Source: Vitis vinifera
Lineage: Eukaryota > Streptophyta > Magnoliopsida > Vitales > Vitaceae
Direction of reading: 5' to 3'
Assembly (NCBI RefSeq): GCF_030704535.1
Contig: NC_081811.1
Location: forward strand, 485,501-549,500
DNA: 64,000 nt
How positions within the stretch are numbered: the stretch's first letter is position 1; every line of letters begins with the position of its first letter. The notes under the pieces are model-generated. The model ran no database searches, was not told where the DNA came from, and worked only from the letters and a program-made list of their open reading frames with translations. Shown piece after piece: positions 1 to 64,000 of the stretch. The translations under genes and the position numbers were made by a program.

Positions 1-306
1 TCTTCAATAACATATTTGGTTTTTTATATGGTATCCAATGCTTATCATTTAATATCCTTACCTAATCCTTTCGCATCTTTATCACACATACAATGACAGA
101 TACGACTCATAGTTTAAAATTTTAAAATAAAATTAATGTGTTCATAGGCAAAACAAATCTTAAAAATTAATAAAATTAAAAATAATTACGCATAATTATC
201 AAAAAAGACAGATGTAAATAAACAAACTACATATATACTTGTTGTTTTGTACAAATGGAGAGGACCCAAAACTGGAAGTAGGCTATAGCCATGAGTCAAA
301 CCATCT
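1..306. other. AT-rich 3' flank of the lipase gene
   Basis: This stretch lies downstream of the minus-strand lipase stop codon and should contain its 3' UTR and polyadenylation region. I see no coding signal, RNA gene or repeat with clear ends. Confidence 0.5.
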
Positions 307-2568
307 CTATTGGCCAGAAGAAAGGCCTAGCTGGCCGAGGTGGTGGTGCATATCTGCATGGTTATGGTCGTGTAACTCGTGCTTGGGCCGCTCCGGCTGC
401 ACCCACCGCCCATCGCTGCTTCTGACCATGCCTTTGTTCTCGTCCTGCCTCCAGTACGGGGGAACCAGGTAGTGATCCTTCAAGAAATCAGATGCCTTGT
501 TCACCAGCGCTGGGTCTCTCCCACTTGCCAGCACAAATCTCTGGCCTTTCCCGTGGTATCTGCAGAACCGATCATACTCAATAAATTAATATTTTTTTAA
601 AGTACGGTGGAACATATTATTATGATTATTCAGTTGCTTGTATGGTTATCTCACCTTAAAGGACTTATTATAAAATTCATAATGTCGCCACCCACAACAG
701 TCCTAAGTATCGTGTGACACATGATGTTGGCCATTTGGGGTGGAATCTAAAATGCTATGGTCTCATCGTTGTGTCCCATCCTATAAAGTCCCTAGGCCTC
801 CTACTTCTAAATTTTAGCTTAATATATAAATAATAAATTTAAGTGATAAGTGATCGGACGTGAGTCTATTTAGAGTATTCTAGATCATATAGATTAAAAA
901 CAACAAACAAATATTTTAATAATATTTTTGATAATGCCTTGTATAAAGTTTTAAATTGTAATCTATAAGTAACTTTTTAGATTTTTAAAAATCAATTAAA
1001 TACCTAAATTTTATAAGAAATCGCCCTGAAACCCAAGTGAGCTTGAGTGTTTGGATTAAGAGAACATATGAAAAAGTCATAATAAGCGACTGATCACTGA
1101 TGGAATCACTGGGGTCATTTTCTAGGATTTTAAAATTTTATCAAACAGTAGACACTATCTCAAAGGGAAAATACTAATTTAAAAATTACTATTACCTAGA
1201 TTTTTAAAAAAGTTGATTAAACATTCAGCTTTGGTAATTAAGGAAATCTTTTTCATATTTTTGAGGCAATACTAACCCATCCAGCAAATGCAGGTGAGCC
1301 TCCAAGTTATGGGCGGAAATGGGATCGGCGTTCTGCTTCAAGAAGGGCGAGTTCTTGTGGTCCAGCGCCAGCTCCACCCCAACATGCGAGTAGCTCCATG
1401 GCAACCCCTCCGCCAGTTTCATCACCATCGCCGGCACTTGCTCATTGAAAAACAGCCCCGGAGACTTGGGCACGACGTCGTGCACGTTCACCACCCTCAG
1501 CACCTTCACCCCTAGCCCCTCCAGCCGCTCCTTGAACCGAACATTCCCCACTCTAGGCCCGGAGAACGAGAGCACCGACACCGGCAGCACCCGCCCGTTG
1601 TTGAGCACGTTCAGCCCCGTCTCCGCCACGTCGTACGCGCTCAACACCGCTAATGCGCCGCCCAGGCTGTGGCCGGTGAAGGTTATGCTCAGTTCTTCGT
1701 TAGGGTACATCTCTATCAAACGCTTTACCTCCGTCAGAATCTGCTCCCGAGCTGAGAATTTGCAGAACTTGCAGCTCTCGTCCTTGTCCGTATACAGGTC
1801 GAGGAATCCCGACTCCACCTTAACCGTCCGGTCAGGGCAGGGAATGTTCTCCGACGATACTGGCTTCAGAAAGTCCATCAGGTCCGCGATCCACTCCAGT
1901 CTGGTCACCGTGCCGCGCCAGGCGATGGTTATGTCCCGGCGCCCTAGAACTCTTGATTTTTCGTCGTTCGACACGGCGACGTATCCGATCCAGTTCGCGT
2001 TTTTGCTCCAGACTTTAGGCCATCGGGACTTCTTGAAGAAATTGGGGAGATTGATATTCGATGTGGCGTAGAGGTATCGCGACACGTCGTAGCCATGGCC
2101 GGCCATTCCGAGGGAATCGAAGAATTTTCTGGGCATAAATCTACAGGTCCCGCAGTACTTCGAGAAGGGATCGAAATCGAATGCGTCGTAGCAAGCTTGA
2201 GCCATTTCTCCGTACCGGATTAGCTCCGATCTCAACAGGGGATCCATCGGATCTAGCATTCCAGTCCAATCATCCTCGCCATGGATTTCCCTCCACCGCT
2301 CCGATACTAGCTCCTCATGCTCTCTTTTGACCGTCTTTTCCTTCTCGAGGTCATTGATGATGGAATACAACGATCCAATGCCCGTTGATGACCCATTGGT
2401 GGTTTTCGACGACACCCTGGTCACGGTACTCATCTTTCTACTGATCTCGTCTGCATCAACGCGTAGAAACTGAGGTTTCTGGCTAGAAAATGAGGCTGGA
2501 AAAATATTTTCTGACTTCCGCCCATGACTTGTGTAGGGAAGGGTCATGTGGGCGATGGAGATGGCCAT
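307..2568 (-). CDS. Phospholipase A1-Igamma / DAD1-like class 3 lipase, chloroplast-targeted
   Basis: The model is two exons, 2568-1277 and 559-307, with a 717-bp GT-AG intron. The exons sum to 1545 nt, giving 514 residues. The lipase-3 core contains the nucleophile elbow GHSLGG (Ser at about residue 301), an Asp in NVHDVVPK (about 364) and a His in SAHNLE (about 420), which form the expected Ser-Asp-His triad. The intron falls inside the motif LLDG-YHGKGQRF, and exon 2 encodes the family-typical tail with VPPYWRQDENKGM. The Ser/Thr/Lys-rich first 60 or so residues look like a plastid transit peptide. Known members (Arabidopsis PLA1-Igamma1, At1g06800) hydrolyse the sn-1 acyl chain of plastid galactolipids and phospholipids. 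Length, N-terminus and tail match this subgroup better than DAD1 itself. No disruption is visible. The exact paralogue within PLA1-Igamma is not certain. Confidence 0.92.
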
Positions 2569-2673
2569 TGAAGCTTCTGAAAAAAGCTTAAAGTGAAAGT
2601 GAAAGTGAAAAAAATGGAGATATGGGGATGAGGACGAGGTTGCAGTCTAGAAAGGCTAGGGAGGTGGTATGAT

Positions 2674-2681
2674 ATTATATA
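2674..2681 (-). promoter_or_regulatory. TATA-like box of the lipase gene
   Basis: On the minus strand the sequence reads TATATAAT about 106-113 bp upstream of the lipase ATG. A CT-rich leader (cactttcactttcac-type) lies between. Position and match are good, but no transcript start is known. Confidence 0.45.
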
Positions 2682-5600
2682 TGCTGTACCGTAAGCTATG
2701 GTCAGTGCTTTTATAAAAAAATCCCAGCATATGATACTCGTGGTCACCTTATGATGTAATCAAAGTGATTATTCAATGGTTTCTAACCAGGGTCTTCTTC
2801 CTAGAAATTCTAAGATTCCACGCGCTTTTCTCCACGATTTGTAACCTTGAACTTGGAACTTGGAAGGACCTACCCGTGGAAACACACGGTCAAGAGCAGC
2901 CTTCTTCTTCCCCTCGCGTGGCTCACACAACAATTTTACTTCCTTTTTTCTTTTTTTTTGAAAAAATATTTATTTGAAAAATATGGTCAAATTTCCCTTC
3001 CAACCCCATTTCAAACTAAATGAAATGTACTGCATTTAGGTTCCATTTAGTTGTGTTTTTAAATAACACTTAATAGCCGAATAACTATTTTTAGAAGAAA
3101 TTTAAGTGTTTGATAAAATTTAAAAATCACTTTTAAAATATTAAAATCATTTATAATTCTCGTCAATATATTTTTTTTTTAAATGTTTCTACTTTTTATA
3201 GTAAAAACATTTTTATTTTTTACAATAAGTAGGTTGAGTACTACAATTTCCCACAAGTTCTAAATTTGTATTTAAAAAAAAAATAGATTCTTTTTATATC
3301 AAACTCATCTATTATCTAAATTTGGTTTTTAAGAAAGATGATTATTTCTTATATGCAACTCGTCTTTTTGTAAACACGAGTTTACCATTTTTTCTAATAC
3401 AATAACTTTAGAATTATTTTTTATTTAATGGTTTTTAAACTTTTAAAAAAATTGTTGAACATTCCTACGTCTTGAACCCAACTCCATCCTAGGCTTAAAT
3501 TTATTATTTGATTTTTATTAATATTGATTGATACAATGAACTTAAATTTTGTTTATAAATTATCAAATTTATATATTTATTTTTATTAATATATATTTTT
3601 AATCTTAAGTAATAAAATTTATTTACTAAATATACATATTAAAAATATAATTCATACATAAAAAAAAAAAAAAGTAATTGATGAGAAGCCATAATCGTAA
3701 AAGAGGCAAACAGGGTGAAGGATATAGATTCAATAAACTAATTATTTTAATTTAATATTTAAAATTATTTTTAACAAGTTATGCATTAAATTATTTTATC
3801 AAACATATTTAATAATCTAAATTATATTATTATGCATATTCATGTAATGTTAATAACCTTTTTTCGGTGGTCAAGATGGGATATTGCAACTTTCGACAAA
3901 AAATAAAATTTTCACATTTATTTTAAAAAAAATCTATTTTTAAAATAAATTTAATGTTTTTAAAATTTTTTAAAGTATTACAAATAATAATTCAAAAGAT
4001 AAAAAATATTTTAAAAACTTTTACATTACACATAAGTGTTGTGTGTTCAAATAATATAAGTTGAAAACTCGAGTTTTTAAATAAAATCTTATTCATAAAA
4101 ATAACAAATTTTTAATTAAAAAAAAGTATTCAAAATATTAGAAAAATATTTTTAGCCTTTGACAACCACTCCCTTTTCCAAACTATGATTTTTGTTAATA
4201 TTATAATACATGGCATGCATCACGAGAAGCAATTCTCCAGTCATGGGATATTGGGATGCATGTGTGGTAGCTTAAAAACCACAGAAAATATTTAAAAAAG
4301 AAAATAAAAAAAAATTATTAACTTATAATTAATTTATTTTCACTTATTATTATTTTGATTTTATATTATGTGTAACAAAACGTTTCCATCACAGGAGAGA
4401 ATAAAATTCAATGAGGTTGGTAGGGCGGGCGACAGTGGAAATGGGTTGGACTTCATATTACAGAGGAAGCTGGAGTCACGTCATTGAATTCTTCCATTTT
4501 CAGCCATTTAAATTAATGTGGCCTTTCTTGGAATAAATTCATTTTTTCCATATTCCTCACATTTTGCCCAATTTTCTTGACTTCCAAACGCCAACCCAGA
4601 TTCCCTTTCAACCGCCCACTGATTGATTGTAATCTTATTGTTATTTTGGAGTAGATTTAAAATCTGTTAGCTAATGCTTTGTTAAAAAGCAATTATAGTT
4701 ATAAAAAAAACCTTAATTAAAGAAAAATAATATATAGAAAATGTTTTTAAATTGTTTACACTGTACAAAAGTACTTTTGATGATGATGCTTTGAATAAAT
4801 TCAATAATCGTACACATTTGGAGGCCATCGAGGTGGAATACTTTTCTTCGTTTCATATAAAGTCTATTTTCCACTTATTTATTTATTTTTATTTTACACG
4901 TGAAAATAATTAAACACATATGTCAAATTATTCGATAAAAGGTTGTTTCTGTTAGGTTGACCATGAAAAATAAGGAAAATTTTACTTTCTTTGACTTATC
5001 ATGAAAAAAAATATAAAATATAATTAAAATTAGTTAAAATTTTATGTAATTTACTATCATTTAATTTTTTAAAAATAAAATGAATTTAAATCCATATGCA
5101 AAAATAATTTATTAATAAAATAAATTTATATTAAATGTTATGAAAAAAAGTTGAAAAAATAGATTTAAGAAAATAAAATTTTATTTCTTTTTTTAATTAA
5201 AAATGTGAGAAAAAATGTTCCTTTAATTTTTTTCTTTATAAAAAATATTTAAAATTAAAAACTAATCTACTATTTAAATACCATACTAGGTTTAATAATA
5301 TTAATAATTCAAAGTGCCTATAAAAAAAATAATATTAATAATATGTATGGTATCATTTCTTGGAAATATCTTCTGTCAACATGATTTTCTAAATTTATTC
5401 TTATCGTCATCTTCCACGAAGTGGTCCAAAGCACATACCGGCCATCTCTGATAATGAAAGATATAATATATTTTACAGCTCAATTATGTTGTTTTGCAAT
5501 AAATTATTATTTTAAAAATGTGGTGATATAAGCGGAATTTGGGTCAAAGTGGTAAACTCCTCGTGGGGTTTATTGTAGATACATTAAACTATTATCGGGT

Positions 5601-8312
5601 TTTAAATTTCATATATTTCCTCTAAAAATTATTTTTAAGAAAAATATTAGATACATCTATTTGAATTCTTTCTACTTAAAATTTAGAGGATGTTTGGAAA
5701 TTGATGATATTTGGGGAAAAAAAAAAATTGAAGTTCTTCTAGATAAAACCAGTATTTAGAGAAAATTTGATAAAATTTAATATTTATTATTTAATAACTT
5801 AAATTAATTTTAAATAATTCATAAAAAAATATTTGATAAAATAATTTAATGATTTAATATAATTTAATAATTTAATTAAATTTATTTAGTAGATTGGTTA
5901 TATATGATTAAATAATTTAATATTCTAATTAAAAATTTAAAATAATTTTTAAGTTATTAACCTATTCTGAATTGTAAATCTCTTTTACTCGATTACATTA
6001 CAGGTAGTTTGATACCAAATTTCTTATTTTTTAAGTATAAATTATTTATATTTTATAGTCAAAATTGTTTTCATTTTTAAATTATAATATTAGATTATTT
6101 TATTAAACATATTCCATTTATTTAATAATATAAATTAAGTTATTAACTTATTAGATTATTTTTTCGTCTAATTTTTAGTTGATCCATGAAAACCGATACA
6201 ATTCCCTAAAAAGTTAAATATAATATTTAAGGGTTTGAAAAATACCTTTTGGGGCCACATTATTGTCATTATTTAATCTCATCTACATGCATGAAATAAG
6301 AATGTGACCAATGATAAAAAGAAAGCGACAAAATATAAATAGATACAAATAGGATGAATAAAATAGGGAAAAATTAATCATGGTATCAAATAAATAAAAG
6401 GTGACAAGATGTAAAGCTTTGATGTCAAAAAAAAATTCACTTATTAAACCAAAATTTTGGTGATTAGTCACATCACCTAGAAGATTTAGGGTAAATTTAT
6501 GTTAACTCGAACAAAATTAGTAAGTTATACAAATAATTCAAGATGAGGCTAAGAGATGTCCCCTCTAACTTGCTAGTCATGATTTAGATAAAATAATGAC
6601 ATTTTAGTAGCGTGCTTCTACTCTTGAATGACAATATTTGATGTGTTTGCTCCACTAGCTAGCATATTTTCAACTACCTTGTACATCCAAGTGAAAATTT
6701 TCAATTAATATTTGTAGCCATTCATTATTTTTCCTTAAAACTTTATAAATTGTTTTTTTTTTTTTTTTTGGCTTAAAAAGGTTATTTCATTGGAAGGATA
6801 TGACCAAGTGAAGGAGAAATACATCAATTGTAACAATCCGAGTTGAAATGAAATAAAACTTTTTTGTTTTTTTTCAAACGAGAAACCTGTAGGTCCAGTT
6901 GAAGTTAAGTTAGGCCTAGAACCAATCATCGAGTGTAAGCTTTAGTATCATAGCCCATTCAATATTATTTAGTTATCCATACTTTATGGATTCTAATACC
7001 TTTTTCCTTCTCATAGATTTTTTTTTTTTTTTTTTTTTACTTTTGAGTTTGCTTACTCTTATTCCATCATTTGAGTCAATGGTTTCATTATTGATTTTGA
7101 TATGCAATACGATTAGTCTCCTAATGGGCCCTTTAAGCAGGGTTGCTACATCAAGTAAAAATAAATAAAAAACTATTTAAAGAAAACAACCTTATACAAT
7201 AATTTGTAAAATATGATATTCCATTGCAAAGAACTTATGTTTGCTCTCATGAAAATATCTTACTTTAATTTGGTTTTTACAAAATAAAAATTTTGACAAG
7301 CACAACCTATGGTTTGAATATGATTTATAAAAATAATAAAATTAAAATAGTTTGTTTCAAAAAGTAAATTAAGTATAATTTTTCTTATCTTTTGAAAATA
7401 AAAGAAATACGATCCTTTATATATATATATATATAAATTCCTTCAAAAAAAATATAATGAGAACGATAAACTTTAAAAAGAGAAAAATAACTCATATCCT
7501 CGAGAGACCCATCATTGTGTATGTATACTTATAATAAAATGAGTAAAATAACTGTATTGTTCTTCCATAAGAGTTTTGCTTGTATCTTGATTGATTTCAA
7601 TAACATATTTGAAGAAATGTCAATAACTCAATTCATCTTATTATTGCAAGAATAAACTCGATCCAAAATATGAATGATAAAAAATATCTATTAAATCGAT
7701 CACAAGAGTGTCAGTTACAAAGTGTCCTAATGTTGTATATACCTATTAATTTTTTATTAAAATTCTTTTGCTATTTTTTAAATTTTATTTAAAATCATGT
7801 AATTGAGCCATGGCTATCCTAACAGTGCAAAAGAAATGATACCGAATTTTTGTTTTTGTTTTTTATGTAAAAGATAATAGACCAAAACTTAGATCTATGA
7901 ATAAAAAATAAATGATCTTAAATAATCAATTAAGATTACGAATATCTCAATAAGATTTGATAGGATTCATTTGTCGTTTTTATATTTTAACTTGATTTAA
8001 TAAAAAATAAATATGAATGAATACATCTATTAAAATAATTAATGGATAAGCAGATAACGACATTTCAATTATTCACGCTCACGTGCTGCACGTACATTGT
8101 GGCATTAAAAAATTAAATAAAAGCAACATTTCAGATTGAAAGCAAAAATAATACTGACTTCAACAACTCCTTGAATAAAATAAATTAAAATTATTTGAGA
8201 TGGTTTTTAATTTTTTCTTTTGTTGTTAAAAAATGGATTTTATGTTTATAAACAATATTTTTAAATCACTTTTATTGAAAATAAGAGATAATTTTATATT
8301 TTATAATTAAAT
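2682..8312. other. AT-rich intergenic region, no gene seen
   Basis: About 5.6 kb of very AT-rich DNA with poly-A/poly-T runs and only short, compositionally biased open frames. I found no splice-consistent exons, no RNA gene and no element with definable ends. A slightly less AT-rich patch around 4.2-4.65 kb has no supported feature. Confidence 0.6.
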
Positions 8313-8317
8313 CAAAA

Positions 8318-8773
8318 TGATGCATAAACCATTTCAAATCCAATAATATCATACATGAATAGTATGTTTAATCATGTGAAGAAATTATGTCATCCTGTCC
8401 ATGGATTTAGAACATACCTGAGTCCATTTTTCCTTTGAATTTTGAATAAGGTATGGATATTCTAAGGTTGTAGAGGGGTATCCACTGTTTTTGTAATCTC
8501 TCTGACGATAAGAGCGGGAGAGACCACGTTATGTTCTATTCAAAAGAAGATGTGTTCAAAAGGAACAAACATTTATCCTTATATACCCTCTATACCTTAG
8601 GGACTATGCCCTTTAGACTATTGGGCCTTGAGTGTCTTAGGCCCATCATCTAAGACCCATTATAGCATTGGGCTCTACATATAAAGTGACCCATACTCAA
8701 TAAACACAAATTGAAATAAATATAGATAGCTTAATAAAAAACTATGTTACATATGTGAGTCCATGTTTTAACA
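8318..8773 (-). repeat. 3' LTR of the copia element
   Basis: 456 bp, collinear with the 5' LTR at roughly 89% identity by hand alignment. The TG/CA termini and the immediately flanking CAAAA duplication fix its ends. Confidence 0.93.
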
Positions 8774-8785
8774 ATATCCCACTTG
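8774..8785 (-). other. Polypurine tract of the copia element
   Basis: The minus strand reads CAAGTGGGATAT directly before the TG of the 3' LTR. This is the expected place and style for the plus-strand primer of a plant copia element. One or two pyrimidines suggest decay. Confidence 0.75.
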
Positions 8786-9399
8786 GACCACATATATTAC
8801 AGAACAATGTTCATGATAATACTTTATTGAGCTCATCTTTGCTATTCTATCTAAATATCCTTAAACAATCCAGTCGACTAATTATGCTAACATAGGATTA
8901 AAGCGGCCTTCGTTAATCGTATTTATAATTAGATCCATCAATGATCACAACATTAACAAAATTAGCAACATGGATCAAGTATGAATGTGTAGAATGGAAA
9001 TTACATAGAATGTGATCTTTAATATGTCTATTTCCAATTGGTCCTACTTTATGACTAAAAATAGTCAAATTCCACTTTCAACACTTGATGCTAAACTCCT
9101 TTTGAAAGTCATCATTTCAATTCAGAGTATTCAAATACAATAATCTTTAAAATCAAGGTTTGTATAGATAACACAAACATAATAACACATCAAGAAAACA
9201 AACACAAAATCTAAATACAAACTCTCACTATAATAGCACATCATCAATATGTACAACACCCATATGTGTGACATGTTTATGATATACTTTGGGTGGCAAA
9301 CCCTTAGTAAGAAGATCCGCAATCATGGAGTTTGGGCTTATGTGTTCAATCGATACTTGAAGACCCTAAACTATTTATTTCACAACCAAGAACTTGATG

Positions 9400-11398
9400 T
9401 CAATGTGTTTGGACTTTGACGAACTTCGGTTGTTCTTAGAGTATAGTCCTGCGACCTTATTATCACAATTGATTTTCGATGATTTCTCAATACCATCAAC
9501 GATTTGCAACTGAGTGATAAAATTCCGTAGCCATATCCCATGGTTTGATGCCTCGTAGCAGGATATGAATTATGCTTCCATGGTGGAAGAAGCAATAAGT
9601 GTTTGTTTAACACTTTTCCATGAAACTACTCCTCTAGCCAACATGAAGATGTAGCCTAAAGTGGATCTCCTACTGTCAAGACATCCCGCAAAATCGGAGT
9701 CCGAATATCCCACGATTTCTAAATGACTGGATCTACGATATGTGAGCATATAATCTTTAGTTCTTTGTAAACACCGCATAACCCGTTTTGCCTTTTTCCA
9801 ATGATCCATACTTGGGTTACTCAAATATTTGCCTAACATTCCAACAATGTACGCAATATCCGGATGCGTACAAACTTGTGCATACATGAGACTTCCTACT
9901 GCTGAGGCATAGGAAACCTTTCTATATCATTCTTCTCAAGTTCATTTTTCGGACATTAGTGCAAACTAAATTTATCGCATTTTGCCACAGGCGTGTCTCC
10001 TGGTGCACAATTACTCATGTCAAACCTATTTAACACTTTATCGATGTAGGACTTTTGTGATAGCCCAAGTATACCTCTTGAACAATCCCTATAGATATGT
10101 ATACCCAACATAAAATATGCATTACCAAGATCCTTCATGTCAAATTTACTGGATAGAAATCGCTTGGTTTCATGCAAGAGTTCTACATCACTACTGGCAA
10201 ATAGAATATCATCTACATATAGCACCAAGATAATGAATTTGCTCCCACTGAACTTGAGATATATGCATTGATCAACGATGTTCTCCTTAAAACCAAATGA
10301 AGTAATCGCCTGATCAAACTTTCGGTACCATTGTTGGGATGCCTTCTTTAAACCATACATGGACCTTTTTAATTTGCATACAAGTTGCTTTGAATCATTA
10401 GACTCAAAGTTCTCCGGTTGCACCATGTATATTGTCTCATCAATGTTAACTTTAAGAAACGCAGTTTTAACGTCCATTTGATGTAACTCTAAACCATAAT
10501 GAGCCACAAGTGCCATGATGATTCTAAAGGAGTCATTTGATGAAACCGATGAAAAGGTCTCCTTATAATCAATGTCTTCTTTTTGAGTGAAACCTTTTGC
10601 GACTAGGCGTGCCTTATACCTAGCAATGTTGCCTTTTGAATCTCGCTTGATTTTTAAAATCCATTTATAATCAATCGGTTTTACACATTCAGGCAACTCT
10701 ACTAGGTCCCAAACACCATTGTCTTTTATTGATTTCATTTCATCCTTCATGGCTTCTATCCACTTTTCAGAGTCAAAACTTTGTTTGACTTGACTAACTG
10801 AAATTGGATCGTCTTCCAGACCCATGTCAAACTCATGTTTCTGGAGATATACAACATAATCATTTGAAATTGCACTTTTCATTTTTCTAGTGGATTTTCT
10901 CAGTGGCACTTGTACTTGAGGTTCTTGAGGTTGTTGAGTTACCTCTTTATGAACTTGAATTGGTTCAATAACTTGAGCAGGAGGAATCTCAGGTGTGTCT
11001 ACAATCTCTGTTATTGGTTGTACATTATGGATAGTGTCATCAAACATAATATGACCATGTTCAGTTGTAATAATAGGAATACTAACATATTCCTCTTCAA
11101 AGACCACCTTTCTTAATGGTTCTCTCTCACTTAACTCAACATCCTCAATAAACTTAGCATTGTCCGTTTCAAATAAGGATCTAGTTGAGGGGTCATAGAA
11201 CTTGAAACCTCTCGACCTTTCAGAATACCCTACAAAGTAGTAACTCACTGTTCTAGAGTCCAATTTCTTTTCATTTGGCTTGTAAGGCCTAACATCAACT
11301 GGACAACCCCAGGCATGCAAGTGCCTAATACTAGGTTTCTTGCTAGTCCATAACTCATATGGGGTTTTGGCTATTGCTTTGCTTGAGACTCTATTCAA
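9400..11398 (-). pseudogene. copia reverse transcriptase and RNase H remnant
   Basis: The frame 11398-9956 (480 codons) encodes the integrase C-terminus and the copia reverse transcriptase, with DVKTAFL and the catalytic YVDDILFAS. It stops at TAA 9956-9958 (SLH*CPKN), continues in frame briefly, then needs a 1-bp correction near 9920. The RNase H part (9887-9570) includes the YSDSDFAG motif and stops at STMEA*F. RT copies element RNA into cDNA and RNase H removes the RNA strand. The catalytic motifs survive but the chain cannot be translated through. Confidence 0.88.
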
Positions 11399-11399
11399 A

Positions 11400-12495
11400 A
11401 TATAAACTGCAGTTTTGACAGCTTCGCCCCAAAGTCATTCTGGTAAGGTGGAATGACTGATCATACTTCTTACCATATCCTTAAGAGTACGGTTTCGCCT
11501 TTCTGCTACCCCATTTTTGGCTTGGAGTCCTCGGCATGGTGTACTGAGGAACGATACCACACTCCATCAAATATTTGGCGAATGGCCTTGGACGTTGTTC
11601 ACCGGATTCGTCATATCTACCATAATATTCACCTTCACGGTCAGATCTGACGACCTTTATTTTCTTGCTTAGTTGGTTCTCAACTTCAGCTTTAAAATTC
11701 TTGAACACATCCAATGACTAAGACTTTTCATGAATCAAATAAAGATAGTCATAGTGTGAGTAATCGTCAATGAAAGTAATAAAATATTGTTGTTCATTCC
11801 AATAAGGGGTAGGAAATGGACCACAGATGTCCGTATGTATTAATTCCAAGACATCACCGCACCTATTGACATCATTTTTCCTTATATTTGTTTGTTTACC
11901 CTTAATACCTTCTATACAGACCTGAAAGTCCGAGAAATCAAGTGGATCAAGAATTCCTTCTAACACAAGCCTTTGAATATGTTGATTTGAAATATGACCC
12001 AAACACCTATGCCATAACATTGAAGAATTCTCAATTGTTAATTTTCGCTTAATGCCATAATTACTTGAATACAAGGTTTCATTTCCATTAGAGGCCTTTA
12101 TGTTCAATTTGTCTGATAGACTACCTGTACCAATAACATTTGAATTTTGATAAAGACTAACCATTCCATTTCTAAATGAATAATAATATCCACATTTGTC
12201 TAGACATGAAACAGAAATTAAGTTCCATCTAAACGATGGTATTACAAAGGTCTCTTCCAAATCCAAAGTACATCTAGAGTCTAACTGTAACCTAAAAAGA
12301 CCAATAGCCTTGACTACAGCCTTGTTGTCATTTCCCACATAGATGTATCTTTCACCATCGGTTGGCCTTTGACTTTTTAGGCAACCCTGCATTGTGACAC
12401 TTATGTGAGTAGTTGCACTCGTATCTATCTACCAAGTGTTAGTAGGCACTATTGCTAAATTAATTTCTGAACAAACAAAGTTGAGAAGTGTACCT
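11400..12495 (-). pseudogene. copia protease and integrase remnant
   Basis: Minus-strand reading resumes after the nested insertion. The protease motif reads IDTSATTH where the family normally has D-T/S-G-A, so the flap-side Gly is lost. A TAG at 12429-12431 sits just before it in place of an expected Trp. The GAG-pre-integrase region (HRCLGH...VCIEGIKGK) lacks one Cys of the HHCC zinc site. The integrase core shows HTD and SDREGEYY, with a stop at 11718-11720 (EKS*SLDVF), and a frameshift around 11480-11500 after PSQ. Retroviral-type integrases insert the cDNA into the host genome; this copy is inactive. Confidence 0.85.
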
Positions 12496-12500
12496 TTCTT

Positions 12501-12647
12501 TGTTGGCAGATCGGAGGGTTGGTCGCGTCCATCAACTCCCCTTGTGTTCGCTGTGGGCACTTGGGTGAATGCACTATAAGGTTAGGGTATACGTCTTTCC
12601 TACCAGCAATTACTTTTAGGAGAGTTGGTAGCGTCTGAGGTCCTACA
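12501..12647 (+). repeat. Left (5') LTR of the mini-element
   Basis: 147 bp, TG...CA termini, about 91% identical to the partner at 12706-12852, with 11 of 13 differences being transitions. Confidence 0.92.
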
Positions 12648-12705
12648 AGTGGTATCAGAGTCGAGGTCACGGGTTTGAACCCTAGGGGTGTCGTTGGGGG
12701 GAGAT
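12648..12705 (+). other. 58-bp internal domain: PBS, tRNA-like palindrome, PPT
   Basis: It contains TGGTATCAGAG at 12650-12660 (primer site), then a perfect short palindrome GGGTT-TG-AACCC (about 12671-12682) that resembles a tRNA T-arm / B-box, and a purine tract ggggggaga at 12696-12704. Nothing else fits in this space, so this is close to the minimum an LTR element can carry. Confidence 0.8.
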
Positions 12706-12852
12706 TGTTGGCAGATCAGAGGGTTGGTCACGTCCATCAGCTCCCCTTGTGTTCGCCGTGGGCGCTTGGGTGAATGCATTATAAGGCTAGGGTATGCGCA
12801 TTTCCTACAAGCAATTGCTTTTAGGAGAGTTGGTAGCGCCTGAGGTCCTACA
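12706..12852 (+). repeat. Right (3') LTR of the mini-element
   Basis: 147 bp, the same length as the left LTR with no gaps. It is followed directly by the TTCTT duplication and then by resumed gag sequence of the host on the minus strand. Confidence 0.92.
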
Positions 12853-12856
12853 TTCT

Positions 12857-13685
12857 TTTCACGCCAAGCAGTGTATTTGGTACATGTCTTCTTCATATGA
12901 CCAACTTTCTTGCAAAATAAACAAATGATCTCTTTATCTTGTTTTTTCTGCACCTTTTACTTTGATGTCCCAGAAACTGCAGTTTGTTTTCTTTTATTGT
13001 CCCTCTTTCTTTTCTTGCTGGTACCAAATCCCTGAGATGTGGAAGCCAAGTGAGCATTTTCCAATTTTTCTTGTTTCAATCTCTCTTCTTCTTGTACACA
13101 CTGAACAATAAGCTCATCCCGAGTCCATTTTTCCTTTTGTGTGTTGTAATTGATCTTGAATGGACTAAATTGTGTAGGCAGAGAAATCAAAACCAAGTGC
13201 ACGAGTATATCTTCTGACAACTCTAACTTTAGTGCCTTGAGTCTAGTCGCAAGATTGGACATTTCCATTATGTACTCCCTTATATTCTCTTTCCATTTGT
13301 ACCGCATGGAGACAAACTTACTAAGAATAGTGTTTGTCTCAACTTTTTCGTTTGCAGCGAATCGATTTTCTATCTAGTCTAAGAATGTCTTGGCTTGGGT
13401 TGCCTCGGGTATTGCACCCTTTATAGCTTCTGGAATTGAGTGTTTCATTATCATTAGACTCATGCAATTGGATCGCTCCCATTTTTCCATAGTAGACCTT
13501 TGCTCAGCAGTGTTGACACTAGTAAGGTCTGGATGACGATCCTCTCTTAATGCATAGTCCAAATCCATGCACACAAACACAATTATAACGTGTTCCTTCA
13601 TTTCTTGAAGTTTGTGTCATTAGGCACATGAATGTTATTAACATTTGCAGTTATAGAAGATGCTGAATTCCTAACAATGAAGCTC
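12857..13685 (-). pseudogene. copia gag remnant (UBN2-type Gag with CCHC zinc knuckle)
   Basis: Gag is readable on the minus strand from about 13680 down to the zinc knuckle CLFCKKVGHMKKTC near 12915. Gag binds and packages element RNA in cytoplasmic particles. The frame is broken by an apparent 1-bp deletion near 13601. It also has in-frame stops at 13374-13376 (TAG) and 12957-12959 (TAA), where the same frame continues on both sides. Downstream of the knuckle the frame runs into the inserted mini-LTR element at 12501-12852. Confidence 0.85.
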
Positions 13686-13689
13686 ACAA

Positions 13690-14589
13690 TCAATCACAAA
13701 AATATATATATTTTATTTTATTTCACTTATGGTTATCTCTCGTTGTGGATAAATTATATTCATAAGTGGCAGGTGTTGTAGGTATGAACAACATCACTAA
13801 CTCCCATGGCTTGGAAAATGCCATTCTAAAAACCAGTAAAGAAAATCGGACAAGTGTTATAAAAAGAGCATCTACAGTGGCAAGAAACAACCCAAGCTTA
13901 TTCTCTGAATATTGGAAGGGATTTCAAACCGGTCAACTATTAATTAAACCCAAATCATGTTGGGCTTCCATGCCATTGGCTCAATCTCCTTCATTGCAAG
14001 CCCATAATTTTATTTTATTTTATTTTTATTTTTTATTTTTTTATCCACTGCAGCCCCAAACGACCCAAAGTCGCCTACAACCATGTCATTCGCTGCGCCA
14101 AAACGGTGCCAGTGCAACCCTCAAGCGATGCCGGACGTTGCTGATTAGGGACGACGCCAAAACGACGTCTTCGACTACGCCTCTGATTGGAAATGACGCC
14201 AAACGACGTCTTCAACTCCGATCCCCAACAATGCTGAGAGCGGCGTCACAAGGAGGCTTGCAACAACGCCTAAACAACGTCTCTTGAACGCTTGTGCCAT
14301 GGCGCTTAAACGACGTCTCTTACCGGCGCAAGATGGCGCCTGAACGGCGTCTCTGGAACGGGAACGACGTGACGACTTTTGAACGCCTACAATGGCGCAT
14401 TTTCCGACCGGCGCCTCATCTACACCCAATGGCACCCATGGCCGACAGACGACACAAGCCACCCCCACGTGCTCATAAGGCATTGCACAGATGGTACTGG
14501 TTTGACTACTATTAAAGAATTTTGATCCAATTATGTGTTTTGGTTGTCTGAGTTTCATGTTGGCAATTTCTTAATGATTAAACATGAGG
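13690..14589 (-). other. Untranslated leader of the copia element with degenerate repeats
   Basis: About 900 bp lies between the primer binding site and the first recognisable Gag residues. The part at 14090-14420 is clearly GC-richer than its surroundings. It contains six imperfect copies of an AACGACGTCT-type core near 14161, 14202, 14271, 14308, 14342 and 14362, often with GGCGCC nearby. Open frames here on both strands (up to about 170 codons) match nothing and look like by-products of composition. Confidence 0.6.
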
Positions 14590-14600
14590 CTCTGATACCA
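14590..14600 (-). other. Primer binding site (initiator Met-tRNA)
   Basis: The minus strand reads TGGTATCAGAG, complementary to the 3' end of plant initiator tRNA-Met, two bases inside the 5' LTR. This is the usual minus-strand DNA priming site of plant copia elements. Confidence 0.92.
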
Positions 14601-14602
14601 AT

Positions 14603-15058
14603 TGATGCATAAACCATTTCAAATCCAATAATATCATACAAGAATCGTATGTTTAATCATGTGAAGAAACTATGTCATCTTGTCCACGGATTTAGAACAT
14701 ACTTAAGTCAATTTTTCCTTTGAGTTTTGAACAAGGTATGGATCTTCTAAGGCTATAGAGGAGTATCCACCATTTCTATAATCTCTCTAACGATGGGAGC
14801 GGGAGAGAGCGCGCTTTGTTCTATTTAAAATAAAATGTGTTCAAAAGGAACAGACACTTATCCTTATATACCCTCTATACCTTAGGGACCATACCCTTTG
14901 GACTATTGGACCTCGCGTGTCTTAGGCCCATCATCTAAGACTCATTATGGCATTGGCCTCTACACATAAGGTGACCCATACTCAATAAACACAAATTGAA
15001 ATAGATACGGATAGCTTAATCAAGAACTATGTTACATACATGAGTCCATATTTTAACA
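14603..15058 (-). repeat. 5' LTR of the copia element
   Basis: 456 bp. On the minus strand it runs from TGTTAAAATATGG to GGTTTATGCATCA. It carries a TATA-type promoter motif (GGGTATATAAGG on the minus strand, near 14863-14874). It matches the LTR at 8318-8773 without length difference. Confidence 0.93.
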
Positions 15059-15063
15059 CAAAA

Positions 15064-15424
15064 TTCTTAATTAAGAAAAATTATGTCTCCTACACCACAT
15101 TTGAAGAAAAACCTTATTATTTTGAAAGGGATAAAACACTCTAAAATTTACTTTAAATTTTTAGACACAACTTTCTTTCTAATTCACTATTCCAAACGGT
15201 TAAAGCCGATAACAACAATGGTTGACTTGTTACTAACCATGGATGAAGATAAGGAAGAGGTCGGAGAATAAATGGAGATACGATGATTCAAAATAAGATG
15301 AATTAAGGACTTAGTAATAAAAACATAATTAAACGATTTTTGAGAAATTTGAAACTGAATTTATCGATTTTTTATTTTATTGTCTTATAACTTATAAAAA
15401 TAAAATAAAATCGATATTTTAAAA
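15064..15424. other. Short AT-rich spacer
   Basis: AT-rich sequence between the copia target duplication and the next LTR. A 62-codon open frame at 15083-15271 has no recognisable motif and I do not call it a gene. Confidence 0.5.
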
Positions 15425-15429
15425 CTTAT

Positions 15430-16611
15430 TGTGAAACCAAGGTTTGGTTAATCTTTATTTTGATGATAACAAAACAAGGTTTAGAACTAATGATCATATT
15501 TCAAGTGTGATTAGGCAAGACGACTTCCAAAGTGGCAATCCAAAGACAAATCAAGTCAAGGAGAAATCATGAAGAAGAAGACCACCTCAAAGAGAAGAGT
15601 TTTTCAAGACCAAAGCTTCTTAAGCTCTCTTTGTAAGGTTGTTAGTGCACTAGGACTTTCATGCATTTCATTCTTTATTTATGCACCAAAATCATCCAAG
15701 AGTAATATTGTTTTAAATATCTTAAGAATTAGATGATTTCATGTTTTCAACTAAAGCCTTGTGTTAAATGATTTTCAAACTTGTGTTAATAGGTTTTAAG
15801 TTGAAAAAGGTTGAGTGTTGAGCCAAAAAAATGGCTCAACCGGTTCAACCGGTCTACCGATAATGCTCGTCCGGTCGAGGACCGGTTGAGGCCCAACGAT
15901 CACTTTTCCTAACGGCTAGTCAACCGGTCGAGGTCGAACCCCCAACGGCTAGTATGATTTTTTTCTTCTATAAAAAGGCTCAAAACTTCATTGTTTAATA
16001 AGCAAAACCTTCCCAAATCTTTCTTGATTATATTTGAGCCTTGGAAGAGTATTTTTGAGTGCACCATTATTCCAAAACTTGCATATCTTTAGTGCATCAT
16101 TCAATCCTGCTTTCTCTTGTATCATTTGAGCTTAAAGTTCTTGTGATAGGATTTTTGAGAGATCATTTTATTTGTAAATCTTTGAGATGAATTTTCTTAA
16201 GTGAGGGGTATCACTTGAGAGGTTGTTCAAATAGTGGGATAACTCTTGAGAAGTGTAAAGGGTGCTTGGAGCCAAAAGTTCAAGAGGGTGAATTGGAACC
16301 ATAATCCAATTGTAAAGAGATTGGAAGCTTGGTTGAAGCTTCAAGATAGTGAAACCCTTACTCGGTTAGAAGTTGAGGAGAGTGGACGTACGCAAGGAAG
16401 TGCCGAACCACTATAAACTCTCGTGTTTGCACTTTCTCTTCCCTAACTCTTTTAAATTATATGCAATTGCGTTTATTTTGTTTATTATATACTTGCATAT
16501 AATTGTCTCTTATTTTTGCATAGTTTAAATTTGTGAAAAAGAGACCACCACCCTATTCACCCTCCCTCTAGGGTGATTACCATAAGTTGGATTAGCCTCA
16601 AATTCATAACA
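15430..16611 (+). mobile_element. Solo LTR 1 (plus orientation)
   Basis: A 1182-bp sequence with TGTGAAACC at the left end and ATAACA at the right end, flanked by the perfect 5-bp duplication CTTAT (15425-15429 and 16612-16616). It has a TATA motif (TATAAAAAGG near 15970), as expected for an LTR promoter, and an internal stretch rich in CCGGTT/CAACCGG words at 15838-15950. There is no internal domain or second LTR at the right spacing, so it is a solo LTR left after LTR-LTR recombination. The family (copia or gypsy) cannot be told from an LTR alone. Confidence 0.85.
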
Positions 16612-16616
16612 CTTAT

Positions 16617-18257
16617 AATTGTTTAATATGTAATGAGCTTTTTTATATTAGATTAGTAAAACAATTCATTCTTCTTATATTATAATCATGTTAATTTTTA
16701 TATGCATTCCTTATATTTCGGGTTAAAAAATTTAAACATTTTTTGAACTTTAAATCTAAGTTGATTTCAATTAATTTTAAAAATAAATTAGATTTGGGAT
16801 TCAAATTAACTTGCATTCAACAAATCATTTAAATCAAATTAAACAAATCTTAATCAAGTCCAATTTGGTTTAGGTTTTTTGTCACTAAAAATTGACTTGG
16901 TTTCGATTCAAATATAAATTGACTGCATCGATAGTTACTTTTTTATCAGAAAATTGATTGAGTCACATTTTTACAACTCTAGTGAGGAGAAAAGGTAAAG
17001 TACTAGTTATGAAACAATAAAAAAAGTGAGACATGTGATTATTCCAAATGTTGGCTTACCTTTTGTAGAGCAAGTGCAATAATCTATTTTTATTTTTTTT
17101 AAACAATAAAAAAGTCACACATTTTTGTCTAATTGTTTCTACCATAATGATTGGCCAGAAATATGGTCTAAGGCTTTCAAGTGTGGCCTGTTTGACAAGT
17201 GCAATAATCTATTTTTATTTATTTTATTTTAAAAAAATATTATTTCAAAAATAATTCTAAAACTATTATAGTTTGGGATTTCACATGAAACTAGTGTTTT
17301 GAAAAAAATGAGTTCAATGTATAAAAAAAAAAAAAAGTAAAATCATATTTAAAAAAAAAAAAAACCAAACTCAATATTAAAACTTTTATTATAAAAATTG
17401 AACTTTTCTTTTCAAAAAATGGGGTTAGTATAAAAACAAAATAAGTAATAAAAAATGTTATTTTTTATTTATTTATTTTCAAACAAACCTTTTTAGTATT
17501 ATTTCTTAAAATATTAAAGAAAAAATACCTTCAAACAAGGAGTTGGGTTGGGCCAACCTAACTTACAACCCTATGAAATACCTTGGTCTATCTCTAATAA
17601 TTCCTATGAAGGGTCTTAAATCCATAAGTAACGACTCATTGAAATATGCATCCATTTGGAGGATGTTAGTTTTTGTGTGCTCTTGATACATTGTTGTGGC
17701 TTGGAATGAAATGTACTTGGCAAATTTCATATGATTGTCATCCCTGAGCCTTATCTAACATTAAAAGTTTATTTATTTATTTATGTTCAATTTATTAGCT
17801 GCATAAAAGCCCAACACTTGTGAACTCTCACATCCACGTACCATTAGGGTCCCATTGCCTCAAATCACAATACCAAAAAGCTATTCTCCTAGTCATCCCA
17901 TCACGGGCACAATAAAGTGTACTATGTTGCTGCATTTGATTTTACCACTAACCTAATATAATTATATAAGAACTAACAATCTCACTTTAAGACGTCACTG
18001 GATTACATAAGTCGTGTAAGATCCCAAAACAAGATTGCATGAACATCTTAGGAGTGTACTATCATGTCCATCAAACATAATGTCTAGAAAATCAAATACT
18101 TTATTTTATCACATCAAGCTATGTAATATCATTGGTTCTAAAAACATACATGGTAATAAATATTTTGTTGAAGGTTAAATAACATTTATTTTTGCAATCT
18201 CAGTATAAAACATATGCATTTTGACCAATGGTCAATTCAACATATATTTTATTAAGA
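16617..18257. other. AT-rich spacer, no gene seen
   Basis: AT-rich intergenic DNA with poly-A and poly-T runs. A short phrase (gcaataatctatttttat) occurs near 17078 and again near 17203, so a small local duplication is likely. No coding or RNA signal is visible. Confidence 0.5.
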
Positions 18258-18717
18258 TCTTAGTTAGAACAATTTGAAGTAATCACCATATAGGAAGGAA
18301 GTGGATGAATAAAACGAAGTTTTTTTTGACAAATTTAAATTGTATGAATGTGAAATACGACTATATGTAAATATATAATAAATACAATGAAAAATAGTAA
18401 GAAAGATAAAATGCAAACACTCATTTTTATAATAGTACGATACTATCCGACTTATGTTTATTATCATCAAGTTCCTAACCGAGTAAGAGTTCTACTATTC
18501 CAAGACTTATAACCTAAGCCACCAAACTTTACAATTGGATTATAGTTATAATCATTCCTTGTAGACTTGTGGTTTCAAACACTCTTTCCAATCCTTAAAA
18601 AATAAATTACTTTGAATAATCCCTTAAGTGATATACCACATTTGAGGATTACTAAATGATACCTAACGTTTAGATTTTTCTCTCTAAAAAGTTTATATGA
18701 AATGGTAGGAAACATTC

Positions 18718-19935
18718 TGTTAGAAAAATTAGGTTAATCCAATATATGGTAATCACCTTAAAACGGGAGAATGGGGGAGGGGAGAATAGGGTGATGGTCT
18801 TTTTTTGCAAATTCAAACTATGTGAAAGTAAGAGACAATTATATGCAAGTATATAATAAGCAATATAAAGATATAGTGGTTCGGCGCAACCCGATCTACA
18901 TCCACTCTCCTCTAATTTAAATCCTAAGCTTGAAGTTCCACTAATTCAAGGCTTTCAAACCAAGCCTTAAATAAATACAATTGGATTATGATCCAATTCA
19001 CTATCTTGGACTTTTGGTTCTAAACACCCTTTACACTTCTCAAGAGATATCTTACTCTTAAACAACCCCTCAAGTGATACCACACACTTGAGAAACTTCA
19101 TCTCAAAGATTTACAAATAAATGATCTCATAAAATCCTAGTACAAAAACTTTAAGCTCAAATGATACAAAAAAACTAAGATTGAATAGTGCATTAAAGAT
19201 ATGCAAATTTTAGAACAATGGTGTACTAAAAAAAAAAACTATTCCAAGGCTCAAATATATTAAAGAAAGGTTTAGGAAAGTTAAGTTCATGAAACAATGA
19301 AGATTGAAACATTTTTATAGAAGAAAAAAACCAAACTAGCCTTTGGGGGTTCGACTGGTTGATTAGCCGTTAGCATTTAATGGTTGATAGGTGACCATTG
19401 GACCTCGATTAGATCTCAATCGGACCTCAACCAATTGAACAACCGTTTTGGAAGAAAGAGAGTTTTTTGCACCCTCGACCGGTTGAGCTGGCGGTCGGTC
19501 AACCGGTTCCTCATCCGATTCAATCGGTTGAACTGTTTTTGGCTCAAGAAACTAGTTTTTTCAACTTAAAACCTTTTAAACAAGTTGGAAAGACATTTGA
19601 CACAAGGTTTTAGTTGAAAACATGAAATCATCCAATCTTTAAAATATTTAAAACAAAATAACTCTTTGATGATTTTTGTGCATAAGTAAAAAATGTAATG
19701 CATAAAAATCTTAGTGCACCAACAACCTTACAAAGAGATCTTATGAAGTTTGAGTCTTGAAAAACACTTCTCTTTGAGGTGGTCTTCTTCTTCATGATTT
19801 ATCTTTGCCTTGATTTGTTTTTGTGATTGCCACTTTGGAAATCGTCTTGCCTAATCACACTTGAAATATAATTATTAGTTCTAAACCTTATTTTGTTATC
19901 ATCAAAATCGAGATTAACCAAACGTTGGTTTCACA
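18718..19935 (-). mobile_element. Solo LTR 2 (minus orientation), nested
   Basis: A 1218-bp sequence, the reverse complement counterpart of solo LTR 1. On the minus strand it starts TGTGAAACCAACG and ends CTAACA. It is flanked by a perfect 5-bp duplication CATTC (18713-18717 and 19936-19940). The TATA motif (TATAAAAATG on the minus strand, near 19312-19321) and the CAACCGG-rich segment around 19430-19530 are conserved. It sits inside an older related LTR. Confidence 0.87.
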
Positions 19936-20516
19936 CATTCTTATAAAATCATAGTACAAAATTTAAGTTCACTTGGTACACAATAAATCGTGATTGAATG
20001 GTGCGTTAGTAGAATGCAAGTTTTGAAGTAAGGCACACTAAAAATATACTCCTTTAGTGCTCAAATATTACAATGAAGTTTTGAGTCTTTTTATAAGAGT
20101 TCGAAACTCAAACTAATTATTAGACACAATTTGGGGTCATTTGATAGAGCAATGATTCAATTGACTTACTAACTATTATCAATTAATGTTTTTGATAGGT
20201 GACTATTGGGGTTTCGTGCTTTGATTGGTTAAGGTTTAACACTAACTAGTTGAATACATGCTATGGGGAAAAAAAGTGTTTGCAGATGTACATTGACTAT
20301 AAAGTCTGTAAAAGACCTCAATTCAAGGTTTGAAACATTCAATAACTTATATTTGACTTCTTAAAATTTTTTAAAACACGTTTATAAAAACTTTGACACA
20401 AAGTTTTAATTGAAAATATGAAATTATTGAATTATAAAAAAAATAAAAACAGATTAGTACTTGAATGGTTTTTTATATTTAAGTAAAATATAAAATGTAT
20501 GGTCTTCATGGTTTTA

Positions 20517-21255
20517 AAAACCGGACCGGACCAGCTGGTTCGACCGGTCCAATCGTCGACCGGTCACGGTTCCAATCCGATCTGGTCAATTGGGCTGGAA
20601 AATGGTCAGACCGGAATTGGAGCAGTTAAACCGGTGGTCTGATTGGTGAATCGGATGAATCGAACGGTTTCCTCATAACCGTCTGGTTCAACATTTTTTT
20701 TTCTTTCTTCATTGTTGTCGTTCTCCTCCGACGAAACCCTTCTGGCAACCCACTGGAACCCTCCCTGCCCGAGCGCCAGAAAAACCCTACCAGCAGGACC
20801 CCCACCCCCACCCCCACCTCCTTTCAAAGCCACCTCGTGACCTCGCCAGAACACCACCACCCCTCCCGTGTGCGCTCTTCTTGCATGCCGGAACCTCCCT
20901 GCAATCCCGTTGGAACCCCCTCTACCCTCGCGCTGGAAAAAGCCTTGTCGGCAAGCCCCTCACCCCCCTTGCAAAGCCACCCCGCGACCCCGCTGGAACA
21001 CCACCATTCCCTGCTTGCGCGCGCCGGAAAAACTTTTCTTGCTCGGCGGAATTCTCCCTGTGCTGGAAACCACCACCTCTCCCCTACGCTGGAAAAACCG
21101 AAAAGGTTTCCCCTTTTTGTCCGTCGGAAGCCCGCGTTGGAAGTGGAAACCCCACCTTCCAAAACCCTGCTAGAACCTGCCCACTCCTCTCATCTCGTTC
21201 TTCCAAATTTTTTTTTTACCTTATCGGTTATCTCATTATTATTTATTTCTTTTGA

Positions 21256-21291
<36 letters not shown>

Positions 21292-21531
21292 TTATGATTT
21301 TAATTTAAATAATTGAAAACATTACAATTTTAAATAAATTATTGATTTTAATTTAAATTTATAATTTAAAACTAATGTTCTGATTTTCAAATAAAATTTT
21401 AATTTTTAAATAATATAAATTATTTTAAATTTTAATAATTTATAAATTATATATTTATGACGTCATCGACCAATGAATCGTGAACCAGTAATTTTTCTGG
21501 TTTAATGATTGGTCCGATTATGAAAATATTG
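20517..21531. mobile_element. CCGG-rich non-coding element with GC-rich core, 9-bp direct flank
   Basis: About 1015 bp between two copies of ATGGTTTTA (20508-20516 and 21532-21540), inserted into the old LTR. The left end is full of ACCGGACC/GACCGGTC words. The right end carries weaker counterparts (TCGGACCAATC on the opposite strand), giving only weak inverted termini. The middle (about 20740-21190) is GC-rich and repeats a GCYGGAAAA-type word many times. A 9-bp duplication would suit a Mutator-like element and an 8-bp reading a hAT element; I cannot decide. Overlapping open frames (up to 159 codons plus, 112 codons minus) occur in several frames but have no recognisable domains and look like low-complexity by-products. 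Confidence 0.65.
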
Positions 21532-21840
21532 ATGGTTTTAGTACACCAACAATTTTACAAAAAAATTATATATAAAGTCTTGAAAGTTGTTTTTTTTCAA
21601 TTTTTCTTTAATTTGATTTGTCTTTGTAATTGACACATTGAATTTTTTTTTACAAATACACTTAAAATAAAAACATTAATTTCAAATTTTATTTTGTTAA
21701 ACCAAACCTTAATTCCAAGTATTTCATCCCAAAGTTTTGACAACTAATCCTTATTTTTATTTATTTATTTTGTATAAACAGTCAATTTATTAAATGATTT
21801 TTTCTCCTTATTTTTATTCATTTTGTTTTTGTATGAAAAG

Positions 21841-22403
21841 CCAAACTTATTAACCGAGCGGACGTGTAAAATGGTAAGGTTGGTAAAGCAAAAATTTCCT
21901 AGAAAATTGTCAATATTCAAAATTAAATTTTCCATAGAAAGGTGAATATTCAAACTTGAAACTCATGTTTTAATATTATTATTGTTACCAAATAGACCAA
22001 TATGTTAACCATTAAGTTTAATTTTTCTTTGAAAAATAAATAATAATAATAATAGTAAGGTGAATTAATGCATAAAAGTTTGTTTGTTAACAATTTTTTA
22101 AAATAAGTTATTAAAAAATCGTTCAAAATTTTATTTAAAAATTTAAACACGAATAAGTAGTCAAACTTATTAAATGAGTAGATGTGGAAAATGGTAGCTT
22201 GGGTCAATATTCAAAATTGAAATTCATATTTAATATTGTTATTGTTACCAAATTGATGCCTATGTCAACCGTTATGTTTAATTTTTTTTTATAATAATAA
22301 TAATAAGAAGGTGGCTTAACGAAGAAACGTTTGTTTGCTAATGATTTTTTTAAACTGTTATTAAAAAATGGTTCAACATTTTATTTTAAAATTTAAACAC
22401 GAA
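21841..22403. repeat. Imperfect tandem duplication, about 320 and 243 bp
   Basis: The sequence starting caaacttattaa at 21842 and ending aatttaaacacgaa is repeated from 22161 to about 22403, including the phrases ttattgttaccaaat and ggttcaacatt/cgttcaaaatt. The second unit lacks about 70 bp, apparently lost between short atattcaaa repeats. No coding content. Confidence 0.8.
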
Positions 22404-22898
22404 AAAAATATTTTAAACTTATTTTTATAAAAATATCTCACATTTTATATAAAAATTATAATTTTTAAAAAATATTTTCTATGATTACTAAACATATTTT
22501 ATAAAAAGAATTAAAATTATATATTAAAAAAATAATTTGTTTTTGTATCGAAGGTTTATTAAACATGTTTTATAAGTTAGAAAATCATTTTTGTTAATAA
22601 TTTAAAAATATGCCTTTAAGTTTTTTTAATCATATATATTAATTTTTTGCCTGGAATAATAGAATCACGTGGGATTTAATAAAAATCCAAAAATATAAAT
22701 GTAGTAAAAGGCTAAAAGCGAAAATCCAGACGGCACACGCAAATTAGAACATCCAATTAAAGCGGCTAATCCCAGGGGCTTTTTCGTCCGTTAACTACAA
22801 GTAAACGAACAAAAAGTCTATGCCACCGTGGGGGCATTTACGTCATTCCATTAGACAGCTCACGCTCCTTCCCATTTCCTTTTTTTTTTCAAAACCGT
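22404..22898. other. Distal promoter region of the F-box gene
   Basis: AT-rich to about 22650, then rising in GC toward the gene. From about 22780 the sequence looks like a promoter/5' UTR, with CT-rich stretches. No separate gene is supported. Confidence 0.4.
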
Positions 22899-22907
22899 GG
22901 CGCCAAA
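22899..22907 (-). promoter_or_regulatory. E2F-type site upstream of the F-box gene
   Basis: GGCGCCAAA on the plus strand reads TTTGGCGCC on the minus strand, matching the E2F consensus TTTSSCGC, about 106 bp upstream of the ATG at 23013. Near-matches lie at 22951 (TTGGCGCC) and around 22919 (TCCCGCG). FBL17 of Arabidopsis is a known RBR1-E2F target, so this supports the gene identity. Confidence 0.6.
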
Positions 22908-23012
22908 ACTTCTGTAATCTCCCGCGCCTTTCCGACCACTCTTTTATTTGTTGGCGCCCTCAGTCAATCTCCCTCTCACTCCTCTCATTTACTCTCACTC
23001 TAGAAATTTCTA

Positions 23013-26000
23013 ATGCAGCACCGCCACGTGCCTCATCCACCCACCGGCGGCGGCAGCTCCGCCTCTGCCATGGCGGCGTTGGCCGACGCCAAGCGTGGTA
23101 AAAAGCGTGGCAGCTATAACTGTGGCAGGTGTGGTCAGCCGAAGAAAGGCCATTCTTGTAACCTCAGCGGCGCCGCTACGCCGACGGACTCATCCGCCTC
23201 GACGGCGGATCCGTCGCCGAGGCAGCAATATACGCACCTGCGGCGGGCGCTTTCGTTTGATGACAGCGACGTGAGGCGGTCGGCAGGGGCTGAGGAGGAG
23301 GTGGTTGTTGAAGATGAGGAGGAGGCGGGATCGGAGTTGGGGGGCGGTGGGTTGCCGGCGAGCTGCTTGTGGGAGGTGATGAGGAGACTGCCGCCGGCGG
23401 CAATGCTGGCAGCGGCGCAGGTGTGTAAGGGGTGGAGAGAGACAGCGAGGAGGCTATGGAGGTCCGCGGAGGAGCTCAGGCTTAGGGTTCCGGCGAGGGC
23501 TCAGGTTGGGTTTGTTGGATCGGTGTTGCAGAAGTGTCCGGGGCTTGTTAGGCTCTCTCTTAGAATGGAAAGGTTAGGGTCTTTGTAGGGTTTTGATGAC
23601 ACTATCTTTCAGATCTAGGGTTTGGTGGGATGACTCAGTCGATAATGGATCCAAGGATGTGAGCTAACTAAATGAAAACGATCTGAAGTTTCATGCAAAA
23701 AATAACAATAATAATAAACGTAAATAAAGATCTCATCTAGAGCTTCAACAGGAGGAAATTAAATTTTTTATTATGGAGTTCTACCACAAAGATTATTCCT
23801 TTAAGCTTGTTTAAGTGAAAAATTGATGCTGATTTATTTATCAACCACAAATCAACCTCTGAGCTGGAAAATCAGAATGTTTAATTTGACAGATCACTAT
23901 TAGATCCGTCATTTTTCTTGAAAAGATTTGTTTAAAATCTTTATTTGATTAATTTTAGCGGTTATGTAGTAAAAATTATGCATTTGTTGGAAAAAAAGAT
24001 TAAACAGAAAGTGTAAAATTGAAAGTGAAGGAGTATTGATCTGATTTTCATACTTTTGTTCGGTTGTGCAGTGTTGTGGATGCAACAATGCTGGCCTGCA
24101 TTGCATTTTCATGCCCTAATCTTGAACACATGGAGATTTCTACAGCTGTCACTGCCATCAACCGGATTACAGGGTATGTTTTCTATTTTGCTCTCTTGAT
24201 TAAAATGATAATTTACTTCTTTTATTTCATTTTATTTGGTGCGCTTATTTTTATCATGTTATAGATTTCAGAAACACTGCAAATATTGACCCACTCAATC
24301 TGAATTATTGCCCAAACCTGGATTTGGCATGAATGCAGAGCATGATTAGACCACCCAGCTTTAAAAAGTATTGGGGTAAACTTGATAATTCCCAAATTGG
24401 ACAATGAATTTTAATGCTGATTACATGATACTTTTGCGTGGATGTGGACCATAAACAATTTGTCATTTTCACTGTTGATGTTGTAGACCATGGTCATGAC
24501 TCTTCAGATTGCCTTTTGTGTTTGTGGGTGTTGGTTTGCTTTTCGTTGTTTAGATGAACTCTAGCCCTTCAACGTATCAAATGAACTTTATAGTCTCATT
24601 GTTGTTTGTTCTAAACTCTGCTGTGTGGTGTAAGATAAATGGTATGTACCACTTTCAAGTGAGTAATTGGGTCTGTGGAGTAAGATAAATAGTCTATACT
24701 ACTTTCAAGTAAGTAATTGGGTCATCTTATGATCTCCAATTGCAGAGATGAATTGGGTCGTTTTGTGGCGGATAAACGATGCCTTAAAAGCCTGAAGATG
24801 GAAGGGTGTTCTAATCTTGGGGGTTTTATTCTTTGTTCGTCAAGTCTCTCTACGCTTTGGCTTTCAGATCTGCACTCCCTGTCTAAGATGGTGATTATTT
24901 TTCCCTTATCCTTTTCTCTCTTAAGGTGCTGATCATCCTCAGTTCTAACTCATTTTCTTATTTATCTACTTACTTTTACATTTAAACCAATTCTCGTGTA
25001 CTTATCCAAGCCTCCTTTATGCAGGCTTTTAATTGCCCCAATTTAAAAGAGATTTCCTTGGACTTTTCTCGTCATGAAAATGATAGTACTGATCTTACTA
25101 CCATGGTTGATGGTCTGGCAAGGACCTGCCTAAGGTTGCAAAACATACACATTGCTTCAGTTAGACTTTCTCATTCAGTTGTCCTTGCTCTTGCAGCTGC
25201 AAACTTCAGGTTTTCCAAATACTTTAATCATGCTTAATATTTAGTTCATTAATTATGGGAATATCATCAATAATCTGTTAAGAGATCATTAAAAGCATTA
25301 CTCAATCATGTTTAGTTTGTTACTTTGGTTATGCAACTCATAGTTAGCTTATTAATTTGGTAATGTGGCTAATCCTTAGTCTAATAATTTGACACTGTGG
25401 TTGGTGCTGGGTTTATTATTTGTTGATATTCCCAGTATTTATTTTATTAATTCAGTTTAATAATTATGTGTCATTACAATTACTAAAATATGGATGGAAG
25501 CATTAAAAGTACATTACTAACTATTCAGCACTGCAGTCATAGAACCTTCATAGTCTACTTATGAAAAATCTGACTTTTTAAGCACCAGATGTCTAATGTC
25601 TAGAAGTTTGATACATGCTGCTTGATTGCTCTATGTTCAGGGGGCTGCGAATGCTTTCACTTCTACTTGGATCAGAAATCACTGATGCATCAGTTGCTGC
25701 AATTGCATCAAGCTATTCAAATTTAGAATTGCTTGATTTGAGTGGGTATGCACTAGTCCATAGTTTTGATTGTTGAGTATTTATAAGATAATCGGTTAGT
25801 CTTGAAAGCTATTTGCTTAGGTAACTTGTAAAGGTTCTGGTATTGTCTTCAGATTAAGGCAGTGTAAATGCTTCTCACTTTATGTTATTCCCCCTCCAGT
25901 TTTTAGTTGTTTTGCAGCTACCTCAACTTTTTATTCATTAAGTGAGGTAGTTGGCAAAGCTCAATTTTTTTAAGCAACAAATTCGCCCTTGTTTTTAACT

Positions 26001-28802
26001 TTTCAGAGAAAAAGACTTCATACTCTGGTAGTTAAGTTATACCTCCATATGTAACTTGCCCTTAATATAATATTGTAGAAGTGAGCACTTAAAAAAATAA
26101 TAATACTGTAGAAGTGAGCGCTATACTTGTAATAAATTTCCTAAGTTGTGTCTTAATTCTAGTCTTATGTAACATCTATGAAAACAGAGAAAAGGTCTGC
26201 AAGGGTAGGTTCCCTAATGAAAACACAGTATGAAATTGATTTCAGATATTTTACCTGCAATTGAGATTTTAGAAGAAAGATCTAATCTGCTTGATTTTCA
26301 AGACTCTCATTTTGAATCTATCTCTGACCTTTTCAGGTCTAGTATCAGTGACAGTGGCATTGGAATGATTTGCAATGTGTTCCCTGAAACCCTATCAAGA
26401 CTGCTTCTTGCAGTCTGCCCTAACATTTCATCCAGTAATTTCCAACTCCAGTTCCCAATCTGCTATACTCCTTTGTTTGTCTATTTATTTGTTCCTGAAT
26501 TAGCTATTGTTTATTAATCTCTTATCTTTTGTCTTTCAGGTGGCATTCAATTTGCCACAGCTCAATTGCCCCTTTTGGAACTTATGGACTGTGGGATGAC
26601 CATAAGTGACCCAAATTCCCAGGGTCCACCCTCTGAAGAAAACATTGATTGTGAATCACAGCAAGTTTCCAACAGTAAGATGCACCTTATTTACCAGAAG
26701 CTGATCATTAAACACAGTCGGTTGAAAAAACTCAGTTTGTGGGGTTGTTCTGGCTTAGATGTGAGCTTCTTTATCCTAAAATGATAACTAAGCATATAGA
26801 GCATTATCGAGGCAGTTTCTGTCTTTAAATATTGAATTTGTGAATTTACTTGCAGGCTCTGTATTTAAACTGCCCTGAACTCAATGATTTGAATCTGAAC
26901 TCTTGTACAAATTTGCATCCAGGTATGTTATCTGGTGCCCTCTGCTGAGCACATGATCTTTAATTCTTTATAAAGACTTGGAATTTGGATTTCTTTTATT
27001 TAATTAATGATTTTGTTCTTTTTCCTCAGAGAGATTGCTTCTTCAGTGTCCCAATCTGGAGAGCGTACACGCATCAGGTTGCCAAGACATACTAGTTGGA
27101 GCCATTGAAAGCCAGGTAGAAAAGCCAGTTTCTCGTAGAGTTCATTAAACATTTTTAATGGTGCACTGATATGTTTTAGTATTTGGATGATTGCTTTCCT
27201 AGTCAATGCGAGTCCAAAGGATTGGTAATTTCTTTGGTATCCAGACTGAACCCCCAAAACTAGTGTGTTTGCAGCATTATATGGTTGTCACTTTGTTGAT
27301 TGAGAATTTCATGGTCCTGCAGGATGGAAAAGAGTTCCCTTTTCTTATTCTGGTATTAGTTTCTTGAAATTAGGCTAGTAATGTGTTTTAATAATACACC
27401 CACTCACATGACAACTATAAATTTATGTGCTTCCTTTCACTGGAACAATGTCGTTCTTTAAGGCTACATTTGGCATGCTGGATAAAAGGTTCAAATGTGA
27501 TGAACTAGGTTTTATTATGTTTCAAGGATATTATTCTCTCAGGAAACAATATCCCTATTTTATGTCTGGTTCTTTATTGAAATAAGGATGACGTTGGAAA
27601 ACATATTTGTTCGCAAAACCTTATGTTGAGATGAGATTATCCAATCCCATGGATGTGTACCCTACCTACATGAGTGGGACTTTTAAATCCCATCTATGGG
27701 GGATTAGTGAGCTGGATAACTTATCAGTCCTTGCAACTTACCCCTATCCAAACATGGGAATAGGATTTTGAAATCCTAGTTCACCTCGTTATTGTACCAA
27801 GCAGAGTATAAGATTACATTGGTGGAATCCTTAGTTGAAATTCCATGTTCTTATCCTTTTTGATGCACAAGTTATGGAACACCTTTCACGAAAATATGCT
27901 AGTTGTCTATGTTGCCCAATCTTATATTCAGCAAAACATTGCATCAAAGTAGAGATACATATCAAACTATTAGTGATGTGGGCCTCATGCAACATATTTG
28001 ATGTCCTTTACATTTGCTTTGAATGAATAAAAAAGTGAATCTATCAATCATTTGATTCTAGTTGAGGTGGGTTTGACCAGAGCTCAGATTCTCATTCAAA
28101 ATTTGGTCTTTCATGATTCACACTCCACAAGATTATTATGGCATGTTTGAATATAACACTATCTTGTGACACCTTCGAATATAACATAATGTTTTCCTTA
28201 TGTTTATATGAAGATTGAAATGGATTGCACAAAATTATGGTCATCAAACTTTTGCAATTTCCTGGTGTTGCAGGTTAATAATGGTTCTGCTGTAGAAAAT
28301 CAGTTCCCTAGCAAACGATTAGCTGATGGCTCCAAGAGGGTTCGAGTTCCATATTTTTTAAGCCCTCAGGTAAATTGAAAAGCCCATTTAACTGTAAGCA
28401 ATGTTTGTAATAAAGAAATGTTTTGTTGACAAATTTTAGGCAACTCAGTCTCATGCTTGCAGTTTATAATTGGTAGTTTGTTGTTAATAACTACTAATTC
28501 TCTGAAGTTTGTGGGGGTATGCCATTATGCATGCCTGATTGTCTCATATTGTACAAATACTTCAATGACTAGCAAATGGAATTCACCATAATAATAATAT
28601 CATCAAAGCACAGTTTAGTTGCAGATTTTCATTTTTCCTTTTCCATTTATATGACTAAACTCTAGTTGAAGCTCTTTCTTTTCTTAAAACCAACTCGTGT
28701 TATATTTCAGTATCTTACTAAAGCTTTTGTTTTCTTTTATAGCCATCAGACTTTAAGATGGGGAGGGCCCAGAAACGCCGGTGCACTCTGCTCATGGATT
28801 AG
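23013..28802 (+). CDS. FBL17: F-box/LRR-repeat protein, probable FBL17 orthologue
   Basis: Eleven exons: 23013-23572, 24072-24173, 24746-24890, 25025-25209, 25641-25745, 26337-26434, 26540-26760, 26856-26922, 27030-27115, 28274-28369, 28743-28802. All junctions are GT-AG with matching phases; total 1725 nt, 574 residues. The N-terminus has a basic patch and a Cys/His knuckle (C37, C40, H47, C49), then an acidic stretch. An F-box follows at about 113-155 (LPASCLWEVMRRLPPAAMLA...CKGWRE), then leucine-rich repeats to about residue 530, and a basic tail. F-box proteins recruit targets to SCF ubiquitin ligases in the nucleus/cytosol. FBL17 triggers destruction of KRP CDK inhibitors at G1/S and in the male germ line. 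Size close to the Arabidopsis protein, the N-terminal Cys motif and the E2F site support FBL17; the F-box/LRR class itself is certain. A second in-frame ATG lies at 23070. Confidence 0.85.
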
Positions 28803-30290
28803 TAATATATGTGCCCTAAACACCACACTAACTGTACACTCAAGAGCAAATTCTTGTTGGTCCTCAGGAACCAAATGATCTGTAATTGTTGAAATGGTGG
28901 TTTGTGTGCTGGTGCCCACTGAATAGTGCCTTACCCTCTTTTACATCCCAAAACAAATATTGTTTCATTTTCAAAGTCAAGTTGACATAGGAAGAGACAT
29001 GGCATGAACATTTAAGTTTATCGGCTCTTCCTGCCTCTCAAATAAAGAATTTATTTCCCTTTGTCATCGCATTTGTGTGCAAGCTTCTGTTTTGATTTCT
29101 TTTGCGTGTCCAAGGCCCTGCTATAAATAGCCTTGTCCGTTCCCCATTTCCCATTTCCCATTCCCTGATTGTTGGTACACGAACTATTGGATAGGGTTGA
29201 TTGGTGGGCGAATCCAATAATATCTCCTTGAAAATTACCTTTGTTTGCAGGAGTTTGTCCCAAGGAAAATGGACAATTGGTGTTGGTCGTCAATCAGGCA
29301 ACTAAAGTAGTTGTTGGATTCGCCCCCAATCAGTCAGACAACTATTAAAGTCACGGGTTTAAGATATATGATTTTTAAATTTGTATTAAATTCGATTTTT
29401 ATGTGATTTCTAAATTTGTTAAATAAAAGTTCAAGTATAGATTGATTGATTTGATTTTGAGTATTAAAATTAAACTGAATCAATATAATTAATGATTATT
29501 TTGATTAGAAAGTGATTCTAAAAAACGTTTTTTAAAACTATTGTCATATGATTTTTTAGAAGAATTGTTTTTTATTTTGTTAATTTGGGTAAAAAAAAAT
29601 TATAAGTAGATATTATTTGAATAAATACCAAAGGCTTGCACTATAACATGACTTATGTGTCAATAGATGGATATAATATTAACATTAATAACATAATTAA
29701 TAAGTATTATATATTATAAGTTTATATATATAATTTTTGGTTTAACTTTAGTTATTATCTCTCTTTTAAATAGAAAATCGTGCATCAAAGCCGCTTAATT
29801 TGATTTTACATCTAGAAAATCAAAATCATTAAAAAATATTAAGGTACCGTGGTGATATCTATGGAACAAAAAATTTGAACTATTAAAATCTAAATGGTTG
29901 AATAAAGTTCGAATCAAATGAGAGCAAAGTAATTAGGATACCATCAATAAAACTTAAAAATATATACCTAATTGATCATGTTTTTCTGATCCAATCAACC
30001 GTTAAATTCGGTTTGATCGATTATTTTATCCTTTCAATCGACTTTTTATACACTCAAAAAGTACACGTGGTAAAGGTCATTTTAGACCATTACTTCAGAA
30101 AACATAGATTTTAATGGCAGAGATTGAAAAGGTAAATGTGGTCGAACCGTAATATTCATAAAATTTGAGGATCAATTTGGAATTTTAATAAAACGCACCT
30201 AATAATTTCCTCCTGTACTTGGGATGAAAAACTCGACGCCACGTTCTTCTTCTTCTTCATTCTCTCACTCTACAGTATTAACGTCCAAAT
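28803..30290. other. Intergenic: 3' flank of F-box gene and promoter of kinase gene
   Basis: The first few hundred bases include the F-box 3' UTR. An inverted repeat lies at 29199-29217 and 29314-29331. From 29340 to 30180 the DNA is AT-rich without features. A G-box (CACGTG) is at 30064-30069, about 225 bp upstream of the kinase ATG, and a CT-rich likely leader follows. Confidence 0.45.
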
Positions 30291-33200
30291 ATGGAGGTCG
30301 CTTCCTTTTCAACATCCTCACAAGGGTTTTGGTCTTCTTCTTCCTCATCAGGTCTACTTCTTCTCCTAATTCTCTATTCGTTTTTTCCCCACAATTTCAG
30401 ATAAATTTGCGTTATTTCCTTACATACTGCAAAATTGTAAATTTCATATAAAAAATGCATCCACAGCCCTAATTTTTTATTAATTGAAGAATAATGTGTT
30501 TGATCTGGTAATCAAATGACAGTTTCGAGGCGTATCTTGTTTTCGAAACATGTTTTATGTTTTATGTAAAGCAAAATATCGATTCTTTGCAGCAATGCCT
30601 TTGATATGGGGAAATTTCGTGTTCAAAGGATCAAAACGAGGGCCAAGACCAGATACTCATAAGAGAAAGTAATTTTTTTTTGGAAAGAAGAAACTGAAAC
30701 ATGTTTGAAGTTTACTCATTCAAATTATCTTTGTTTCGGGTCTTTGAGTTTAGGTTTTGTGTTGTTTGATCGCTTATTTTTTTTGGATAATTGTTCTTGG
30801 TTTGTGTTGATTAAGAGGGGTGACTCATCTGCAGAGCTTTTTCTGCTAAGAAAGGTGAAGGTTCCAATAACGTATAGATGTTCCGTGCTCAATTCACCAA
30901 CTAGACGAAGTGTGCAACCTTTGTTTGGTGGGACTAGGTCTCAATTTGGAAGGGAAAGCTGTTTGAAGGTTAAATTTTGCTGCTAACCATCAAAATATTT
31001 TCTTCTTCTTAATTTTTGGAATTTTAGGAATTGTAAATATAGGTATGGTTATTTTTAGTGATATATTGGCTTACTTAATTTTCAGGTTTCATGTAGTCAA
31101 AAGGGAGAAATCCCTGTCGTGGATGGCAGGTATGCCGGTTTTCAATTTGGATGACTAGATTCAGAAGTTCATGAAACCCCTCGCTAAATAGGAAAAGATA
31201 AAGTAAATAAAAAAAATCACATTCTCTTTTTTAATATGATGAGAGTATCACAGTGGTGTCATTTTTTCTGGCTGAATTTGAATGCTATAACTTTGATTCA
31301 TAATTTCGGGTCAAATTGGCTCTTTAACCCAACAAAATAATAAAATATATGTATTAGCCATGTTTTCAAATTGTTATTTGAACTAGGCTACTAGCCCTTT
31401 TCATATACATATATATATAAATTATTTAGAAACCACATTTTGAAATGGTGGTTCCAAACAATTTTAGAAAACAAAAAATGGAAAGACAAAGGATGAGCGA
31501 GAAAAAGGCTATTTTGAACAAAAGTTTCAAAACATTCCCCCAAGGGATGTTTTGTTTGGATGAAAGACCATTTTGAACTGAAACTCTTTGATTCATATCA
31601 TACATTTATAAGTGAGATGGTCATTTTGTAGTTTTGATTTAAATATATGTTGCGACAGCAAGCATGTTTTCCTAATGATCCAATTTTCTATGAACTATGA
31701 AACGCAGGGAAGTTGAACACTATTTACTTTGATGTTTTCACTTCTCAGTTGACCTTGAGGCCTGGTTCAAGTAGTAAAAAGGTCGTGGAGGGTTTGTGGG
31801 AGGTTTTAGGTTCAAGTTCCAATGGGAACAAAAATTTACTTGTAAAAAAAATGTTCACTTTTTCAGTTGTGTATGCAATCATGCGTATTCTTTGAATTTA
31901 AACTGTCGTTTTCATTTCTTTTCAAGGTGTATGGATGAGATATATGATACTTTGGCTGAACGTCTTCTTCCTACTGCAGCAGTAGCATCAAATCCTAATT
32001 TAAAGTAAGTTATAGCTTCTTGACTCAAGCAATCTTATTATAATTATTTTTTGATAGGCAAATAAGACTTTATATATATGAAGTGTCATTCAAAAGTGCC
32101 CATCAAGCAATCTTAGTATGTTGGCATGTTGTATTACTGAACAGTGCTGCTAAGTAACATACTGCAGACTCAAGCACTCAACAATGCCTTATCCTAATTG
32201 TCTGGCTCCTCTTTTCTTCCTTTTTCTTCTCACTCTACATGCTGATGATAAATGTGAGAATTGATATATTGGTACCTTACTATTGGACACCTCTTTCCTG
32301 ATGCAAAGAGAAGGGCCCGGCCACTCCTGGGTGAGTTTGGATCTGGAGCAGACCATGCAACCTGAGGCCCCACTCCCTGGGCCTGCTTCATCGTAGCTGA
32401 GAAGGAGACATCGTCTGCCGAATGGGCCAAATTGAGAACATATTGGCCTTGGAGTAGCCCATAAGAGGTGTTGGAGCCCTTTTGGCCAGAGGCAAGGTCC
32501 AATCAAGGCCTTCTGTCTGAAATCTGAAGGGGACTACATAGGAGAATGTAGCCATAGGGTTGTTTAATTCTGTTGACCCAAGTGTGTCCACTGGTCGCCA
32601 TCTGAAGCAACATTGACTAGCCAATGGCAGCCCTAACACAGTGGCTTAGGCGCAGCCTGAGAAATCGGAATTGTCTAATCTGTGGTGCCTCAGCTCCATT
32701 CCCATACACCAGCAAGGTAACCGTTGACCCAGCCAGGGTTAGGACATTGGAGACTACATAAGGATGCCCAGACCCCAGCTGGGGGTGAGCCTGTTTATCT
32801 CTCATAGTATGACTCCCTCTAACTCCTATGCTTGACTACAACGCACTCTCCATTTGGTGCAAAAGTTGAGCTTCTATCCTAGAGCCAGTTGTTTATTGCA
32901 AGCTCTGTTGGTAGATTCCAAACTGACCTGACTGTTGGAGGGGCATAGTTAGGGGTCACACAACTATCCTTGTGTGCAGGAGTTTGTCCTAGTGAGGTTG
33001 AGCGGTTCGTGCAGTCGCCAGTCACCCTGGCAAAATGTTGTTGGGCTTGCCCATCTATTGACCCAAATCATAAGTCCATGCACCAACCCAAAGCATCCCT
33101 CATGTCATTTTAGGATAGTGCAAAGGAAATTAGATTGCAAAGGAAAAATCTTTCAATGGGTACATCCTTGGGTTTTAACTCTCTTAGAGTTTATGGGAGT

Positions 33201-36034
33201 CTACATGGACATGCTTATGAATGTCTGTGTGGTTATAAATTTCCAATTCTTTTCCTACCTGTGGTTCCCAGCTTTCTCTCCATAGGCTTTGAACTATAGG
33301 ACACAGGGGCTGCATGATAATAGTCAATGAGAAACTGTATGTTAGTTTCACTTATTGTTTTATCATTTAGGAATTATTGTAAAGAGCATGTTTTTTGCTC
33401 CTGTTTGACCAATTAAAAGATTTTTTATTACTTTTCAGAAGAATTATCTGTGTAAAATATTGTGCAGGCGTATTGTGGGTTTAGCTGGTCCTCCTGGTGC
33501 TGGAAAGAGCACTCTAGCATCTGAAGTAGCTTGGCGTGTCAACAAGTTATGGCCACAAAAAGCTTCATCATTTGATTCTCAAGTTGGGCCTCCAGATGTT
33601 GCTGCAGTTCTTCCCATGGATGGGTTCCATCTTTATCGTCATCAGCTGGATGCAATGGAGGTTGGCCTTCCCCAAAATTTTTACTTTATTTTTATTTTTT
33701 GGTTTTCTACCTTGACTTCCATTCCAAAGCATTGCTTTACTTTGTGGGCATTTCCTAGTCTTTAGAGCACTATTTGAATGACAATAAACTCAGAAAAGCC
33801 TCAAATAAAATGCAAGAGAACACTAGTGCTGTGGAACAAGTCTCAATGTTATTAAGGAACAGACTATGATGCAACTGTTGAAAAAAAAAATTGAACACAA
33901 ATCACCAATCTTGATACTGGTTATAACTAGATGCATCAATATGCTGTATGCTTGAGGTGTAACACATGAGATTATAAGGAGTCTTAAACATCATTTTTAA
34001 AGAAATTTTGTGGGAAAGGTCTTTATCCAAATTTATTTAGAGAACTCCAAGCGAGAATAGAGTACGAGTTTGGAACAATATCCTAAAGTGAGTTATCTTG
34101 GGGATTTAGGTTTGAAGAATATTAGTTACTATATTAATTTGCATTTAAGGAATATCATTTTATTCATCTTTTGTGAATGGCATAAAACAAAGAAGAACCT
34201 ACAATCTGATGCATCATTTTTGTGGTATGAAGCACTTTAAATATACTGTGGTCCTATATATGTACTTTTGATTTTACCATGAGAGGTGCTATAAGATGTT
34301 AAAGCACTGTCTTTTAGGTATTATGATTGCATATATATGAACCATAATGCTTCATAGTTGAAACTTTCCAGATATTTGTAATTCTGAGTAATGTTCTTGA
34401 ATCTTAGGATCCAGAGGAAGCCCACGCAAGAAGGGGAGGTGAGGTTTCTATTTATGATATCACTAATTTGAAACCTTGTAAACATTACCAGTTTTAATCC
34501 TGCAATTGGTCAATCAGCTCCATGGACATTTGATCCCACTCGACTGCTGACATGTCTGAAGAGACTGCGGCATGAGGTGAGTAGCTATTGATGTTGGCTG
34601 CGTCATTTTATTCTTGTTGAGACTTTAGAACTGGTTGGTGCATAAACTTATCTTTTTTTTTTTTTTTCAAAAATAAAAAATAAAAAATTTGTGGTACATG
34701 AGTACTTTTCTCATATTGCATTATGATGAGCAATATTTTCTGTAGGGGTCAGTTTATGCACCATCGTTTGATCATGGTGTTGGAGATCCAGTTGAAGATG
34801 ATATATTTATCAGCCTCCAGTAAGTAATTTACTTCTTTCACATAGATAATCTTATCAACAGCTGCCGCTGATTTCATAATGAACTGGGTGTTTATGAACA
34901 TTTATCCAGTCCATATGATAGTAACCATGGAATTTTGATTTATGTAATTGAGGGACAACATGGGTGTTGGTGTACAACATGTGTACCTTGGAAAATCCAT
35001 TTTGAATCAAGGACACTAGTTCTTTTTTCTAACTGATTTATATTTTGGCCACTTTACTCTCTTTCCTTTTCTTTGTTTTTTTTTTCTTTCTTTTCCATGT
35101 ATTCGTGTTTCATTTTGTCTTGTTTTGTTTTATTTATTTATTTTTTTGTGGAGGGAATGCAGCCATGGTGTTTTGGGGTTGTTTGTTCTGTTTGATTTTG
35201 TGAAGGTGGTTGCAGCAGCACATAACTCTCTTTTATCCAAGTGGTAGGGGCTTTTGTCCATACTGTATCAAACAAGCTTTTTTTCTTGTTTGCAGGCACA
35301 AAGTAGTGATAGTAGAAGGAAATTATTTACTCTTGCAAGAAGGGGATTGGAAGGAGGTATCATCTATGTTTGATGAGAAATGGTAAGCATTGAATTCTTT
35401 CTGGAAATTATTGCTCCCTTGGTTATTTGAGGGCAGCAATGTTTTGTTGAGAGAAGTATATGATAGTAATACTGCTGAGACTCTATGCTACACCTGGACA
35501 CAAACTTAAGCTTGAAATTCTTCATGCTTAACAATTTAATATGATCTTATTTAAGTGTTTTAGAAGGGGGTGGGTGTGGTTTCTGTGCTTTGCCTACTTA
35601 AGTTCTTATCCCTTGCATTTCTTGTCTAGGTTCATTGAGGTTGACATCAATACATCTATGGAGCGAGTTGTAAAAAGACATGTTTCAACAGGTGTTCAGT
35701 CTCATATTGTTAAGCAATTGCTTATCTGTAAAAGTGAAAAAAAATGGTCCTGTACTGATCTGCTTATGTTCTGCTTTTTATAGGAAAGCCCCCAGATATT
35801 GCTAAATGGCGGGTAAGCTTCATTGGGTTCTTATCAGTTCCTTTGACACTCTCCTTATCATCAAACCTCTCTATTAAAGTGTTTTTTTTTTCCTTTTTTT
35901 AAATCCTAATTGATCCTCCAAGTTTTTAACTTGTAATTGGCTTTCAGATAGAATACAATGATCGGCCCAATGCAGAGCTCATAATCAAGTCAAAGAGAAA
36001 TGCTGACCTAGTAATAAGGTCAGTGAATTTCTGA
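30291..36034 (+). CDS. P-loop kinase of the uridine kinase / phosphoribulokinase superfamily (At1g03030-like)
   Basis: Twelve exons: 30291-30351, 30835-30968, 31086-31129, 31927-32004, 33468-33660, 34408-34438, 34518-34576, 34746-34819, 35296-35382, 35630-35691, 35784-35812, 35948-36034. Phases agree throughout; 939 nt, 312 residues. The Walker A motif GPPGAGKST spans about residues 113-121. It is followed by the PMDGFHLYRHQLD and RRGAPWTFDP motifs typical of the bacterial YggC / yeast Yfh7 / PanK-like branch, and VVIVEGNYLLL as the Walker B region. The first 60 or so residues are Ser/Arg-rich and may be a plastid or mitochondrial transit peptide. The start at 30291 was chosen because it gives the right phase into exon 2; an upstream ATG at 30224 is in another frame. 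The substrate is unknown; a small-molecule phosphotransferase is the safe description. Intron 4 (32005-33467) is unusually long. Confidence 0.85.
32045..33090. repeat. Unclassified GC-richer block inside kinase intron 4
   Basis: This part of the intron is clearly richer in G+C than the flanking intron and starts after a T-run followed by gataggcaaa. It shares the phrase TGCAGGAGTTTGTCC (near 32978) with the intergenic sequence near 29250, which suggests a dispersed repeat, possibly a LINE or LTR remnant. Open frames on the minus strand (60-105 codons) show no domain. Ends and class are not established. Confidence 0.35.
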
Positions 36035-37903
36035 AACCTGTTGGTGAATCCTTCCTGTGTCTAGGAGAGAATGAATGTCATGAGGTCAGTTGAACCCAAT
36101 GCCAAATAAAATTGATACCCACTGTATAGAAATAATGAAAAACAAATTGAGGGAGCTAATAATTTTTTCTTTATGTGAACTTAGGATATATGTGTATATA
36201 TGTCAAATTTATTTATTGGGGGTTTGCTTTTTATTCAATGGAAAACAGTCCCATAGAGGAAAATTTTTAAGTTGGTGTTAAGGGGATCTCTTTGTTCCTT
36301 AAAGGGAGGGATAGAACTTCAGAATCTAATCCCCTTGTTTCCCTAGTTTAGCTTATTAGCATTTAATTTTGGTTCTGTAGTTTCCTTTGCCATTGAACTT
36401 TAAACTGAAATTAAGGTCATTTTAGTTCTCTCGAAAAAGTATTTCCAAAATACTAACAAAACGATACCTTAATTATTTAAGAAAGGAGCATACAGGAAAT
36501 AAACAGCAAGAAGAAGTTCATCCCTAAATCAATGCAAGCAAGGTTAGGATAGGAAGAAGAAAGAAACATGCTTAGGTTACAGTTTCTTCAGTGGCATCAG
36601 ACGCTTTAGCTAAGAAGTCCACTTTCCCCTTTCCTACCTATGCACCCACCTGAAGCTAGAAACCACCTCTGCAGAAATATCTATCCTCTTGCATCATATG
36701 AAAATTCTTTGAATGACCCAGAGAGAATCTGTTGGCTAAATTAATCATGATGGTGGAGACACCTTCACAGTGATATTCCACCATGATATGGAATATCACT
36801 TTGCCCTTGCCTGGAGTGCTAGTCTTCGAGTTATGATTCCTTTGTCTCTGAATCCTAAAAGTTGTATAGCATGCGCTTGTTTAAAGTGCTCTTTCCACTG
36901 TATTTGTAGGTGCTTTGGCTGAAATATAAGCTGTGTATAATTCTTGGAAGGTTTGAGGAAAAGAAAATAAAGAGGCAAAATATAAGAAAAGAAAAAAGGT
37001 AAGGAAAATTAAAAATAAAAAATAAAAATCTCTCTTGTTTGGTTATCTATGGAAAGTGTGAGGGAAAAAATGATTGAGAAATGTATTTTTCCCAAAATTT
37101 CCTCACCTTTATCTAAGGAAAATGGAGAGGGAAATCCAAATATAAGAAAATAATTTTCCTTGATATTTTTTATCCCTTTCTTTAGGATTTGCCAGGATCC
37201 AAACATAACAATGGGGTCTAGAAACACTTCGTGAAACTTGCACCACTCTTGTTTGTGCAGAAAGAGCTCTGAGATTTCTGAGATAGTTGTCTGTTCTCTG
37301 CTGCTTATGAATTAATTAAAAGTGTTCAGTACTCCCAAATTTAGTCTCAAAACCCTGATGAAGCTTCAGGCTCTGATACTTCAACTGTGCAGTAGAGGCC
37401 TGGTTTGCTCTTCTTTTGGAATTTTCTTTTCCTTCATTAAGGTTTTGGCTCAAGATCATAAGCTTCAGCTCCATAATCCATTAAGGACTAAATTTTTCTT
37501 TCATTTTTGCATCATACCTTCCTATTCCTACCTACCTACCCAAGAATCCAGGCAATGGAGGAAGTCTCCATCAATGGTGAATACACCAACATACAGAATA
37601 TTAAGTGTGTAGTATGGAAAAGTTAGGGCTGTCGACTGTGTCCAGGAAGAATCAATAGATGATTGAATTCATTGCTTCCCATTTGGTAAACAGTGGCCAC
37701 CCCACTTGGATGTTGGAAAACCAACTTTAGCATGGTGGTAATGGTATAGTCTGGTGTTGTCTTTTTTGAATGTCTAAAACCTTTGTTCTGACAGTTTACA
37801 TAAAGAGTCCTCCTTCAAGGAGTTTTGAGTATAATTTTAGTGGATACCATACCCAACTATTAAAAAAAGTCTGAATCTTTACAGTATATAGCCAAATCTG
37901 AAG

Positions 37904-37980
37904 GTATAATAAAAAGGGTTCAGAATGAAGTAATGAGATTAGGTATAATAAAAAGGGTTCAGTATGAAGCAATGAAATTT
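37904..37980. repeat. 39-bp tandem duplication
   Basis: The unit ggtataataaaaagggttc... occurs at 37904-37942 and 37943-37980 with about three substitutions. Confidence 0.85.
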
Positions 37981-38018
37981 ATTAATGTTTTGAAAAAAGA
38001 AAAGAGAGAGATTTTTGA

Positions 38019-38124
38019 CCCTATGACCTTTTATTGGGGCTATAGAAAGGACCCAATTGTAAACTTCTCTACCCTATGACCTTTTATTGGTGCTATACAA
38101 AAGATCCAATTGAAAACTTTGAAG
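38019..38124. repeat. 53-bp tandem duplication
   Basis: The unit ccctatgaccttttattgg... occurs at 38019-38071 and again at 38072-38124, with several substitutions. It lies only 40 bp from the previous tandem duplication. Confidence 0.85.
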
Positions 38125-39759
38125 TAGAAGAGCTTTCAGCTTCAATTCCCTTTTTTGTAAAGCTGTGATGAATGCTTTTTGCAATATTACTTTTAGCATG
38201 GCTTTGAGGGCCTCTCTACTTTTTATTCGTTGAATGTATGAAGGGAAAATTGTAAAAATGTGAAGGAAAATCCCTTTGAACATTTTGCTTCTTTTTTTTT
38301 TCCCCTCTTTTTGAGCATTTTTCTTACTCTTTCCCATGATATTTAACAATGAAAAAAACAAAATCAATTTTTTAATGTCTTCTTTCTAGGAATCAAACAT
38401 GGTATAAAATTAACCTTTTGAAACGAACACGAGAGAGAGAGAGGTTGTAGTCAATATGTTGACTATTTCCATACCTTTATATTTTTTCATAAAATATTAT
38501 AGAAGTTAATCTTGTTTTATTATTATGTTAAAAGAACTTTCTACACTAGCCCTTAAAAATAAAATAAAAAAAGAGACACAAACCCATTATTTCCACTAAT
38601 GAAAATCTCAGTCAACAAATTTTTTTAATTTCACGTTGATCAAATATACACAATTAAATGGAATGGAATGGAATATCATATTGTAGTAGTGGTAGCAGCA
38701 ACCAGCATAACCCATTCACAAATTTCAAACAATGAATGGCCACTAACACAGGGGGACCATAGTCACTGGTCAAGTCTACTAATCATGATGGGCTACCCTG
38801 TAGATTCATATCACAAATTTACAAAAAAAAAAAAAATGTATATATATAACAATTTTCTAATCAAATGGGCAATAAATAATTGATGCTCCATCCACATTCA
38901 CATGATATGCTTCTCACTCCTTCAACCATGGCATGGAACACATTCAGTTCTCAATTTTGAGTCTTCACCTACAAACAATCCCATTTGAAAGATTGAATTT
39001 TTAAACAGAAAAGATATTATTTGCTTTCAAAAATTATTAATTGGTATGTTTCCCTAATGTTATTTAAAACATTTTCTTTAAAAACCAATTTTTAAGAATG
39101 GTTTTCAAAATTTATTTAAAACATTTAAGTATAATCGAAACGTTTTTAAAATATCGTTTACATTTCAGTCATGTTTCATAACATTATATAAAAAAAAAAA
39201 ACTGAAAATACTTTAAAATCGAAAATTCTTTTAATAAAATGATTTTCAAATTTATTTTTTTTTATGTGAAAAATTAAAAAACCATTTTTTAAAATTTAAA
39301 AACTTTTTTCTATTCCATAAAGCAAAAAAATATATCTTAAAAGAAGTTATCAAACAACACCAAATTAATCTCCAAGATTCTGAGACAAGACCATAGACAT
39401 TTAAACATTGGGTGCAGATATTGAAAGAGTGGAGATAATTATTTAATAGGATATTGATGAAGGCACACACACAATAGATTCAACATAATGGGACATTATT
39501 ATAATTGTCATTAAGCAAGCCATAATGCTAATTAAACAAAGGCATAGAGACCCAGTCTTGCAACACAAAATAGAAATAGTTTTTTTTTTTTTTGGGTTTT
39601 TTTCTTAGTCCTGTCCATAATTAATACTCAAATATCTCACAAGTTTTATATGATCAAACCACAATTAATAATATTACACACCCCCAAACATCCTGCTCAA
39701 TCCATCTTGGCCCTTTCGGTCGTTGAAGATCAAAGGAGCAGGCTGTGGTGGCCACTGCC

Positions 39760-42007
39760 TTAGCTCCTATTCTTGCATTTCTCCATGGCTCTAGGTGCTG
39801 AAATTAAACCCAAAAATAAAAATAAAAATTGCATTAGCATAAATACCTAAAGAAAATAAGAAATTTCTAAAAATAAACTCAAATATCATTTATAGAAAGG
39901 TTTAATTAGCAATAATTTGAAGATACTAACCGAGCCCTATCGCCTCTTTTCCTTTCATTATGCGCAAGCGTTTGCATGAATCCACAAACATCCTGAATGG
40001 AACCAAAAGGGTAGATGTTATCAATTGTTATTTATTAATATCTTAGTGGTTTAAACCAAATAAGATAACTTAAAGGATCTATTTAGAATTTATTCTTAAA
40101 ATTATTTTTGTAATATTTAGAAAACATGATAAATAAATTATAGATTGACAGTTTTTGCAAAATTTGATATGAAAAGATCATTCTTGATAATAAATTTGAG
40201 GTATTTTCAGGGTTATTTTTGTAAAATGTTGAATTGAAATACAAAATATAAGTTAGGGACTTTTACATAGTATTTAAGTGTATAATGTCCTCACAAAGAT
40301 AAGGTAGGAAAATTGTTTTTCATATTTGAATGTGCAAACAAAATTTTATTTTTATTAATAATTGATAATCATTTTTTAGAATTATTTCAAAAACTATTTT
40401 TCTGCCTAATATATATATTTTTGGTGATTTAAGCCAAAACTCATGGTTGGAAGAACTTACTCCCATGGGACATCTCCAACGAGCATCCAATCCCCATCTT
40501 TGTCTTCGTATGTTGGAACATGATCAAAACCATTCAAAAGATCCATCAACTTGCTCTCATTCATGAAATCCTTCATTCCTTGTGATCCATAATTCCCTTC
40601 AAAAAATAAAAATAAAGAATCATACCATAATTAAACATGCTTATAACCCTTAATATAGACACAATATCTTCATTATCTTTATAAGATTACGAGATCTTTC
40701 AAAGTCCCACATCATTGGTTTATTCCCTAAAATATAGATATTATCACTTTTGAGGTCAAATGAGTTTCCAATTAAAAGTAATTGAGTACATATATCGAGT
40801 TAGAACTTCTATCACTTTAATTTTTGGCATTATACTCACCAATAGTGAAGGAGCTGAACATGTTGCCCAAGGCATTGGACAGCTCCTGATAACTAGTGTA
40901 CATCTTCAAGTCAACCTTACGCAGATACGGCGCTCCGTCCATGCTAACCTTCACAAAGGCTGCGTTGCAGCTCACCTTCTCCCCTTCCTCGCTGCCGCCC
41001 TTCTGCCCGGCCAACATGTTCTTCCGGAAGGACCGAACCGGTGGCCACCCCACAACCTGTGCCCTAAAATTCCAATTTCCATGAATTATTCACCTGCTTT
41101 ATTTTTATGTATGGTTTTAGTTAATGACTTTATTATGAGAACAACTGTTTTTAACAGGAAAAAAGAGAAGAAAATCAAAGCCAAAAAGGTTGATAAATTC
41201 TAGCTTATTTCCCTCAATTTAATTGTTGAAATTTTGGTATGGTGACTTGCAAAAATCATAGGGCTAGGTTTGGTTTTAAGGGAAAGTTAAAAAGATACCT
41301 AGAAATATTTTCTTACGTTTTCTTTATTATAAAAAATAAAAATAAAAATGCTAAATTATTTAATTTTTCTGTAAAACAAATAAAATAAATTAAAAAAAAA
41401 TCATTAGCTTAAATTTTATTTGTTTGTTCATTTCTTCTATTTTTCTTTTTTATTGTTTTTTTTTCTCATATATATTCTCAAAATTTTTGGAAGCAAACTT
41501 GGCTTTTATGTCGTTTTCAAAAAAAAAAAAAAAAACCTCTTGATTTTGCCAAAAAAAGAAAAGAAAAGAAATTACAGTAGAGATTCATGATTGATCCCAT
41601 GAACCAGCTCCAAACCTCACCCACCTAACAACCCCCACTACAATAATTTCGCTTATTTCTTTCATATTTTCAAAATTATACTACAAACAAATGATAAATC
41701 GCCAAAAAAAAAAAATCTGTTAAGAAACTCACTTGGCCGGAGGTCTGGCTGGATCATTACCACAAGGAAGAAGGCTCTTGCTCTTCTCCTTCTGCAGACT
41801 CTTCACTTTGTTGTCATCAACACCCGCTTCTTTCCCGGACAGATTGAGCTTCAAATCCACAGTTTCCGAAAACCCTCTCTTCCTCACCACCTCACTTCCT
41901 TCACTTCCTCCCGGCAGCCCCAGCCGGAGCTCCGTCGCCTCCAAGTTCAGGTCGGGCTTTTCCCGCTCCTCGCCGTGCATGGTTGCCATTTTCCGGGCAA
42001 CTTCCAT
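39760..42007 (-). CDS. Aux/IAA auxin-responsive repressor, IAA7/14/16/17 class
   Basis: Five exons on the minus strand: 42007-41733, 41063-40840, 40596-40461, 39992-39931, 39797-39760. GT-AG junctions and phases agree; 735 nt, 244 residues. Domain I has the EAR motif LRLGL (about 27-31), which recruits TOPLESS co-repressors. A KR pair precedes [12 protein letters not shown]. The degron GWPPV is at about 97-101 within [14 protein letters not shown] and is bound by TIR1/AFB with auxin. The PB1 domain (III/IV) carries the basic face around [14 protein letters not shown] and the acidic [13 protein letters not shown]. The C-terminus [15 protein letters not shown] is the hallmark of the IAA7/14/16/17 group, and the [16 protein letters not shown] segment is closest to IAA16 by memory. 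It acts in the nucleus by blocking ARF transcription factors until auxin triggers its ubiquitination. A second Met (residue 7) is close to the start. Exact orthology is uncertain. Confidence 0.95.
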
Positions 42008-42235
42008 GGATATTACCTCACTTTCTACAGATATTTCAGAGCTCTGTATAAAGAACAGCAGTCAGAAATTGAATTGGAAAGAAAGTTAATGAGAGAAAGT
42101 AGTTTTGAAGAAGAAGAAGACGACGATAATATAATGGTGGAAGAGGAAGAGGGAGCGGGGTGTTGAGGGCTTTAGTGGTATTAATATACGGATGGGTGCA
42201 TTGTCTTTATTGGGTTTCGATAATTGAGGTGGTGA

Positions 42236-42241
42236 CACGTG
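42236..42241. promoter_or_regulatory. G-box upstream of the minus-strand Aux/IAA gene
   Basis: CACGTG lies about 230 bp upstream of the ATG. G-boxes are bound by bHLH/bZIP factors such as PIFs. An AT-rich TATA-like stretch (minus-strand TATATTAA) lies closer, near 42180. Confidence 0.4.
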
Positions 42242-44097
42242 GTGGATTTAGTGAGCTGGATTTTTCCAACCTTGCTGGGATTGGTGACAACACGGTGACG
42301 TTAGCGTCCTATGATTGTGTTTTGTGGGGCTACCACGCCCGCTTTTTTATCGCAAAGATCGGCCCGATTAATTGAATCCTCAATTTATTTATTTTTTTCT
42401 GTTTGTCAATAACTAGGGACCCCTTTGGTTGCACGCATTTATTTAATATCGAAAGTGGGAAAGGGATGCCTTTTGTGGTAGGCCATGTGAAAGACTCGTG
42501 TAAAGAGTTTTATAATTAATGAGAATTACAAAATTAAATGCATTTATATTCTATAAAAAACTTTATAATAACAATGCCTGCCAAAAATTCTATTTGAATC
42601 GTTAAAAACATATGATGAGATTTAAATCTACGAAACAAATGAGATTAATTTAAATACAAAATAATGAAATTAAACTTCAGTTCAAAATAAAGAAATAAAT
42701 AAAGTGCATGTAATATTAATTAATTGATCAAATTTTTTGATGTGTATCATACTGATACTATAATAAAACCTAAAATTTTATAAGCAATTCATCACCACAC
42801 TCTCCGTGTTTTAATTATATTTATTTTATATCTATTGAACTAAGATTGGACTAAGACAAATATAACATCGATAAGTACCCTTTAATATTAAATCTTAACC
42901 CATGTTTTATATTTTATGAATATTTTTAATCATATTTTTTTATGTCATTTTTTACAAACTTGTTGAAGTTGAGAAATGGCCTAAAGAAGAAAAGTGTTTA
43001 AATTTTTTATTCAAACCCTTTTTCCTTGAGGGTAAAATACTAAATGGGAGGACAAATATTTTTCCTCCATTAAGAAACAAATGTGCAAAGACAAAAATAT
43101 AAGAGAAGTATGTGTAAAAGAAAGAAGTAAATGAAAAACAATTTTTTGTTATAAATTTCCAATAATCTAAAACTATGTTTTTCTCTTTATTTCCCATGCT
43201 TGTCTCCTTTTTTATGCTATTAAAAAGGAGAAAAAAATATTGTTCAAATTCCTCAATAACTTCACAAATATCAACCAAACTTCTAGAGTGAAATTCAATC
43301 CATGGAGTAGGATAAGAACATCTAAATAATCATAAACATCATTATGATCGAAAAGATGGCATTAGATTTCTTTCTTAACTTTTTTTTGACTTATCTAGAT
43401 TTAAATCAACTTCTCATGACCAAACCATGAATCTTCCTTTGTTTTATATAGATGCAATGAAAGCATATTTGATTATTGGATCCAAGTTTATCATGAGTAC
43501 TAAGCACAAGTCACCAACCCTTTTCTTGTTTTCACTTTTTAATCTAAAGTAGAACAATAGTTTAGTTTGTTGACAAAGTAACCAAATTTTATAAACAAAG
43601 AAAACAATGACTTTATCCTTTGGAAATTAATCTTAAACAAAAGGAAGTATATTAATATTATTGTTCGCATGGGATATGGTGCGTAGCTAATAATAATGGT
43701 TTCTTTTATAGAGTGGTCTTTGGTCTATATGAAACCTATTTATTTGTAGATGATATTAATTTGTGTAATATTATATATGGAGAGACTCTTTCATGGATTG
43801 ATTTAGGTTTGGTTTACAGTATTTTATAACATTTTTTTCATTTATTTTTTTAAATAATAATGGTTATCAAGAGATTCATTGGGGCTTATTAGAAATTAAG
43901 AACTACATTCAAAATTGACTTTGTTGAATTGAATTTGGAAATTGAACTCGATATTCAAGATTAAGTTCTTTTTGTGTTTATTAATTCATATTATTCATCT
44001 ATCTACTAATATTTTGTTAAATCATTGAGGGTTGTTGGTTTCTTACACTTACGTTTTTTGAAATAATAAAAGAGAAAATGTAAAGCGTATGTTATGT

Positions 44098-44122
44098 ATT
44101 ATTATTATTATTATTATTATTT
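44098..44122. repeat. (TTA)n microsatellite
   Basis: About eight perfect ATT/TTA units in a row. Confidence 0.9.
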
Positions 44123-45228
44123 TATTAGGAATATTTGGATTAAGATTAAGCATTATTGCCTTACTCTTAACTTTTTTTTTACTTTTTATTTTTATTTTTA
44201 TTAATGATGATAATACTAATGATTTTATTGAAATTACTAGAGGAATTGGTAAGTTGTTTGAGTGTGATTCTAGAGTTAATGATGAGGGTATATTCTTAAT
44301 AGAATAGTGGGTGGATGGATAAAGTGAAACCCTTTTGAAGATGATGTTTTAAAGTTAATTTTATTTACTCTAAGATTTACATTAAGAGATCAAGAAGAAA
44401 AGGTTAGGATATTAAAAGTGGCAATGATTACATTTTGGTTGTGGGTAAAATATCTATGCATAAAGTATGGACCATTATAAGCCCAACATTGCCCAAGGAA
44501 TGGACTTCACTAAACACATAATGTAAAAGGGTTTAACAGTATATGTGAAAGTGATTTTAGTTAAAACACTTTTATTTACAACCGTTGAAATAATGGTGAT
44601 AATTCGTGTTGATGGGTTTTGCTCGTATTGTGTCAAAATTTATGCATTCTATTTCATAAGTCAACCAAAAACCAACATGAATAATAATTATGTAAAGAAT
44701 ATAAACCTGCTAATTATTAAATAAATAACATGTTATATAACTTATTTAATAATCAAATCATTTTATTTAATAATTTGGTTGAGGTAAGTATTATATAAGA
44801 CTGTATGATTAATGTTTCAATCAAACATATTAATGACCTAATTGATATGTTCATTTGAAAAATAAAATAAAATGAGTCAAATATGAGTTAAATAATTTAA
44901 AGTTATAATTAGGTTAATCGATAAGATTATTAAATGGGTCAATACGGGTCAAATTTGTATTATGTTGATTGATTAAAAAACTACTTATTTATTAAATAAA
45001 TTATGTAGACAGACTTTATCATTGTAGACATATTTTTAAGATATTTAGTAGATAGAATGTTATATTGTTGATTGTGATTATAGCATCAAGAAATGGATGA
45101 CTCTTCTGGCTCTTTTTTATTGGAACAGTTTTGGAATTATATGTGAGGTTGTTATGGGATTTTGTGAATCGTAATCTTATAATAAATAATTAGTATTTTT
45201 TTTGCCAATAAAAACATTAAATGCTTTA

Positions 45229-45318
45229 GGAAAGATTTTATTTTGATTCTTCTCTGTGTCATCCCTTTTTAATTTTAAGCATATGGAAAGATTTTATTTT
45301 GATTCTTCTCTGTGTCAT
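45229..45318. repeat. 34-bp direct duplication
   Basis: The phrase ggaaagattttattttgatt plus its continuation to tgtgtcat is identical at 45229-45262 and 45285-45318, separated by 22 bp. Confidence 0.9.
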
Positions 45319-46505
45319 ATTAAGTGGCTTAGGAATTTGCTTATGATTTTTTTCAACTAATATTCTAATATAGAAAGATTTTCTTATTTCTTGACAAAGG
45401 ATTCTCATATTACTTTTTCTAAATATGTCATATCATTACAAGACACTTTCAAACCAGTAATTAATGCTGACTATTTTGTTATTCCTACAAACTCTTCAAT
45501 GATGTTTCAACTATTTTTGCTTGAAAATTAGTTTCATAAAAATAGGGACACATTAAAATAATATCTAATATTGTTTTTACATTAAGTGATTTAAACTATA
45601 TGAATATTATTTATTTTTAACCAGACTCTTGTGACTTTCTCTCTTTCTATATCTGTATTATAGAAACCGTCACTTACAAAGAAAATTCAATTAAAAAAAA
45701 CTATTTTTTTTTTCTATCTTTCTTCATTTTTTTAATCATTGTTATGATTTGCATCTTGTTTTAATTTTGTTGCCAACCATGAATGATTTGTACAACACAA
45801 CAACTTAGAACCATAGAATTGATTCTTGTAATATAACATATGAGAAAAAACATTCTCAAATTCATGGCTACGGATTTTTGACCAAACATGGGGTGTGGAT
45901 TCTTTTGAATGTACAACTATCAAACCATTAAGACATGCAGTATACTAATTAATTGAGGGTACAAATGTTGGTTGTCCATGGACCACTAGGGCTTCTTTCT
46001 TATATTATTCCAATGGTTGTATGCACCCTTACTTTTCTTTCTTCTTTTTTTCCTCACATATTTTTGGGATATTTGTGATGATTTGATTATTAAACTTGTG
46101 GTCCACACACATGAGATTTCAATTAATTGGTTTATCAAATTATTTCCTAATTAAGCAAGGCAAAAAAGGGAAGTAATCCTTTTGTTGATTCTAACATAAT
46201 TCTTTACCTTATTGAATTTTATTACATGGTTGTAAAAGTACATATTTAGAATTAATGTTCCTTTAGAATTTGGAATAAGTATAACTTATATCAATTAAAA
46301 TATCAAAGTGTTTTGAAGATAAAAACACGTATTTTATATCTTCACAATAGTTTCATTGCTTTATAAGAATGTTTTAGTTCCACGTAAATTCTATTTTTTT
46401 ACACCTTCATTCGATGATCATAAATTTCAATTATCTAAATTTTGCATTTGATTTTATATTGATTTGCTACCTCAAAATCTTCTTAAACTTTGATTTTAAC
46501 TCATA

Positions 46506-46807
46506 GGTTATATTTGGTTCCCAAAAAGTATTAAAGATTTTTATTTTATTTTATTTTAAATAAAATGATTTTATCATATTTGATTGTATTATAAAGAAAT
46601 CAAGTAAAAATAAATATAATTAAAATTAGTTAAAAATTTATATATTTTGTAATTATTTAATTTTTATATGGAAAAATTAAAATAAGTAAAATGAATTTGA
46701 AATAACATATAAAAATAATTAATTAATTTTAAATCTATTTTTTTATTTTATCTCTATTTCCTTTTTCATTGTATTTCCTCAAATTTTTCCAAAAACCAAA
46801 CATATGA
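46506..46807. mobile_element. MITE-like element (degenerate Tourist/Harbinger type)
   Basis: The left end GGTTATATTTGGTTCCC and the right end, read on the other strand as CATATGTTTGGTTTTTGG, form imperfect terminal inverted repeats. The interior is collinear with the better preserved copy at 49954-50277 (tataattaaaattagttaaa). The flanking trinucleotide is degraded. Confidence 0.55.
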
Positions 46808-48062
46808 AGGGCTTTCTTTTCTTTTTCTTCTTCCTTTTTTTTTTCTTTTGAAGATCCAAACATTAATAACATAAGGTAGAAAAATCCCAAACCTATGTAC
46901 CACAAGGTGGCATAGAAAACATGTTGGCAGCATTAAGTGTTGGGTTGTGCCCCAAAAATATTTTGAACACAAAAGCAGAAAGATTTGCATTAATATTTGA
47001 AAGCCACACTCAACTGCCTTGCCATTAGGGCATCCATGGACAAACCTTTATGTGGTGTTTGGTCCCAAATCTACTTCACACATGGGAGACATCTTCTTTT
47101 TTATTCTTCCAACATATTTTTTTACCTTTTTCCAACCTAATCTCTATATATTGAGAAACTTTCATTTTCATTTTATTTTTATTTTTTAGTATAAATTACA
47201 CTAACTTTAATAATCTCTTATCTCAAAATGATATATTTAATTTAGGTTTTTATTTTTTTTTACCTCTTTTTCAAAATTTTTGTTTTGTGCTTTGGACTTG
47301 ATAAGAAGTCAAATGTATAAGAGTTATTTTAAAATTTCCCTTTTAATATTTTGTACCATCTATCAAGTAGCACTATGGGAAAATTCTCTTTATATTCTAA
47401 CATCTCAATTCAAATCTTTTTTTTTTTTGGGCAATGGTAAATAAGTTATTGTATTAATATTTTCCATTATAATAATTTAAAATTCCATATGATTTAAGCA
47501 TTTGAATGTTATAATATCAAATAAAACAATATATAACATTATAATAGAATAGACACTTTATTATTAGAGTTCTCGATTTGAGGATACGTGTTTATATCTA
47601 ACTGACATGAAACTATCGTATAAAAGTTATGGAAGGAGTACCTAAATGATGGATTCATCTATGCATGGAGATCAAGGATGATATGTGTCCTCTATTATGT
47701 TAATATCAAAACACATGATATTCGATAGTATTAAGCCGAAACTCATATGATATGTATTAAACATATGACATTTTATAATTGGTCAATCTAGATTTTACAA
47801 AATAGGATATCAATAAGTTTGATATTACTTAAAAAAAATAGTTTAAGAGTTGGTAACAACTTGATACACTTTTGGGTTTTTATTTTTTAAAATAAAAACT
47901 TATATATAAAATATAAGATCATTATATGTTCTTAAAAGCTCTTTTTAGAATTTTAAAAATACAAAAAATGAAATTTTTTTACCTTCTTAAATTAATTTTT
48001 TTTGGCAAATGTATGAATTTTTTACACATGAATTCCTACTTTTTTTTTTATAGGATTTTTAA

Positions 48063-48066
<4 letters not shown>

Positions 48067-48099
<33 letters not shown>
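48067..48099. repeat. (AT)n microsatellite
   Basis: About 16 AT units without interruption. Confidence 0.92.
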
Positions 48100-48102
<3 letters not shown>

Positions 48103-48253
48103 ACATGACTTAAATAAATATAAGTGAAAATATAAGGGTCCTTTTTGTAGTTTACTATTACTGCATTTTTTATAAAAAAGAAAAATAAAAATGTGAAAAA
48201 ATGGCGATGAAAATGAAGACGGCCCAAAAAATCGGTGGTTGGTTAAGAGGGGA

Positions 48254-48311
48254 GTGGGACCCACGTGTAAGAGAAGCATGTGCTGAGATTCATTCTAGGT
48301 GTGGGTCCCAC
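48254..48311. promoter_or_regulatory. Pair of TCP-type binding motifs
   Basis: GTGGGACCCAC at 48254-48264 and its reverse complement GTGGGTCCCAC at 48301-48311 both contain GGNCCCAC, the class I TCP factor consensus. They are 36 bp apart. The target gene is unknown; the nearest genes are the two Aux/IAA genes 6-7.5 kb away. Confidence 0.4.
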
Positions 48312-49953
48312 CCCAACTCTGCATGTGAGCTTGTTGCCTTTGTCACCTTTCCTTCTAACCTTATCCCATGTGCGCCGCTCCAGGGTAGCCCACTGCTCTC
48401 CTCCTTTGCCCTTTTTTTTTTTTAACAAAAAATAAATTTATTTTTATTATTTATTTAAGCATTTAATATTTAATAAATAATAACAGCAGCTGCAGCAGCC
48501 CAATTATGATCCTCCTCACTGCTCTGCAGGCCACAGTCTGACTCCTCTTCTTCATCTGGGATTTCGACACGTGGATATCTCACTGAAAAATCAAGGGTCA
48601 GAGATCATAATCATCATCTCATGATTTATGTCAGAAAAAAAAAATTTTATTTTTTATTTTTTGGTTTGGGTTTTGGGTAAGAGGTAAAATTCAATTATTG
48701 TTGGACCAGATATATTTGTACTTTATTCATTGGACGGTGGTTAATTATTCAGGGAAGAGAAAATATTATTGCTCAGTTGGTCTGGAATTAGGGGGCTCTT
48801 TCAAATACTTCTCAAAAATGAATTTTTTAAATTAACTAAAATAAAATAATTTTAAAAAACTCAAATATGTAAAAATAAAAAATAGAAAATTCACAACTTA
48901 TTTTTTATGAATGCATCATATAAATTATGTATAATTTAAAATTTCCATTTTTCATGTTTCTAATTATTTCTCATTAACTCTAATAAAACTCTAAAAACAT
49001 ATCAAATTTATTCTAAAAGGCATCCAATTTTAAAAATAAATTCTTAAAAACCTATTTTGAGTCTAAAATTTGTCAAATATACTTTTGAAGTTAAAAAATA
49101 ATTTTTTATTCTAAAAACATAAATATATATTTTTCAAATACCCTTAGACCCAAAAATTTTAAATTATATCTGAAATTTTCTTTGGGAAACTTTCCTAAAT
49201 TTTGAAAATTTTTAAAGATAAATAGCAACCAGAACAAGAAATATTTTTTCTTTTTATTTAATTTATTTTAGTAAAATTTCTCACCATTAAAAAAAAAAAC
49301 CCTAATAATAAGCTTCTTAAAAAAACTAACAAAAAAAAAGGAAAAGAAATCTAGTTGTCATGTTTCCATGGTCATTCTAATAGTCTCTTGTGACGCCAAG
49401 ACTTGAAATTGGACTACTCATTTATTTTTGGCGTTTAATATTGAATTTGCCACCCTTTTGTACTATAAATAAATAAATACTATAAAATATAATAAATAAA
49501 AATAAAAATATAAAATATAAAATATAAAATGGGCATTGACCTGTGACCATGAATCTACATCTAATTTCACGACATCCCTAGTGTGAATGCATCTTGTATT
49601 GCTTGCTTCTCAATTAATATTGTTGGGTTATGGGGAGATAGCCCAGTAGTTATGCCTAATTTAGTGATAAGAGTTTTAATTATACTCAACTTGATTGAAT
49701 TGTCAATCATATTATATCAACATTCCTTTGCAAGTAACCCTTCATGTTCACCAGGAACTCTCATCTACCAATTTTGAGATACGGTGCTCTCTATCAATAA
49801 TTGGGTTTCGAGGTCAATATTTGGACTATAATTAGATTTTAGGATGTTTAATTTATTAATTTTAATTTATGATGATCTCGAAACAAAAACTAAGTCAAAT
49901 TTATATATATAATCATTGTTATCGACTCTAATTTTAAGCCAAATACTACTTTA

Positions 49954-50277
49954 GGTTATATTTTGTTCCTGAAAAATAATAAAGAAAGAAAAAAATGCAA
50001 AAGAAAATAGTTTTTTTATGTTTGGTTTTATTATAAATTTTTTTTAAAAAAATTAAATATAATTAAAATTAGTTAAAAATTTATACATTTTTAAATTATT
50101 TAATCTTTATATAATGGAGGAAATTAAGTGAAATGAGTTTGAAGAAATATATAAAAATAATTTATTAATTTTAAATCTATTTTTTATTTTCCTTCATTTT
50201 TTTCTTTCCTTCCACTTTTCTTTTCTATTTTCTTTTTCTTACATTTTCCCTCAAATTTTCCGGGAACAAACATAGCC
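49954..50277. mobile_element. Tourist/Harbinger-like MITE
   Basis: 324 bp flanked by the trinucleotide TTA on both sides (49951-49953, 50278-50280). The left end GGTTATATTTTGTTCCTG matches the right end read in reverse (GGCTATGTTTGTTCCCGG), so it has terminal inverted repeats. It is AT-rich inside with no open frame. TTA duplications and GGC-TGTTTG-like ends are typical of PIF/Harbinger-derived MITEs. Confidence 0.75.
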
Positions 50278-53200
50278 TTAAGCTCAAGCTAGATTGGCCA
50301 TTTTTTTCAAAAAAAAAAAAAAAAAAAAACCTACTTTTCCATGAAACTAAAAGTAATTGGAGTTTTGGGTTTGGGCCTAAGGTTGGGCTTGAGCCATTCC
50401 AAGTCAAAATCAAGAGTGGTTTTACTCTTTTGTTGACTTTTTTTCATGCATGTGAACCAACCATGGGGCCAAGCTAGTTCGCTAGGCCTGTGATAGCCTC
50501 TAATATTCATCACCCACCCATGCATGTAAGAGGGCTTAATGGGACCTTCTAATCTATTTCTTTTCTATTATTTGTTTGGTAACTGAGAAAATTAATTTCA
50601 CCCAAAAGATTTAAAAAAGTATTTCATCTAGCTGTCTCGTAAAAATGACACAAGCAAACCTTTCTATTATGAAGTTACATTTCCAACTTTAATTATTAAG
50701 GTTTTGTCCTAAGTTGGTTTGATACATATTAATATAATATTAAACTTTTGAGTTCCGTTTTAAAACTATTTTTAAATAAATGTTTTGAATATTGTCTTTA
50801 AAATTTTTGTTTTTTAACTTTAAAAATAAGTTTCATTTATTTTAAAAAAAAAACAATTTTTTGATAATTTACTGTAAAAATGGTATAATTTCCCAACAAA
50901 GTTAAGGTGTTTTCACATTTTTTTTTTTGATAACTATTCATAAAACTAATTTTCTATTTTTAAAAATAGAATACACTTTTCTAATTTAGAAAACACAGTG
51001 AACAAACTTTTGATAAAAAATAATTTTTCCAAAATTTGTTCAAAAACATATTATTTTTTAAAATAAATTTAGGGTGTTTTCAACTATTTATTCATTGAGT
51101 ATTTGAGCATTTTCAAAACTATTTTTAAAAACCATTTTCAAAAAATAATTTAAATAAATTATAATGAGTATAAAATACCTTAATAAAAATAAGTCCTACG
51201 AGAAAATCATTTTCTATATTAAAGTTCAAACAATGAATTGTTTTAAAAAACTTACATATATTAAGGAACTATTTCAAAATTGATCTTGAAAAAAAAAATT
51301 ATATTTCTAAGAATCATAAACAATTTTCTAACTTCAAAAATATGCTTGATAAAAAAATCATTTAAAAAATATATTATCTTTTAGAACAAAGTTGAAGTGT
51401 TTTTAGTAGTGGGTTTGTTGAATATTCCAAATAACAATTAAAAAATAAATAATATTTTAAAAAAATTTACACTATATTTCAATACAAAATTTTATTTTTT
51501 AAATAATAATTAATTAATAACGGTTCTTAAAAACTATTTTTTTAGATCCGAAACATGTACTAGTTGTTCCAAAGTTATGAAGAGGAAAACATGTATGGGC
51601 AAAGACAAGAAATAAGTAATGAAGAGGTAGACGAAAGAGGAAACAGGGAGGGAAGTGAGGTGGGGGGGACATGGGCAGTTGGTAGAGTGGCATTTTCTTA
51701 CCAGAAGTCTAGTACCACGTGTGGGTTGAGACTTGAGAGGCCCACACACACCTCGCCATCACCCATTTAAACACCTCGCACAGTCACACGTACGTCTGTT
51801 TGTGTGTGTGGAGCTGGGACAGCCCTCCTTCCGTGTATCTTCTTGTTTAATTCTGTAAAGCTGCTGCCTGCTGCCCTCTTATCCCCTTCTATGTGGTCCC
51901 CTTTTTTTTCATACACCAATTAAATTTTGCATCTTGTTTGGTGGGGTTGTTTCTCGAATTTCATACATGTACTTCCAAGTGCTGAATTTGGGTTATTTAC
52001 ATAATTTATATACCGACATGTTATGTTGGGTAATCGGATCAATTAACCTCCCAAAGTTCAAACCCTAAGATTTTAAAATTATTTAAAGTTTCATCATATA
52101 TCTAGAAATTAGTGGAATAAATAAATTAAATATTTGGTTGATCATAAAAATTACAAAAGAAAAGAAATCAAAAATTTAGATTAAAAGCATTTTCAAATTA
52201 TTTTATATTCATATAATTAATGAAAAATAAATTATATGAATTTAAAAAAACTATGGAAAAAAATTAATTAATTTTATTTTTATTTTTTAAAAAATTTCAT
52301 TTTCCTTGTATTTTTCCTCATACTATCAAAGAACCAATTACAGGTTAATGAAGTTAAAATTATTTATATATTATATAAGTAAACGAAATTATTTTCTCAA
52401 ATTAATTTTTTCCTTAATTTATCTTCATAAATAACCAAACAATAGAATTTTTTTTTTAAGACCTTTTGATTTTCCTATATTTTTTCCATGTAACCAAACA
52501 TTATTAACATTTTCCTTGAAATGTAGGTTGGAAATTCTAGGGCATTTCATGCATGCATGCATGCATGCATGGATGATGGGAAGATGGTCCAAAGAATTAT
52601 TATGAAGTGGGGCATGAAAATGGGTGGCAGAGAAGTGGAATTCGGCATAGACAGACACTTCAAAAAAAATAAAAAATAAAAACATCCTATCCATAGAGGA
52701 GGGCAGAAAAAGGTGGTGGACCTTGGTGTCTGTGGTCCTCCCAAAATAAGTGAGTTGGTTTCACAAGACCATGCCTCCAGATTTATTACAAGAATGGTAC
52801 CTCCAATTGTGACACCTTCCCTTGTCCTAATGCCTCCTCTTTTCTTCCCTCATTCCCATCCATCTCTGAGTTGTTCCTTTTTTTGGTGTGTTATACGTGT
52901 GTGGATGTGCTTTGGGATCCCACAAAATATCGACCTTCTTTCCCCTTCTTGTCTACATTCATACCCACCGCCACCCTCCCTATTCAATTCAAACCTCGAT
53001 TTGATTGATTTTGAACCAAAAAAAAAGAAAAAGAGAATTAATTAAGTTTGTCCAAATAGTTTGACGAAACTAATTATTAGTTCATATCACCACTAATGTT
53101 TCTTCAAAGTTAGGCCCACTAAAATAACGGTTTAATCAATTGAGTGTTGGATTGTGTTTGCTTCTTGTATATGATTTTTTGTTTCAAATAAGAAACGAAA

Positions 53201-53790
53201 TAATGAGGAAAATAATTTTTGTAAGAAATACATAAAAAATAATTTATTGATTTTAAATTTTTATTTTTTTTCTTTTAAATTGGCTAAAACCAAACAATTA
53301 TAAGAATAAAATTTATTATTTTTTCTCTTATTTAATTTTTTATGAAAATATTGATAGGGAAGTAAAATAAGATTGTTTAAGCAATGCAATTTTCCCCAAA
53401 TATTTCTCATCTCTAAGTAAAATGAAAAAAAAATAAAAAAATCTTTTAAACCTTGTTCATCCTCTATTCCTATTTTTTTTTTTCTCATATTTTTTCATTG
53501 CATCCAAACACAAGAAAAATACATTTTCTATGATCAACTTTTTCTCCACTAAGAAATCCTTATCCAGAGGCGAACAAAATTTGATTTCCATTCTAGGATT
53601 TATTCTCACTCTATCCAATATGTCAAAAGCGTGCCGACCGACACCAATAAAAGTAAAAGTATTCCACAGCAATTTCTTTACTCCTACCATTCCCATGCTT
53701 TTTCAATCACCCCATATTGAACTCCACATTATAATTTATCTTTTATTTAATATTAAAAAATTTACAAAAATATTAAATAAAATAGATTTA
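50278..53790. other. Intergenic, right part of the Aux/IAA interval
   Basis: AT-rich except for an island at about 51560-51900 (GGCCCAC, CACGTG-like and purine-rich words). An (ATGC)n run is at 52548-52571. A sequence at about 53150-53530 looks like a degraded relative of the nearby MITEs. No gene supported. Confidence 0.45.
52548..52571. repeat. (ATGC)n microsatellite
   Basis: About six CATG/ATGC units; the run is self-complementary and could form a hairpin or cruciform. Confidence 0.9.
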
Positions 53791-54069
53791 ATGATGATGA
53801 TGATGAGGACAATGCCGATGACTGTATCATCGCGATACTTTTCACAATTACTACGCAAAAAACCCGAGTCGCCGTCGGCACATTCCATCACAGCTGCTGC
53901 ACAACCACCCTGGTCTCTGAGAGGCTATGAAATCCACACACGAAGGGCTCATGTCAACAACTTGTGGACGAAGCTCATAGAAGTAACGATCACATTGCGC
54001 TATCGCATTTTATGCAGGAACAGACAATTTGTTGTACATCCCCATCTCAGTGAAGCATTTGAGATCTAA
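53791..54069 (+). other. Unassigned open frame in a GC-richer island
   Basis: A 92-codon frame starts at a run of five ATG codons. It has a basic, Ser-rich, Asp-poor N-terminal half (SSRYFSQLLRKKPES) that looks like a mitochondrial targeting sequence. The rest (RGYEIHTRRAHVNN) matches nothing I recognise. The island continues in changed frames to about 54230. It could be a first exon, a decayed gene copy or chance. No splice model was found. Confidence 0.25.
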
Positions 54070-54234
54070 GAAGATTTTGGCCATAACTGCACCACCTGAG
54101 ACTCAGCTCAGGAACCACAAATTTTTCTCAACTGGCCAACTCTGCTGGCAGAGATGCTTATATGGATTTCATTGTGGTGGCCCTGCAGGTTCAGTGTCAT
54201 GCATCACACGCCTTAGCTAACCTGGAAATTTTTT

Positions 54235-55250
54235 AAGCCAAGAAAATCTTAGGCCATTTAATATAAGATGCATACAAGCAATCAATGATCACCAACTTTT
54301 CTTGTCACCTTCTTCAACATACTTCTAGATTTTTATTTTTTATTTTTTATTTTTTCATCTTGAATATGTTTAGCATTTTTGGAATATTTTTTTGGAAATT
54401 TGGGAGATAATTCAATTAAAAAAATTTGAAGAATTTTTTTAAAAATTAATAAATTATTTATCTCTATAAAGATTAAGTAATCCAAAAAGACAAAAAAGTT
54501 TTAACTAATTTTAATCACATGTTAAAGAAAAAAAAACAAGAAAAGAAAAAAAAAAGGTGGAGAAGGTGGCATCTTGAACTTTTATGAATTGGCCCAAGGT
54601 GGTCCTCCAGGGTGGTGTATGGAGTACCGTACTCCACACGCTCGAAACAACTTTATTTTGATTCAACCTTTAGCTAACTGTATATTAATTTCCTCCCCAC
54701 CATTTCCACATTTCTCAATATCCCCATAGATTTTCTCTCTCTTTGTTCAATCATGTCCCCCGACATATTCATCTCAATATCTCACGATAATTCCTCATAA
54801 GCTCTACAAATGAGCCATCTTACATATCATGGTTCTATTATCCCAACCACTAACCAAATCTGGATTGTCATGTGTTGAAAATTAAGAAAAAAGAAAGAGG
54901 AAGCATCTTTCTATAATATCGAAAATAATTTTTTGATATTATATAAAAAAAAATTTAATTTTAAAAAAAATCATAAAGATCTCTATATCATTTAAATAAA
55001 TTATTTTTATTAAAAATTTAAAAAAAATAATTATTGAAATGTTATATAAAAAGATAAAAAGATGAATTTTAATATAATACAATTATATAATAAAAAATAA
55101 TCTTATTTGTTTATGTTTTGATCAAGATCCTATTTATTTATTCAAATTTACTTATCAATTTAATAACCTTAGGATTTTTTTTTTACAAATATGTCATAAA
55201 ACGAGATATTGAAATTTCTCATGGGAAATTAAATAGTATGGGGGCTTGGG
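54235..55250. other. Intergenic upstream of the plus-strand Aux/IAA gene
   Basis: Mostly AT-rich. At 54620-54636 a perfect 8-bp inverted repeat around one base (TGGAGTAC-C-GTACTCCA) stands in a short GC-richer patch. No gene seen. Confidence 0.45.
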
Positions 55251-55453
55251 CATGTCCACATGGCATCCCACATGCCGTGCATCACCCCATATGGGTTCCA
55301 CCAGCCTCCACCCACATGCCCATGCTATTCATTCACATGCCCTGCTCTCCACCCCCATATCTCCGCCGTCCATTCCTGGTCCACCCTCTTCAATACTAAC
55401 GGTTCCTCTTGTCCCTCCCTTGTCCCCTCACCACGCGACACCTGCCCCACATC

Positions 55454-55459
55454 TGTCTC
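55454..55459 (+). promoter_or_regulatory. Auxin response element TGTCTC
   Basis: Canonical AuxRE about 340 bp upstream of the Aux/IAA ATG, in the sense orientation. ARF proteins bind this word, and Aux/IAA genes are typical ARF targets. A single 6-mer can occur by chance, but position and gene class make it plausible. Confidence 0.55.
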
Positions 55460-55528
55460 TCCTCTCACCAACACCCTTACTTGTGCATGTCCCTCCCAGT
55501 CGACACCTTACCCCACGCGCTTCCCCCA

Positions 55529-55534
55529 CACGTG
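55529..55534. promoter_or_regulatory. G-box in Aux/IAA promoter
   Basis: CACGTG about 266 bp upstream of the ATG, within a C-rich promoter stretch. The head-to-head partner gene has a G-box at a similar distance from its own ATG. Confidence 0.4.
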
Positions 55535-55688
55535 GTGCACCCCGTTCACACACCCTCCTTTCTCCCTCGTCTAATTGTCCATTCCACTAGCGCGTAGGAG
55601 CACAGCGTGTGGGCCTAGTGTTTCCCCGTGTGAAATTCATGCACGAAGAGAACAAGTCACCTAGATATTGTCCAAACCCTTATCACAC

Positions 55689-55696
55689 TATAAAAA
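55689..55696 (+). promoter_or_regulatory. TATA box of plus-strand Aux/IAA gene
   Basis: TATAAAAA about 104-111 bp upstream of the ATG, followed by a CT/AC-rich leader. A good match to a plant TATA box and a plausible spacing for a short 5' UTR. Confidence 0.65.
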
Positions 55697-55799
55697 TTCT
55701 CTCATCCTCCCAGCATTCTCATCACAGCAAACACTTCTTCATCATTACAACTCTTGATCGGAATTCAAAAACATCTCACCGGAAAAATCATCGGGAAAA

Positions 55800-56569
55800 A
55801 TGGAGAAGCCAGTGGTTTACGATAACGGACTTAATCTTGAGGCGACCGAGCTAAGACTAGGGTTACCGGGGACCAATGAGCCTGAGAAACAATCATCTAC
55901 TAGTGTTAGGAGCAAAAAGAGAGCATCGCCGGAGATGGCCGAGGAGACTAGGTCTAAGAGCAGCTCTTGTATATCCGATGCCGACGACGACGCCCCTCCA
56001 CCAAAGTAAGTACTTTGTAGATTAGGGACTGATCGATGACTAGGGTTTTTCCCCTTTTTTTTTTTTTGGTTGCATGAAATGAGACTAATATACTGTTATG
56101 TGATGAATTTGCAGAGCACAAGTGGTGGGGTGGCCGCCGGTCCGATCATACCGGAAAAACAGCTTCCAACAGAGGAAAGGGGAAGCCGAGGGGGCCGGAA
56201 TGTACGTGAAAGTGAGCATGGATGGAGCTCCTTACCTCAGAAAGATCGATCTCAAGGTTTACAAGAGCTACCCGGAGCTCCTCAACGCCTTGGAGAATAT
56301 GTTCAAGTTCAGAATAGGTAAGGAGGATAAGATTCTCAACACTAGTGATCTATGATGATGATGATCTATGTTTGTTTATGGTGACTGATGAGTTTGATGG
56401 TATTTTTACTTCTTCAGGTGAGTACTCAGAGAGGGAAGGCTACAATGGATCTGACTATACCCCTGCTTATGAAGATAAAGATGGTGACTGGATGCTGGTT
56501 GGAGATGTTCCATGGGAGATGTTCATCTCATCCTGTAAGAGGCTAAGAATCATGAAGGGATCGGAATGA
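55800..56569 (+). CDS. Aux/IAA auxin-responsive repressor, IAA1-4 class (IAA4-like)
   Basis: Three exons: 55800-56005, 56115-56317, 56418-56569; 561 nt, 186 residues. Domain I has LRLGLPG (about 18-24) with the EAR motif. A KKR basic patch follows at about 39-41. The degron [14 protein letters not shown] puts GWPPV at about 74-78. The PB1 domain has [16 protein letters not shown] and [19 protein letters not shown], ending in RLRIMKGSE as in IAA1, 2, 3 and 4. The length equals that of Arabidopsis IAA4 as I recall it. The protein represses ARF-driven genes in the nucleus and is degraded when auxin glues it to TIR1/AFB. TGTCTC and TATA motifs upstream suggest auxin feedback. Which of IAA1-4 is the orthologue cannot be settled here. 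Confidence 0.95.
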
Positions 56570-59500
56570 AACCCGAAAATTAGAATTACTTAACGATGGG
56601 GAGGCTCTGATGATCAGATCACATAATCTTTTGGCTTGGGCTCTCGGTTTTCACCTACACAGCACAAGATAGATCTATATATGTCAAATGTTGATAATAC
56701 TTTCTTGCTGTCGAGTTTTGTAACAACTCATCAAACCAAACCTATACTACATTAGATATCAGTGTACAAAACGAAAATAAGCTTTACCCTTCACAATTTT
56801 CCCGATATTTGCTGTTTTTTTGGCTCTGTATTATCAAAAGAATATAGAAAAGAGGAAAGGACAACATTTTGTGTAAGCTATATATATCTGCCTTGGCTGA
56901 AAGAAACTAAAAGATTGATCATAAGAGGGGTTTATATATCCCAGAGATGCAACAACAACCAAATTTAAACAGGATTCAAGTCTTTTGAAGCCCTGCAATG
57001 ATCAACTTCATATCGTCAGAAATGATTTCTTCAAATTCAGATGCCATTTAATGGATTTCCAGTAGAATAATCCTCAAAAATTGATGAGTGGGAAGTGTGT
57101 CACGGGCAGTGAGCTAATTGAATTGGTAAACTTCAAAGTCATCTAGCCCCTTGCCCCATGCGCTGGATTAAATTTGTGACCTGGGTCACCATAATTTCTG
57201 TAAATACCTAGGGCTGGGATGGGAGGGGAAAATACCAGAGCAATCCACCTTGTGGGGGTGTTCCAGTTTTAATCCAGGAACTAGGTTTTAGAAGAACCTA
57301 ATACGTCTGAAATGTAGAAATTTGGGACCAGATAGGAAAACCATACCACTGAGCTGAAGAGAAAAGGGACTAGATCTACACCAGAGGCATCATCTAAACA
57401 AGTTAAATAATCAAACACCCAGAAATGAGTTCATTAAAGTTAGATTGCTGGAATTCCTAATAAGCAGTGGTTCTGTTAATCTCTGGCTAATCATAGTGTC
57501 CTTAAAATTCAGATTGGCATTTGGGATTTGCTTCAAAACTTAGCACAATATTCTATGCTTTCACAAAAAAGATGTCCTAGTCTCCTAGAACACAGAAGGC
57601 TACAATTGAAAGGAGATTGCAGCAAAACCCTAACTAGATCATATGGGCATCTGACATGCTTTAGGATATTCATATCTAAGCATAGAGGATGGTATTGTTC
57701 AGTCAGGGGACTCCATGCTTCCAAACTTATGTGCATTCAGTATGAATCAGCGATAGCTTCAAGTACTGTAGAAATATAAATAAAAGAAACTTCAAGGCAT
57801 CTAAAATTTCCACCAATAACAACTGGGCAAGTCTTACAAACAGCATCCATAAATAATGAATGATTCGCCATTAAAAAAAAGGAAGATCACCTAATCGGCC
57901 TTGTTGCATTTCCTTTCTCATGGTTTGGGAAATTGATGCATATCTTTTTGTGCCAAAATATTAAGTGCCTAAGACCAAGAAATAATCCTATAATGAATAC
58001 ATTAGATGCAAGATTGGGAAAATAGCAGATCATTTGGTCAATTCCCTCTTGGAAGCCTACAGCTGGTCAATCAACTAGTTTACAAAACCTCCTTTAGATC
58101 ACCAAGGCAATAAAGATGCATAAAAAATTTCATCCATGTAAAGAGAATGGCTTGAGGATGGAGATAGTACATAGTCCAAGAGGTAATCAATTTTGACCAT
58201 CTCAAAGAACAAGAAAAACAAGAAAATCAATTGGAAGTCTCAACAAGCAATGTAAATTTATTCTGTAAATGAGCACAAAACCCGCAAAAGGGTTTTACAA
58301 TATTCAAACAGATGACAGTCTTTATTACATGAAGGTGGAAGCCCTCTATGTTGTTCATATGCAGAGGATGGACCCAGTAGTCTTTTCTATTTTTCCTTTA
58401 ATAATTTTTTATAGGACTTGGTACTTGGAATGGAGTCTGCATCCAGACATATGAAGCAAAGCCATCAAGCAGTAGGCCTCCTTCTCTGTTGGCAATTTTA
58501 GATTCTGTTTTCTTGTTGAACGGATGAATGATTTGACTTCTCAGAACTCAAACCATATATCAAGTTGTGTCTTGCATTAACCTATTAACAGTCCTCTGGG
58601 TTAACATTAAATTGGATACAGGTTAAGTTATTTAGGAAGCGCATCTACATTCAAATATTCTCAAAAATAATGACATCGAATCCTGAACTCAATACAATGC
58701 ATGATCTATGTTAAAGATACTTTGAAGTATAAACCTATCTTACATCACAGTTCAGTAACTGTCTGAGTCTGCCTTAGAAATACAAAAAATGGAGTGAACT
58801 CCACTACTAAAGCCACTTTACTCCAACCACAGAATCCTGATGACTCCTTCAGCAGCAACACTTCTACAAGCAACTGCATTGCAGTTGTGGGGTTCACCTC
58901 CTAAAAGCTGAAAACATATTCAAGACAGGAAAATGCTGCCACCAAATAAATACCCTCTTTTTATATTCCAACTTCAAAACCCCATCCAAACAGTATCTGT
59001 ATGGTCCCATGATCTTCACAACCTTCATCACTTTATCCACTTGACCACTAGGCTTCATGGCATCAAATTAGTAATGTATTTGCTTCAACAAAGCCCACCT
59101 GCCAGGATTAGAAGATACACAAGACACTAGTTGTGATCAACAACTCATCCAATAGGATTTCTCCTTCATGTTGCTAAAGAACCTAAACCTTGGTCCCAAT
59201 TCCATAGTGACTAAAAGCAATAAGAAAAAGCAACCCCTCTATTTGGAATGTCCACTCACCCATTCCCAACAACACAAAATGTTTTGTTCAACTCTATGAC
59301 CACATACTCTGAAGGCTGAAGCAATAATAATGTACTGGGTCTAAGCTAACATCTATTCAGCTGTCATGATGCTTTTACAACTGCAGCAACTTTCGGAGAA
59401 CCCAAAAAGTAATTTCTCATGTGGGTTCTCCAAGCCGAGCATTTGAATAAGATGCTGCATATACATGTAGGAAATAAAGCCCAATGCCTAATTTGAATAG

Positions 59501-60372
59501 CTGGACCTAAACCCTGATATTCAGGCGTTAGGATGGCCACCCAAACAACTAGCACATGCTACTGCAAAGGTCTTTTTTTTTTTTGATAGGTAAAACCATG
59601 CTACTGAAGAGATGTTGCAAGGAAAGCAACCAACCTAAGCCATTCAAAGGAAAAGAACATTAAACACTCCAAGCTTTGATTTCGTTAAGTGGAATATTTA
59701 TCCAAACCATTCAAAGGAAAAGAACATTACACACTCCAAGCTTCGATTTTGTGAAGTGAAATATTCATCCATACTTGAACTAAATACAAACTCCAACCTG
59801 AACTTGCCAATCTGCCTGAAGGGTCATGTTGGGGTCAGGCTCCCATTACCTGCCAACCTAAGGCCAACAATCATGTTAAACTTCTGAAGTGTTTTAGTAA
59901 TCATATTGCATGCGACTTTCCACTTAAATTCCTAATGAATTTGGGGAGGTTAGAGATTTTAGATGAATCATAAATGTGGTGGGTTGAGGTAGCCAGATTT
60001 AGAGCCCAAGCACCCTGGAAAACTGCAAACTCTAGTATAACTAGTCAGAGTATAGCTAGTGAACATATCATGATTTCTATGAAAGAAACATTCAAACCTC
60101 AAGAAAGAACTTTTCAATTGTGAATATGATTGATTAAAATTCCAGAAGATTTAAAGAGCCAAATAAAGGTAGGAGCAACATACAACCAGAACACAAAATA
60201 AATTCCACAGTACACAGTACATGCTACAAAAAAAAGCCCATTGAGATTCTTCATAATCATCTCTGACCCAAAAAAGGAACAAAAAAAAGAAGAAAAAAAA
60301 AAAGAAATAAAGAAACCATAACTATACAAAGAAATATATTGATGATACCAAATCCGACATCAGCAACATGAG
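56570..60372. other. Intergenic between convergent Aux/IAA and OSB genes
   Basis: It holds the 3' UTR of the Aux/IAA gene at the left and of the OSB gene at the right. The middle is moderately AT-rich, with open frames below 85 codons that resemble nothing. A 67-bp tandem duplication lies at 59640-59773, just after a T-run with gataggtaaa. Confidence 0.5.
59640..59773. repeat. 67-bp tandem duplication
   Basis: The unit ccattcaaaggaaaagaaca... at 59640-59706 is repeated at 59707-59773 with about six differences. Confidence 0.88.
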
Positions 60373-61563
60373 CTAGAAAGGCATGAAATCATCACCAGCC
60401 ATAAGATTTACATGCATTCTAGCATCTTGATCACGAAAAGACTCCATTCTTGAGTCCAGTATTGCCAGTTGAGATTTCACCCATGATGGATTGTACCTGC
60501 CTTCAACCCACAATGCTTCCCCAGTATCTTTGTGCTTGAAATCAGGATATTTTGGGTTTTTCTGCAAATCACACAACAAGATTGACTTAAAGTTCAAGGG
60601 ATAAAGCATCACATTTTTTATAACAATATGATCATGCAACTGGAATGGAATCATATTTCAAGTCCACATATAGTGCTTGTCCAGAGAACTTCAATAGAGT
60701 ATTTCAATCCAGTTAGTTCAGGTTCATCATCGACTATGATCCATGCCAAAAATATAACATAGAAAAATGTAATTCATCCATATTTTTAATTTCTAAGTTA
60801 CCTGTCATATTTTCCATGGAGTCATGCAATTTATTGTATAGGCACTGCAAATTCCTAGTTTGGATGGTGGATCTGAACCTCAATGCATGAAAGGCAAAGC
60901 CAGCACTAGGCACAAGGCCACAAGAACATTGCCCCCATATAAGGATATTTATACAAATGAACACATTTACATCAAATCTAAGCCTATTGCCCAAGAAGAT
61001 ACACAGTAGTGACATAATATACACATATCTTCCAAATTTATGAAAGAACTGAAAAACCTACCTTGGTTTTCCTGTTATCCCACCAATCTACAGGATTAGC
61101 AAAGAAGGCTTGCCACAGTTCTTCGATGGACCCTGTACTATTGGTAGCAGGACTTCCAAGCTTTCTACCTGAAAAGGTAGTAGTATTAATAAGTAAATAA
61201 ATAGAAAATGGAACCAAAGTCCTGCTCCTACAAGACTATGATCTGTTACAAAAATGAATTGCCTGCAGCTAAGGAATTAGACTCGTCCGCTGATGAGAAG
61301 CTTCTCTCAACAAAATTCAGTTGCTGAACAACCACCTGCAGGAATCTGAGATAATCATAACCTATTTGGAAAAAAGTCATACGCACATAGAATAGTAAAA
61401 ATGTACAGTTATAAATCACAAGACCTTGTAGTATGTCTGCTGTTTTCCCTCATCATTTTCAACTGTATCTGAAACTAACCGACCAGAAACATAGATTTGT
61501 TGGCCTTTCTCAACATGTTGAGAAGCAACATGTGCCAGCTCATCCCAGAATGTCAAATTGATC
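60373..61563 (-). CDS. OSB-type organellar single-stranded DNA-binding protein, C-terminal exons (partial)
   Basis: Four exons in minus order: 61563-61425, 61335-61263, 61168-61062, 60561-60373. They encode the second half of an OB-fold/SSB domain (INLTFWDELAHVA...QIYVSGRLVSD), a linker (VVVQQLNFVERSF) and one PDF motif region (WWDNRKTK-KNPKYPDFKHKDTGEALW), ending DDFMPF. OSB proteins bind single-stranded DNA in mitochondria or plastids and limit recombination; the sequence is nearest to the OSB2/OSB3-like group. The first exon here opens in phase 2, so at least one upstream exon with the transit peptide and the first OB strands is missing. It probably lies past 61.6 kb, beyond a retroelement insertion. 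The second intron appears to start with GC instead of GT. Confidence 0.85.
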
Positions 61564-61801
61564 CTTAAAAAAGGTAAAAATAAGACAAGAACAAGAAATC
61601 ACCTGTCACTTTTGCGAGATGTTTAAAACCTCAAAATAGCATTCGTATTTCATGAAACAACCAAGGATGAAATGTAATGTGTCTCGGTATCAAATTTATC
61701 TGACCTCCACTTTTCAAGATACAGAAGCATAGCAAAATCATTTCGCTTCCCAATCTTTACATTCCACACCAAGGATAAAATGTAATGTCTCTATAATAGT
61801 G

Positions 61802-62651
61802 TGTTGTCGATGGGATTAGTAAGTAGTTGGTTATTTGAGTCTCATTCAGAATTTGAAAATTTTTTTATTAGAAATTTCTCCTTAGAAGAAGTTTCTATAT
61901 TTCTAAATTTTTTATTTCCATTTTTTTTTTTTAAGTTTTTACTTGAGCCCTTTTTAGAATTTGGATTGACTTCTTTATTAGAAGCTTTTATTATAAGAAA
62001 TGTCTATAAAGTTTTAAGTTTCTAATTTTAAAAAGAAATTTTTTAATTCCATTATTTGGAAGATTCTAGAATTTTAGGAAAGAAAAGAAGAGTTCTAATA
62101 AATTACTGCATAGGTTAGATTTTTTTTTTTTTAATGATTTTATCTAGTTTTTAAGTTCTTTTAAAACCTTTGAATAATGCTAATTGCTGTAAAACGATAT
62201 TAATGATGAATAATGCCCCTTTTTTTTTTCCGCAAACTTTGCAATTTCTAGTGGTGACACTTCATTGTTTCTCTTCCTTGTGAAACTGCTAGAAAGGCCT
62301 TAGTGAGACTTCAAGTCATCCTATCTTTTCGTTGTTATCTTTTTAGACTTTTACTTTCTTTTTCTGTTGTCATAATTTTAGTTCCTCCTTCTCTTTAAAT
62401 GATGCAAGGGAAAAAATGGGAAAGAAATGACAAAGAAAAGAGTAAAAACTCTTCTTGGAATAAAATTCAGGATAGAGATTCAAATGATATGTTTTATTGA
62501 ATAAATAATGAATGAATAATTGTCTACCATCATGGGTATTTATAAAGTTAATCTTATGTTTTCCTCTTAGGAATAATTTAATTGTGTTAGATTTATATAA
62601 TAGACCATGTCTTTGTCATATAACCATAGTCTTTACCAATAGAATGTAACA
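61802..62651 (-). repeat. Candidate 3' LTR of a retroelement remnant
   Basis: About 850 bp with TGTT...AACA ends. On the minus strand it contains a TATAAATACCC promoter-like word near 62540 and an AATAAA-like stretch near 62495, in LTR order. It lies downstream, in minus sense, of a decayed gag. No second copy is in the window and no convincing purine tract was found, so the ends are tentative. Confidence 0.4.
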
Positions 62652-62989
62652 AGCATCCATAGGCACAACATTACATCAAGCTTCATCATTACTAGCAACC
62701 ACTACAGTCAACTTCACTAAACAATGGGAAGCAACCAAAACCTTCTTCTCCTTTCAAAACTATGCTATTTGTAAAGGGTAGGATGCCTTTTAATGGACTA
62801 CTGCAACTTTTCAACAACCTCTTTTAAAACAATATTCTCGCTACTAATCTATCAAGAGTAACATTGCATACTTACCACTATGAACGACAAGTATGCATCA
62901 AGGATTCCCCTTGCACTAGAAGAATATCCATTTCTTCTTCATCATATCATCATATGTTGGCTCCAGTAGGCAGTACCTCCTCTTCTTCA

Positions 62990-63760
62990 TCTTCATACTG
63001 CGTGAGGTTTACTCGCCATTGTGCACAAGCACAAGAAGTGTGTCCTTTCTCTCCACAAGTGAAACAATAAATTTGTGACATGTTGTCCAATTTTGAAGAG
63101 CTTGCAGCAAGGGCATTTTACAATTTGAGCTTATGTATTTTTTTTTCCCTGTTCTACCCCTATCAACATGGATATTGATATCAGCAGTCTAACTAGTTAA
63201 TCTTTTGCTCATTCTTTTAAGCTGTTTGATCACTCCAAACACCTAGGCCAACAATTATGTTCAAGTGTGACACACCATTAAGGCACTTAGATACAGTTTT
63301 CTCGCACCAAAGCACCATGCCTTCCTTTTGGCCATTAAGGCATATTGTCGAGCATCTTTGAGGTTGAACAAACGCATCACCCCCATTTTATCTCTAATTA
63401 TGCACTCAAGCCTACGAGGTAAAGAGACATCATTTATTACCTTACTCTTATTTAAACTAACCTGAACAGAAAGATTATCAAACTCAGAGGTATATTCCAC
63501 AATTGACATATCCCTTTAGCTTAAGGAGCATAACTTCTCATACAACTTCATAGTATAATAATCCACCAGTAAAGATTGCTTCTTGGTTTTTGTTTTCATG
63601 TCTTCCCATGTACTGATTGTTAGTTTGCCTTGTCAACTACATTGCTCTTCAACTCTTTGCTACCATCGAAGTGCAGTACCCTTCAACTTAAGCATTAACA
63701 AACAAAATTTTTCTTTCATTAGCCATAGGTTTCCACTTGAAGTGTTTCCCCAAACTTGTT
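62990..63760 (-). pseudogene. Ty3/gypsy-like gag remnant
   Basis: On the minus strand, in shifted frames, one reads LKLKGTALRW, ISTWEDMKTK, SIVEYTSEFDNLSV and MGVMRLFNLKDARQYALMAK, the pattern of a plant gypsy retrotransposon-gag domain. A zinc knuckle CFTCGEKGHTSC follows at 63031-63066. Stops and frameshifts break it. No protease or pol follows downstream, so the element is internally deleted; its upstream part runs off the window. Confidence 0.75.
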
Positions 63761-64000
63761 TCCCAATTAAGATAATCTTAGGCATGCATCTTCCTAAAAA
63801 AAATTAACGACTTCACTTCTTATTCCTCCTTTGTTCAAATCAAATGTTGAAATGTTGAATCAATTTATATTCTAACTGACTTCACTCTATGCTATCTCTT
63901 TGTTTAGCATAGTAAAGGGGGTTTTCTTCTATTTCAAAAGTTTCATCCTCGTGATTACCTTCTAGTATGTCCAAGGAGTTACGGTTGCCTTCCAAACACT
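63761..64000. other. Edge of window, probably further retroelement sequence
   Basis: No domain could be read. By position it should be the upstream part of the gag-bearing element. Confidence 0.3.

Follow-up and report, generated by a model that had tools for sequence, protein, structure and literature searches.

A 352-bp TRIM family of grape and its chimeras with copia elements joined at the primer-binding site

Plant TRIMs, as characterized in the accessible text of PMC4717578, combine small size and short LTRs with TG...CA ends, 5-bp target duplications, a primer-binding site (PBS) and polypurine tract (PPT), lack of coding sequence and occurrence in tandem arrays. Five subfamilies with 228 complete copies are listed there for grape, and in 11 of 289 subfamilies similarity revealed longer coding relatives; for the other 278 none was found, and what mobilises TRIMs is largely open (PMC4717578). 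Comparably small is the 292-bp SMART element FRetro129 of grasses, not of grape, with 85-bp LTRs and a 122-bp interior, whose putative partner FRetro64 has the PBS and PPT in common with it but not the LTR (PMC3281118, by the available description). According to the sections at hand, Cassandra (PMC7215508) and Helenus and Ajax (PMC10886601) are TRIMs that have, or are suspected to have, Pol III promoter motifs, Cassandra forms tandem arrays too, and template-switch complexes in Triticeae join same-family members with like outer LTRs (PMC1950507). For the tandem arrays of Wukong, unequal crossing-over has been proposed, as far as the accessible account goes. Du et al. in 2010 reportedly observed LTR swapping in soybean, with chimeric insertions ascribed to reverse transcription.

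A TRIM-class element nested in copia

The window, meaning the whole 64-kb stretch of grape DNA that was analysed, contains a TRIM-class, non-coding and non-autonomous LTR retrotransposon (Table 1), with short direct LTRs, a length far below 1 kb, 5-bp duplications, a PBS, a PPT and no coding sequence. The initial annotation, which had described a structurally complete element of 352 bp with ungapped LTRs, a perfect TTCTT on both sides, a primer site two bases inside the 5′ LTR and a purine tract against the 3′ LTR, and had placed it among the small TRIM/SMART-like elements, was right in each of these respects. It was also right that the element encodes nothing, the sole ORF of at least 80 amino acids across it (12600-12953, minus strand) being the zinc-knuckle frame of the host copia entering the insert. 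The two LTRs are identical at 134 of 147 positions without gaps, differing by 11 transitions and 2 transversions (K = 0.096), and a BLAST search of the window with the element returned LTR against LTR at E = 3e-56 to 1e-55, far beyond chance, and no second TRIM copy in the 64 kb. At the rice rate of 1.3e-8, which we assume here, this divergence would amount to ~3.7 My, a figure that carries no weight in the argument. The PBS is presumably that for the initiator Met-tRNA.

Table 1. Features of the TRIM and of its host copia in the window
Feature	Position	Strand	Remark
Left target-site duplication TTCTT	12496..12500	.	
TRIM, whole element	12501-12852		352 bp; TG...CA LTR ends
TRIM 5′ LTR	12501..12647	+	147 bp
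TATAAGG, TATA-box-like	12575..12581	+	71/80 LTRs of 40 loci
TAGGAGAGTTGG, Pol III A-box-like	12617..12628	+	exact in 68/80 LTRs
TRIM interior	12648..12705	+	58 bp; first bases AG, then PBS
PBS TGGTATCAGAG	12650..12660	+	two bases inside 5′ LTR
T-arm/B-box-like GGGTTTGAACCC	12671..12682	+	GGGTT-TG-AACCC motif
PPT TTGGGGGGAGAT	12694..12705	+	G-rich; abuts 3′ LTR
TRIM 3′ LTR	12706..12852	+	147 bp
Right target-site duplication TTCTT	12853..12857	.	
Host copia 3′ LTR	8318..8773	-	456 bp
Host copia reverse transcriptase piece	9956..11398	-	RVT_2, E 2.1e-71
Host copia gag-pre-integrase + Pol_BBD piece	11718..12392	-	
Host copia gag piece	12957..13307	-	Retrotran_gag_2, E 5.9e-11
Host copia PBS TGGTATCAGAG	14590..14600	-	
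Host copia 5′ LTR	14603..15058	-	456 bp; unrelated to TRIM LTR

The host copia, whose gag, gag-pre-integrase and reverse transcriptase domains were matched as separate pieces, is flanked by TTTTG on both sides. The TRIM lies antisense inside it, as had been claimed, the position within gag being more precisely its 3′ end, with a CX2CX4HX4C zinc knuckle on one side and the protease motif IDTSATTHIS on the other. When the 120-base flanks are joined without the TRIM, one frame reads through the site, and its two stops lie elsewhere. The host border reads LTR end, AT, TGGTATCAGAGCC, and the primer site is, as annotated, common to TRIM and host. Divergence between the host LTRs (K 0.119, 455 sites) exceeds that between the TRIM LTRs, which fits insertion of the host copia first and of the TRIM later.

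Compared by description, FRetro129 is near-minimal too, whereas here a longer LTR encloses a shorter interior and a partner is seen via chimeras. "Near-minimal", the annotation's term, is fair for the window element, which is no record with 233 bp (PMC4717578) and 292 bp (PMC3281118) in print in the accessible sources. Rfam returned no tRNA, 5S or hammerhead ribozyme match in 12400-12950 up to E 10, and the 5S-derived LTR signature of Cassandra was found in none of 38 two-LTR copies. Membership in Helenus/TRIMp3 was rejected on the lack of an Rfam tRNA family and the placement of the A-like box in the LTR and the B-like box in the interior, and a retrozyme (PMC4918200, as outlined in its available text) on the lack of a hammerhead in the same interval. 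The family, which the initial annotation thought might be undescribed, is possibly one of the five grape subfamilies of PMC4717578, the only source of grape TRIM names in the accessible open-licence literature; the available portions of PMC9097378 and PMC8166872 do not mention it.

A multi-copy family with its own target duplications

In the genome that contains the window (495.6 Mb, 21 contigs), at least 42 TRIM matches with 87-100% identity lie on many contigs, a lower bound from 40 of 272 first-look candidates scored. Forty distinct loci, the window included, comprise 38 two-LTR and 2 three-LTR copies, with an interior of mostly 59 bp and LTR-LTR divergence of median K 0.089 (range 0.043-0.198; 435 transitions, 89 transversions). 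The 5-bp target duplication is perfect at 24 loci and has one mismatch at 11, two at 2, three at 2 and four at 1, whereas the control with shifted left flanks gave 1 perfect and 16 one-mismatch cases among 640 comparisons; the left 5-mers of the 40 loci are all different. The window element is confirmed as a member of a TRIM family whose many copies have their own target duplications. The initial annotation had named as its possible refutation that the two 147-bp units are a local, immobile tandem duplication in the copia, for which the repeat itself speaks and nothing more. Copies elsewhere in the genome with independent duplications far above control refute this reading, as does the copia frame that is continuous once the insert is removed, and we leave it practically no probability.

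The border pattern CCTACAAGTGGTATCAGAG occurs at 660 sites with up to 2 mismatches, 58 of them exact (reversed control: 4). All 36 exact sites outside the 40 loci were fetched together with four one-mismatch sites. Sixteen of the 36 are complete copies (15 two-LTR, 1 three-LTR), 8 of them with a perfect duplication and the rest with one mismatch (4), two (1) or four (3); the other 20 are partial copies or something else. No TRIM LTR was found at any of the four one-mismatch sites (L084-L087), so that 660 overstates the size of the family.

Seven exact LTR-border sites, all on the plus strand and one of them belonging to L024, lie within ~410 kb at C16:14947530-15359060 (L070-L075), and L070-L073 have in common a 3′ LTR whose match is confined to the first 52-54 bp, which suggests duplicated blocks. 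In L058, L062 and L069 roughly the final 10-18 bases of the TRIM 5′ LTR remain ahead of the PBS. An inverted LTR-end piece stands directly ahead of the TRIM LTR end and PBS in L054 (reversed, 461-497), an arrangement as it might appear after foldback or self-integration.

Chimeras joined at the primer-binding site

At an exact border site on contig C14 (L066/L088), a TRIM LTR (~8969876-8970022, minus strand, 89% identity) runs flush at the PBS into the leader and gag of a copia element (Retrotran_gag_2, E 4.4e-28). This partner copia is abundant, its gag having at least 150 matches (150 scored of 2640 candidates), and has ~1.2-kb LTRs unrelated to that of the TRIM; in L103 they measure ~1.22 kb and AAAGA stands on both sides. 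Its border, ...TCA, AT and PBS, is present in five readable 10-kb relatives (L098, L099, L100, L102, L103), with no PBS match in a sixth (L101), and no TRIM LTR was found within 1.5 kb on either side of gag at seven other copia gag loci (L091-L097). The prediction fixed beforehand for C14 was a copia LTR at the 3′ end followed by a flank like GTTTA. A copia LTR indeed stands there (reversed L088 5448-6598, with 79-83% to the copia LTRs used), and GTCTA comes after it, so that the outer flanks agree at four of five bases, with one mismatch; the 577 bases upstream of the chimera contain no copia LTR.

The TRIM-to-copia joint pattern was found at 13 sites (reversed-pattern control: 0), namely C14, two on C3 with the TRIM spacer AG and ten without it. 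The two on C3 (L104, L105; TRIM LTR 79%, copia leader 85%) have a common left flank and are counted as one event. Downstream, the 3′ end of L104 is a copia LTR (74-82%), with no TRIM LTR there at E 1e-5. The right boundary is fuzzy, three alignments ending 3-7 bases before the copia LTR end, and is read as CA followed by CCTTT at 4815, with left flanks CCTTT (L105) and CTTTT (L104); this CCTTT was picked with the sequence in view and is thus weak evidence of a duplication.

The reverse pattern, a copia LTR end leading into TRIM interior, has 8 sites (reversed-pattern control: 0). Those read are the three that carry the copia spacer AT, L107 (C15), L108 (C16) and L109 (C19), each with copia LTR end, PBS, TRIM interior (88-95%) and TRIM 3′ LTR (90-92%); the latter is without its first 13 bases in L107, and the match to the copia LTRs used spans just ~89 bp in L109. 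The right flanks of these three complexes are CTCTC, AATAG and CTTGG, respectively. The remaining five sites comprise two within already identified TRIM copies, L010 and L043, and three that carry AG (C6:6374058, C15:15428530, C16:18477129). On C16 (L111), copia interior and PPT precede the copia LTR while spacer and PBS follow it, which makes it a 3′ LTR bearing spacer and PBS. No copia LTR was found on C15 and C19 in the stretches expected to contain the LTR start. Upstream of the C15 and C16 joints, at distances of 16 kb and 11 kb, plus-strand copia PBS and leader sites (C15:11896973, C16:16462324) possibly represent the 5′ ends of these complexes.

A further family is joined to the TRIM in L089 (C18:26906600-26916599), where at 8870-9632 on the minus strand a TRIM unit is flanked on both sides by a unit of a different small LTR element that has no Rfam match. 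Both joints are at the PBS TGGTATCAGAG, the joint strings were confirmed, and the array opens on the left at the PBS with no LTR ahead. At all seven joints read with known donor spacer (six events) the spacer is that of the LTR donor, a tally that leaves out the three AG sites of the reverse pattern, which could break the rule; an eighth joint has AA, not the AG of the TRIM.

The TRIM is probably packaged, copied and integrated by copia proteins, with the partner copia joined to it by intermolecular second-strand transfer at the PBS. From the chimeras and the position of their joint we infer the co-packaging, the strand-transfer step and the role of this copia as enzyme supplier. TRIM RNA would be packaged by a copia element, primed at the PBS by initiator Met-tRNA, and copied and integrated by copia proteins, and TRIM and copia RNAs in common particles could exchange strands at the shared tRNA primer site. 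Plus-strand strong-stop DNA terminates in LTR, spacer and PBS; the plus-strand DNA of one element would anneal to the minus strand of the other, at the complement of its PBS. The expected products are TRIM LTR, PBS, copia interior and copia LTR, or copia LTR, PBS, TRIM interior and TRIM LTR, each with the LTR and spacer of the donor and the interior and 3′ LTR of the acceptor, as seen on C14 and C3. With a longer plus strand in the donor role, a three-LTR complex would arise as at C16, where the layout around the LTR matches the 3′ end of a plus-strand intermediate.

What tells against reading these loci as products of reverse transcription is that the TRIM/copia events read are five, that the C14 duplication is imperfect and that the left ends on C15 and C19 were not found. 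The last point also suits a DNA-level origin, in which a TRIM and an adjacent copia, once integrated, underwent recombination or deletion between their 11-12-bp PBS repeats, as do the PBS common to both, short as it is, and the occurrence of nested insertions such as that in the window; the chimera partner would then be uninformative on packaging. We consider this origin unlikely, as the C14 flanks fit one integration with no copia LTR upstream, and the C16 arrangement is unexpected from a single simple deletion. The Triticeae complexes (PMC1950507, in its available sections) are alike in being chimeric or three-LTR insertions ascribed to reverse transcription, whereas the joints described here connect, at the PBS, a TRIM with a copia whose LTRs are unrelated to its own. 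The TRIM class is known; the natural TRIM-copia chimeras are new here, the titles and abstract openings found in the open-licence literature on chimeras, helpers and strand transfer containing none.

Quite unlikely is mobilisation by an autonomous relative that has a TRIM LTR at either end, the copia chimeras being side products. VviLTRA5, a longer TRIM-related grape element with a short or truncated protein (PMC4717578, in the text available), speaks for it, while only two of the 58 exact LTR-end and PBS sites (L066, L081) lead on to a foreign interior and neither of these two has coding sequence followed by a terminal TRIM LTR, in a scan that covered the 58 exact sites and few of the 602 further ones with 1-2 mismatches.

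Three arrays (L015, L037, L076) bear on strand transfer between TRIMs, which could yield LTR-interior-LTR-interior-LTR with one outer duplication. Unequal crossing-over after integration has slightly less than an even chance as their source; it likewise predicts the perfect outer duplications of all three. The divergence of the outer LTRs is suggestive against it (K 0.182, 0.147 and 0.137, with 3, 4 and 4 of 38 single copies as high), and so is the existence of the mixed array with another family in L089. We offer strand transfer as another possible origin of TRIM arrays besides crossing-over.

Concerning the copia involved, a copia helper had been thought plausible from the primer site shared with the host, and it is still so, with the chimeras pointing to the ~1.2-kb-LTR family and none to the host. 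At up to 3 mismatches, the TRIM LTR end with host-copia leader gave one site, with three mismatches and an AATTGG spacer and thus no TRIM end, and the host copia LTR end with TRIM interior gave none; the host was rejected as partner, the control being unscaled by copy number. Borders of the partner copia number 264 (control: 0), and with such abundance in an unscaled comparison it need not be a specific partner. Its PPT and LTR start, GGGGAGAT/TGTTAGC, resembles the GGGGAGAT/TGTTGGC of the TRIM, that of the host copia being a poorer likeness, and such likeness may be common among copias generally. As the TRIM is also joined to the other small LTR family in L089, a joint indicates a shared particle or template and not the enzyme supplier. 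The chimeras suggest the abundant ~1.2-kb-LTR copia family as one TRIM partner, which names one testable copia family for the 352-bp element. While the relatives in the accessible text of PMC4717578 were found via similarity, this partner lacks LTR similarity and was seen via chimeras; PBS-joined chimeras could be a route to co-packaged partners, to be sought in genome assemblies as an LTR end that continues through the PBS into a foreign interior.

T-arm-like motif and Pol III-like boxes

The T-arm-like palindrome pointed out in the initial annotation is real and conserved, its B-box-like family form GGTTCGAACCC being exact in 19 of 38 two-LTR copies, with one mismatch in the window copy. The A-like box has 1 mismatch to the Pol III consensus, which was picked after viewing the sequence. 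An A box with up to 1 mismatch together with an exact B box was found in 0 of 500 shuffles of each of five copies and is present in three of the five, the window copy being without it; with up to 1 mismatch in both, the pair appears in 1-3 of 500 shuffles and in five of five copies. The A-like box ranks 5 of 136 LTR 12-mers in conservation, which largely follows from its lack of CG and CHG sites, and conservation was dropped as support.

It is distinctly doubtful that a split Pol III promoter brackets the PBS and yields a Pol III RNA that copia proteins copy with strand exchange at the PBS. The A-box-like TAGGAGAGTTGG in the LTR and the B box GGTTCGAACCC in the interior would form it, 55 bp apart; the TATA box precedes the A-like box by ~40 bp, and a TTTT located where the next LTR has its A-like box might serve as terminator. 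The template would then be a Pol III RNA, its promoter complete only at the 5′ LTR, and the layout unlike that of Cassandra, Helenus and Ajax. Independently of promoter function, the box-like motifs are here divided between LTR and interior, in contrast to Cassandra and Helenus/Ajax as described in the parts of PMC7215508 and PMC10886601 at hand. The PBS is followed by an exact B box within 25 bases at 41 sites (control: 0), of which 40 resemble the TRIM; the sole exception, C13:1565004-1565035 on the minus strand, is perhaps another small family with a like layout.
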